DNA from: Solirubrobacter deserti
GTDB taxonomy: Bacteria; Actinomycetota; Thermoleophilia; Solirubrobacterales; Solirubrobacteraceae
Direction of reading: 5' to 3'
Assembly: GCF_027587175.1 (NCBI RefSeq)
Contig: NZ_JAPCID010000064.1
Span: forward strand, 1 to 40,739
Length of the DNA: 40,739 nt
The translations under genes were made by a program, and so were the position numbers. Shown here one piece after another: positions 1-40,739 of this stretch (positions are counted from its first letter, which is position 1; every line of letters starts with the position of its first letter). The notes below the pieces were generated by a model. That model saw nothing but the letters and a program-made list of their open reading frames with translations, had not been told where the DNA came from and did not search any database.

Positions 1-1763
1 CCGCCGTCCGTCGTTGTCGCGGCGCGCGCGGTCGTGGCGGCGTCGCCGTGCGCGGTCGTCGCGCCCTCGCCGTGCGGGGCCGTCGTGCCCTCGCCGTGCG
101 CGGTCGTCGCCGCGCGCCGGTTCGTCACACCCTCGCTGTGCGCGGTCGTCCCGCCCTCGCCGTGCGGAGCCGTCGTGCCGTCGCCGTGCGCCGTCGTCGC
201 CGCGCCCCGGCTCGTCGCGCTCTCGCCGTTCGCCGGCGGCGTGTCGCCGTCGCCCGGCGTGGCGAAGGACGCGGCCTGGGTCACCGTGGCGGCGCCCGTG
301 GGCGGCATCATCACGACCATGCCGCCCGGGATCGGGGCGGGCGGGCGCATCGCGGCGGCGTCGGTCGCGGCCAGCATGTCGGCCGACCGGCTCGCCTGGG
401 CGCGGCGGGCGACGAGGCCCTGGCCGCTCGCGAGCCGGCGCATCGCGCCGGACGTCGCGGCCGCGGGGACGCGGCTCGCGCGCAGCTCGTCGCCCACCGT
501 GCCGGCGGCGAGCGCGATCCGGGCGTGCGCGGGCTGGGTCATGGCCAGCAGCGCGGACGGGCTCAGCGGCGCGAGGTGGCGCTCCATGAGCACAGTGCCG
601 AGCTCGCGGGCGAGCTGCGCCTGGCGCAGGACGGCGTTGACGTCCTGGACCGGGCCGGCCTGCTCCCAGGCGCGGGCCATCAGCGACTCCTGGCGCTCCT
701 GCACGACCTTCGCTCCGGCGGCGGCCGCGATCCGCAGCCGCGGGTCGAGGTTCAGCGTGCTCACCCAGGGCGCGGTGTCGCCCTGCAGCGACCCGTAGCG
801 CGGCGGTGCGAGGCCGGGCGCCTTCAGCGCGCCGTCGAGCGCGGCCGTGAACGCGGTCGGCGCCCCCGGGGGCGGCGTGTCGGGGCCGACCGGGCGCAAC
901 GCGGCCTGCAGCTCGACCACGCCGCCGTCCGGCAGGCCGCTGCCGGCCGTCGTCAGGTCGAGCCTGAGCGGGGCGGGCGTGAACGGGCTCGGGTGCAGGC
1001 GCCGGGCGAGCGTCTCGAAGCTCCCGGCCGGGCCGGTCGAGAACTCCCAGCTGTCGTAGACGGGCAACGCCAGCGGGCCGGCGGTGCCCGGACCCCAGGC
1101 GGGCGTGAGCTGCGCGCTGATCGGCAGGCCGAGCCCGGCCTGGACGCCGGCCGCGAACGCGGGCACCAGGCACGCGCGGTACGCGGTGTCGGGCTCCAGC
1201 CGGCGCGGGCACACGAGCCGCGAGCACGCGCGGCCCGGGTCGGCCGCGAGGATCTCGGCGGGCCGTTTGCCCTCGGGCAGGCCGGTGATCTGGCCGTGCG
1301 CCCAGGCCCATGACTGCGACAGGTCCGGAAGCTCCGCGGCGGGCGTGCTCACGGTGAGCACGGGCAGCGGCACGGAAGGCGTCAGCGTCGACGCGTCCTT
1401 GCGGACGCACACGAGCACCAGCCACGGCCGCAGCCGCGTCTTGGCCGCGCCGGGCGCCGCGGGCGTGAACAGCCATGGCAGGTCGCCGCGCCGGAACTGC
1501 ACGTGCGGCATGTAGCCGGCTTCGAAGTGCGTGGTGTTCGGAGCGGGATCGCGGCGGCTGATCTGGCCCGGTTCGAGGCCGGTGACGTCGCCGGGGCCGT
1601 ACAGGCGCACGGGGGTGGGGACGGTGCCGGCGCCGTCGACCGTCAGGCTGACGGGCAGCGTGACGGTCGACGCGAGGGTCGCGCCGGCCTCGTCGGCCGC
1701 GGTGATCGAGCGGGCGATGCCGCTCTGGACCCACGGCACGAAGGCGTAGGAGGCAGTGGTCAT
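1..1763 (-). CDS. Unrecognised large protein, partner of the DUF6603-like protein (3' end outside window)
   Basis: The reading frame is open from the ATG at 1763 to the left edge (587 codons, no stop), so the C-terminus is missing. Its ATG overlaps the TGA of the upstream gene in an ATGA, so the two are translationally coupled. The protein starts MTTASYAFVPWVQSGIA, has no signal peptide, and carries a segment around residues 80-110 with RRGDLPWLFTP and RPWLVLVCV. A helical part near residues 380-420 reads QESLMARAWEQAG and then QAQLARELG. The visible C-terminal part degenerates into a low-complexity tail made of HGEGTTA-like units. I do not recognise the family with certainty. Coupling to a DUF6603-like gene suggests the two work in one complex or surface structure; that is inference. 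Existence of the gene is well supported by the long open frame and overlap. Confidence 0.8.
   Translation of the reverse strand, partial: MTTASYAFVPWVQSGIARSITAADEAGATLASTVTLPVSLTVDGAGTVPTPVRLYGPGDVTGLEPGQISRRDPAPNTTHFEAGYMPHVQFRRGDLPWLFTPAAPGAAKTRLRPWLVLVCVRKDASTLTPSVPLPVLTVSTPAAELPDLSQSWAWAHGQITGLPEGKRPAEILAADPGRACSRLVCPRRLEPDTAYRACLVPAFAAGVQAGLGLPISAQLTPAWGPGTAGPLALPVYDSWEFSTGPAGSFETLARRLHPSPFTPAPLRLDLTTAGSGLPDGGVVELQAALRPVGPDTPPPGAPTAFTAALDGALKAPGLAPPRYGSLQGDTAPWVSTLNLDPRLRIAAAAGAKVVQERQESLMARAWEQAGPVQDVNAVLRQAQLARELGTVLMERHLAPLSPSALLAMTQPAHARIALAAGTVGDELRASRVPAAATSGAMRRLASGQGLVARRAQASRSADMLAATDAAAMRPPAPIPGGMVVMMPPTGAATVTQAASFATPGDGDTPPANGESATSRGAATTAHGDGTTAPHGEGGTTAHSEGVTNRRAATTAHGEGTTAPHGEGATTAHGDAATTARAATTTDG
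28..231 (-). repeat. 24-bp tandem repeat with a 90-bp higher-order period, inside the partial CDS
   Basis: Units of 24 bases (28-51, 52-75, 76-99, 142-165, 166-189) alternate with 42-base variants (100-141, 190-231), giving a 24+24+42 pattern repeated twice (52-141 and 142-231). On the coding (minus) strand each unit encodes about eight residues of the type HGEGTTAP or HGEGATTA; the 42-base form adds a short Arg/Ala insert. All units keep the reading frame. Such a tail could be a flexible linker. The copy number probably varies between strains, as for most short in-frame tandem repeats. Confidence 0.85.
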
Positions 1764-4700
1764 CGCAGGGCGAACGCCGGGGTGGGCTCCGGCGCGGTCT
1801 TGGTGAGGTTCAGGAACACGTCGCCGGGCAGCGGAAGCTTCTGCGCCGCGGGCGCGGTCACGCCCGCGGCCGCCACGACCTGCTGCTCATAGACGAGCCC
1901 GACCGTGACGTGGTTGCCGGTCACGAAGCCGTCCGCGCCGAGCGCGGCGCCCGAGGTCATCTCCTCGAACGACGGCGCCGACAGCTTCTTGTCGTCGCTG
2001 AGCGCCGTGAACTGCGCGGGCGCGAAGCGGTCGGTCAGCGGCTTGAGCGTCGTCCGGACGCCGCCGACGGTCGCGGTCGTGATGCGGAACTTGCGCGCGC
2101 CGCTCGGCACGGCGGTGCCGAAGCGGTCGAGCGTGCGCTCCAGCGGCGCGACGCGCTGGCGGACGTTGAGCGTCGCGAGCGGGTGGGCGAGCACCGCCGC
2201 GCCCGGCTCCAGCGCGCGGAAGCTCGCCACCGCCGGGCCGGGCAGCTGCGCCTCCCACGCGCGCGGGTCCTTGAGCGCGTCGTGCACGAGCGGCGCGACG
2301 TCCACCGGCGCCGGCAGCGCGGGCTGCGCGGCCTCGCCGATCGTGACGTCGAACGCGAACGAGACGTCGAAGAACAGGATCGAGAAGGACGCGCGGCCCC
2401 GGGCCCGCCACGGCCGCGGGCCGCTCAGTGACAGCTCCAGCGAGACCGACAGCAGCGTCTTGCCGCCGGCCTTGACGGCGAGCTTGGCCGCGATGTCGAC
2501 CATGAAGCCGAGCGGCGCCAGCGTCAGCAGCGCGTCGAAGGAGAGGAAGCCGGTGAGGCTGAAGCTTCCGGCCTTGGCGGACAGGTCCACGCGCGCGCCG
2601 AACTGCACCGTGTTGGAGGTCAGCGCGAGGTAGGCCTCCAGCCGCAGCTTGGGATTGTCGCCCTTGGCCAGCGCGACCGCGACGCGCTCGAGCGCCGGGA
2701 AACCCGCGGGCGCCGCGAAGCGCGGGTGGAAACCGCCGATCGCGAGCAGGAACGAGGACTTCTCGCCCCAGCCCATCCGCAGCGCCATGTCGCCCGTGAG
2801 CGCGAACTGGGCGAGCTTGGAGTCGCTCAGCGTCGCGTCCACGGCCGCTTCGCGGCGGTCGAAGTCGATCACGCCGAGCGCGTCGACCTGCAGCTTGACG
2901 ATCGGGTTCTCCGGGTTCGGCAGCACGGCCTTCAGGCGGCCGAGCGCGACCAGCCGGACCGGCGACGGCAGCTCCAGCGCGAGCGCCAGGTCGATCGTGA
3001 TCAGCGTCGGCGCGCCCCAGACGATCCGTGCGGTCGGCGCGAACACGTGCCGGCCGGCCGCGGGCGGGAACAGCTGCGCGAGCGCGGCGACCTTCTGGCC
3101 CGCGGGCTCGCCGGCCTTGGGCGGACTCAGCGCCGCTCCCAGCGCGCCCGTCTTGAGCCCGGCGCGCAGCTTCTCGACGGCGACGGTGCGGTTGATGCCC
3201 AGCAGGCCGCCCGCGCCGACGAGCCGGAACCCGAGCCCGAGCTGGATCGGCGGGAAGTCGGCGGAGACGAGCACGAGCAGGGAGAAGCCGGGCTCGGTCG
3301 TGATCAAACCGACAGCACGCGCGCCGATCTTCTCGAACGTGAGGTGGACCTCGCCCGCGTACTCGCCCGTGGCGGCGTCGTGCGCGAGATAGCCGCCGCC
3401 GGTCACGGGGCCGGCGTCGATCGAGAGCCCGAGCCGGTCCGGGCCCTTGAAGCCGATGTCGACGTTCGCGACACCGAGGTTCCCGGGCGTGGGGGAGAAG
3501 TCCGTGCGCACGCCGACGCCGTCGATGTCGACCGCCACCGGACCGAGCTGCACGCCCAGCCCGGCCGTCACGCCCTGTGGCGAGACCTTGACGTTGCCCG
3601 GCAGCGTGGCGTCGAGCCCGACGCCGCCGCTGAGCTCGAAGCCGCGCGCGCTGGAGAGCGACACGCCCGCATCGAACTCGACCGTGAGCCCGTCCTCGGG
3701 CAGCACGTGCTGGAGGAACCCGTCGCCGTCGCCGGGCGCGATCACGAGCCGGCCCTTGCCGGCCTTGACCGACAGCGCCGCGTTGGGCGCCGACGTCAGC
3801 TCCAGTGCCGCCTGCAGGTGCTCGAGCTCGACGCGCGTGCCGTCGGAGGAGCCGAGGCGCAGCGTGCCGGCGCGGCTGGCCTGCAGCTTCGCGCTCGCGG
3901 CGGGTCCGGCGGCGCCGACGACCTTCAGGCCGCTCGGCGTCACGGCGAGCTTGGGCAGCGTGCCCTGGCTGGAGAGCGCGAACGTCCACGGCCCGGCGGT
4001 GCGCGTGCGGTTGAGCGCGCCGGCCAGCTCGACGATCAACCCGGGCAGCCCGCCGGGATGCTCGGGCGAGGACGTGGTGATCGACAGCGTCGCCGCGTCG
4101 AACAGCCGCGCCTCCAGCCGCGCCTGCGTCGTCTTGAAGTACGGCGCAAGGTCGGCGGCCGGCGACGGCGGCGCGTCCTCGGGGGCGACGAAGTCGCGTT
4201 CGACGTGGCTGCCTCCAAGCTCGCCGTCCGCCACCGCGGGCAGCAGCGTGGTGAGCTCGCGCGTGACCGGCAGCCCGAGGGCGCCGAGCGCGGCCTCCAG
4301 CACCGGGAACAGCTTCTCGCCCGCCGCGAACGCGTCCGCGGCGGTCGCGAGCCCGTTCGGCAGGTACGCAGCCTCGAGCGTGCCCCACGGGTCGGCCAGC
4401 AGCGGTCCGAGCCGCTCGGGATGGAGGTCGTCGCCGAGCCAGGCCGTGCCGGCCTGACGCGGCTCGGCCGGCTCGATCAGCGTCAGCAGCGCCGCGGCCT
4501 GAAACAGCCGCGCGCGGTATCGACGCAGGTAGATGGCCGTGAGCTGCTCGGCCAGGTCGGAGCCGAGCTGCGCGGGCGCGCCCGTGACCGCGTCGAGCTG
4601 CCGGACCGCGCCGAGCGCCTGGCCGCTGCGGGCCAGGATCGCTTCGAGGCCGTCCCACGACTCGAGGTCGAGGCCGTCGAGGTCCGCCAGCGTGCTCAGC

Positions 4701-4858
4701 TGGTCGAGCGCGGCCGTGACCGCGGGCGTGCGCGCGGCCTCGGGCCGGCCCACGAGCGAGAGCAGCTGCGCCCAGCGGTCCGGCGATCCGGACGCGGCCA
4801 CGAGCGGCTCGAGCAGGCGCGTGAGTTCCTGCCTCAGGGAGGTTGAAAGTGCAGTCAT
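1760..4858 (-). CDS. DUF6603-like giant protein
   Basis: A 1032-residue protein if it starts at the ATG at 4858 (MTALSTSLRQEL). The frame extends 31 codons further to a TTG at 4951, but that extension is low in protein-like character. Residues about 1-230 are helical. The rest is a long series of beta-rich, glycine-containing segments with alternating polar and hydrophobic residues. Around residues 520-590 lie GFRLVGAGGLLGINRTVAVE and preceding strands, which match my memory of DUF6603 (the GGLLGxNRT signature). There is no signal peptide and no obvious transmembrane helix. The biochemical role of the family is unknown to me. The gene is first in a coupled pair with the partial gene to its left (ATGA overlap at 1760-1763). 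A promoter was not located; 4859-4963 contains no clear element. Family assignment is from memory and needs a profile search. Confidence 0.75.
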   Translation of the reverse strand: MTALSTSLRQELTRLLEPLVAASGSPDRWAQLLSLVGRPEAARTPAVTAALDQLSTLADLDGLDLESWDGLEAILARSGQALGAVRQLDAVTGAPAQLGSDLAEQLTAIYLRRYRARLFQAAALLTLIEPAEPRQAGTAWLGDDLHPERLGPLLADPWGTLEAAYLPNGLATAADAFAAGEKLFPVLEAALGALGLPVTRELTTLLPAVADGELGGSHVERDFVAPEDAPPSPAADLAPYFKTTQARLEARLFDAATLSITTSSPEHPGGLPGLIVELAGALNRTRTAGPWTFALSSQGTLPKLAVTPSGLKVVGAAGPAASAKLQASRAGTLRLGSSDGTRVELEHLQAALELTSAPNAALSVKAGKGRLVIAPGDGDGFLQHVLPEDGLTVEFDAGVSLSSARGFELSGGVGLDATLPGNVKVSPQGVTAGLGVQLGPVAVDIDGVGVRTDFSPTPGNLGVANVDIGFKGPDRLGLSIDAGPVTGGGYLAHDAATGEYAGEVHLTFEKIGARAVGLITTEPGFSLLVLVSADFPPIQLGLGFRLVGAGGLLGINRTVAVEKLRAGLKTGALGAALSPPKAGEPAGQKVAALAQLFPPAAGRHVFAPTARIVWGAPTLITIDLALALELPSPVRLVALGRLKAVLPNPENPIVKLQVDALGVIDFDRREAAVDATLSDSKLAQFALTGDMALRMGWGEKSSFLLAIGGFHPRFAAPAGFPALERVAVALAKGDNPKLRLEAYLALTSNTVQFGARVDLSAKAGSFSLTGFLSFDALLTLAPLGFMVDIAAKLAVKAGGKTLLSVSLELSLSGPRPWRARGRASFSILFFDVSFAFDVTIGEAAQPALPAPVDVAPLVHDALKDPRAWEAQLPGPAVASFRALEPGAAVLAHPLATLNVRQRVAPLERTLDRFGTAVPSGARKFRITTATVGGVRTTLKPLTDRFAPAQFTALSDDKKLSAPSFEEMTSGAALGADGFVTGNHVTVGLVYEQQVVAAAGVTAPAAQKLPLPGDVFLNLTKTAPEPTPAFALR

Positions 4859-4963
4859 GAGCGGGAGCGGGGAGGAAGGCGATCCTCCCGCGCCCACGGC
4901 ACACGCACAATCGGGACCCCACCCCGAAGTTTTCGTGCCATCAACCCTCAAGCGGTGTTGACG

Positions 4964-4994
4964 AATCTAAAGAGGGACTGTCCCTCTTTAGATT
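4964..4994. repeat. Perfect 15-bp-arm palindrome (REP-like), left side of RAYT
   Basis: The left arm AATCTAAAGAGGGAC, one central T, and its exact reverse complement form a 31-base palindrome. It is AT-richer than its surroundings. It abuts the stop codon (4995-4997) of the minus-strand transposase gene, so it can also act as a hairpin at the end of that transcript. The core is shared with the palindrome at 5620-5652, which supports recognition by the encoded transposase. Confidence 0.9.
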
Positions 4995-5579
4995 TCATGT
5001 GGTGGCAATGCGACGCCGCGATGGAGTGCGGGCGGCCGGGGGCAGCGCCACCAGCGCTCTGTATCGATGTCGCGCCTGACCACCGTCCGTGCCGAAGTAG
5101 GCGAGCAGCCGGTCGACGTCGAGCCACTCGGGTGCGCAGTCATAAAGGACATCCGCGTGGCTGCTCCATGGCCAGTCCGCGGCTTGCTTGCAGAGGCCGG
5201 CCGTCACGGGATTCCGTGCGACGTACGCCGCCGCGACCCACAACTGCGCGTCATTCTCGATCGGCACAGCGTCGTAGCGACCCTGGAACAAGTGTCCCGA
5301 CAGATCGTGGCGCTGATTGAAGTACTGCGCGTAGGAGCCGTGAAGCCGGTGCATCCCGGTTCCAAGGTTCGCTTGCCGCGTCTCGATGACCAGGTGCACG
5401 TGATTGTTCATCAGGCAGTACGCGAGCAGTCGCCAGCCGGTCCTACCGACGGCGAGCGCGAGCATCGCGATGTAGCGGCGGCGATCGCGGTCGTCGCCGA
5501 AGATCGGCTGCTTCCGATTCCCGCGGGCATACACGTGGTACAGACCGGGCTCGAACTCCGAGCGGGCAACACGAGGCAT
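4995..5579 (-). CDS. REP-associated tyrosine transposase (Y1_Tnp / IS200-like)
   Basis: A 194-residue HUH-type single-strand DNA transposase. The HUH motif is H60-V-H62 in CLMNNHVHLVIE, and the candidate nucleophile is Y119 in AAYVARNPVTAGL. The N-terminal MPRVARSEFEPGLYHVYARGN is typical of this family. The start is taken at the ATG at 5579; the frame runs further upstream but that part reads through the right palindrome and is not protein-like. Relatives cleave and rejoin REP hairpins as single strands, usually as domesticated or slowly moving copies rather than classical insertion sequences. The gene lies between two palindromes with a common core, the expected substrate. All key residues appear intact. 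Confidence 0.9.
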   Translation of the reverse strand: MPRVARSEFEPGLYHVYARGNRKQPIFGDDRDRRRYIAMLALAVGRTGWRLLAYCLMNNHVHLVIETRQANLGTGMHRLHGSYAQYFNQRHDLSGHLFQGRYDAVPIENDAQLWVAAAYVARNPVTAGLCKQAADWPWSSHADVLYDCAPEWLDVDRLLAYFGTDGGQARHRYRALVALPPAARTPSRRRIATT

Positions 5580-5619
5580 GGTCTCGATAGGCCGCGTCGG
5601 CGTCCGACTCGCCCCCTTG

Positions 5620-5652
5620 CTACTTAAAGAGGGACAGTCCCCCTTTAAGTAG
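5620..5652. repeat. 16-bp-arm palindrome (REP-like), right side of RAYT
   Basis: The left arm CTACTTAAAGAGGGAC, a central A, and a right arm that pairs with it at 15 of 16 positions. The core TAAAGAGGGAC is shared with the palindrome at 4964-4994, while the outer bases differ (AATC there, CTACT here). The TAA stop of the neighbouring DoxX-like gene (5645-5647) lies inside the right arm. Confidence 0.88.
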
Positions 5653-6340
5653 GCGTGGGGCGAGCAGCGTGGGAGCACCGGGCGGGCGCCCACGGCGCGT
5701 GGGAGGGCTCGATCCGCGAGTGGCACCGCGTCGAACCTGAACGCGTCCGGCTCACCGCGGGGACGCTGGGCGGCGTGACGCCAGCGTGGTCGTGTGACCC
5801 GCGCGGCGACAGGCCGCGGACGAGCTGGTGGTGACGATCGGGGGCCCGCTCACGCCCGCGGAGCTGCTCGCGGCGGCGAGCTCCGCGGACGCTGAGCGCG
5901 AGCGCCAGGCACGCCGCGCCGAGCAGGAGCACGAGTTCGCCGCCGCCCTCGGTGGCGAAGAAGCCGTGGCCGAGGTGCGCGGTCAAGAAGGCCACCGCCA
6001 TGTCCCCGGCGAGCGCGAGGGCGATCCACGGCACGGCGGCGCCGGCGATCAGCAGCAGACCGCCGACGGTCTCCGTCACCCCGACCAGCGGGGCCATGGC
6101 CGCCGGCCAAGGGATGCCGAGCGAGTCGAAGAACCGCTCCGTGCCGTCCAGGTCGGCGAGCTTGTCCAGGCCGTGCGCCAGGAACGTGGCGCCGACGGCG
6201 ATGCGCAGGAGCAGGAGCCCGGCCGCGGCGCGGTCCTCAGGACGGGACGACCAGGCCGCGCGCAGGCGGGCGAAGCGCATCCGGTTGGCGTGGCGCCCGC
6301 GCTGCATCGCGACCGGGCGGGTGGCGGTGGGATCGGTCAT
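5645..6340 (-). CDS. DoxX family membrane protein with an unusual C-terminal tail
   Basis: A 231-residue protein from the ATG at 6340 (MTDPTATRPVAM). About residues 40-145 match the DoxX family: LLLLRIAVGATFLAHGLDKL, then GVTETVGGLLLIAGAAVPW and further hydrophobic segments, giving four predicted membrane helices. DoxX-type proteins are small inner-membrane proteins, in some cases linked to redox chemistry or thiol stress. The normal length is about 130-160 residues. Here some 85 extra Arg/His/Pro-rich residues follow, and the frame ends at a TAA provided by the REP palindrome. The tail therefore looks like read-through of former non-coding DNA after a frameshift or after the element arrived. 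The gene is divergent from the MFS exporter. Confidence 0.75.
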   Translation of the reverse strand: MTDPTATRPVAMQRGRHANRMRFARLRAAWSSRPEDRAAAGLLLLRIAVGATFLAHGLDKLADLDGTERFFDSLGIPWPAAMAPLVGVTETVGGLLLIAGAAVPWIALALAGDMAVAFLTAHLGHGFFATEGGGELVLLLGAACLALALSVRGARRREQLRGRERAPDRHHQLVRGLSPRGSHDHAGVTPPSVPAVSRTRSGSTRCHSRIEPSHAPWAPARCSHAARPTPT

Positions 6341-6455
6341 GTGCCGAACTCTCCGCCGCGGGCGTGTGCGTGGCGTCCGGGAGAGTCCCCGGTCCGCACA
6401 CCAGTCACTGGGCTCCGGCGCCCCGTCACGGATCGGCGCCGCCGTGTGGTCATCA

Positions 6456-6473
6456 GCGATGAAACCGCATCGC
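6456..6473. promoter_or_regulatory. Inverted repeat, possible operator in the doxX/MFS divergent region
   Basis: GCGATG, six bases, CATCGC: a perfect 6-bp-arm inverted repeat in the 193-base gap between the divergent DoxX-like gene and the MFS exporter. Size and position suit a dimeric repressor such as TetR or MarR, which often control DHA2 exporters. No such regulator gene is adjacent, so the assignment is tentative. Confidence 0.4.
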
Positions 6474-6492
6474 AACCGAAGGGACACGCCGG

Positions 6493-6537
6493 ATGGAACC
6501 CACACACGAGCACGCCGCGGCGGCGGCCGGCCGATGA
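6493..6537 (+). CDS. Candidate 14-residue leader peptide overlapping the MFS start
   Basis: ATG at 6493 opens a 14-codon frame (MEPTHEHAAAAAGR) that ends with a TGA overlapping the ATG of the exporter in an ATGA. A purine stretch GAAGGGA lies about 10-12 bases upstream. The exporter ATG itself has no good ribosome-binding site, so re-initiation after the leader would explain how it is translated. The run of five alanine codons could make translation sensitive to ribosome-targeting compounds, but that is speculation. It may be a chance frame. Confidence 0.35.
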   Translation: MEPTHEHAAAAAGR

Positions 6538-7943
6538 GCACCCGCGATCAGCGGCTCACGCTCACGGCCGCGACGCTCGGCTCGTTCGTCGCACTGCTCG
6601 ACTCGACCGTGGTCGGCGTGGCGCTGCCGGCGATCGGCGCCGACCTCGGCGGCGGGCTCGAGAGCCAGCAGTGGATCGTCAACGCCTACCTGCTCGCGCT
6701 CGGATCGCTGATCCTGATCGGCGGCTCGCTCGGCGACGTGTTCGGCGAGCGGCGCGTCTTCGTGTCGGGCACGGCCGGCTTCGGCATCGCGTCCGCGGCC
6801 TGCGCGGCGGCACCCACCGCCGCGACGCTGATCGCCGCGCGCGGGCTGCAGGGCGTGTTCGCGGCGCTGCTGACACCGGCGTCGCTGGCGGTGATCGTCG
6901 CTGCGTTTGCCCCCGAGGAGCGCGGCCGGGCGATCGGCACGTGGACGGCGTTCAGCGGGATCGCCGCGGTCGTGGGCCCGTTGGCCGGTGGCTGGCTCGT
7001 CGACAGCCTCAGCTGGCGCTGGATCTTCGGCATCGTCCTGCCGTTCGTCGCCCTCACGCTCGTGCTCGCGACCCGGATGCCGGCCCGGGCGCCGGGTGGA
7101 GCGGGCCGCCGTCCCGACTGGCTCGGAGCCGGCCTGTGCGCGTTCGGCCTGGCCGGCGTGTCGTTCGGGCTCGTCCGCCAGCCGGGCCACGGCTGGGCCG
7201 ACGCGCTGGTCACCGGCCCGCTCGTGGCCGGAGCGGTGCTGCTCGCGCTGTTCGTGGCCTGGGAGCGCCGGGGCGCGCGTGACCCGATGCTCCCGCTCGG
7301 CCTATTCCGGCGCCCGAACTTCGCCTGGGGCAACCTCGAGACGTTCTGCGTCTACGGCGCGCTCGGGTTGCTGTTCTTCGTGCTCGTCGTGTTCCTGCAG
7401 CAGGTGGCGGGCTACAGCGCGCTCAAAGCGGGCGCCGCGACCATTCCCACGACGCTCGTGATGCTGCTGTTCTCGCAGCGCTTCGGCGTGCTCGCCGACC
7501 GCTTCGGCCCCCGGCGCTTCATGGCCGCCGGGCCGGTCATCGCCGCCGCCGGCGTGGCCTACCTGCTGGCGGCGGTCGACCGCTCGCCCGACCTGGTCGT
7601 CGACGTGCTCCCCGGGATGACGCTGTTCGCGTTCGGCCTGGCCACGCTCGTGACACCGCTCACGACCGCGGTCCTGGCTGACGCCGACGAGCACAACGCG
7701 GGGATCGCGTCGGGCGTCAACAACGCCGTCGCGCGCGTCGCGGGGCTGCTCGCCACAGCCGCGGTCGGGACGATCGTCGGCGGCACGCTCGACCTCACCG
7801 GGCTGCGGACGGCCCTGGTCGCCGCCGGGGCGCTGCTGCTCCTGGGCGGCCTCACCGGCCTGTGGGGGATCCGCGACCCTACGAGCAGCCCAGCGGCGAC
7901 GGTGCGTCCGGGAGCGCGGTCCGAAGCTCGCGCCGAGTGCTGA
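6534..7943 (+). CDS. DHA2-family MFS drug exporter (EmrB/QacA type)
   Basis: A 469-residue membrane protein starting MSTRDQRLTLTAATLGSFVALLDSTVV. The start of helix 1 (LDSTVVGVALPAI) and the segment SQQWIVNAYLLALGSL are characteristic of the 14-helix DHA2 group. Motif A is GSLGDVFGERRVF (about residues 63-75), and a motif C-like GPLAGGWLVDSLSWRWIF follows near residue 145. These proteins export drugs, dyes or metabolites in exchange for protons across the inner membrane; the substrate cannot be told from sequence. The start was chosen because the frame upstream is not protein-like and the ATG forms an ATGA with a short leader ORF. The last ~20 codons overlap the 3' end of the convergent LAL regulator by 65 bases. 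Confidence 0.92.
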   Translation: MSTRDQRLTLTAATLGSFVALLDSTVVGVALPAIGADLGGGLESQQWIVNAYLLALGSLILIGGSLGDVFGERRVFVSGTAGFGIASAACAAAPTAATLIAARGLQGVFAALLTPASLAVIVAAFAPEERGRAIGTWTAFSGIAAVVGPLAGGWLVDSLSWRWIFGIVLPFVALTLVLATRMPARAPGGAGRRPDWLGAGLCAFGLAGVSFGLVRQPGHGWADALVTGPLVAGAVLLALFVAWERRGARDPMLPLGLFRRPNFAWGNLETFCVYGALGLLFFVLVVFLQQVAGYSALKAGAATIPTTLVMLLFSQRFGVLADRFGPRRFMAAGPVIAAAGVAYLLAAVDRSPDLVVDVLPGMTLFAFGLATLVTPLTTAVLADADEHNAGIASGVNNAVARVAGLLATAAVGTIVGGTLDLTGLRTALVAAGALLLLGGLTGLWGIRDPTSSPAATVRPGARSEARAEC

Positions 7944-10587
7944 CGCCGAGCTTGCGGAAGACCTTGTGCAGGTGGTACTCGACCGTGCGCGGGCTGATGA
8001 ACAGCCGCTCGGCGATCTCCGGATTGGTGTGCCCGTCGCGGGCGAAGCGCGCGATCTGCGCCTCCTGCGGCGTGAGCGCGTCGCGCGTGGCGTCGGTGAG
8101 CCGCGGCGTGCTCTCGCCCGTGGCTCGCAGCTCGCGCCACGCCCGCTCGGCGAACGCCCGCGCGCCGATGCGGGTGAAGCGCTCGTGCGCCCCGCGCAGG
8201 ACCGTGCGGGCGTCCGTGCGCCGCTGCTCGCGTCGGAGCCATTCGCCGTAGAGCAGCTGCGCGCGGGCGAGGTGGACGGCGCCGCGGCTGCGGCCCAGCC
8301 GCTCGATCGCCTCCTGGTGCAGCGGCTCAGGGGCGTCGGCGAGCAGCGCGTGCGCGCTCGCCTCCGCCCCGAGCGCCCACTCGGTCCCGCTCGCCTGGGT
8401 CCGTTCCCGCAGCCGCGCGAACGCGGCGGCCGCCACGTCGCGCTGTCCGACGCGCACCCCGGCCTCGACCAGCTCCACGAGCGCCCACCCGTACGAGATC
8501 ATGTCCTCGTGCTCGCACGCCCGCTGAGCGGCGGCGAGCGCGTCCTCGTAGCGGCCGGCGGCGTTGTGGAGCAGCGCGGTGGCCCAGTGGAACACGCCCA
8601 GTCCCGAGCCCTCGCCGCGCGCCACCGCGTTCTGGACGTTGCGCTCGAGCAGCGCGTGCGTGTGGTCGAGGTCGCCCTGCCACGCGGCCAGCACCAGCGC
8701 GCCGTACCGGACCGGGGCCACGCCCGTCGCGAGCGTGACCGCCTCGATCTCGTCGAGCAGGACGGCGGCGGCGTCGAACGCGCCGGCGTGGACGTGCAGC
8801 GCGGCGCGATGCGTGGCGACGATCGGCAGCGTGCTCAGCGCGCCGCTCTCGCGGGCCTCGCGCACGCCGCGCGTGGCCAGCGCGTGCCAGAGCTCGTCGT
8901 CCCACAGGTCCTGCGCGAGCCGGCACGCGAGCCACAGCCAGCGCCCGTCGTCGAGTCCGCGGAGCGCATCGGGAAGGGCGGGGATCGCGCTCGCGTAGCC
9001 GTCGGCGAAGCGCACGGCCACCGCGGCGAGGAGCGCGTCACGCGGTTGCGTTCCCGGCGGCGCCGTGCGCGCCTCCCGCGCCACGTCCTCGACGCCCGGG
9101 CCCTCGGCCAGCCGGCCCGCGAACACGGCGGCGCTGATCGCCTCCAGGTAGGTCTCGCGCGCCGCGTCCCCGTCCAACGGCGCGAGCCGCCGTGCGGCGT
9201 CGAGCAGGCGGGGCGCGGCGTCGCCGCCCCGCTGCGCGACGAGCGTCAACCGCCCGCGCAGGCGATCGAGCCGCGCGCGCCGAAGCTCGTCCAGCGGCCC
9301 GGTTCGCGCGGCGGCGAGCAGGTCCGCGCACGCGGCGTGGTCGGCCACCAGCAGCTTGGCCTGCGCGGCCTCCAGGGCCCGTTCGGCGCGCAGCCCGGGG
9401 TCGGGCGTGAGCTTGGTCGCCCACTCCAGGAACGCGGCCTTCGCCGCCAGGCCGCCGCGCCCGGCCGCGCGGTCGGCGGAGCGCAGCAGCTCGGCCGCGA
9501 TCGCCTCATCGGGCCGGGCGCTGGCGTGTGCGCGGTGCCACGCGCGCCGATCGGGGTCGGCACCCGGGTTGGTCGCCTCGGCCAGCGCGGCGTGCGCCGC
9601 GCGCCGGTCGGACACGGCCGCCCCGCGGTAGACGGCGGAGCGCACGAGTGGATGCTTGAAGCGCGCCGTCAGGCCGAGCTCGATCAGCCCGGCGGCTTCG
9701 GCGGGACGGCCCGCGTCAGCGCCGACGCCCAGGCGCTCGGCGGCGCGCCACAGCAGGTCGAGGTCGCCGACCGGCTCGGCGGCGGCGAGCAGCAGCAGGC
9801 GCTGCGTGTCGTGCGGGAGCGCCTGCGTGCGCTGCAGGAAGCTGCGCTCGATCCGGTTCGCCAGCGGGCGCGCGTCGGGCAGCGCGAAGCCGCCCGCGAG
9901 CTCGGCCGGCGTGAGGCCGGCGGGCAGCTCCAGCAGCGCGAGCGGGTTGCCGCGCGTCTCGGCGACGATGCGGTCGCGGACGCGTTCGTCGAGCCGCCCG
10001 GGGACCGCGGTCGCCAGCAGGGCACGGGCGTCGTCGGCCGCCAGTCCGTCGATGCGCAACGCCGGCACCCCGGCGAGCACGTCCGCTTCGACCGGCTCGC
10101 GCACGGCGAACACGATCGCGACCCGCTCGGCGAGCAGGCGCCGGGCCACGAACGCCAGGACGAGGGCGGAGGTCTGGTCCAGCCACTGCGCGTCGTCGAC
10201 CACACACACCAGCGGGCGCGCCTCGGCCGTCTCGGCGAGCAGGTTCAGCACCGCCAGCGCCACCAGGAAGCGGTCCGGCGGCTCGCCCGAGCGCAGGCCG
10301 AACGCCACGGACAGGGCCTCCCGCTGCGGGCCGGGCAGCGCTTCCAGGCCGTCGAGCAGCGGGGCGCACAGGTGATGGACGCCCGCGAACGCGAGCTCCA
10401 TCTCGGACTGCACGCCGGTCGCGCGCGCGACGCGGAACCCGGACGCCCGCCCGGCGAGATAGCTCAGCAGCGCCGACTTGCCGACGCCGGACTCGCCACG
10501 CAGCACGAGCGAAGAGCTCTCGCCGCGCCGGATGCGTTCCAGCAGCCCGTCCAGCGCCTCGCATTCGCGACGGCGACCCTGTAGCAC
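7879..10587 (-). CDS. LAL-type LuxR family regulator (AAA ATPase + HTH), copy 1
   Basis: A 902-residue STAND-type transcription regulator. The start is placed at the GTG at 10587 because the family begins about there (LQGRRRECEALDGLL) and a TAAGGT box stands 8 bases upstream. Walker A is GESGVGKSALL (about residues 31-41). Walker B is LVCVVDDAQWLD (about 137-148). A long TPR-like helical middle follows, then a C-terminal LuxR helix-turn-helix: LTPQEAQIARFARDGHTNPE and SPRTVEYHLHKVFRKLGV. LAL regulators bind a ligand and ATP, and activate nearby operons. A close paralogue of the same architecture lies at 12946-15720 on the same strand. The gene is divergent from an ECF sigma factor, with a direct repeat between them, and its 3' end overlaps the MFS gene. 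Confidence 0.92.
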   Translation of the reverse strand: MLQGRRRECEALDGLLERIRRGESSSLVLRGESGVGKSALLSYLAGRASGFRVARATGVQSEMELAFAGVHHLCAPLLDGLEALPGPQREALSVAFGLRSGEPPDRFLVALAVLNLLAETAEARPLVCVVDDAQWLDQTSALVLAFVARRLLAERVAIVFAVREPVEADVLAGVPALRIDGLAADDARALLATAVPGRLDERVRDRIVAETRGNPLALLELPAGLTPAELAGGFALPDARPLANRIERSFLQRTQALPHDTQRLLLLAAAEPVGDLDLLWRAAERLGVGADAGRPAEAAGLIELGLTARFKHPLVRSAVYRGAAVSDRRAAHAALAEATNPGADPDRRAWHRAHASARPDEAIAAELLRSADRAAGRGGLAAKAAFLEWATKLTPDPGLRAERALEAAQAKLLVADHAACADLLAAARTGPLDELRRARLDRLRGRLTLVAQRGGDAAPRLLDAARRLAPLDGDAARETYLEAISAAVFAGRLAEGPGVEDVAREARTAPPGTQPRDALLAAVAVRFADGYASAIPALPDALRGLDDGRWLWLACRLAQDLWDDELWHALATRGVREARESGALSTLPIVATHRAALHVHAGAFDAAAVLLDEIEAVTLATGVAPVRYGALVLAAWQGDLDHTHALLERNVQNAVARGEGSGLGVFHWATALLHNAAGRYEDALAAAQRACEHEDMISYGWALVELVEAGVRVGQRDVAAAAFARLRERTQASGTEWALGAEASAHALLADAPEPLHQEAIERLGRSRGAVHLARAQLLYGEWLRREQRRTDARTVLRGAHERFTRIGARAFAERAWRELRATGESTPRLTDATRDALTPQEAQIARFARDGHTNPEIAERLFISPRTVEYHLHKVFRKLGVSTRRELRTALPDAPSPLGCS

Positions 10588-10595
10588 GAGGGCGC

Positions 10596-10601
10596 ACCTT
10601 A
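10596..10601 (-). promoter_or_regulatory. -10-like box TAAGGT before the GTG of LAL copy 1
   Basis: On the minus strand TAAGGT is followed by eight bases and then GTG. A transcript starting about 7 bases after the box would begin at or next to the start codon, that is, be leaderless or nearly so. Leaderless starts are common in high-GC actinobacteria. No good -35 was identified, and no Shine-Dalgarno sequence is present. Confidence 0.45.
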
Positions 10602-10611
10602 TCGCCGAGTT

Positions 10612-10646
10612 GACTGGGGCCCCGGTCACGCGGACTGGGGCCCGGA
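10612..10646. promoter_or_regulatory. 21-bp-spaced direct repeat, candidate operator between LAL regulator and ECF sigma factor
   Basis: GACTGGGGCCC occurs at 10612-10622 and again at 10633-10643, exactly 21 bases apart, and the bases after each copy stay similar (CGGTCACGCG and GGACGCGGG). Each copy contains a GGGGCCC-type palindromic centre. A 21-base period is two helical turns, so two dimers or domains would bind the same face. It lies 11 bases from the -10-like box of the regulator, consistent with autoregulation or joint control of the divergent sigma factor gene. Confidence 0.5.
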
Positions 10647-10753
10647 CGCGGGTGGGACACGGACGCCCGCACGCCCGCCGCGGAGCAGGCTCGCGGCATG
10701 CCCCGAACCCAGACGCAAACCCCGCTCCGCGCGACGCCGGCCCGGGTGGCGTC

Positions 10754-11362
10754 ATGACCGCCTCCGACGTGGCCTTCGTGCGCGCCCGCCCGCGCCTGGT
10801 CGGCATCGCCCGCCGTGTGCTGGGCAGCGCCGACGACGCCGACGACATCGTTCAGGAGGCGTGGATCCGCTGGCAGGCCGGCGACCGGGCCGAGGTCCGC
10901 GACCCGGCCGCCTTCCTGGCCACGACGACGACCCGGCTGGCGCTCAACGTCGGCCGTTCCGCGCGCGTGCGCCACCAGACCGCCTTCGGCGCGCGTGAGG
11001 CGGACCTCGTCGACCTGGCCGCCGACCCACAGCGCGACGCCGAGCGGCGCGAAGCCCTCGCCCGCGCTCTCTGGACGATCCTCGAGCGCCTGTCGCCGGC
11101 CGAAGGCGCCGTCTACGTCCTGCGCGAGGCGTTCGACTATCCGCACCGCCGGGTCGCGCGGGCGGTCGGCTGCAGCGAGGCCAACGCGCGTCAGCTCGTG
11201 ACGCGGGCCCGCCGGCACCTCGCCGGCGAGCCGCGCTGGACGGTCGATCCCGCCGAGCACGCGGACCTCGTCGAGGCGTTCCTCGCCGCGGCGCGCACGG
11301 GCGACCTGGACCGGCTGGAGCAGCGGCTCGTGGGAGCGACGGATGCACGGCTCGCGGCGTAA
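10754..11362 (+). CDS. ECF sigma factor, SigJ/ECF41-like, lacking the SnoaL-like C-terminal domain
   Basis: A 202-residue protein from the ATG at 10754. The region-2 core is ARPRLVGIARRVLGSADDAD and IVQEAWIRWQ; region 4 is LSPAEGAVYVLREAFDYPH with SEANARQLVTRARRHL, the pattern of the ECF41/SigJ group. In that group a SnoaL-like domain of about 100 residues follows and tunes activity. Here the frame ends after HADLVEAFLAAARTGDLDRLE plus about 15 residues, so only the linker remains. The 3' end overlaps the hydrolase gene by 20 bases, which implies co-translation. ECF41 genes usually sit beside an oxidoreductase or decarboxylase target; here the hydrolase takes that position. It was probably truncated when the two genes were joined. 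Confidence 0.85.
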   Translation: MTASDVAFVRARPRLVGIARRVLGSADDADDIVQEAWIRWQAGDRAEVRDPAAFLATTTTRLALNVGRSARVRHQTAFGAREADLVDLAADPQRDAERREALARALWTILERLSPAEGAVYVLREAFDYPHRRVARAVGCSEANARQLVTRARRHLAGEPRWTVDPAEHADLVEAFLAAARTGDLDRLEQRLVGATDARLAA

Positions 11363-12266
11363 CGGTCTTCCCGCCGCGTTCGGCGGCTTCGAGGCGCACC
11401 GGCTCACGACCAGGCGCGGCACGATCAACGCCGTGGTCGGCGGCAGCGGACCGCCGCTGCTGCTGTTGCACGGCTATCCCCAGTCGCTGCTGATGTGGCA
11501 CGCCACCGCGCCGCGTTTGGCCCGCCGCCACACGGTCGTCGTCACCGACATGGCCGGCTACGGCGACTCCTTCCGTCCGGCGCCGTCCTTCGGCCACGAG
11601 GCCCACAGCAAACGTGCGCTCGCGCTCGACCAGGTGGAGGTGATGGACCGGCTCGGGTTCGACACCTTCGCCGTCGCCGGGCACGACCGCGGCGGGCGCG
11701 TCGCCTACCGGATGGCGCTCGACCACCCCGGCCACGTGAGCCGGCTTGCGGTGCTCGACATCGTCCCCACGGGCGACGTCTGGGCCCGCGCCGACGCCGC
11801 GCTCGCCCGCGGCTACTGGCACTGGTCCTTCCTCGCGCTCCCCGCGCCGCTGCCCGAGCGGCTGATCGCGGGGGACCCCGACGCGTTCTTCGACCTCCAC
11901 GTCCGCGGCCAGCTCGGCTTGGGCGAGGACCCTGAGCGCTACCCACTCGAGCTCCTGGACGCCTACCGCCGCCCGCTCACGGACCCCGGCGCCGTCGAGG
12001 CCATGTGCGAGGACTATCGCGCCGGCGCGACGATCGATGTAGAACACGACGAGCTCGACCGCGCCGAGGGCCGCCGCATCGCCTGCCCGCTGCTCGTGCT
12101 GTGGGCGGCGCACGGCAGCCTCCCGCGCTTCTACGGCGATCCGCTCGACGTCTGGCGGCCGTGGGCCGCGGACGTCCGCGGCGCCGCCGTCGACGCCAGC
12201 CACTTCATGGCCGAGGATCGCCCGGAGGAGACGGCCGGCCACCTGCTGGCGTTCCTGGGCGCGTGA
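11343..12266 (+). CDS. Alpha/beta hydrolase of the fluoroacetate/haloacetate dehalogenase type
   Basis: A 307-residue alpha/beta-hydrolase that closely follows the fluoroacetate dehalogenase pattern as I remember it from the Rhodopseudomonas enzyme. It has the oxyanion/HG loop LLLLHGYPQ (39-47); nucleophile D115 in AGHDRGGR, with R116 and R119 as carboxylate binders; acid D139 in AVLDIVPT; H160-W161 in YWHW and Y225 in CEDYRAG as halide-binding residues; and base H287 in DASHFMAED. The full halide pocket is kept, so hydrolytic removal of halogen from a haloacetate-like acid is the best guess; epoxide or ester substrates remain possible. The start at 11343 lies inside the end of the ECF sigma gene and matches the usual N-terminus. 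There is no signal peptide, so it should be cytoplasmic. Confidence 0.88.
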   Translation: MHGSRRNGLPAAFGGFEAHRLTTRRGTINAVVGGSGPPLLLLHGYPQSLLMWHATAPRLARRHTVVVTDMAGYGDSFRPAPSFGHEAHSKRALALDQVEVMDRLGFDTFAVAGHDRGGRVAYRMALDHPGHVSRLAVLDIVPTGDVWARADAALARGYWHWSFLALPAPLPERLIAGDPDAFFDLHVRGQLGLGEDPERYPLELLDAYRRPLTDPGAVEAMCEDYRAGATIDVEHDELDRAEGRRIACPLLVLWAAHGSLPRFYGDPLDVWRPWAADVRGAAVDASHFMAEDRPEETAGHLLAFLGA

Positions 12267-12277
12267 GCGCCAGGGAA

Positions 12278-12886
12278 TCAGGCCCAGCCCGCGGGTGGCA
12301 GCTTGGCCCGCAGCCCGGGCTTGACCCCCGTGCTGACGTAGGCCGTGACGGCGCCGACGAGCTCGCAGAACGCCGCCGGCCGCGCCGCGCTGGAGAACAG
12401 CGTGCGGCACTGCAGCCACGTCGCGAACTCCGACTGCAGGTCGAACCCCAGCCCGAGCGCGGCGTGGCCGAACACGTCGTGGAGGGCACGCAGCTCGTCG
12501 AACGCGCCGAAGAGCGGGTGCGGCTCGTCGCGCGTGAGCGTCAGCAGGCCGTGGTCGCGCACGTCGGAGCACAGCTCGGCCGCGCTCACGCCCGGGTCCG
12601 CGTCGACGTGCACGACGCGGACGCCGAGGTTGCGCACCAGCGCAAACAGCCGCCGGGTGTCGCGTTCGAGCGCCCGGTAGGCGTGGGCGACCGCCTCCAC
12701 GGGCGGTGCGGGCGCGGTCAGGAACCAGTCGGTCACGCGCGCGGCGTGCTCCGGCTCCAGCTGGCCGGTGGTGCGCAGCACGTGCGGCGACGGCGGCAGC
12801 TCGTACGCGTGCTGGTCGACGACGAGCTGGGCGCGCCGCCAGGTCGGGAACACCTCGGACGGCCGGAGAATCTCGAGCGTGGTCAT
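12278..12886 (-). CDS. Uncharacterised protein with an HDVFGH motif
   Basis: A 202-residue soluble protein starting MTTLEILRPSEVFPTWRRAQ at the ATG at 12886. The central segment ELRALHDVFGHAALGLGFDL followed by SEFATWLQ contains two histidines five apart and a nearby glutamate, a likely metal site. The motif recalls the iron-binding HELLGH/HDxFGH of aromatic amino-acid hydroxylases, and also phage-encoded HDxFGH proteins I remember without an assigned function; spacing to the third ligand does not fit the hydroxylases well. I do not assign a function. It lies 59 bases downstream of LAL copy 2 on the same strand, so it may be the last gene of that transcript and a target of the regulator. Confidence 0.75.
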   Translation of the reverse strand: MTTLEILRPSEVFPTWRRAQLVVDQHAYELPPSPHVLRTTGQLEPEHAARVTDWFLTAPAPPVEAVAHAYRALERDTRRLFALVRNLGVRVVHVDADPGVSAAELCSDVRDHGLLTLTRDEPHPLFGAFDELRALHDVFGHAALGLGFDLQSEFATWLQCRTLFSSAARPAAFCELVGAVTAYVSTGVKPGLRAKLPPAGWA

Positions 12887-12945
12887 GCGGCGAGTCTTTT
12901 CGCCCGCCGCCGCGGTCGCGTCCGGGCAACCCCCGAACGTGCCCC

Positions 12946-15720
12946 CTAGTCGTCGCCGCCCGGCACCCCGGTCGCGAGCGCCGCACGCAGCTCCTTGCGA
13001 GAGCTGATGCCGAGCTTGGTGAAGACCTTGCGCAGGTGGTACTCGACGGTGCGCGGGCTGATGAACAGCTGCGCGCCGATCTCGGGGTTGGTCTGCCCGT
13101 CGGCGGCCCGGCGGGCGATCTGCGCCTCCTGCGAGGTCAGCACCTCGCGCGTGGCGGCGGCCTGGCGGGCGACCGTCTCGCCCGCGGCCTGCAACTCGCG
13201 GCGCGCCCGCTCGGCGAACGCCTGTGCGCCGAACCGGCTGAACGCGGCGTGGGCTTCGCGCAGCTGCTCGCGCGCCGCGGCGCGCCGCTCCGTGCGGCGC
13301 AGCCACTCGCCGTAGACGAGCCGGGCGCGCGCGAGCTCCACACGCATGCGGGTGCGTTCGAGCCGGTCGATCGCCTCGCGGTAGCGCGCGTCGTCGTCGG
13401 TCACCAGCGCGTGTGAGCGGGCGAGCATCCCGAGCGCCCAGTCCGTGCCCGCCGCTCGGGCACGCGCTTCCAGCCGCGGCAGCGCGCTGGCGGCGAGCTC
13501 CGCCCGGCCGGAGCGCACGCCGGCCTCGACGAGCTCGACGAGCGCGTGCGCAGCGTAGCCCTGATCGTCGTCCTCGGTGGCGGACAGCGCCGCGTCGGCG
13601 GCGGCGTCGTAGCGTCCGAGGCCGTTGTGCAGCACGGCGGTGGCGTGGCCGACGAGGGCAAGGACGCGACCCTCGCCGCGGGCGGTCGCGCTCTCCAGCC
13701 CGGCGTCGATCAGCCGGCGCGCCTCGGACTCGACGCCGCGCCAGGCCCCGAGCAGCAGGCGCCCGTAGACGAGGCCCACGTTGCCCGTCGCGGCGGTGAT
13801 GGCGTCGGCCTCCTGCAGCAGGGTCGCGGCGGCGCCGAACTCGCCGGCGAACAGCCGCACGCCGGCCAGGTAGGTGAGCGTCACCGGGAGCATCGTGAGC
13901 GCGCCCGCCTCCCGCGCGAGGCGGACCGCCCGGGTGGCGAGCGTGCCGAACGCCGCGTCGTCCCACAGCTCGAACACCACCATCGACTGCAACACCGGGC
14001 ACAGCAGCAACCAGCGCATGACCGCCTGGTGGTCGTCGAGCGGCTCGTCCGAGAACACCCTGAGCGCGGCGCGCAGCGGCGGCACGCCGGCGGCGTGGCC
14101 CTCCGTGAAGCGCTCGGCCATGCCGTCGAGCACGAGGTCCAGCGCGCGCGGCGTCGCGACCGCGGGCGCGGAGCGGGCGGCCTCGGCCGCCGTCCGGACG
14201 CCGGCGTCGGCGTACATGCGCCCGGCGAACACGGCCGCGCCCAGCGCCTCCAGGTAGGTCTCCCGCGCGAGCGCGAGGTCGAGCGCCTCCAGTTCCCGGG
14301 CGGCGGCCAGCAGCAACGGCGGCGCGTCCCGCCCGCGCCGGGCGGCGAACGCGATCTCCGCCCGCAGCCGGGCGACGCGAGCGCGCTGGAGCGGGTCCAG
14401 CGGGCTCGCCTCCGCGACGGCCAGCAGCTCCAGCGCCGCCTCGGGGGCGGCCGACTCGAACTGGGCCTGGGCGGCCGCGAGCGCGCGGGCACCGCGGCGG
14501 ACGGGATCGGGCGTCAGCTCCGCGGCGCGCTGCAGGAACGCGGCCGCGGCGGCGATCCCGCCGCGCTTCTGCGCGCGCCCGGCGGAGCGCTCGAGCTCGT
14601 CGGCGACCGCCTCGTCGGGCCGCGCGGCCGCGTGCGCGCGATGCCAGGCGCGCCGGTCGGGATCGAGCCGCGGGTCGGTGGCGTCGGCCAGCGCTCCGTG
14701 CACATCGCGCCGGTCCGGCACGCTCGCGGCGCGGTAGGCCGCGGTGCGGACCAACGGATGCCGGAAGCGCACGCTGGCCCCGATGTCGATCAGCCCCGCG
14801 GCCTCGGCCGGCGCCGCCCGCTCGGGCTCGAGCCCGAGCAGCTGCGCGGCGCGCCGCAGCAGCGTCACGTCGCCGACGGGCTCCGCGGCCGCGAGCAGCA
14901 GCAGCCGGCGCGTCTCGCCCGGCAGCGGCTCGAGCTGGCGCACGAATCCCTGCTCGATCCGGCTGGTCAGCGGCATCGCGCCCGGTAGCCCGAAGCCGCC
15001 GGCCACGGCGGTGGGCGACAGCCCGCGCGGCAGCTCCAGCAGCGCGAGCGGGTTGCCGGACGCCTCGGCGAGGATGCGGTCGCGCACCCGCTCGTCCAGC
15101 GGACCGGGGATCGCGCTGTCGAGCAGCACGCGCGCCTCGACGGCGCCGATCCCCTCGACGCGGAGCTCGGGCAGCCCGCCCAGCTCGTGGTCGTCCCCGT
15201 CCTCGCGCAGCCCGAACACCAGCCCGACACGCTCGGCCAGCAGCCGCCGGGCGACGAACGCGAGCGTCTGGGCGGAGATGCGGTCGAGCCACTGAGCGTC
15301 ATCAACGATGCACACCAGCGGCTCCTCCTCGGCGGCGTCGGCGAGCAGGCTCAGCACGGCGAGGCCGACCATGAAGCGGTCGGGCGGCGGGCCGGCGTCC
15401 AGCCCGAACGCGGTGCTGAGCGCGGCCCGCTGTGGCTCGGGCAGCCGGCGCAGGCGGCCGAGCAGCGGCGCGCACAGCGCGTGCAGGCCGGCGAACGGGA
15501 GCTCCATCTCGGACTCGATCCCCGCGGCGCGGTGCAGCTGGAAGCCCGTCGCCGCCCCGGCGAGGTACTCGAGCAGCGCGGTCTTGCCCACGCCGGCGTC
15601 CCCGCGCACGACGAGGACGCGGCTCTGGCCCGCCCGCACCGCGGACACGAGCCGATCGAGCGCTCCACACTCCTGCTGTCGACCCAACAGGCCCGACGGT
15701 GGCATCTGCGTGTCGGTCAT
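12946..15720 (-). CDS. LAL-type LuxR family regulator (AAA ATPase + HTH), copy 2
   Basis: A 924-residue paralogue of the regulator at 7879-10587, starting MTDTQMPPSGLLGRQQECGA. Walker A is GDAGVGKTALL (40-50) and Walker B is LVCIVDDAQWLD. A sensor-like region and long TPR-like repeats follow. The C-terminal LuxR HTH includes LTSQEAQIARRAADGQTNPE and SPRTVEYHLRKVFTKLGISS. The ATG at 15720 is the natural start, as only a few residues precede the first conserved motif. A GATAAT box lies about 14 bases upstream on the minus strand. It is probably cotranscribed with the HDVFGH gene downstream. The two LAL copies frame the sigma factor/hydrolase pair, which suggests local duplication, though the ligands may differ. 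Confidence 0.92.
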   Translation of the reverse strand: MTDTQMPPSGLLGRQQECGALDRLVSAVRAGQSRVLVVRGDAGVGKTALLEYLAGAATGFQLHRAAGIESEMELPFAGLHALCAPLLGRLRRLPEPQRAALSTAFGLDAGPPPDRFMVGLAVLSLLADAAEEEPLVCIVDDAQWLDRISAQTLAFVARRLLAERVGLVFGLREDGDDHELGGLPELRVEGIGAVEARVLLDSAIPGPLDERVRDRILAEASGNPLALLELPRGLSPTAVAGGFGLPGAMPLTSRIEQGFVRQLEPLPGETRRLLLLAAAEPVGDVTLLRRAAQLLGLEPERAAPAEAAGLIDIGASVRFRHPLVRTAAYRAASVPDRRDVHGALADATDPRLDPDRRAWHRAHAAARPDEAVADELERSAGRAQKRGGIAAAAAFLQRAAELTPDPVRRGARALAAAQAQFESAAPEAALELLAVAEASPLDPLQRARVARLRAEIAFAARRGRDAPPLLLAAARELEALDLALARETYLEALGAAVFAGRMYADAGVRTAAEAARSAPAVATPRALDLVLDGMAERFTEGHAAGVPPLRAALRVFSDEPLDDHQAVMRWLLLCPVLQSMVVFELWDDAAFGTLATRAVRLAREAGALTMLPVTLTYLAGVRLFAGEFGAAATLLQEADAITAATGNVGLVYGRLLLGAWRGVESEARRLIDAGLESATARGEGRVLALVGHATAVLHNGLGRYDAAADAALSATEDDDQGYAAHALVELVEAGVRSGRAELAASALPRLEARARAAGTDWALGMLARSHALVTDDDARYREAIDRLERTRMRVELARARLVYGEWLRRTERRAAAREQLREAHAAFSRFGAQAFAERARRELQAAGETVARQAAATREVLTSQEAQIARRAADGQTNPEIGAQLFISPRTVEYHLRKVFTKLGISSRKELRAALATGVPGGDD

Positions 15721-15868
15721 CGGCGCGGACCGGCATTATCGCGGTTCATCGGTGCTGCCTTTCGGACGGGTCGTCGACTGAGACCGGCCACCGCAGCGGT
15801 TCGTGACAGCGACTGCGCGTAACACCCTGGCTACCTCTCGAGGGTTCGGCGCCGCTCTCATCCCCGCC

Positions 15869-18346
15869 ATGAGAGAGCGGGGATTCGATCGCCGGCACTT
15901 CCTGAAGCTCGCCGGTGGCGCGGCCGGAGCGGCCGCGCTGGGTCAGTTGCCACAGTGGGTCGCGCCCGGGGCCGCTTCGGCGGCGCTGGACCCGGCGCCG
16001 TTCAGCCTGGGGGTCGCATCGGGCGATCCGTCGGCGACCGGGGTGATGCTGTGGACGCGGGTCGACCCCGGCGCGATGGCCTTCGTGCCGGTGCGCTGGG
16101 AGGTGTCCGAGAACGAGGCGTTCACGAAGGTCGTCAAGCGCGACACGTACTACGCCGATCCGGCGTGGGACCTCACGGTGCACGCGCAGGTCGACGGGCT
16201 GAAGGCGGGCCGCTGGTACTGGTACCGGTTCAACACCGGCGGCCAGGAGAGCGTGATCGGGCGCACGCGCACGCTGCCGCCCGCCAACGCGGCGAACGAG
16301 CCGCTGCGGTTCGCGTTCGCGTCCTGCCAGAACTGGGTCGGCGGCGCCTACCCGGCCTACCGCGACATGGCCGAGCAGGACCTGGACTTCGTCCTGCACC
16401 TGGGCGACTACATCTACGAGACCGCGACCGGCAGCCTGGCGGAGTTCCGGCGCCTGCACGCGCTCTACAAGTCCTCGGCCGAGCTGCGCGAGGCGCACCG
16501 CAAGTTCCCGTTCATCACCACGTGGGACGACCACGAGGTCTCCAACAACTACGCCGGCGAGGTCCCGGGCACGGCCAACGACGCGCGCCCGCACCTGGAG
16601 CGGCGCGCGAACGCCTACAAGGCCTACTACGAGTACCTGCCGCTGCGCTACCAGTCGCTGCCGCGCGACGAGCACCTGTACCTCTACAAGCGCTTCCAGT
16701 GGGGCCGGCTGGCCGAGTTCAGCGTGCTGGACACGCGCCAGTACCGCTCCGACCAAGCATGCGGCGACGGGATGCGCGCCCCCTGCGACGAGGTCTACGA
16801 TCCCGCCCGCACGATGACCGGCCCCGAGCAGGAGCAGTGGCTGCTCCGCGGGCTCAAGCAGTCAAAGGCGCGCTGGAACGTGATCGCCCAGCAGACGATC
16901 ATGGCCCCGTTCGACTACGACCTCGGGCCGGGCGAGGTCTACAACCTCGACCAGTGGGACGGCTACCCCGCAGCGCGCGAGCGGATCCTGCGCACGCTCG
17001 AGGGCGAGCGCGTGTCGAACCCGGTGATCCTCGCCGGCGACTGGCACTCCAACTGGGTCAACGACGTCGAGCTCGACGACCGGCTGGTCGCCACCGAGTT
17101 CGCGGGCACGTCGATCTCGTCCGGGATCGGCTGGGACGCGGCGGTGCGCGAGGGCCTGGACGCGAACCCGCACGTGAAGTTCTACGAGGGCGGCTACCGA
17201 GGCTACGTCAAGTGCGAGGTCGACCGCGACCGCTGGGAGACGACGCTGCGGATCGTCACCGCGCCGAACAACGCGGCGTCGCCGGCCTACACGCTGGCCG
17301 CGTTCGACGTGGCGGCGGGCACCCCGGGCGCGCGCCGGCTGGACGCGGGCACCGGGTTGGCGGGCAAGGTCACCGGCACGGGCGGCGCGCCGCTGCGCAA
17401 CGTCGAGATCGAGGTGCGCAACGCGAGCGGGGCGCTCGTGGTGGAGCGCCCGACCGACGCCGACGGCGAGTTCAGCCTGTTCGTCGCACCCGGCAGCTAC
17501 TCGGTGACCGCGAACGGCGTCGGCTACGAGGTGGCGACCAAGCCGGCGACGGTCACGGGCGCTTCGATCGCGAAGCTCGACTTCGCGCTCACGCCGGTCG
17601 GCTTGCGCGCGGCGAGCGGGCGGCTGCTGCCGGGCGCCCGGGCCGAGGCCCGCGCGACGGACCTGGTGCTGGAGAACGCCAAGCTCGCGCTCGGGCTCTC
17701 GCTCACGTTCGAGGACGGTCAGCTGACCCCGACCACGCGTGGCAAGCCGCTTGACCTGGCCGCGGTCGGCCACGTCGACCAGCTCGACTGGATCAACCTG
17801 CCGTACACGTCGGTCGCGCAGCCGACCGGCCCGGAGGCCTGGCAGATGCGCACGGTGCGCAACACGACGGTCGAGGTGGTCTCGCCGGGCGTCGTGCGCG
17901 CGACCGGGACGGCGAGCAACCCGACGGGGATCAGCGTCGTCACGACGTACACGCTGGAGGCCGACCGCGACTTCGTCCGGATCGCGTCCGTGTTCACCAA
18001 CACGACGGCCACCGCGCTCACGTTCTGGCTCGGCGACGCCATGGACCACGACGGCACGGGCCAGCGCAGCGGCGTCGCCGGGCACGGCACGATCGCGACC
18101 CCGTACGCCGAGCAGGCGTTCTACCCGCCGTCCAAGCCGTGGATCGGCATGACCGGCACCGACGGCCAGACGTACGGGCTCGTCTACGCGCAGGCCGGCT
18201 TCACGGCGTACGGCAACGGCAACTGGATCCAGTCCCAGCGACAGATCACGCTCGCGCCGGGTGCGTCGTTCGAGCTGGTGCGCGACCTGGTGGCCGTCAG
18301 CAACGGCTTCGGCGACCCGTGGGCGGTGCTGGACAGCCGGGTCTAG
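15869..18346 (+). CDS. PhoD-like phosphatase/phosphodiesterase with two extra C-terminal domains
   Basis: A Tat-exported metallophosphatase, 825 residues from the ATG at 15869; a GTG at 15803 would add 22 residues in front of the signal. The Tat signal contains RRHFLKLAGGAAGAAALG, with the pair at residues 8-9. A PhoD N-terminal domain (FSLGVASGDPSATGVMLWTR) leads to the catalytic domain with FASCQNWVGG, DFVLHLGDYIYE, TWDDHEVSNNY and ILAGDWHSNWV, the metal-binding motifs of PhoD alkaline phosphatases. After about residue 490 comes a carboxypeptidase-regulatory-like beta domain (TGLAGKVTGTGGAPLRNVEI), then a ~230-residue beta-rich domain I do not recognise. Standard PhoD proteins end after the catalytic domain, so this is an unusual fusion. 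It is expected to act outside the membrane in phosphate release. The TAG stop shares CTAG with the convergent regulator. Confidence 0.9.
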   Translation: MRERGFDRRHFLKLAGGAAGAAALGQLPQWVAPGAASAALDPAPFSLGVASGDPSATGVMLWTRVDPGAMAFVPVRWEVSENEAFTKVVKRDTYYADPAWDLTVHAQVDGLKAGRWYWYRFNTGGQESVIGRTRTLPPANAANEPLRFAFASCQNWVGGAYPAYRDMAEQDLDFVLHLGDYIYETATGSLAEFRRLHALYKSSAELREAHRKFPFITTWDDHEVSNNYAGEVPGTANDARPHLERRANAYKAYYEYLPLRYQSLPRDEHLYLYKRFQWGRLAEFSVLDTRQYRSDQACGDGMRAPCDEVYDPARTMTGPEQEQWLLRGLKQSKARWNVIAQQTIMAPFDYDLGPGEVYNLDQWDGYPAARERILRTLEGERVSNPVILAGDWHSNWVNDVELDDRLVATEFAGTSISSGIGWDAAVREGLDANPHVKFYEGGYRGYVKCEVDRDRWETTLRIVTAPNNAASPAYTLAAFDVAAGTPGARRLDAGTGLAGKVTGTGGAPLRNVEIEVRNASGALVVERPTDADGEFSLFVAPGSYSVTANGVGYEVATKPATVTGASIAKLDFALTPVGLRAASGRLLPGARAEARATDLVLENAKLALGLSLTFEDGQLTPTTRGKPLDLAAVGHVDQLDWINLPYTSVAQPTGPEAWQMRTVRNTTVEVVSPGVVRATGTASNPTGISVVTTYTLEADRDFVRIASVFTNTTATALTFWLGDAMDHDGTGQRSGVAGHGTIATPYAEQAFYPPSKPWIGMTGTDGQTYGLVYAQAGFTAYGNGNWIQSQRQITLAPGASFELVRDLVAVSNGFGDPWAVLDSRV

Positions 18347-18945
18347 ATCCAGCCCTCCTCGTAGGCGATCCGCGCCGCTTCGGCGCGGGTCGGCGCGTTG
18401 AGCTTGGCCATCGCCGAGGACAGGTAGTTGCGCACCGTCCCCGGGGCGAGGTGCGCGACCTCGGCGATGGCGCTCGCGCTGCGCCCGGCGTGGACGTGGC
18501 GCAGCAGGTCGAGCTCGCGCTCGCTGAGTGGACACGTGCCCTCGGTGAGCGCGGTGGCCGCGATCTCGGAGTCCACATAGCGGCCACCGCCGTGCACGTC
18601 GCGCAGGATCCGCGCGAGCCGGTCGGCGGGCGTCGTCTTGGGCACGAAGGCGCGGGCGCCGGCCGTGAGCGCGCGCCGCAGCACGCCGGGCCGCGCGTGC
18701 CGCGTGAGCAGCACGACCGGGACCGCCCGCCGCGCGAGGATCGCCTCCGTGGCCGACACGCCGTCGAGCTCGGGCATCTCGAGGTCGAGCACGACCAGGT
18801 CCGGCTCGTGCTGGGCGGCGAGCTCGACCGCCGCTCGCCCGTTCCCGGCCTGCGCCACGACCGTGAAGTCCGGCTCGAGCTCGAGCAGCGTGGCGAGCGC
18901 CTCGCGCAGGAGATCCTCGTCGTCGGCGAGCAGCAGCCGGATCAC
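18343..18945 (-). CDS. NarL/DesR-like response regulator
   Basis: A 200-residue regulator: receiver domain with acidic pair D8-D9, phospho-acceptor D54 (LVVLDLEMPELDG), a conserved LLTRHARPG segment and K near residue 103 in AFVPKTTPADRLA. It is followed by a LuxR-type HTH: LSERELDLLRHVHAGRSASA and APGTVRNYLSSAMAKL. This layout and the pairing with a HisKA_3 kinase match DesK/DesR systems. It starts with GTG at 18945 inside a GTGA overlap with the kinase stop codon, so the pair is translationally coupled. Likely targets are the ABC exporter genes diverging from the kinase gene and the operon itself. Stop codons overlap those of the PhoD gene by three bases. Confidence 0.93.
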   Translation of the reverse strand: MIRLLLADDEDLLREALATLLELEPDFTVVAQAGNGRAAVELAAQHEPDLVVLDLEMPELDGVSATEAILARRAVPVVLLTRHARPGVLRRALTAGARAFVPKTTPADRLARILRDVHGGGRYVDSEIAATALTEGTCPLSERELDLLRHVHAGRSASAIAEVAHLAPGTVRNYLSSAMAKLNAPTRAEAARIAYEEGWI

Positions 18946-20078
18946 GGCCGGTGCGGCGCGCGGCCGCAGAGCTCGAAGCCACGCGGCGCGAGCGGCGCCG
19001 CCTCCACGCGGCCGCCGACCGCCGCGAAGCGCTCGCGCAGGCCCGCGACGCCCGTCCCGTCGCCGTCGGGCACGACCACGCGGGCGACGCCGTCGTCGAT
19101 CACGCGCACGACCACGTCGTCGCCGTCGCGCTCGACCGCGATCTCACAGCGTTCGGCGCGGGTGTGGCGGAGCAGGTTCGTGGCGCCCTCGCGCACCAGC
19201 GACCCGAACAGCGGCTGCAGCGCGACCGGGACGGTCTCGGGCGCGCCCTCGACCTCGGCGTCGACGCCCGCCGCCTTCAGGATGCCGACGGCGTTGGCCA
19301 GCTCGGTCGCCAGGCCTACACGCCGGTAGCCCTGGACGAGCTCGCGCGTCTCACTGAGCGCCTGCAGCGCCAGCGCGTGCGCGTCGTCGGCGTGCCGGCG
19401 CGCGGCATCGTCGTCGCGCCCGATCAGCCGCGAGGCGAGCTGCGCCTTCAACGCGATGGCCTGCAGCTGGTGGCCCTGGATGTCGTGCAGGTCGCCCGCG
19501 AAGCGCAGTCGCTCGCGCAGCACGGCGACCTCGCCGGCCTGCTCGCGCGCCTGGTCGAGCCGCAGCGTCACGTCCCACACCCACACCTGCGCGAGGCAGG
19601 CCAGGGCGAACGAGGCCAGCACGAACACGCCGCTGAGCCCCGCGTCCGGCGTTCCCGTCGCGGCCCAGCCGACCGCGAACGCGGCCGCCAGCCCGGCCAC
19701 GATCACCAGCCAGCGCCCGCGCGGCCCGGCGCCGAACGTCACCCCGCACACGACGCCGGAGAACGGCAGCACCCACATCCAGCGCGTCTCGTCGACCAGC
19801 GCGGCCCACAGCACGAGCGCGACCGCCGCGGCGGCCAGCACCACCGGCAGCGACCGCCGTGCCGCGTCCAGGCCCGCCATCCCGCCCAGCAGCAGCCGCG
19901 TCTGCACGTAGCCCACGAACGCCAGCGCCACGAACGCGGCGGACACGGCCCAGGGCTCGAGGTCGTCACGCGCGAACAGATCGGCGGCCGGGATCAGCAC
20001 GACGAGGCCCGCGACGCTCGCGAGCGTCCACTGGGTCAGCCGCCGCATCCACTGCAGGCCGTTCTCGGTCCGGTCCAT
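18942..20078 (-). CDS. DesK-like sensor histidine kinase
   Basis: A 378-residue membrane kinase from the ATG at 20078. The N-terminal half has about six hydrophobic segments (WTLASVAGLVVLIPA through GVFVLASFALACLAQ). The dimerisation domain is of the HisKA_3 type with H198 in FAGDLHDIQGHQLQAIALK. The HATPase domain includes LVREGATNLLRHTRA (N-box), VIDDGVARVV and a terminal DGTGVAGLRERFAAVGG. There is no extracellular sensor domain, so signals are probably read within the membrane, as in DesK or antibiotic/lipid-sensing kinases. It heads a two-gene unit with the response regulator. A TAGGTT box seven bases before the ATG suggests a leaderless transcript. Confidence 0.93.
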   Translation of the reverse strand: MDRTENGLQWMRRLTQWTLASVAGLVVLIPAADLFARDDLEPWAVSAAFVALAFVGYVQTRLLLGGMAGLDAARRSLPVVLAAAAVALVLWAALVDETRWMWVLPFSGVVCGVTFGAGPRGRWLVIVAGLAAAFAVGWAATGTPDAGLSGVFVLASFALACLAQVWVWDVTLRLDQAREQAGEVAVLRERLRFAGDLHDIQGHQLQAIALKAQLASRLIGRDDDAARRHADDAHALALQALSETRELVQGYRRVGLATELANAVGILKAAGVDAEVEGAPETVPVALQPLFGSLVREGATNLLRHTRAERCEIAVERDGDDVVVRVIDDGVARVVVPDGDGTGVAGLRERFAAVGGRVEAAPLAPRGFELCGRAPHRP

Positions 20079-20085
20079 CCCGGGC

Positions 20086-20091
20086 AACCTA
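20086..20091 (-). promoter_or_regulatory. -10-like box TAGGTT before the kinase ATG
   Basis: Read on the minus strand, TAGGTT is followed by seven bases and ATG, which would give a leaderless transcript. A TTGTCA, which is the complement of one of the TGACA repeats, lies 14 bases upstream of the box; this is too close for a standard -35 but fits an activator or repressor site overlapping the promoter. Confidence 0.45.
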
Positions 20092-20105
20092 GCTCGCGCG
20101 CGGGA

Positions 20106-20131
20106 TGACAAGCGCATGACATCCGGTGACA
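20106..20131. promoter_or_regulatory. Three phased TGACA repeats in the kinase/ABC divergent region
   Basis: TGACA occurs at 20106-20110, 20117-20121 and 20127-20131, that is 11 and 10 bases apart, with similar trailing bases (AGCGC, TCCGG, ACCGG). One-turn spacing of direct repeats is typical of cooperative binding by NarL/DesR-type regulators. The position between the two-component genes and the ABC exporter makes the local response regulator the obvious candidate ligand. Confidence 0.5.
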
Positions 20132-20176
20132 ACCGGGCACTAACGAGGACCCGCCCGCGCAGGCAGGCTGCTGGAC

Positions 20177-21058
20177 ATGGCCGTGATCGAAGTGACCGAC
20201 CTGCGCTGCACCTACGGCGCCCACACCGCCGTCGACGGCGTCGACTTCAGCGTCGAGCGGGGCGAGGTGTTCGCGCTGCTCGGCGCCAACGGCGCGGGCA
20301 AGACGACCACGCTGGAAGCGCTGGAGGGCCACCACGCGCCCGCGGGTGGCCGCGTCCGCGTGTTCGGGCACGACCCGCGCGCCGAGCGCCGGGCCGTGCG
20401 CCGCCGGACCGGGGTGATGCTGCAGGACGGCGGGTTCGCGGGGGAGCTGACCGTGCGCGAGACGGCCGAGCTGTGGGCGCGGCTCGGCAGCCGCGCCGGC
20501 GACGTCGCCCACGACCTCGAGCGGCTCGACCTGACCGCCCGCGCCGACGTGGCCGTGGAGCAGCTCAGCGGCGGCGAGCGACGCCGGCTGGAGGTCGCGC
20601 TCGCCATCCACGGCAGCCCTGACCTGCTCGTCCTGGACGAGCCCACCACGGGTCTGGACCCCGAGTCGCGCCGCCGTACCTGGCAGCTGATCGGCGAGCT
20701 CGTGGACGCCGGCACGACAATCCTGCTCACCACCCACTACCTGGAGGAGGCGGAGGCGCTCGCGCACCGCGTGGCGATCCTGCGCGACGGCCGGATCGTC
20801 CGCGCCGGCTCGCTCGGCGACGTTTCCGCCGCGCTCCCCGCGCGGATCTCCTTCCGTGCGCCGCCGCACCCGCTCCCCGACGATCTCGCCGCGCTCCGGA
20901 CGCACGGCCGCCTCGGCGAGCTCGTCCTCGAGACCCACCACCTGCAGCGCGACCTCCGCCGCCTCCTGAACTGGGCGGACACCCACGACCTGACCCTCGA
21001 GCGCCTGCACGCCCGCGGCGGCACGCTCGAAGACGCCTTTCTCGGAGTGATCGCATGA
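20177..21058 (+). CDS. ABC transporter ATP-binding protein (drug/antibiotic exporter type)
   Basis: A 293-residue ATPase with all ABC motifs: Walker A LLGANGAGKTTT (about 34-45), Q-loop MLQDGGF, signature LSGGERRRLE (about 133-142), Walker B LLVLDEPTTGLD, and H-loop TTHYLEEAE. The C-terminal ~70 residues are the usual helical extension of the DrrA/CcmA-like export group. It pairs with the ABC-2 permease that follows (ATGA overlap at 21055-21058). Together they would form a 2+2 exporter of the kind often controlled by DesK/DesR-like systems; the substrate is unknown. The start at 20177 places the first beta strand (VIEVTDLRCTYG) normally. Confidence 0.95.
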   Translation: MAVIEVTDLRCTYGAHTAVDGVDFSVERGEVFALLGANGAGKTTTLEALEGHHAPAGGRVRVFGHDPRAERRAVRRRTGVMLQDGGFAGELTVRETAELWARLGSRAGDVAHDLERLDLTARADVAVEQLSGGERRRLEVALAIHGSPDLLVLDEPTTGLDPESRRRTWQLIGELVDAGTTILLTTHYLEEAEALAHRVAILRDGRIVRAGSLGDVSAALPARISFRAPPHPLPDDLAALRTHGRLGELVLETHHLQRDLRRLLNWADTHDLTLERLHARGGTLEDAFLGVIA

Positions 21059-21765
21059 ACCGCGTGCTCGCCCTCGCCCTGTCCGAAGTCCGCATCCTCG
21101 GCCGCAACAAGCTCGTGCTCGCCACGGCGCTGCTGCTCCCGCTCGCCCTCGGCGCGATGATCGCCGCCGACGGGGAGGACGGCAGCTGGGGCGGGGTGGT
21201 CGCGATGCAGTTCGTGTTCGTGATGCTGTTCTGCGTCTACGCCACGGCGACGACCTCGCTCGCCGCCCGTCGCCGCCAGCTCGTGCTCAAGCGGCTGCGC
21301 AGCGGCGAGCTGAGCGACCCGCAGATCCTCGCCGGGCTCCTGCTGCCGTTGCTGGTCCTGGCCGGGGCGCAGTCGGTGCTCCTGCTGGCGTGCGCGGTCG
21401 CGTTCGGCGCGCCGCTACCCGAGCGGCCGCTGACGCTCGTGCCCGCGTACGTGCTCGGCAGCGTGATGTCGGCCTCGCTCGCGCTCGCGACCGCCGCGTT
21501 CACGGCCAGCGCCGAGCTCGCCCAGGTGACCGTCGCGCCGGTCTTCCTGGCCGCGATCACGAGCGCCGCGTGGGCGCTGTCGGTCACCGCCGACGCGGTC
21601 ACGACGGTGATGCACCTGACGCCCGGCGGCGGGCTCGCCGACCTCGTCCGCCAGGGCTGGGAGCAGGGCGGCAGCGTCGTCGCGCCCGCCGCGGGCCTGA
21701 TCGTGTGGACCGGGATCGGCTACGAGGTCAGCAGGCGCTGCTTCCGCTGGGAGCCGCGCCGCTGA
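21055..21765 (+). CDS. ABC-2 type transporter permease
   Basis: A 236-residue membrane protein with six hydrophobic segments (for example LVLATALLLPLALGAMIAAD, MQFVFVMLFCVYATATTSLA, LLPLLVLAGAQSVLLLACAV and VAPAAGLIVWTGIGY). It is the channel half of the exporter formed with the upstream ATPase. The central LAARRRQLVLKRLRSGELSD is the cytosolic coupling segment seen in DrrB-like permeases, which contact the ATPase Q-loop region. Its start overlaps the stop of the ATPase gene, so both are made in equal amounts. Divergent from the kinase/regulator pair, it is probably induced by it. Confidence 0.92.
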   Translation: MNRVLALALSEVRILGRNKLVLATALLLPLALGAMIAADGEDGSWGGVVAMQFVFVMLFCVYATATTSLAARRRQLVLKRLRSGELSDPQILAGLLLPLLVLAGAQSVLLLACAVAFGAPLPERPLTLVPAYVLGSVMSASLALATAAFTASAELAQVTVAPVFLAAITSAAWALSVTADAVTTVMHLTPGGGLADLVRQGWEQGGSVVAPAAGLIVWTGIGYEVSRRCFRWEPRR

Positions 21766-21807
21766 GACGCAACTGTCGCTCCGGATCTCTGTATCAAACG
21801 CGAAGTC

Positions 21808-21837
21808 TTGACAAACAGCCTCGAGCGCGGAGAGGAT
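21808..21837 (+). promoter_or_regulatory. Promoter-like element TTGACA-N18-GAGGAT upstream of the EACC1/caspase operon
   Basis: TTGACA at 21808-21813 is a perfect -35 hexamer; GAGGAT at 21832-21837, 18 bases further, is a fair -10. It lies in the only AT-richer gap of this area, 44 bases ahead of the EACC1-like gene. Together with the strong ribosome-binding site it suggests the operon has its own housekeeping-type promoter and is not driven by read-through from the exporter. Confidence 0.5.
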
Positions 21838-21864
21838 GGCCTCATCCGCATCCAGCGGATCGTC

Positions 21865-21874
21865 GAGAGGGAGG
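21865..21874 (+). promoter_or_regulatory. Strong Shine-Dalgarno site of the EACC1-like gene
   Basis: GAGAGGGAGG ends six bases before the ATG at 21881. It decides the start against an in-frame ATG at 21836 that would lie upstream of this site. Confidence 0.7.
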
Positions 21875-21880
21875 TACGGC

Positions 21881-22282
21881 ATGTCCGGCGCGCCCGAGAC
21901 GGGCACCATTCGACTCCACGTCAAGCCTCGGAGCAGGTTCTTCGCTGAGGACGACGATCGTGCCCGTGAAGAAGCGGGCGAGGTCGAGCGGGAGCTCGCC
22001 CGCGAGCTGCCGAATCACGCTGAGCTCCGTCCGGGACCCTCGGACAAGGGCGTGATCACGGACATCGTGATCCCACTGGCATCCAGCGGCGCATTGACGG
22101 CCGCCACCGAGGTCTTCAAGGCGTGGCTCAACAAGCGCCCCCAGCATCGCTCTCTGGATGTCGAGTACGAGGTCGAGCAGGACGGTGCGCCCAGCCGCTC
22201 GGGCAAGCTGTCGATCGACGCCGAGAACGTCGACGACGCGGTGCTCGAAGCGGTCGTCGCAAACACGCTCAACGGCGAGTGA
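21881..22282 (+). CDS. EACC1-like effector-associated constant component
   Basis: A 133-residue protein, MSGAPETGTIRLHVKPRSRF. It has an N-terminal beta strand, a charged helix (ARELPNHAELRPG), a short hydrophobic stretch VITDIVIPLASSGALTAATE, the amphipathic FKAWLNKRPQHRSLDVEYEV, and a final strand-helix SIDAENVDDAVLEAVVANTL. The segment GALTAATEVFKAWLNKRP followed by a basic beta strand is the pattern I associate with EACC1, the small protein that accompanies caspase and other peptidase effectors in NTP-dependent conflict systems described by Aravind and colleagues. Its exact biochemical task is not established; it is thought to link sensing to the effector. The caspase gene follows after six bases. 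A strong Shine-Dalgarno sequence fixes the start. Confidence 0.78.
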   Translation: MSGAPETGTIRLHVKPRSRFFAEDDDRAREEAGEVERELARELPNHAELRPGPSDKGVITDIVIPLASSGALTAATEVFKAWLNKRPQHRSLDVEYEVEQDGAPSRSGKLSIDAENVDDAVLEAVVANTLNGE

Positions 22283-22288
22283 GGCCGC

Positions 22289-24265
22289 GTGCCGCACCGC
22301 GCGCTCATCATCGGGAACTGGGAGTACGCGGACCCGACCGGCGTGTACGCCCCGTTGAACGGGCCGCGCCATGACGTGCGGTTGATGCAGGAGGCGCTCG
22401 AGGACCCGAAGTTCGGACTGTGCGAAGAGATTCAGGTCCTCTGCAACGCCACCTGGAACGAGTTGCAGACGTCGATCGCCGAGTTCATCGATCACAACGG
22501 CCCCGACGATCACATGGTCCTCTACTACTCGGGCCACGGCGCGCGAATCGAGGAGGGACGGTTGGCGCTCTGCGGCGTCGACACGCCGAGCCAGCAGGAG
22601 TCCTATCGCGGGTTCGACACCGCGAAGCTGCGTGAGTGGCTGCAGGTCCGCAACCGCGCGCGCTCCACGGTGGTGGTGCTTGACTGCTGCTACGCGGGCG
22701 CGTACAAGAGCGCCACGCTCGAGATCAGCGACTCGCTCGGCGCCGGAACGGGCGTCCTCGCCAGCGGCGGCAACCAGCCCGCCAAGGACTCCCAGGACGT
22801 CAACGAGCCGAGCCCGTTCACAGCGGCGCTCGCCTCGATCCTCCTCGACCCCGAGGTACCCGGCCGTCCCGACGATGGCATGGTCACGCTCGAGACCGTC
22901 TACACGCGGCTGCTCGAGCATCAGCCGCGGCTGGACCCGCTCCCACAGCGCAACGTCAGGAGTCAGGGGTCCCTGCCGCTGGCGAAACGCGAGATCCCGA
23001 GCCGCGTCTCCCGTCCTGAGCTCGTGGACTACGAGGAGCCGAGGATCGACCCCATCACGCTGCGGTTCGACCGTGCCTCCGTCGTCGCTCAATCGAGCGC
23101 CGGCGAGCCGGAATCAATCGATCTGTCGGGACGCGACGACCACCAGTGGTCGGCGGTCCGGCGGATGAGCCAGCTCGCGGACGCGGTCGTGCGTGTGCCT
23201 GACTACGACAGCGACCGGTGGGCTCAGCGAGCGGTCCGGCGCGCCTGGAACTGCGTCGGCAGCACGCTCTTCGAGCGAGCGCTTCCGCCGGGCGTGCAGG
23301 AGCGGATCCGCGCGCTCGACGAGACCGAGGCCAGCCGCAGCCTGTTGAAGCTGCGGCTGCACTTCGGCGACGGTCGGGACGAGAGTGGAATGCAGCGGTA
23401 TCCGTGGGAGTACCTGTATCACCAGCCAGATCCGGGCTACGACGACGACATCCGCCCCGAACCGCAGCCCATGGCGCTGCAGCCGGGGTTGCTGGTGGAG
23501 CGGGTGATCGTCGGGACCCCGCCGTCGGAGATCAAGAGCCCGGTCGCCGTCGGCCTGGTCAACTCGCAACGCGGTCAGCTCGGGGATGCCGCGGGTCGGG
23601 TCGCGGACGGCTTGACGCAGATGGTCGGGCTGAACGTCGTCTTCGACGCGCGCGCGGAGGACGCGCAGTGGGGACGCGTCCTGGATTCCCTCGGCGCGCA
23701 ACGGCCGAAGCTGCTGTTGATGTGCCTGCCCGTCCGACGCCGGCCCGGCGGCGTGGAGGTGGCGTTCTGGCCCGAGCGCGAAGACGCCCCCGACTGGCGG
23801 CGCGTGCAGGACCTGATCGTCCAGTTGCGGCGCCGCAACCTCAAGTTCGACCTGATCTTCTTCAGCGCCTTCGCGGCGCGGCCGTCCACGGACTCCTACC
23901 GCGCCACGAACGAGGTGGCGGGCGAGTTGGCCCGGGCGGGGCTCGGACCGGTCATCTTCGTCTGCCACTCGGCCGCGCACGCCCGGCTCGTGCCCCCGCT
24001 CGGCAAGGACACTTTCACGCTGCTGCTGATGGACGCGGTCACCCAGGGCAAGCGGCTCGACTACGCGGTCTACTACGCCAAGGACCGCGTCGCGAGCCGC
24101 GTGGGCGAGGAGTCGCGCCGAACCTTCGGGGTCCCCGGCTACTACGTGATCGAGGACGCCAACGCGCAGGCCGAGCCCGAGCCGGAGTTCGAGTCCGAGC
24201 CGCGAACCGCTGGTCGCAGGACCGTGGGCCGGGCGGGCCCGCTGCGACGTGAGGTCAAACCGTGA
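22289..24265 (+). CDS. Caspase-like peptidase (C14) fused to a degenerate CHAT-like domain
   Basis: A 658-residue protein starting with GTG. The N-terminal ~230 residues are a caspase/metacaspase domain: first strand HRALIIGNWEYAD, catalytic H83 in VLYYSGHGA, and catalytic C134 in VVVLDCCYAGAY, both present, so proteolysis is expected. After a linker (about 231-300), residues 300-625 resemble a CHAT domain: the entry YPWEYLYHQPDPGYDDD with LQPGLLVERVIVG, and a core around DLIFFSAFAARPS and GLGPVIFVCHSAAHA. The CHAT His is not found, and the usual Ser-Ala-Cys reads SAF (F527 region), so this second domain looks catalytically dead and may bind a partner. An acidic tail follows (EPEPEFESEP). Start six bases after the EACC1-like gene and a GTGA overlap with the next gene show a tight operon. 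Confidence 0.87.
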   Translation: MPHRALIIGNWEYADPTGVYAPLNGPRHDVRLMQEALEDPKFGLCEEIQVLCNATWNELQTSIAEFIDHNGPDDHMVLYYSGHGARIEEGRLALCGVDTPSQQESYRGFDTAKLREWLQVRNRARSTVVVLDCCYAGAYKSATLEISDSLGAGTGVLASGGNQPAKDSQDVNEPSPFTAALASILLDPEVPGRPDDGMVTLETVYTRLLEHQPRLDPLPQRNVRSQGSLPLAKREIPSRVSRPELVDYEEPRIDPITLRFDRASVVAQSSAGEPESIDLSGRDDHQWSAVRRMSQLADAVVRVPDYDSDRWAQRAVRRAWNCVGSTLFERALPPGVQERIRALDETEASRSLLKLRLHFGDGRDESGMQRYPWEYLYHQPDPGYDDDIRPEPQPMALQPGLLVERVIVGTPPSEIKSPVAVGLVNSQRGQLGDAAGRVADGLTQMVGLNVVFDARAEDAQWGRVLDSLGAQRPKLLLMCLPVRRRPGGVEVAFWPEREDAPDWRRVQDLIVQLRRRNLKFDLIFFSAFAARPSTDSYRATNEVAGELARAGLGPVIFVCHSAAHARLVPPLGKDTFTLLLMDAVTQGKRLDYAVYYAKDRVASRVGEESRRTFGVPGYYVIEDANAQAEPEPEFESEPRTAGRRTVGRAGPLRREVKP

Positions 24266-26676
24266 GCGCTCGACTCAGCGTGCGCGCCGCGCGTGTCGAG
24301 CTCGCGCTGGCCCTCGCGGACCAGGAAGGCCGTCTCGACGACGCCATCGCCGAGCTCGGCCGGGCGCTCGAGGACCCCGGCGAGGACACGCTCCGCTGGC
24401 AGGTGCACTGGCACCTCGCGCTGCTGAGCGCGCGCGCGAACCGCCGCCCCGACGCCGCGTTCGGCCAGGCGTTCGCCGCCGCGCTCGCCGCTCCACCGGA
24501 CGAAGCGGAGGAACCGGCCGAGTTTGCGCTCGATCTGCTCCGCGGCGGCAGTGTGCGGCGAGCGGTCACGCAGATCGACGACGCCACGATCGACCGGCTC
24601 GTCGAACGGGCGCTCACGCTGGACGGCGGCTCCGTGCTGCTGATGCTGGCGGGCCACATCCTGATGCTGCGCGGTGACGCCCACAAGGCGGGACGCCTGT
24701 TCGACGCCGCGCCGGACACGGGCGGCACGGCGGATGCGGCCCGCGCGGTCGCGGACGCGCTGACGGCAATTGACGACGGCGGCTTCGACGCCGCGCTCGA
24801 CGCGCTGGCCGGGCTCGACGACGACGTGCCGGGCGTCGCGGCGGCCCGCGCGCTCGCGCTGTACGGCGGCGGACGCTTGGAGGAAGCCCTGGCGTGCACG
24901 CGGCGGGAGGGCGGCATGATCGACACCGCGATGGCTGAGACGGTGATCTGGCTTCGGGTTGCCGTCGCGCACGATCAAGCCACCGACGCGCTCACTCAGG
25001 CCGAACGGTCGGCGAGCGTCGCCGCTCGGCTGGATCCGTCGCAGCCCGAGGCGCTGCTGCTGCGCGCCCAGGTCGAGTTCGAGCTCGGGCGGGACCTCAG
25101 CAGCGCTCGCGACCTGCTCCATCACGCGCTCGACGGCCTCGAAGCCACGCCGGAGCGTTCGCGGTACTGGCGGCTCCAGCAGCACGTCCGAACCGACGGC
25201 CGGTTCCGCTACGTGACGCTCGAGGTGTCAGCGGCCTGCAACCGCACTGACGGGTTGCTCATGCTGAGCCCAGCGGACCTGCCGCTCGCGGACACGTCCG
25301 CGCTCCAGAACGCCGCGGCGGCGGAGCTCGCAGCCGAGGCGCAACGCTCCGTGGATCGCGTCGAGCAGGCGGCTGACCTCTACGAAAGAGCGCAGTTCTT
25401 CGCCTCCGAGAGCGAGGACCTCAGCGGGGCACTGGCTGCTCAGGAGGCCGCGCAGCGGTTGCGGCCCTCCGTGGGCGGGCTGATCCGGCTCGCCGAAGCG
25501 TGGTGGAGCGAATCCTTCAGTGCCCCGGAGACGGCCCTCGACCGGGCCGTCGCCAACGGGCTCGCGGCGTTGGACCGGATCGGGTCCGACGGGCTCCGTG
25601 TGGCCCCAAGTCAGTGCGTCGAGTCGGGGTACATGCGCGGACTGCTGCTCGCGCGGCGTGCCGCGACGGACATCAAGCCGGTGCCGGAGCGATGGGCGCC
25701 GTTGCCGTGGCTGCTGGCGGCGGCGTTGTACGACGCCGGCGATCCGTACCGCGCGGCGCATCTCGCGTGGGGATGCGACACGGCCGCGCTCTCCGGACCC
25801 GCGTGCACGCTCGCGGCGCGCGCGCTCGCCGAGGCCGAAGCCGACCCGTGGCTGCAGGAAACGTACGTGGTCATGCGCATGAACTGGTACGGCGTGCTGG
25901 ACGAGCGCAGCGAGCAGGTGATCGACTCGGTGGGGGACCCCTCCTGGGCGGCGACCGTGCGCGCCGCCGACGCTCTGCACCGTGGCGACCACGCCCGCCT
26001 GCGCGAGCTGCTCGCAGACCAGATGAGCCCGGATTCGCGCTGGGCGCGAGAGCTCGTCGCCCAGTGCACGGCGATTGCCTACGGCATGGAGCGCGCGCGG
26101 CCGTTGTACGAAGCGGTCCTGGAGGAGGCGAGCACCGAGCCCGTCCGGCACCGGATGGCCTCAGATTGTGCGTTGATGCTCGGTGACCCGGCCCGCGCGC
26201 GCCGGCACCTCGCCGCTGCGAGGGAGACGGGCGTGTTGGCACCGCCGGAGCTCCGTCGCGGCGAGGTCATCGTCGACTTGGCCACCGGCGGCCGTGCGCC
26301 CTCGGACGCCGCGGTCCGTGAGGCGTTAGCCACGATCGTCCGGCCGTACATGCATCGCGAGTGGACACGCGGGTGGTTGCCGGCGCTGGCGCTCGCCTAC
26401 GAGTCCGCGCCGCACGCGGCGCGCGCCTTCGAGGCGCTGCGCGGCGAGCTGCTCGCGCGCCCGGAGGCGGGCCCGCCGGTGTCTATGACTGTCGATATCG
26501 ACGTTGGCCGCGAGACGTCCACTGTCCCCGATCTCGACGGGCTTGTCCGCCTCCTCCTCGGGCTCGTCGACGAGGGCGAACCGGCCGCCCATGGCGGACA
26601 GGGCGTGCTGCGTCAGGCGATCGCAGACGCCCCACCCGACCTGCGCCCCGTCCTGGCGGCCGCCCTCCACACCTGA
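24262..26676 (+). CDS. TPR-like helical-repeat protein of the caspase operon
   Basis: An 804-residue, almost entirely alpha-helical soluble protein beginning at the GTG of a GTGA overlap. Repeated helix pairs with alanine-rich packing fit TPR or TPR-like repeats (for example VELALALADQEGRLDDAIAE, AALDALAGLDDDVPGVAAAR, AERSASVAARLDPSQPEALL, ALAAQEAAQRLRPSVGG and CALMLGDPARARRHLAAA). No enzymatic motif or membrane segment is visible. The last ~60 residues (after SMTVDIDVGRETSTVPD) form a separate piece. CHAT and caspase domains are often fused to TPRs; here the TPR part is a separate chain. It could be the scaffold, the regulator or the cleaved target of the caspase; the sequence does not decide. 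TPR assignment is by pattern, not by profile search. Confidence 0.8.
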   Translation: MSARLSVRAARVELALALADQEGRLDDAIAELGRALEDPGEDTLRWQVHWHLALLSARANRRPDAAFGQAFAAALAAPPDEAEEPAEFALDLLRGGSVRRAVTQIDDATIDRLVERALTLDGGSVLLMLAGHILMLRGDAHKAGRLFDAAPDTGGTADAARAVADALTAIDDGGFDAALDALAGLDDDVPGVAAARALALYGGGRLEEALACTRREGGMIDTAMAETVIWLRVAVAHDQATDALTQAERSASVAARLDPSQPEALLLRAQVEFELGRDLSSARDLLHHALDGLEATPERSRYWRLQQHVRTDGRFRYVTLEVSAACNRTDGLLMLSPADLPLADTSALQNAAAAELAAEAQRSVDRVEQAADLYERAQFFASESEDLSGALAAQEAAQRLRPSVGGLIRLAEAWWSESFSAPETALDRAVANGLAALDRIGSDGLRVAPSQCVESGYMRGLLLARRAATDIKPVPERWAPLPWLLAAALYDAGDPYRAAHLAWGCDTAALSGPACTLAARALAEAEADPWLQETYVVMRMNWYGVLDERSEQVIDSVGDPSWAATVRAADALHRGDHARLRELLADQMSPDSRWARELVAQCTAIAYGMERARPLYEAVLEEASTEPVRHRMASDCALMLGDPARARRHLAAARETGVLAPPELRRGEVIVDLATGGRAPSDAAVREALATIVRPYMHREWTRGWLPALALAYESAPHAARAFEALRGELLARPEAGPPVSMTVDIDVGRETSTVPDLDGLVRLLLGLVDEGEPAAHGGQGVLRQAIADAPPDLRPVLAAALHT

Positions 26677-26700
26677 CACGGCGGCGGACGCCCGCTGCAC

Positions 26701-26706
26701 TACGCT
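26701..26706 (+). promoter_or_regulatory. -10-like box TACGCT before agmatine deiminase
   Basis: TACGCT is followed by six bases and the GTG start at 26713, fitting a leaderless transcript and marking a new transcription unit 25 bases after the caspase operon ends. No Shine-Dalgarno sequence is seen before this GTG. Confidence 0.45.
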
Positions 26707-26712
26707 CCGCCG

Positions 26713-27708
26713 GTGCCCGAGTACCGCATGCCGCCCGAGTGGGCGCCCCACCAGCGCACCTGGATGGCGTGGCCGTCGTCCGGCTACACGCTCGGCGAGC
26801 AGCCGGACGAGGCTCGCGCCACGTGGGCGGCGGTCGCGCGCGCGGTCGTCGAGTTCGAGCCGGTGTCGATGGTCGTCGACCCGGATGCGACCGACGAGGC
26901 CGCGCGCTCCCTCGATCCCCGCGTCGAGGTTGTCGAGGCGCCGCTCAACGACGCCTGGATGCGCGACATCGGGCCGACGTTCGTCCTCGACGGCAACGCG
27001 CCGGCCGCGGTCGACTGGGTGTTCAACGGCTGGGGTGGGCAGCAGTGGGCGCAGTGGGACAAGGACGCCAACGTCGCCCGCTTCGTGGCCGAGCAGGCCG
27101 GCGTGCCCGTCGTCAGCTCCCCGCTCGTCAACGAGGGCGGCGGCATCCACGTCGACGGCGAGGGCACCGTGCTCGTCACCCGCACGGTGCAGCTCGATCC
27201 CGGGCGCAATCCGGACTGGGATCAGGCCCGGGTGGAGGCGGAGCTGCGGCGCACGCTCGGGGCCGAGCGCATCATCTGGCTCGAGCGCGGCCTCACGCGC
27301 GACTACGACGAGTTCGGCACGCGCGGCCACGTGGACATCGTCGCGACGTTCTGCGCGCCCGGCACCGTGCTCGCGCACCGCCAGGACGACCCGGAACATC
27401 CCGACCATGACGTCTCGCGCACGATCGTCGAGCTGCTGCGCGAGGCAGGACTGACGGTGGTCGAGGTCCCCGCGCCGCGCGCCACCCACGACGAGCACGG
27501 GCCGGTGGACTACAGCTACATCAACCACTACGTCGTCAACGGCGGCGTGATCCTGTGCGGCTTCGGGGAGCCGGAGGCCGACGCGCGCGCCGCCGCGATC
27601 ATGGCCGACGCCTACCCGGGCCGGCGCGTCGAGCTCGTCGACGCGCGCCCGCTGTTCGCCCGCGGCGGCGGCATCCACTGCATCACGCAACAACAACCGG
27701 CGGCCTAG
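26713..27708 (+). CDS. aguA: Agmatine deiminase / peptidylarginine-deiminase family protein
   Basis: A 331-residue guanidine-modifying enzyme, hydrolysing agmatine to N-carbamoylputrescine and ammonia in known members. Family motifs are all present: N-terminal MPPEWAPHQRTWMAWPSS, NDAWMRDIGPTFV, NEGGGIHVDGEGTVLVT, the catalytic His region FGTRGHVDIVATF, and nucleophile C323 in GGGIHCITQQ. It starts with GTG and is slightly shorter than typical AguA (about 340-370 residues). Its stop codon directly abuts the ATG of the urease gamma/beta gene, so it is the first gene of a three-gene unit with the urease-like subunits. This linkage suggests that the product, or another ureido compound, feeds the urease-like enzyme. 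Another guanidino substrate is possible. Confidence 0.9.
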   Translation: MPEYRMPPEWAPHQRTWMAWPSSGYTLGEQPDEARATWAAVARAVVEFEPVSMVVDPDATDEAARSLDPRVEVVEAPLNDAWMRDIGPTFVLDGNAPAAVDWVFNGWGGQQWAQWDKDANVARFVAEQAGVPVVSSPLVNEGGGIHVDGEGTVLVTRTVQLDPGRNPDWDQARVEAELRRTLGAERIIWLERGLTRDYDEFGTRGHVDIVATFCAPGTVLAHRQDDPEHPDHDVSRTIVELLREAGLTVVEVPAPRATHDEHGPVDYSYINHYVVNGGVILCGFGEPEADARAAAIMADAYPGRRVELVDARPLFARGGGIHCITQQQPAA

Positions 27709-28368
27709 ATGCATCTGCTGCCCAGCGAAGAGAGCCGGTTGCTGCTGTACCTGGCCGCCGAGCTGGCTCGCAAGCGCCGCGCGCGCGGGCTGGAGCTCAC
27801 GCAGGCCGAGGCGGTGGCGCTGATCGCCGACGAGGTGTGCGAGGCCGCGCGCGACGGGCGCTCCTACGCCGACGTCGAGGCGTTCGGCTACACGGTGCTC
27901 GGGCCGGCCGACGTGCTCGACGGCGTGGCCGATGCGATCCCGCGCGTGGAGGTCGAGCCGCTGTTCGAGGACGGGCACCGGCTCGTCGTCTTGCACGACC
28001 CGATCCGCCGCGGCGCGCCGCCGGAGCCCGTGGCGGTGGAGCCGGAGTGGCTGGCGGAGGGCTTGGCGCTCGAGGTCGTCAACGAGGGCGAGGTGCCGGT
28101 CGGCGTCACCTCGCACTTCCACTTCTTCGAGACCAACCGCGTCCTGCGCTTCGACCGCGCCGCCGCCTACGGCCACCGGCTCGCGATCGCCCCCGGCGCC
28201 AAGGTCGTGTTCAACCCGGGCGAGCCGCTCACCGTGCGGCTCGTCCCGATCGCCGGCGCGCGCGTCGTCCGCGGCCACGGCGGCCTGGTGGACGGGCCGC
28301 TGGACGACCCGGGCGCGCGGGACGCGGCGCTCCAGCTCGCGCGGGAACGGGGGTACCGCGGTGCCTGA
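27709..28368 (+). CDS. ureAB: Urease gamma/beta subunit fusion
   Basis: A 219-residue fusion. Residues 1-100 correspond to urease gamma (MHLLPSEESRLLLYLAAELA, ELTQAEAVALIADEVCEAAR and GYTVLGPADVLDGVADAI), and residues about 101-219 to beta (VEVEPLFEDGHRLVVLHDPI, EVVNEGEVPVGVTSHFHFFETN, RFDRAAAYGHRLAIAPG). Gamma and beta are separate in most bacteria and fused in Helicobacter UreA and in some actinobacterial second urease clusters. ATG follows the deiminase stop without a gap, and the stop overlaps the alpha-subunit GTG by eight bases. The fold is well conserved, so an assembled alpha/gamma-beta complex is likely in the cytoplasm. Confidence 0.92.
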   Translation: MHLLPSEESRLLLYLAAELARKRRARGLELTQAEAVALIADEVCEAARDGRSYADVEAFGYTVLGPADVLDGVADAIPRVEVEPLFEDGHRLVVLHDPIRRGAPPEPVAVEPEWLAEGLALEVVNEGEVPVGVTSHFHFFETNRVLRFDRAAAYGHRLAIAPGAKVVFNPGEPLTVRLVPIAGARVVRGHGGLVDGPLDDPGARDAALQLARERGYRGA

Positions 28369-29968
28369 GCGCGTGCGGCTGGCCGACAGCGACCTGTGGC
28401 TCGAGCCCGAGGGCGAGCCGGACGCGATCGTCCCCGGATGGGGCGGCACGATGCGCGACGGGCTGTCCGCGCGCGCCGAGCGCGGCGGGGTGGAGGTCGC
28501 GATCACGGGCGGTCTCGTGATCGACCCCGTGCTTGGGGTGCGGTTCGCCAGCCTGGGCGTGAGCGGGGGCCGGATCGTGAGCGTCGGCCGGGCCGGCAAC
28601 CCGGACACCGAGGACGGCATCGACGTGGTGCTCGACACCGCGACCGCCGTCCACGACGCGAGCGGGCTGATCGTCACGCCCGGCGGCATCGACACGCACG
28701 TGCACTGGCTCTCGCCGCAGGTCGCGAACGCCGCGCTCGCGGGCGGGCTCACGACGCTCGTCATCCAGGACCCCGGCCCGGTCTGGAACCTCGGCTGCAA
28801 CCCACCCGAGCTGCTGCACGCCGCCTGGGCCGCGCTCGACGCCTACCCGCTCAATGCCGCCCTGCTCGTGCGCGGCTCCTCCGCCCGCCAGGACCCGATC
28901 CTGCACTCGCTGCGCGCGGGCGGCGCCGGGCTGAAGATCCACGAGGACGTCGCCGCCGGGCCGGAGCAGATCCGGACGGCGCTCGACGTCTGCGACGCCG
29001 AGGACGTCCAGCTCGCCATCCACACCGACGGGCTCAACGAGGCGCTGTCGGTCGAGGACACCTACCGCGCGTTCGGCGGCCGGACGATCCACGCCTTTCA
29101 CATCGAGGGCTGCGGCGGCGGCCACGCGCCCGACCTGCTCGCGCTCGCGGGCCGCGAGCGCGTGCTCACGTCCTCCACCAACCCGGGGCTGCCGTTCGGC
29201 GCGGGCACCGAGGCCGAGGGCCGCGCGATGGTCGAGGCCGTGCACCTGCTGCAACCGGGCAGGCGCAGCGGCGACCTCGCGATCCTCGACCTGCGCGTCC
29301 GCGCCCGCACGATGGCCGCCGAGGGCGTCCTGCACGACCTCGGCGTCATCCACATGATGTCCTCGGACTCGCAGGGCATGGGCCGTGCGGGCGAGGTCGT
29401 CCGCCGCGCGTTCCAGAACGCGGATTGGATGAAGGTCGTCCGCGGCGGCGAGGGCGCGCACGACAACGCGCGCGTGTTGCGCCACATCGCGAAGGTCACG
29501 ATCAACCCGGCGCTCACGCACGGGCTCGCAGGCCACGTCGGCGCGCTCACCCCGGGCCGGCTCGCGGACGCCGTGCTCTGGCAGCCCACACTGTTCGGCG
29601 TGCGGCCGGAGCTGGTGCTCAAGGCCGGGATGGCCGCGTGGGGCGCGTCCGGCGACGGCAACGCGACCACGATGTTGGCCGAGCCCGTGCGCGTCCAGCC
29701 GCAGGTCGGCGGGATCGGCGGCGCGCCCGCCCGCACCTCGCTCGCGTTCCTGGCCGGCTGCGCGATGGACGCCGAGCTCCCGACCGTCCGCGAGCGCGCC
29801 CGCGTCGAGGGCTGCCGCGACCTGACCGCCGCCGACATGCTCCACAACGACCGCCGCGGCGACGTCCGCGTCGACCCGCGGACGTCCGCGGTCACGCTCG
29901 ACGGCGAGCCGGTCGAGGCGCCGCCGGTCGAGCGCCTCGCCTTCTCCGGCCGCTTCCTGCTCGGCTGA
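28361..29968 (+). CDS. ureC: Divergent urease alpha subunit with altered catalytic flap
   Basis: A 535-residue nickel-amidohydrolase subunit, shorter than typical alpha subunits (about 567-573) because the first ~25 residues are missing. Metal ligands are kept: H113 and H115 (GGIDTHVHW), carbamylated lysine K192 with H194 and D196 (LKIHEDV), H221 (AIHTDGLNE), H247 (AFHIEGCGGGHAPD) and D336 (SSDSQGMGR). The flap that normally reads CHHLD reads VHLLQ (294-298). In an ungapped alignment, Klebsiella C319 and H320 become H295 and L296; a one-residue shift would instead align H295 with the general-acid His. R339 appears replaced by A315. No ureD, E, F or G genes are in the window. The fold and metals fit a urease; the flap suggests altered substrate or rate. 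Confidence 0.88.
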   Translation: MPERVRLADSDLWLEPEGEPDAIVPGWGGTMRDGLSARAERGGVEVAITGGLVIDPVLGVRFASLGVSGGRIVSVGRAGNPDTEDGIDVVLDTATAVHDASGLIVTPGGIDTHVHWLSPQVANAALAGGLTTLVIQDPGPVWNLGCNPPELLHAAWAALDAYPLNAALLVRGSSARQDPILHSLRAGGAGLKIHEDVAAGPEQIRTALDVCDAEDVQLAIHTDGLNEALSVEDTYRAFGGRTIHAFHIEGCGGGHAPDLLALAGRERVLTSSTNPGLPFGAGTEAEGRAMVEAVHLLQPGRRSGDLAILDLRVRARTMAAEGVLHDLGVIHMMSSDSQGMGRAGEVVRRAFQNADWMKVVRGGEGAHDNARVLRHIAKVTINPALTHGLAGHVGALTPGRLADAVLWQPTLFGVRPELVLKAGMAAWGASGDGNATTMLAEPVRVQPQVGGIGGAPARTSLAFLAGCAMDAELPTVRERARVEGCRDLTAADMLHNDRRGDVRVDPRTSAVTLDGEPVEAPPVERLAFSGRFLLG

Positions 29969-32731
29969 TCACCTCGCCACGCACGTGTCGTTCGCCGCGG
30001 CACACGTGTAGATGCGCGCGTCGCCCTCGCGGAGCCAGATCTCGGGCGTCGCGAGCGGGGTGAAGAAGCGGTCGTTGGCCGTGTCCTTGACGTTCGGGTC
30101 GGTCGGCGGGCGGCCGTGGACGACGAAGCCGACCGGCTTGGTGTCGTCGCTGATCTCGATCCGGCGCAGCCCGCCGTACTGATCGGCCTCGTCGAACGGG
30201 AACGGGTTCGTCCACTCGGGCTTCTCGCTGTCCGGCAGGCCGTCGCCGAACAGGTGCAGTCCCCACTTGGCCAGATCGCCCTTGTAGTGGATGACGGCGG
30301 TCTCCACGCGCGCCTGCACGATCGTCGCGCTGCGCGCGGCGCTCGTGACGGTGCGTCCGGGCGCGTAGGTGAGCACGGCGCGGTAGGTCACGCGCGCGCC
30401 GTCCGGCAGGCTCGACGTGTCGTCGAACGCCGTGTGGACCGGCGACGAGTCGTCGCTGCCGATGCGGGTGAACGGGCCGCCGTCCACCGAGCGCTCGAAC
30501 GCGACGACGTGGTGCGCGTGCTCGGGCACCGCGGTCGCGCGGACCTCGACCGTCCCGCGCACGCGCTGGCCCTCGGTCGGCGCCTCCAGCGTGATCGTGG
30601 GCGGCGCGACGGTCGACCGCACGGTCTGGCTCCGCCGCTCGTGGCGGGCGTTGTCGAGCACCACCGCCCGGTACTTCACCCGCGTGCCGGGGGCGAGGTC
30701 GGCCACGTCGTGGAAGACGCGGTACGGCGCGTTGTCGTCGGTGCCGATATCCACCCAGCGGTGCCCGACCCGCGCGAAGAAGGTGACGTGGTAGGCGGAG
30801 CTGCCGGCGACGTTCGCGCGCACCTCCAACCGGTCCGAGCCGCTCGCGGGCGCCGTCAGCCACACGTTGGGTGCCCGGCGGCTGCGCTCGATCCGGTCAC
30901 GCGCCCGGTACACCACGGCGGAGAGCGGCGGGACGGTCAGCGTCAGCCGGGCGTCGCGCCCGCTGCGGGCCCACTTCGGCCCGTCGCCGTACACCCGCTC
31001 CCAGTCGCCGCGCGCCATGAACGTCGGGATCGCGGCGCTCGCTGCCGTCTCGGCGTTGTTGAGCGCCACGACGTACTCGCGGTCGTGGAAGCGGCTGAAG
31101 GCGTAGACGCCGGCCGCGGGCGAGGAGTACCGGTGCTGCTGGGTGCCGTTGCGCAGCGCCGGGTGGCGGCGGGTGAGCTCGGCCAGCCGCACCAGCTCGC
31201 GGTACAGCGGATGCCCGGGGTCGAAGTTGTCGTCCATCGGCGTCTCGTCGGAGCCGAGGTTGTCGTTCTTGCCCGCCCCGTCGTCCCCAGCGATCGGATC
31301 CGCGGCGTTGTTGTACTGCGGCGACTGCGAGGGGAACATGTCCTGACGCGAGTCCTGGTCGCCGCCCGCGCCGGTGAAGCCCTGCTCGTCGCCGTAGTAG
31401 ACGACCGGGTTCCCACGGGAGAAGTACATCAGCGCGTGCGCGAGCCGGTCACGCTGCAGCAGCTCGGCCTCGGTCGCTCCCGGGTTGGCGTCCCGCACGA
31501 ACATGCCGACCCGCCCGCGGTCGTGGTTGCCCAGGAACGTCGGCAGGTTGTAGACGTTGGAGTCGCCGTCGGTGAACCAGTCGTCGTCGACGAACAGGTT
31601 GCGCAGGTCGTCCGTCCCCACCGAGTTGGCGGCGAAGCGCATCGCGGCCGTCTGGAACGCGAAGTCGAGCACGCCCTGCACGCGGTCGTGGGTCGTGAAG
31701 TGCGACAGGATCGGCCGGCTGTTGTCCTCGGCCACCTCGCCGAACATGTAGAAGTCGCGGATGCCCTGCGAGCGTGCGTAGCGCTCGATCGTGGGCGCGA
31801 ACGTCTGCCAGAACTCGTCGTTGACGTGCTTCATCGTGTCCATCCGGAAGCCGTCGATGCGGAACTCGCGGATCCACGTCTTGTAGATCTCGACCATCCC
31901 GTCCACCACGCGCGGGTGCTCGGTGAACAGGTCGTCGAGGCCGAAGAAGTCGCCGTAGAGCGAGTTCTCGCCGACGAACGTCGTGTCCCCGCGGTTGTGG
32001 TAGAGCGTCACGTCGTTCAGCCACGCGGGCACCTTGACGGTCCGCTCGGCCTCCGGCACGAACGGCCGGAACGGGAAGCTGGTCGTGGCCGACAGCGGCG
32101 GGAAGAAGCTCGTGCCCGCGTGGTCGCGGTCGTCGAACGGCGCGCCGGACGCGGTCCGGTACGGCGCCTGATCCTTCGAGCGGTACGGCATCCGGGCGCC
32201 TTCGACGTACTTGATGACGTCCGCCGTGTGGTTGGTGATGATGTCGAAGTAGACCTTGATGCCGCGGCGGTGCGCGGCGTCGACGAGCGCGCGCAGGTCC
32301 TCGTTGGAGCCGAGGTGCGGGTCGATCTGCGTGAAGTCCGTGATCCAGTAGCCGTGGTAGCCGGCCGAGTTGTCCTCCGGCTGCACCGCCTTGTTCTTGA
32401 ACGACGGCGTGAGCCAGATCGCGGTCGCGCCCAGGCCCTGGACGTAGTCGAGCTTGCCGAGCAGCCCACGCAGGTCACCGCCGTGGTACCAGCCCTTGCC
32501 GGTGGGATCGAAGCCCGACTGCCCGGCGTCCTTGCCCGGCGGCAGGCCGCCGTGGTCGTTCTCCGTCGACCCGTTCGCGAAGCGGTCCGCCATCACGAAG
32601 TAGAAGGTCTGGTCCGTGACGGCGTTACGCAGGCTCGGGTGCCCGTCCAGGCCACGGTCGTGAGCCTGGGCGGTGCCGGCCAGCAGCGCGGCGAACAGGC
32701 TTGCGAGCACCATGCGACGAACGGCGGACAT
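29969..32731 (-). CDS. Secreted GH13 alpha-amylase with C-terminal CBM41-like domain
   Basis: A 920-residue secreted glycosidase from the ATG at 32731, preceded by GGAGAGGAGAGA as ribosome-binding site. The signal peptide is MSAVRRMVLASLFAALLAGT with cleavage after AQA. GH13 motifs: DIITNH (region I), GFRMDTMKHVNDEFW (nucleophile Asp), FGEVAEDN (acid Glu) and FLGNHDRGR (third Asp). After the amylase C-domain come two or three beta-sandwich modules (APNVWLTAPASGSDRLEVRA and APPTITLEAPTEGQRVRG). The last ~110 residues, VIHYKGDLAKWGLHLFGDGL onwards, resemble the pullulanase-associated CBM41 domain, normally N-terminal in pullulanases. The enzyme should degrade starch or glycogen outside the cell. 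Its stop codon abuts the stop of the urease gene on the other strand. Confidence 0.9.
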   Translation of the reverse strand: MSAVRRMVLASLFAALLAGTAQAHDRGLDGHPSLRNAVTDQTFYFVMADRFANGSTENDHGGLPPGKDAGQSGFDPTGKGWYHGGDLRGLLGKLDYVQGLGATAIWLTPSFKNKAVQPEDNSAGYHGYWITDFTQIDPHLGSNEDLRALVDAAHRRGIKVYFDIITNHTADVIKYVEGARMPYRSKDQAPYRTASGAPFDDRDHAGTSFFPPLSATTSFPFRPFVPEAERTVKVPAWLNDVTLYHNRGDTTFVGENSLYGDFFGLDDLFTEHPRVVDGMVEIYKTWIREFRIDGFRMDTMKHVNDEFWQTFAPTIERYARSQGIRDFYMFGEVAEDNSRPILSHFTTHDRVQGVLDFAFQTAAMRFAANSVGTDDLRNLFVDDDWFTDGDSNVYNLPTFLGNHDRGRVGMFVRDANPGATEAELLQRDRLAHALMYFSRGNPVVYYGDEQGFTGAGGDQDSRQDMFPSQSPQYNNAADPIAGDDGAGKNDNLGSDETPMDDNFDPGHPLYRELVRLAELTRRHPALRNGTQQHRYSSPAAGVYAFSRFHDREYVVALNNAETAASAAIPTFMARGDWERVYGDGPKWARSGRDARLTLTVPPLSAVVYRARDRIERSRRAPNVWLTAPASGSDRLEVRANVAGSSAYHVTFFARVGHRWVDIGTDDNAPYRVFHDVADLAPGTRVKYRAVVLDNARHERRSQTVRSTVAPPTITLEAPTEGQRVRGTVEVRATAVPEHAHHVVAFERSVDGGPFTRIGSDDSSPVHTAFDDTSSLPDGARVTYRAVLTYAPGRTVTSAARSATIVQARVETAVIHYKGDLAKWGLHLFGDGLPDSEKPEWTNPFPFDEADQYGGLRRIEISDDTKPVGFVVHGRPPTDPNVKDTANDRFFTPLATPEIWLREGDARIYTCAAANDTCVAR

Positions 32732-32847
32732 AGCGCGTCTCTCCTCTCCCGCGGCCTCCCGAGCCACGGCCCGAGACGAGTGATACCACCTCCTCGACGC
32801 GGCCGCTGCGACGGCTCAGGCCGCCAGCACCGTCGCCGCGCCTCCTG

Positions 32848-33345
32848 TTACGGCAGCGCGTCGGTCAGCGTCGGGATCTCGGCGATGATCGCGTCGAAGC
32901 GGTGCTGCTCCTGGGCGCCGAGCCGCGCGGCCAGCGCCTGCGTGGTGGTGTCGCCCGCGGTCTGGGCGATGCGGTCCAGCGCCCGGTAGTCGGCGATGTT
33001 CGCCGCGTGGGCGGCGGCCGCGTGCCGCGCGCGCTGGAGGATCCGCTCGGCCGGGTCGCGCGGGCGCAGCAGATCGAGCGGGGTGAGGCGGCGCGCGTTC
33101 GCCTGCGCCACGGTTCCCTGCACGAGCGAGACGAGGCCGGTGAGCAGCGACCCGCTGCGGTAGCCGAGCTCGTCCAGCCGGTGAGCGAGCGTCCGGATGT
33201 GCGCCCGCGTCTCGTCGAGGTGCTCCTGGAGCTGGTCCCGGTAGCCGCCGGGCGGCGCGGCCGCGAGCTGCGCCTGGATCTCCGGGACCAGCGCGCGCTC
33301 GCGCTCGTACACCTCGTGCAGACGGCGCAGGACGCGCGCGTTCAT
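32848..33345 (-). CDS. DUF892-like ferritin-like helical protein
   Basis: A 165-residue four-helix protein starting MNARVLRRLHEVYERERALV. LHEVYERERALVPEIQAQLA plus EHLDETRAHIRTLAHRLDEL resemble the first two helices of DUF892/YciF-type ferritin-like proteins, including an ExxxH pair; the second half, with ADYRALDRIAQTAGD and QEQHRFDAIIAEIP, fits the other two helices. The match is distant, and the metal ligands are not all certain. Relatives are linked to stress response. The ATG at 33345 overlaps the TGA of the upstream small membrane protein gene (ATGA), so it belongs to the PiT gene group. Confidence 0.6.
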   Translation of the reverse strand: MNARVLRRLHEVYERERALVPEIQAQLAAAPPGGYRDQLQEHLDETRAHIRTLAHRLDELGYRSGSLLTGLVSLVQGTVAQANARRLTPLDLLRPRDPAERILQRARHAAAAHAANIADYRALDRIAQTAGDTTTQALAARLGAQEQHRFDAIIAEIPTLTDALP

Positions 33346-33584
33346 TTCTGCGTCAACGCCCATAGCCCGAGCACCAGCAGCGCGAGGGTGCAGAGGCCGC
33401 CCACCAGCGCGATCGCGCCATAGGCGGCGAGCCCGCCGGAGCGGGCGCCCGACCGGACTTCCTGCGTCCGTTCGAGGCCGAGCAGCAGCAGGCCCCAGGT
33501 GACGACCAGGCCGACGCCGCCCGCGAGCCCGACGAGCACGACCTTGCCGAGGTCACCCCAGGCGATCAGCTCCGCGAAGATCAT
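33342..33584 (-). CDS. Small two-helix membrane protein downstream of the PiT gene
   Basis: An 80-residue protein: MIFAELIAWGDLGKVVLVGL starts the first membrane helix (VVLVGLAGGVGLVVTWGLLLLG), a basic loop (ERTQEVRSGARSG) follows, and GAIALVGGLCTLALLVLGLW is the second. Its ATG overlaps the TGA of the PiT reading frame and its TGA overlaps the ATG of the DUF892-like gene, so three genes are chained by ATGA overlaps. No enzymatic motif is present. Its tie to the phosphate transporter suggests an accessory role, inferred from context only. Confidence 0.8.
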   Translation of the reverse strand: MIFAELIAWGDLGKVVLVGLAGGVGLVVTWGLLLLGLERTQEVRSGARSGGLAAYGAIALVGGLCTLALLVLGLWALTQK

Positions 33585-34578
33585 GCCGCCACCGGGGCCG
33601 GGGAGCCCTTGAGGTCGGTGAGCTCGGTGTCGGTGGCGTCCTCGCGGCGCGTCTTGAGGAACAGCGCCACCGATCCCGTCAGCGCGAGCGCGCCGATCAC
33701 GATCGGTCCGGCCGTGTCGCCGAGCAACGAGACGAGCCCGTAGGCGCCGGCGGCGACCGCTCCCGCGCCGGGGATGGTGAGGACCCACGCGATACCCATG
33801 CGACCGGCGATGCCCCAGTTGTCTCGCTCCCACCGCGTCCGATGCCCGAGCCGACGACCGCGCCCGAGACGACCTGCGTCGTGGACAGCGGGTAGCCGAA
33901 GTAGGAGGAGCCGAGGATCAGCGTCGCGCCCGACGCCTCCGCAGAGAAGCCCTGTGGCGGCGTGATGTCGCCCGCCACCTTCTTGCCGAGCGTGCCGATG
34001 ATGCGCCAGCCGCCCATGAACGTGCCGAGCGCGATCGCCGTGGCGCAGCCGATCTTCACCCACAGCGGCACCGTGAAGTTGCCCGCGGAGAGGTTCCCGT
34101 TGGCGGCGAGGGCGAGCACGATGATGCCCATCGACTTCTGCGCGTCGTTGGTGCCGTGGCCGAGCGAGACCAGCGACGCCGAGCCGATCTGCCCGAGCCG
34201 GTAGCCGCGCGTGGCCGTGTCGCTGCCGACGTTGCGCAGGAACAGGTAGGCGACCTTCGTGCCGATCACCGCCACCGCGCCCGCGATCAGCACCGCGAAC
34301 ACGCCCGGGATGAGCACCTTCTCCACGATCCCGGACCACTTGACGCCGCCCGTCCCGACCGCCGCCAGCATCGCGCCCACCATGCCGCCGATCAGCGCGT
34401 GGCTCGACGAGGAGGGCAGCCCCAGGTACCACGTGGTGAGGTTGAACCCGATTGCGCCGAGCAGGCCGGCGAAGATGATCGGCAACGCGATCTGGTCCTG
34501 CTCGACGATGCCCTCGGCGATCGTCGCCGCGACCGAGATCGACAGGAACGCGCCGACGAAGTTCAGACGGCCGGTCAC
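33581..34578 (-). pseudogene. pit: PiT-family inorganic phosphate transporter, N-terminally truncated and frameshifted
   Basis: Two frames together give most of a PiT transporter. Frame A runs from a GTG at 34578 (TGRLNFVGAFLSISVAATIAE) through GFNLTTWYLGLPSSSSHALI, SLGHGTNDAQKSMGIIVL, and PLSTTQVVSGAVVGSGIGRG. There it fails, and frame B continues with DNWGIAGRMGIAWVLTIPGA to TDLKGSPAPVAA ending at 33581. The shift lies at about 33820-33850 near a G-rich run and needs one extra base or a -1 slip. The N-terminal ~45 residues, which should contain the first NGFHDxAN signature, are missing; the bases upstream belong to the decayed AbiEi-like gene. The second PiT signature (GHGTNDAQK) is intact. 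It is probably a pseudogene; the internal shift alone could be a sequencing error, but the missing N-terminus could not. Confidence 0.82.
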
Positions 34579-34614
34579 CGAACCTTCACCACGATGAGAG
34601 CGAAGTGAGCTTCA

Positions 34615-35390
34615 TCATGGTGCGGTGATCGTCGCGGCCGTGTGGCCGACGATGCCGGCGCTGCGTGTCGTGCAGACGTTGTCGTGCGTTCCGGCTCCGT
34701 CGGCCTCGACGATGAGTGCGCGCTGCGGCCAGCGGAAGTCGGGGCGGTAGTCGCCGAGCGGGACGTTGACGAGCGGTTCCTCGAAGCCCGCTGCGCGGAT
34801 CAGGTCATGCACGTGGTCCTCGAGGACGGACTCCGTGGGCACGATGTCGGCGGCGATCTGCCGCAGTGCCTTCGACCGCGCCCGCGCGGTCTCGGCGGTG
34901 GTGATCAGGTCATGGTTGAACGCGTTTCGCACCGCGCGGCGGAACGGCTTGAACGGCAGCACCGAGGCGAGGGCGTCCAGCGTGCGCAGCACGGACGTGA
35001 CCGGGATGTTGTGAGGGAGCACGCGGTCGGGCCTGGTCGTCCTGTGCGTGCTGATGCCCTGTTGCTCGCGCCGCGTCGGCGCGGTCACGTCGATCCGCCG
35101 GCCGTCCCACTCCACGAGGCCCCACAGTGCCGCCGCGGCATAGTGGCTCAGTGCCGCGTCTTCGCCGCACGCCTTCACCGCCGCCAGCCACCGCCCTTCG
35201 ACCGTGAGCTCGCGGTGCCCGACCGCGTAGACACCGCGATGCTTCTCGTGCAGGTGCCCGTCCTTCACCCATCGCGCGTCTCTCGATAGGTCACGCCGCA
35301 CTCGCGCAACTCGGCGTTCGTCACCACCCCGCGCTGCCGCGCCGCCCGCTCCGCCACTCGCTTGCTGGGTTTCCACCGCCACGTCGACAA
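34615..35390 (-). pseudogene. AbiEi-antitoxin-like / DUF559-type gene, frameshifted and 3'-truncated
   Basis: The N-terminal part is read in one frame from about 35390 or 35357 (GTG): VAERAARQRGVVTNAELREC GVTYRE, a winged-helix AbiEi-type start, then stops at TGA after TRDG. The continuation is in another frame: RWVKDGHLHEKHRGVYAVGH, LTVEGRWLAAVKACGEDAAL and on to DYRPDFRWPQRALIVEADGA. The shift is near 35270-35290. The DUF559 (endonuclease-like) C-terminus breaks off after GTHDN, about 40-60 residues early, with 20 unrelated residues before the TGA at 34615. An in-frame ATG at 35409 gives a continuous frame but with a nonsense N-terminus. Intact relatives are common stand-alone actinobacterial proteins of unclear role. 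The gene is read as broken at both ends. Confidence 0.78.
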
Positions 35391-35481
35391 CCCGCCACGT
35401 ATTCGTCATGAACGGATGGTCGCCCGACGGCCGCACACGGAACAAGACGCACTCGCAACGACTTTGTGCCAATCTCGCGGC

Positions 35482-36336
35482 GTGTCCGTCACGCTCGCCA
35501 GCGGCGACCTCGAGGCGACGTTCTTCCCCGAGGCGGGGATGATCGGCGCTTCGCTCAAGCACCGCGGCGAGGAGGTGCTCGGCCAGCGCGGCGGCCTGGA
35601 GGCCTACCGCGCCGAGCGCAAGACGATGGGCATCCCGCTGCTGTATCCGTGGGCGAACCGGTTGTCCGCGCGCCGGTTCGAGGTCGCGGGCCGCACCGTC
35701 GACATCGACCCGGAGCGCACGCCGATCCGGCTCGACGGCAGTGGCCTGCCGATGCACGGCCTGCTCGGCGCGCATCCGGGCTGGGAGGCGGAGGCCACCG
35801 CGACGAGCCTCACCGCGCGCTTCGACTTCGCTGCCCACCCCGCGCTGCTGGAGACGTTCCCGTTCCCGCACACGCTGGAGCTCGACGTCACGCTCGACGA
35901 GACCATGCTGCGGATCGTGACGATCGTGCGCGGGGAGGTCCCGATCGCGTTCGGCTGGCACCCGTACCTGACGCTGCCGAACGTCGAGCGAGCCGACTGG
36001 CACGTCGAGATCCCCGTCACGGAACAGCTCGCGCTGGACGACAACATGCTCCCGACCGGCGAGCGCAGCGCGACCCATGTCCCCGCCGGCCCGCTCGGCG
36101 ACCGCGCGTTTGACGACGCCTACACGGCGCCCTCTGCGCCGTTCGCGCTCGAGGGCGGCGGCCGCCGGATCGAGCTCGCCTTCGAGGACGGGTTCCCGTA
36201 CGCGCAGGTGTTCGCGCCGCCGCAGGACCCGCTGATCGCGTTCGAGCCGATGACCGCGCCGACGAACGCGCTCGTGACCGGAACGGCCGCGCTGCACACG
36301 CAGTACAGCGCGGCCTTCTCGATCCGCGTCGCCTAG
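35482..36336 (+). CDS. Aldose 1-epimerase (galactose mutarotase)-like protein
   Basis: A 284-residue cytoplasmic beta-sandwich protein starting with GTG at 35482 (SVTLASGDLEATFFPEAGMI). Family marks are GIPLLYPWANRLSARRFEVA, GLPMHGLLGAHPGWE with the conserved His, IAFGWHPYLTLPN with the second His, and QVFAPPQDPLIAFEPMTAPT with the catalytic Glu. These catalyse the interconversion of sugar anomers, or of related sugar phosphates. The length is close to the usual 280-340. It lies divergent from the broken AbiEi-like gene and convergent with the LivK-type gene, whose stop codon shares CTAG with its own. The sugar cannot be told from context. Confidence 0.87.
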   Translation: MSVTLASGDLEATFFPEAGMIGASLKHRGEEVLGQRGGLEAYRAERKTMGIPLLYPWANRLSARRFEVAGRTVDIDPERTPIRLDGSGLPMHGLLGAHPGWEAEATATSLTARFDFAAHPALLETFPFPHTLELDVTLDETMLRIVTIVRGEVPIAFGWHPYLTLPNVERADWHVEIPVTEQLALDDNMLPTGERSATHVPAGPLGDRAFDDAYTAPSAPFALEGGGRRIELAFEDGFPYAQVFAPPQDPLIAFEPMTAPTNALVTGTAALHTQYSAAFSIRVA

Positions 36337-37607
36337 TTCGCCGCGGCCTTGATCGTCTGGTCGAACACGAGCTCGCCGTCCTTGACGGCGTAGACGCCGT
36401 AGTCGGTGAGCGTCGTGTCGCCGTTCTCGTCGATCGAGTAGGTGCCGAGCACGGATGTGCGGTCCTTGGTCTCGAACAGCGCCTTGGTGATCGCGTCACG
36501 CTCGGCGGTGCCGGAGCGCTCGATCGCGTCCAGCGCGAGCTTCATCGCCTCGTAGCCGTAGATCGCGTACGGGTCCGGGTTGTCGACGCCGTACTTGGCC
36601 GTGAAGTCCTTGAAGAACTGCTGGCCGTCCGGCGGGTACTGGTCGGGGGAGAGGGTGGCGATCGTGACCTTGACCTGCTTGTTCAGGCCGGCCGGGATGC
36701 CCCCGTCCTTCTCGGACACGAAGCCGGTCTCGGCGACGCCGTCCGGGCCGTAGAGCTTGGCGTCCGGCCCGAGCGCGGACGCGAAGTCCTTGAACTGCTG
36801 CACGGCGTTGTTGGCCGTGATGCCGCTGTAGAGGAAGCAGTCCGCGCCCGCCTGCTTGGCCTTCTGCGCGAGCGAGCGGTAGTTGGACGCGTTCTTGTCG
36901 ATCGCGTCGTTGGCGGTCAGCGTCAGGCCCTGCTCCTTGGCCGAGAGCTCGACCACGCGCGCGAGGCCGGCGCCGTAGACCTCCTTGTCGTTGGTCATCG
37001 CGACCTTGGTGCAGCCCTCGGTCTTCATCAGCGTCACGAGCGCCGCGGCCTGGATCGTGTCCTTCGGGACGATGCGCGTGTAGGTGCGCTTCCCGGTCGG
37101 GTAGTACTTGTCCGGCTCGCCCGGCTCGGAGCCCGGGTCGTTCGTGGTCAGGCCCACGTACGTGTTGGCGGGCGAGATCATCGGGATGCCGGCCTCGTTG
37201 AGGATCGGGATCGAGATCTTCGCGGCGCCCGAGTTGAGCGTGCCGATGTAGACGGCGGTCGTGTCGTCCTGCGAGGCCTTGAGCGCGTTGGCGGACTCGG
37301 CCTCCGGCGTCCACGAGCCGGCCTGCGCGGTCGAGTCGTCGAGCGACTCGTAGGTGACCGTGTGCGGGCCGACCTTGCCGCCCACCTGCTCGAGTGCGAG
37401 CTTGGCGCCGTTGACCAGCGCCTCGCTCTGCACGCGCGACGCGCCCTGCAGCGGTACGGAGGAGTAGATCTTGAGCGTCTTGCCCTCGGCCTGGGGCGCG
37501 CTCCCGGATGGCCCTTCGGTCTCCGGATCGTCGCCTCCGCAGGCGGCGACCCCCAGCGCCAGCACCAACGTCAGGCAGCTCGCCGCTGCCATCCCACGTG
37601 ACCGCAT
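36333..37607 (-). CDS. Branched-chain amino-acid ABC transporter substrate-binding lipoprotein (LivK-like)
   Basis: A 424-residue lipoprotein. The signal is MRSRGMAAASCLTLVLALGV with lipobox VAAC; lipidation would be at the Cys before GGDDPETEG. The mature part is a type I periplasmic-binding fold (Peripla_BP_6): LKIYSSVPLQGASRVQSEAL, NGAKLALEQVGGKVGPHTVT, GTLNSGAAKISIPILNEAGI, PMISPANTYVGLT and a C-terminal EAMKLALDAIERSG. It captures an amino acid or similar small molecule and hands it to an ABC importer, but no permease or ATPase gene is adjacent, so it is an orphan here. GAGGAGGGG just before the ATG is a strong ribosome-binding site. The TAG stop overlaps that of the epimerase-like gene. 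Confidence 0.92.
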   Translation of the reverse strand: MRSRGMAAASCLTLVLALGVAACGGDDPETEGPSGSAPQAEGKTLKIYSSVPLQGASRVQSEALVNGAKLALEQVGGKVGPHTVTYESLDDSTAQAGSWTPEAESANALKASQDDTTAVYIGTLNSGAAKISIPILNEAGIPMISPANTYVGLTTNDPGSEPGEPDKYYPTGKRTYTRIVPKDTIQAAALVTLMKTEGCTKVAMTNDKEVYGAGLARVVELSAKEQGLTLTANDAIDKNASNYRSLAQKAKQAGADCFLYSGITANNAVQQFKDFASALGPDAKLYGPDGVAETGFVSEKDGGIPAGLNKQVKVTIATLSPDQYPPDGQQFFKDFTAKYGVDNPDPYAIYGYEAMKLALDAIERSGTAERDAITKALFETKDRTSVLGTYSIDENGDTTLTDYGVYAVKDGELVFDQTIKAAAN

Positions 37608-37682
37608 GACCCCTCCTCAGGGATGTTTGCCGGGCCTAGCTTCTTGCGCCCGGCGCGGATGTGCAACCCATCTGGGACCCAC

Positions 37683-37702
37683 GGTCCACCGGTATCCGGA
37701 CC
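37683..37702. promoter_or_regulatory. Inverted repeat GGTCC-N10-GGACC, possible operator
   Basis: GGTCC at 37683-37687 and GGACC at 37698-37702 frame a nested CCGG-TAT-CCGG. It lies in the 201-base divergent gap between the LivK-like gene and the DUF1772 gene, and a similar TGGACCAGGTC follows at 37708. It could be a repressor site; no regulator gene is adjacent. Nothing else was recognised in this gap. Confidence 0.3.
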
Positions 37703-37808
37703 GTTTTGGACCAGGTCACCATTGCGGATGGAGATCGTGGACGCTCACGTATGGATGAGCGCGCCTGGGCTATTCACGCGCTCGCCGGAGACCGGTTGAG
37801 TTCCGGTT

Positions 37809-38288
37809 ATGAACACGTTACGTGCGGTCTCGTTGCTCGCGGCGACGCTCACCATGGGTTTGATCACCGGCGCCTTCGCGCTCTACGCCCACTCGATCAT
37901 GCCTGGCCTGAAGACCACCGACGACCGGACCTTCGTCACCGCCTTCGCCGCCATGGACCGCGCGATCATCAACCCGTGGTTCATGCTGACGGCGTTCCTG
38001 GGCGCGCTGGTCTTCACCGTCGCCGCGACGCTGGTGAACCTGGGGGAGGACGCGTTCCCGTTCGCCGTGGCCGCGCTCGTCGCCTACGGCGTGGTGTTCG
38101 TGATCACGATGGTGGTCAACGTCCCGCTCAACGACGCGCTCAAGGCCGCCACGGGCAGCGACTTCACCGCCATCCGGGAGCGCTTCCAGGAAGGCCGCTG
38201 GGTGGCGTGGAATCTCGTCCGCACGTTCCTCTCCGGCGGCGCGTTCGTCGCGCTGTCGTGGGCGCTGCTGGTCCACGACCGCACGTAA
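37809..38288 (+). CDS. DUF1772 family membrane protein
   Basis: A 159-residue protein with four membrane helices: LLAATLTMGLITGAFALYAH, FMLTAFLGALVFTVAATLV, AVAALVAYGVVFVITMVVNV and FLSGGAFVALSWALLVH. The motif VNVPLNDAL in the third helix region and RFQEGRWVAWNLVRTF before the fourth are the DUF1772 (anthrone-oxygenase-like) pattern. Some fungal relatives oxidise anthrones, but most bacterial members have no known role. The ATG at 37809 has no clear Shine-Dalgarno sequence. It is a single gene between the LivK-like gene (divergent) and the M23 peptidase gene. Confidence 0.88.
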   Translation: MNTLRAVSLLAATLTMGLITGAFALYAHSIMPGLKTTDDRTFVTAFAAMDRAIINPWFMLTAFLGALVFTVAATLVNLGEDAFPFAVAALVAYGVVFVITMVVNVPLNDALKAATGSDFTAIRERFQEGRWVAWNLVRTFLSGGAFVALSWALLVHDRT

Positions 38289-38316
38289 ACCTGCAAAACC
38301 CCTGGTAGTCGCCTCC

Positions 38317-38322
38317 TAGGAT
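38317..38322 (+). promoter_or_regulatory. -10-like box TAGGAT before the M23 peptidase gene
   Basis: TAGGAT is followed by ten bases and the ATG at 38333, compatible with a leaderless or near-leaderless transcript. The preceding TGGTAGTCGCC holds no clear -35. The gap after the DUF1772 gene is only 44 bases. Confidence 0.45.
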
Positions 38323-38332
38323 TGCCCGCCGC

Positions 38333-39505
38333 ATGTCTAAGTCGCGCCTACTGCTGGCGATCGTCCTGGTGCCGTTCGCCGTCTGGTTGTTCCTCCCGAT
38401 GCCGTCGAGCGGGCAGAGCCTGCAGGAGAAGATCGCAAAGAAGGAGCGGCAGATCGAGGCCAAGAAGCGGCGTGAGCGCACTTTGACCTCGACGATCGAG
38501 CGCTACTCGCAGCGCATCGACGTGCTGCAGGGCGACATCACGACGCTCCAGGAACGCCAGGTCAGGATCGAGGCCGATCTCGCGGCCAAGCGCGCCGAGC
38601 TGGACCGCATCCAGGACGACCTGCGCAAGGAGCGGGCGCGGATCACGCGCCTGCGCGCACGGCTGGCCGAGTCGCGCGCGGCGCTGAGCCAGCGGCTGCT
38701 GTACCTGTACAAGGCCGACGAGCCGGACGTCGTCACCGTGGTGCTCGAGTCCAACGGATTCGAGGACCTGCTCCAGCGCACGGAGTTCATGCAGCGCGTG
38801 TCCGAGCAGGACGCCCGCATCCTGGACCGCGTGCGCAAGGCCAAGGCCGAGGCCACGGCCGCCGAGGCGCGGCTGGACCGCTTCGAGGCCCGCCAGCGCA
38901 AGGTGACCAAGATCGTGTCCCAGCGCCGGCTCGAGGTCCTCGCGATCAAGAACCGGCTTGTCGACCGGCGCCAGCAGTACGAGTCCGTCCGCTCCGACAA
39001 GCGCCAGTCGCTCGTGTCCACCCGCGCGGACCGCAAGGAGCTGCAGGGCCACCTCGTCTCCCTGCAAAAGCAGGAGGCGAAGGTCCGCGCCCGCCTGGCC
39101 GGCTTCTCCTCGGTGGATGCCGGCCCCGTCCGCCAGGGCTCGGGCGAGATGATCTGGCCGACCAACGGCGCGTTCACGTCCCCGTTCGGCCAGCGCTGGG
39201 GCCGCCTGCACGCCGGCATCGACATCGGGGCGCCCGAGGGCACGCCGATCCGCGCCGCGCTGTCGGGCAAGGTCGTGTTGATGGGCTGGACCGGCGGCTA
39301 CGGCAACTACACCTGCATCCAGCACGGCGGCGCGCTGTCCACCTGCTACGCGCACCAGTCGCGCTACGGCACCTCGCTGGGCGCGAACGTCTCCAAGGGC
39401 GAAGTCATCGGCTACGTCGGCAACACGGGCAACTCGACCGGCGCGCACCTGCACTTCGAGACGCGGGTCGGAGGCAACCCGGTCAACCCGATGAGCTACC
39501 TGTAG
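38333..39505 (+). CDS. Coiled-coil M23 (LytM) murein peptidase
   Basis: A 390-residue exported protein. The N-terminal hydrophobic segment LLLAIVLVPFAVWLFLPM acts as signal peptide or anchor. Residues about 30-260 are a long coiled coil (SLQEKIAKKERQIEAKKRRE through QKQEAKVRARLAG), interrupted near residues 125-145 by LLYLYKADEPDVVTVVLESN. The C-terminal ~115 residues are an M23 zinc peptidase domain with the HAGIDIGAPEGTPI (HxxxD) and TGAHLHFETRV (HxH) motifs, so it should be active. The layout matches EnvC/CwlO-like cell-wall hydrolases that cut peptidoglycan cross-links or activate other hydrolases during division. It is followed closely by the small membrane gene and the receiver gene. 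Confidence 0.93.
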   Translation: MSKSRLLLAIVLVPFAVWLFLPMPSSGQSLQEKIAKKERQIEAKKRRERTLTSTIERYSQRIDVLQGDITTLQERQVRIEADLAAKRAELDRIQDDLRKERARITRLRARLAESRAALSQRLLYLYKADEPDVVTVVLESNGFEDLLQRTEFMQRVSEQDARILDRVRKAKAEATAAEARLDRFEARQRKVTKIVSQRRLEVLAIKNRLVDRRQQYESVRSDKRQSLVSTRADRKELQGHLVSLQKQEAKVRARLAGFSSVDAGPVRQGSGEMIWPTNGAFTSPFGQRWGRLHAGIDIGAPEGTPIRAALSGKVVLMGWTGGYGNYTCIQHGGALSTCYAHQSRYGTSLGANVSKGEVIGYVGNTGNSTGAHLHFETRVGGNPVNPMSYL

Positions 39506-39508
39506 CCT
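39503..39508 (+). promoter_or_regulatory. -10-like box TAGCCT overlapping the M23 stop codon
   Basis: TAGCCT, whose first three bases are the stop codon of the M23 gene, stands seven bases before the ATG of the 40-residue membrane peptide. This fits a leaderless start of a new transcript for the peptide/receiver/kinase group. Confidence 0.4.
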
Positions 39509-39515
39509 GAGCGGT

Positions 39516-39638
39516 ATGGAACTGTTGGTCGTCCTCGCGGGGGTCGGCTTCGTCTGTCTCGTGACCGCGTTGTTCGTCGTGATCGCGCGCTTCTTCGCGA
39601 AGCGCTGGCTCGACGAGAACGACGGCTCGTCGCTGTAG
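39516..39638 (+). CDS. 40-residue single-pass membrane peptide
   Basis: ATG at 39516 opens 40 codons: MELLVVLAGVGFVCLVTALF, then VVIARFFAKRWLDENDGSSL. Residues 3-25 are one hydrophobic helix, followed by a basic RFFAKR and an acidic tail, so the C-terminus should face the cytoplasm. The TAG stop is followed without any gap by the ATG of the receiver gene, which argues for a real, cotranslated gene. I know no family for it. The link to a receiver and a kinase-like protein suggests a small membrane anchor or sensor partner. Confidence 0.65.
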   Translation: MELLVVLAGVGFVCLVTALFVVIARFFAKRWLDENDGSSL

Positions 39639-39986
39639 ATGAAGCGGGTCCTCGTCGTCGACGACCACCCGGCGGTGGCGCTCGCGCTCAAGCTCTACTT
39701 CAAGCGCGACGGGCGCTTCGAGGTGGCCGCCGGCGCCACGACGGCCGCCGAGGGTCTGCGGCTGCTCGAAGGTGGCTTCGATGCCGTGCTGCTGGACCTC
39801 AACCTGCCGGACGCGAGCGGGACGGAGCTCGTGCGCGCGTTCCGCGACCGGGCGGGGGAGACGCCGCTGATCCTGTACACCGCGACCGAGGACACCGCCG
39901 CGGTGCGCGGGCTGGTCGACGCCGTCGCGGCCAAGACGGACCCGGCCGACGCGGTCGCCGCGCTGGAACGCGTGTGTTCGGCCTGA
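39639..39986 (+). CDS. Stand-alone response regulator receiver protein
   Basis: A 115-residue single receiver domain: KRVLVVDDHPAVALALKLYF with D8-D9, phospho-acceptor D53 in AVLLDLNLPDASGTEL, conserved T in LILYTATEDTAAV, and K100-like lysine in AVAAKTDPADAVAALE. There is no output domain, so it acts through protein contact, as CheY- or Spo0F-type proteins do. Its ATG follows the stop of the membrane peptide directly, and its last codons overlap the start of the kinase-like gene by 13 bases; all three are probably made together. Confidence 0.9.
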   Translation: MKRVLVVDDHPAVALALKLYFKRDGRFEVAAGATTAAEGLRLLEGGFDAVLLDLNLPDASGTELVRAFRDRAGETPLILYTATEDTAAVRGLVDAVAAKTDPADAVAALERVCSA

Positions 39987-40739
39987 CGGCGTTCGAGCTG
40001 CGCTACGACCGCTTCGGCCACGTCGCGGTGCGGTGTGCCGGCGGGGACGTGATGGAGCGCCACGTCGAGGCCGAGCCGGCCGCGGCGTGGATGATCGAGG
40101 CGCGCTGCGGGGCGGCCGCCGGCTGGCTGCTGGCGCCGCACGCTCCCGCCGATGTCGCGGGCGCGCGCGCGTGGCTCGAGGTCGAGGTCGCGCGCCGGAC
40201 CGCCGCGGCCTGGGAGCGCCACGCGCGGGCGCTGGCCGCGCTCGACGCCGACCTGATCGAACGCCTCACCCACCGCCTGCGGACGGACGTGATGACGCTC
40301 GGGACGGTCGCGGAAGGCGCGCTGACCGGCGTGTTCGCCGACGAGTCCGCCGAGGTCGCGGCCGAGCTGCGCCGCACGAGCCAGGAGGCGCAGCGCCGCA
40401 TGACCGCGGCCCGCGAGGTCGCGACGGTGCTCGCCGCGGGCTCCACGGGCGCGCCGGAGCGGATCGACGACACGCTGCGCGCCGAGCTCGAGGGCGCTGG
40501 CCGGGACGCGACCGTGACGGTCGCGGCCGACGAGGCGCCGTGGACGCGCATCGGCGGGGCCGGCTGGGCCGCCGCCGCCCGCGTGCTCGCCGCCGCCGAC
40601 CGCCTCGCCGCGTTCACGATCGAGCCCGACGAGGACGGCTGGCGAGTGACCGCGACCGCCGCGGGGGAAGGCACCGCCGCGGGGGAACGGGGCGAGGCCG
40701 CCGCCGCGCCGCCGGGGGGGATGGGGGGCTCTGGGGGGG
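39974..40739 (+). CDS. Histidine-kinase-like protein, degenerate (3' end outside window)
   Basis: The frame is open from the GTG at 39974 to the right edge (255 codons). Residues 1-85 (MFGLTAFELRYDRFGHVAVR onward) form a small domain without membrane helix. Then ALDADLIERLTHRLRTDVMT resembles an H-box (compare the usual SHELRTPL), with H100 as possible phospho-acceptor, and a second dimerisation helix EVAAELRRTSQEAQRRMTAA follows. Around residues 185-225 the HATPase-like part (WAAAARVLAAADRLAAFTIE) lacks a clear N-box Asn. It could be a diverged kinase or a phosphotransferase serving the adjacent receiver. The last ~15 codons fall in G-runs at the contig end and are unreliable. The gene overlaps the receiver gene by 13 bases. 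Confidence 0.65.
   Translation, partial: MFGLTAFELRYDRFGHVAVRCAGGDVMERHVEAEPAAAWMIEARCGAAAGWLLAPHAPADVAGARAWLEVEVARRTAAAWERHARALAALDADLIERLTHRLRTDVMTLGTVAEGALTGVFADESAEVAAELRRTSQEAQRRMTAAREVATVLAAGSTGAPERIDDTLRAELEGAGRDATVTVAADEAPWTRIGGAGWAAAARVLAAADRLAAFTIEPDEDGWRVTATAAGEGTAAGERGEAAAAPPGGMGGSGG

What the first reader, a model, noticed from the sequence alone, without database searches (positions are those of the whole stretch)
26713..29968. Agmatine deiminase linked to a urease with a rebuilt flap and no accessory genes
Seen: three genes with no gaps; all nickel ligands kept; CHHLD flap replaced by VHLLQ, a changed Arg, and a shortened N-terminus. Known: the flap His is the general acid of urea hydrolysis, and carbamoylputrescine, the deiminase product, is itself a substituted urea. 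Inference: this enzyme may hydrolyse N-carbamoylputrescine or another ureido compound, replacing the usual amidase AguB, and may borrow its metallocentre machinery from another urease locus or need none.
Basis: partly seen in the sequence, partly recalled or inferred. Interest (0 to 1): 0.72.

Follow-up and report, generated by a model that had tools for sequence, protein, structure and literature searches.

The report
Urease relative paired with agmatine deiminase
Next to an agmatine-deiminase-type gene this soil bacterium carries a urease-like enzyme that keeps the urease chemistry but has a re-cut substrate pocket and lives without the usual urease helper genes; it probably splits the deiminase's product (a urea with a tail, such as N-carbamoylputrescine) rather than urea, and it belongs to an overlooked branch of the urease family.

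Summary
The trio is real: AguA-like (26713-27708), fused UreAB (27709-28368), UreC-like (28361-29968), in Solirubrobacter. The key observation is partly wrong: VHLLQ aligns without a shift to CHHLD, so the flap histidine (His320) and Arg336 are kept; Cys319 is lost. The real changes are a shortened Ala167 loop, Ala363Gly, Thr249Gly and Cys319Val: all four in 29 of 29 evaluable core, Streptomyces-type and f16 rows, none of 63 ordinary ones (recounted in 110).

UreG has no match above cut-off in 16 of 26 tested genomes with this enzyme; the other 10 also hold an ordinary-type urease. The window's genome shows no UreD, UreF, UreG or second urease alpha. AguA is present in 15 of 23 sampled genomes with the enzyme (34 of 373 others), within 750 nt in 12. 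AguAs of the window's subfamily elsewhere sit beside an AguB-like nitrilase or an amidase.

Best reading: a urease-fold hydrolase of AguA's ureido product (most likely N-carbamoylputrescine), matured without UreDFG. Substrate and metal are inferred. Against: 8 of 12 f16-branch genomes lack AguA; AguB absence is not significant against other AguA genomes. New variant of a known kind.

The parts
26713..27708 (+). Agmatine-deiminase-type guanidino hydrolase (AguA-like, PF04371), 331 aa; catalytic Cys motif GGGIHCITQQQP; GTRGHVDI where the solved agmatine deiminases shown have TNGH[I/V]D
   Evidence: (TIGR03380 278 bits, below cut-off 381.8)
27709..28368 (+). Fused urease gamma/beta subunit (UreAB), 219 aa
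   Evidence: PRK13192 264 bits, cut-off 243
28361..29968 (+). Urease alpha-like catalytic subunit (called UreC2 here), 535 aa, GTG start overlapping UreAB by 8 nt
28763..28804 (+). Shortened Ala167 loop (residues 135-148, IQDPGPVWNLGCNP; 4 residues fewer than K. aerogenes urease)
28934..28936 (+). Lys192 = metal-bridging carbamylated Lys217, kept
29030..29032 (+). Gly224 = Thr249 of K. aerogenes urease, changed in core, Streptomyces-type and f16 rows
29240..29245 (+). Val294-His295 of the flap = Cys319-His320: Cys lost, catalytic His kept
29294..29296 (+). Arg312 = catalytic Arg336, kept
29375..29377 (+). Gly339 = Ala363 of the urea pocket, changed

Best explanation
AguA and UreAB-UreC2 form a two-step module. 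AguA removes the imino group of a guanidino amine, most likely agmatine, giving ammonia and a mono-substituted urea, most likely N-carbamoylputrescine. UreABC2 then hydrolyses that substituted urea by the urease mechanism (binuclear metal bridged by a carbamylated lysine, metal-bound water, flap His320, His219 and Arg336) to amine (putrescine), CO2 and a second ammonia, the role of AguB in Pseudomonas. In urease the Ala167 loop and Ala363 close round the second NH2 of urea (recalled); here the loop is cut by four residues, Ala363 is Gly and neighbours are changed, which would make room for the tail of a substituted urea. The metal centre is assembled without UreD, UreF and UreG. Shown: gene order, conserved catalytic residues, lineage-wide pocket changes, no detectable UreD, UreF or UreG in this genome, linkage to AguA. 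Inferred: substrate, extra room in the pocket, products, metal, how the metal centre matures.
For: Catalytic and metal residues kept in 10/10 core, 9/9 Streptomyces-type and 5/5 plasmid rows; f16 rows keep them where covered, except Arg336 to Leu in the two pieces of one genome. All four pocket changes (loop gap, C319V, A363G, T249G) in 10/10 core, 9/9 Streptomyces-type and 10/10 evaluable of 12 f16 rows, 0/63 ordinary. The branch of 32 tree rows is separated from 61 others with SH-aLRT 100. AguA present in 15/23 sampled genomes with the enzyme against 34/373 others (Fisher p 7e-10; genomes are related, so not a true probability) and 6/46 other urease genomes; gap 46-749 nt in 12 of those 15, none of the 6 others adjacent; no AguA hit at 13/13 ordinary urease loci in stretches of 15-19 kb. 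AguA tree: the label 'UreC2-linked' needs 4 changes, 3 forced by supported branches (gains and losses cannot be told apart), and one UreC2 clade (core) is paired with three AguA lineages, so re-pairing happened. Partner exchange: in 38 AguA genomes without UreC2, 5 have an AguB above cut-off, each next to AguA, and at least 7 more have a sub-cut-off AguB-like gene next to it. In the window's own AguA subfamily the neighbour is an AguB-like CN-hydrolase in L145, L153 and L204, an amidase in L155; L204 (Tsukamurella) also carries primary-amine oxidase and aminobutyraldehyde dehydrogenase, the putrescine-to-GABA route. Three genomes of one f16 genus have a polyamine-type ABC transporter downstream of UreAB-UreC2 (families run on one of the three). 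UreG: none above cut-off in 16/26 tested UreC2 genomes; present in the other 10, which also have an ordinary-type urease, and in 10/10 ordinary-urease control genomes. Model: urease fold, pLDDT 84.8, TM 0.94 to K. aerogenes urease.
Against: In the f16 sub-branch 8 of 12 genomes have no AguA at E<=1e-30; G273 has the enzyme without an adjacent AguA (its AguA is on another contig). Plasmid relatives of the same branch sit in NRPS clusters without AguA and have only two of the four pocket changes (L133 three), so the branch is not bound to one substrate. AguB absence does not separate trio genomes from other AguA genomes (0/16 v 5/38 above cut-off, p 0.31), and the 8 Streptomyces-type genomes carry AguB-like matches of 255-262 bits away from AguA that could do the step; in the window's genome the best is 113 bits. 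Within the window's AguA subfamily L151, L156 and L205 show no hydrolase next to AguA in the gene lists I saw, in L206 the amidase is three genes away, and L139 ends at a contig edge. The window's AguA is below the agmatine-deiminase equivalog cut-off (278 v 381.8) and has Arg where the solved enzymes shown have Asn before Gly-His; but an AguA beside a true AguB also scores only 285. All residues needed to hydrolyse urea itself are kept. The genome is 97.3% complete, so a missing ure cluster is not strictly excluded. No pocket volume was computed.
Confidence: 0.57

Rival explanations
1. It is an ordinary urea-hydrolysing urease with drifted residues; AguA sits beside it because both release ammonia from arginine-derived compounds.
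For: All catalytic residues and the fold are kept; NCBIfam models name it urease; PMC3293853 (section 13 read) lists S. coelicolor SCO5525-5526 among the urea-utilising genes, without an enzyme test in that section.
Against: The four pocket changes occur together in 29/29 evaluable core, Streptomyces-type and f16 rows and in 0/63 ordinary ones, so not drift; no UreG above cut-off in 16/26 genomes; 7 of 8 Streptomyces-type genomes keep it beside an ordinary urease without stops; AguA linkage was seen only in this branch.
Confidence: 0.17
2. Same chemistry, other substrate: the AguA of this subfamily deiminates a guanidino acid such as 4-guanidinobutyrate, and UreABC2 hydrolyses the ureido acid to GABA.
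For: Arg, Gln or Leu (Asn in L155, L156) before Gly-His in AguA of this subfamily; NCS1-type permeases near several of them; succinate-semialdehyde-dehydrogenase-like gene in L153.
Against: L204 carries amine oxidase and aminobutyraldehyde dehydrogenase, which act on putrescine and its product; other UreC2-linked AguAs (L029, L048, L089, L146, L147) have Asp there; polyamine-type transporter beside an f16 enzyme.
Confidence: 0.15
3. It needs UreDFG, supplied by genes missed in the assembly or by distant homologues.
For: The window's genome is 97.3% complete in 129 contigs; 10/26 genomes with the enzyme also have UreG.
Against: G000, G001, G034 and G263, of two families, have no UreD, no UreF and no UreG above cut-off and 11/11 tested f16/f47 genomes have no UreG match, while 10/10 ordinary-urease controls have it; G226 keeps the trio although its ordinary urease is broken and it has no UreF and no UreG above cut-off.
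Confidence: 0.07
4. Non-catalytic or decaying remnant.
For: Only the lost Cys319 and the loop deletion could suggest loss of function.
Against: 92-93% identity of UreC2 between Solirubrobacter species, above that of AguA (78-82%); catalytic residues conserved; no stop inside the UreC2 matches.
Confidence: 0.03

Closest known systems
Nickel urease (UreABC; K. aerogenes, S. pasteurii)
   Same: Fold (TM 0.94), all metal ligands, His219, His320, Arg336, Asp221, UreABC composition
   Different: Ala167 loop shortened by 4, C319V, A363G, T249G; gamma and beta fused; no UreD, UreF or UreG found; linked to AguA
AguA-AguB agmatine pathway (Pseudomonas; PMC9397018, passages seen)
   Same: AguA-type deiminase with a hydrolase for its ureido product; same expected net reaction
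   Different: The second enzyme is a urease-fold metalloenzyme, not a nitrilase-type amidase
Iron urease UreA2B2 of Helicobacter (3qga; PMC11541087 and PMC6247508, passages seen)
   Same: Second urease outside the accessory gene cluster; shows that the fold can use another metal
   Different: Described as a urease; not placed in my tree; its independence from accessory proteins is recalled, not read here
Putrescine transcarbamylase route (Enterococcus; PMC9397018, passage)
   Same: Removes the carbamoyl group of N-carbamoylputrescine after AguA
   Different: Phosphorolysis by a transcarbamylase, not hydrolysis
S. coelicolor SCO5525-5527 (PMC3293853, section 13)
   Same: ureABC (SCO5525-5526) next in number to the AguA homologue SCO5527; probably the Streptomyces-type trio seen here (inference)
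   Different: Described as urea-utilising and as an unlinked ADC-pathway homologue; its sequence was not compared here

Membership tests
Urease (UreABC fold family) | Urease alpha fold with fused or separate gamma and beta | tested here: met
Urease (UreABC fold family) | Metal ligands His134, His136, Lys217, His246, His272, Asp360 | tested here: met
Urease (UreABC fold family) | Catalytic His219, His320, Arg336, Asp221 | tested here: met
   the flap His is in register
Ordinary nickel urease | Ala167 loop, Cys319, Ala363 of the urea pocket | tested here: not met
Ordinary nickel urease | Accessory genes UreD, UreF, UreG in the genome | tested here: not met
Ordinary nickel urease | Score above TIGR01792 urease alpha equivalog cut-off | tested here: not met
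   482.6 v 680 bits (subfamily model PRK13207 is passed: 562.8 v 354)
Ordinary nickel urease | Nickel content and urea hydrolysis | not testable with these tools
   needs purified enzyme
Agmatine deiminase (AguA) | PF04371 full length with catalytic Cys | tested here: met
Agmatine deiminase (AguA) | Score above TIGR03380 equivalog cut-off | tested here: not met
   278 v 381.8; the other AguAs tried, one beside a true AguB included, also fall below
Agmatine deiminase (AguA) | Asn/Asp before Gly-His (Asn in the four solved chains shown, of 11 matched) | tested here: not met
   Arg in the window; the role of the position is not known here
N-carbamoylputrescine amidase (AguB) | CN_hydrolase (nitrilase) fold | tested here: not met
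   same expected role, different fold
Iron urease UreA2B2 | Iron in the active site | not testable with these tools
   metal unknown

The most novel reading that the evidence does not exclude
A separate branch of the urease family has become an accessory-independent hydrolase of substituted ureas: in Solirubrobacter and Streptomyces-type actinomycetes a urease-fold N-carbamoylputrescine hydrolase in the role of AguB, in Streptomycetaceae plasmids a tailoring enzyme of NRPS clusters, perhaps with a metal other than nickel.
Probability: 0.48. Interest if true: 0.82.

Novelty: new variant of a known kind. Interest (0 to 1): 0.68.

Why it matters
Urease is taken as an enzyme for urea, kept selective by a tight pocket and dependent on a dedicated nickel delivery machine. 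A sister branch that keeps the chemistry, re-cuts the pocket and occurs in genomes without detectable UreG would show how selectivity and accessory dependence are built, would add a possible missing step to agmatine and polyamine breakdown in actinomycetes, and would mean that some 'urease' annotations (perhaps the second urease of Streptomyces) are wrong as to substrate. It also offers a natural test of what UreDFG are for.

Tried and rejected
Rejected: loss of the flap histidine (alignments put His295 on His320). Rejected: AguA linkage as chance or as a general feature of ureases (13/13 ordinary loci without AguA; Fisher tests). Not supported: a second urease with its own accessory genes in this genome. 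Considered and left open: which guanidino compound AguA uses. Rows dropped: L043, L044, L045 and L079 duplicate the window, L027, L026 and L046; L047 and L049 are short contigs and were not counted for AguA adjacency; L043, L049, L073, L147, L161, L162 and L184 were left out of the UreC tree.
Full report
Where it is. The window is contig C86 of a 7.09 Mb, 97.3% complete genome; the trio is 100% identical to that of Solirubrobacter sp. CPCC 204708 (L043). An AguA-like gene (26713-27708), a fused urease gamma/beta gene (27709-28368) and a urease alpha-like gene (28361-29968) follow each other without gaps; UreC overlaps UreAB by 8 nt. Pfam and NCBIfam confirm the families. I call the alpha subunit UreC2.

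The flap. The finding rests on CHHLD being replaced by VHLLQ. In pairwise and multiple alignments the two align without a shift: Val294 = Cys319, His295 = His320. His320 is the general acid (recalled), so it is kept; Arg312 = Arg336 is kept as well. His320 is present in 10/10 core rows, 9/9 Streptomyces-type rows, 12/12 f16 rows, 5/5 plasmid rows and 63/63 ordinary rows. Structures of K. aerogenes C319A, C319S, C319D, C319Y and H320N variants are among the fold matches, which fixes the numbering.

What did change. The core, Streptomyces-type and f16 rows share a deletion of at least four residues in the loop that carries Ala167, Cys319 to Val, Ala363 to Gly and Thr249 to Gly: all four in 29 of 29 rows that cover all four places (10 core, 9 Streptomyces-type, 10 of 12 f16), in 0 of 63 ordinary rows (Cys319Val alone in 3, Ala363Gly with a 3-residue gap in 2) and in 0 of 5 plasmid rows of the same branch, which have the loop gap and Cys319Val (L133 also Ala363Gly). 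The Ala167 and Ala363 carbonyls hold the urea NH2 groups in ureases (recalled), so these changes fall where a tail on the urea would have to lie; that they enlarge the pocket is inferred. A quick maximum-likelihood tree of 93 rows separates 32 rows (9 core, 9 Streptomyces-type, 9 f16, 4 NRPS-cluster, L133) from 61 others with SH-aLRT 100 (the program warns that L133 and the f16 rows have long branches that may join falsely). The AlphaFold model (pLDDT 84.8, 30 rows) has the urease fold (TM 0.94).

Accessory genes. UreF, UreD and UreG give no match in the window's genome. Among 26 genomes with UreC2 that were tested, UreG passes the cut-off in 10, all of which also hold an ordinary-type urease, and does not in 16: G000, G001, G034, G263, G226 and 11/11 tested f16/f47 genomes. 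G034 and G226 have only weak matches of 23-27 bits. Ten of ten control genomes with ordinary ureases have UreG. UreD and UreF were tested only in the first 16 genomes (one of which, G005, has no UreC2); G226 has a sub-cut-off UreD piece beside a broken ordinary urease. Several of the 11 tested f16/f47 genomes are incomplete (81-98%); G330 was recognised too late to be tested.

AguA. In an even sample of 396 genomes of the phylum, 23 have UreC2 and 15 of these have AguA, against 34 of 373 others (Fisher p 7e-10, ignoring relatedness) and 6 of 46 other urease genomes. For core plus Streptomyces-type it is 11/11; for f16/f47 4/12, which counts against a fixed link. AguA lies 46-749 nt from UreC2 in 12 of the 15 (UreAB may lie between), on another contig in 3; in the six other cases it is never near. 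Orders differ: AguA-UreAB-UreC (Solirubrobacter, G067), UreAB-UreC-AguA (Streptomyces-type, G263), divergent (G034, L048, G279). In the AguA tree of 41 rows the UreC2-linked members fall in several places: 4 changes of the label, 3 forced by supported branches; the program notes that three changes may be one gain and two losses. Since the single core UreC2 clade is paired with three AguA lineages (window type, L029/L048 type, L080), partners have been exchanged.

What stands in for UreC2. In 38 AguA genomes without UreC2, five have an AguB above the cut-off, each next to AguA, and at least seven more have a sub-cut-off AguB-like gene next to it (G047, G129, G044, G400, G375 from coordinates; G068, G351, which looked at 15 of the 38). 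In the 16-genome set no AguB passes the cut-off, but 0/16 against 5/38 is no significant difference (p 0.31), and Streptomyces-type genomes have AguB-like matches of 255-262 bits elsewhere. A tblastn with one AguB found none at 13 UreC2 loci. In the window's own supported AguA subfamily the neighbour is an AguB-like CN-hydrolase (L145, L153) or an amidase (L155); L151 and L156 show no hydrolase next to AguA, L139 ends at a contig edge. Plasmid members placed by identity (57-63%) and the GTRGHVD motif, not by tree: L204 with a nitrilase, primary-amine oxidase and aminobutyraldehyde dehydrogenase; L206 with TetR, NCS1 permease and, three genes away, an amidase; L205 with none of these. Three f16 loci (L199-L201, one genus) have a PotA/PotD/PotB-like transporter after UreC2 (family search on L199 only: PotA subfamily 357.9 v 355.6 bits; PotB and PotD models below their equivalog cut-offs). 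Together this points to N-carbamoylputrescine, the product of agmatine deiminase, which AguB hydrolyses to putrescine in Pseudomonas (PMC9397018, passages).

Doubts about the substrate. The window's AguA lies below the agmatine-deiminase equivalog cut-off and has Arg before Gly-His where the four solved chains shown (of 11 matched) have Asn. Other UreC2-linked AguAs keep Asp (L080 Asn). A guanidino acid as substrate of this subfamily is therefore a live rival. Urea hydrolysis is not excluded either, since every catalytic residue is present.

Other branches. Plasmid relatives from Streptomyces anulatus, Streptomyces sp., Embleya and Kitasatospora (48-50% identical) sit, where annotated (three of four), after NRPS genes, a phosphotransferase and an unannotated protein, and before a 2OG-Fe(II)-oxygenase-like gene. 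A fifth, L133, is followed by an amidohydrolase and a transporter.

Literature. The listings showed no paper that describes the module or this branch; the library holds open-licence papers only, and of the listed papers I opened PMC3293853, PMC9397018, PMC11541087, PMC6247508 and PMC6429109 alone. PMC3293853 (section 13 read) names S. coelicolor SCO5525-5526 as ureABC and SCO5527 as an agmatine-pathway homologue without joining them. Iron urease UreA2B2 (PMC11541087, PMC6247508, passages) shows that the fold can use another metal.

Verdict.

Noticed in passing
L128-L132 (plasmids NZ_CP109401.1, NZ_CP108786.1, NZ_CP109047.1, NZ_CP109408.1): UreAB-UreC relatives inside NRPS gene clusters of Streptomycetaceae plasmids, beside a 2OG-oxygenase-like gene, phosphotransferases and a 528-aa protein without Pfam match that holds a Cys-rich GRGCVKF...CSFC motif; possible tailoring enzymes for a ureido group.
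   Followed up: partly
L133 (NZ_CP108854.1), 7372-12703: A further diverged UreAB-UreC followed by an Amidohydro_3 enzyme and a metabolite/H+ symporter; possibly another substrate.
   Followed up: partly
L066 (G133), L168 (G273): Ureases outside the UreC2 branch with a 3-residue gap in the Ala167 loop and Ala363Gly but with Cys319 kept; apparently an independent pocket change.
   Followed up: no
L062 (G124), L063 (G428), L073 (G353): Ureases with Cys319 to Val but an otherwise ordinary loop.
   Followed up: no
L029 (G034), about 8830-8990: UreC2 of G034 carries a tandem-repeat insertion (about three copies of a 17-residue unit) near residue 40; frame open.
   Followed up: no
G226:C1:445167-448899: Ordinary urease locus broken (one TAG, pieces) with a sub-cut-off UreD piece, while the UreC2 trio is intact.
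   Followed up: partly
L089 (G403:C19:612410-629093): Four AguA-family genes within 17 kb round a second UreAB-UreC2 copy.
   Followed up: no
window 22289-26676: Caspase-domain (Peptidase_C14) protein followed by an 804-aa protein without Pfam match just upstream of the trio.
   Followed up: no
L161, L162 (G143): f16-type UreC2 with Leu at the catalytic Arg336 position, the only such case among the 99 census rows.
   Followed up: no
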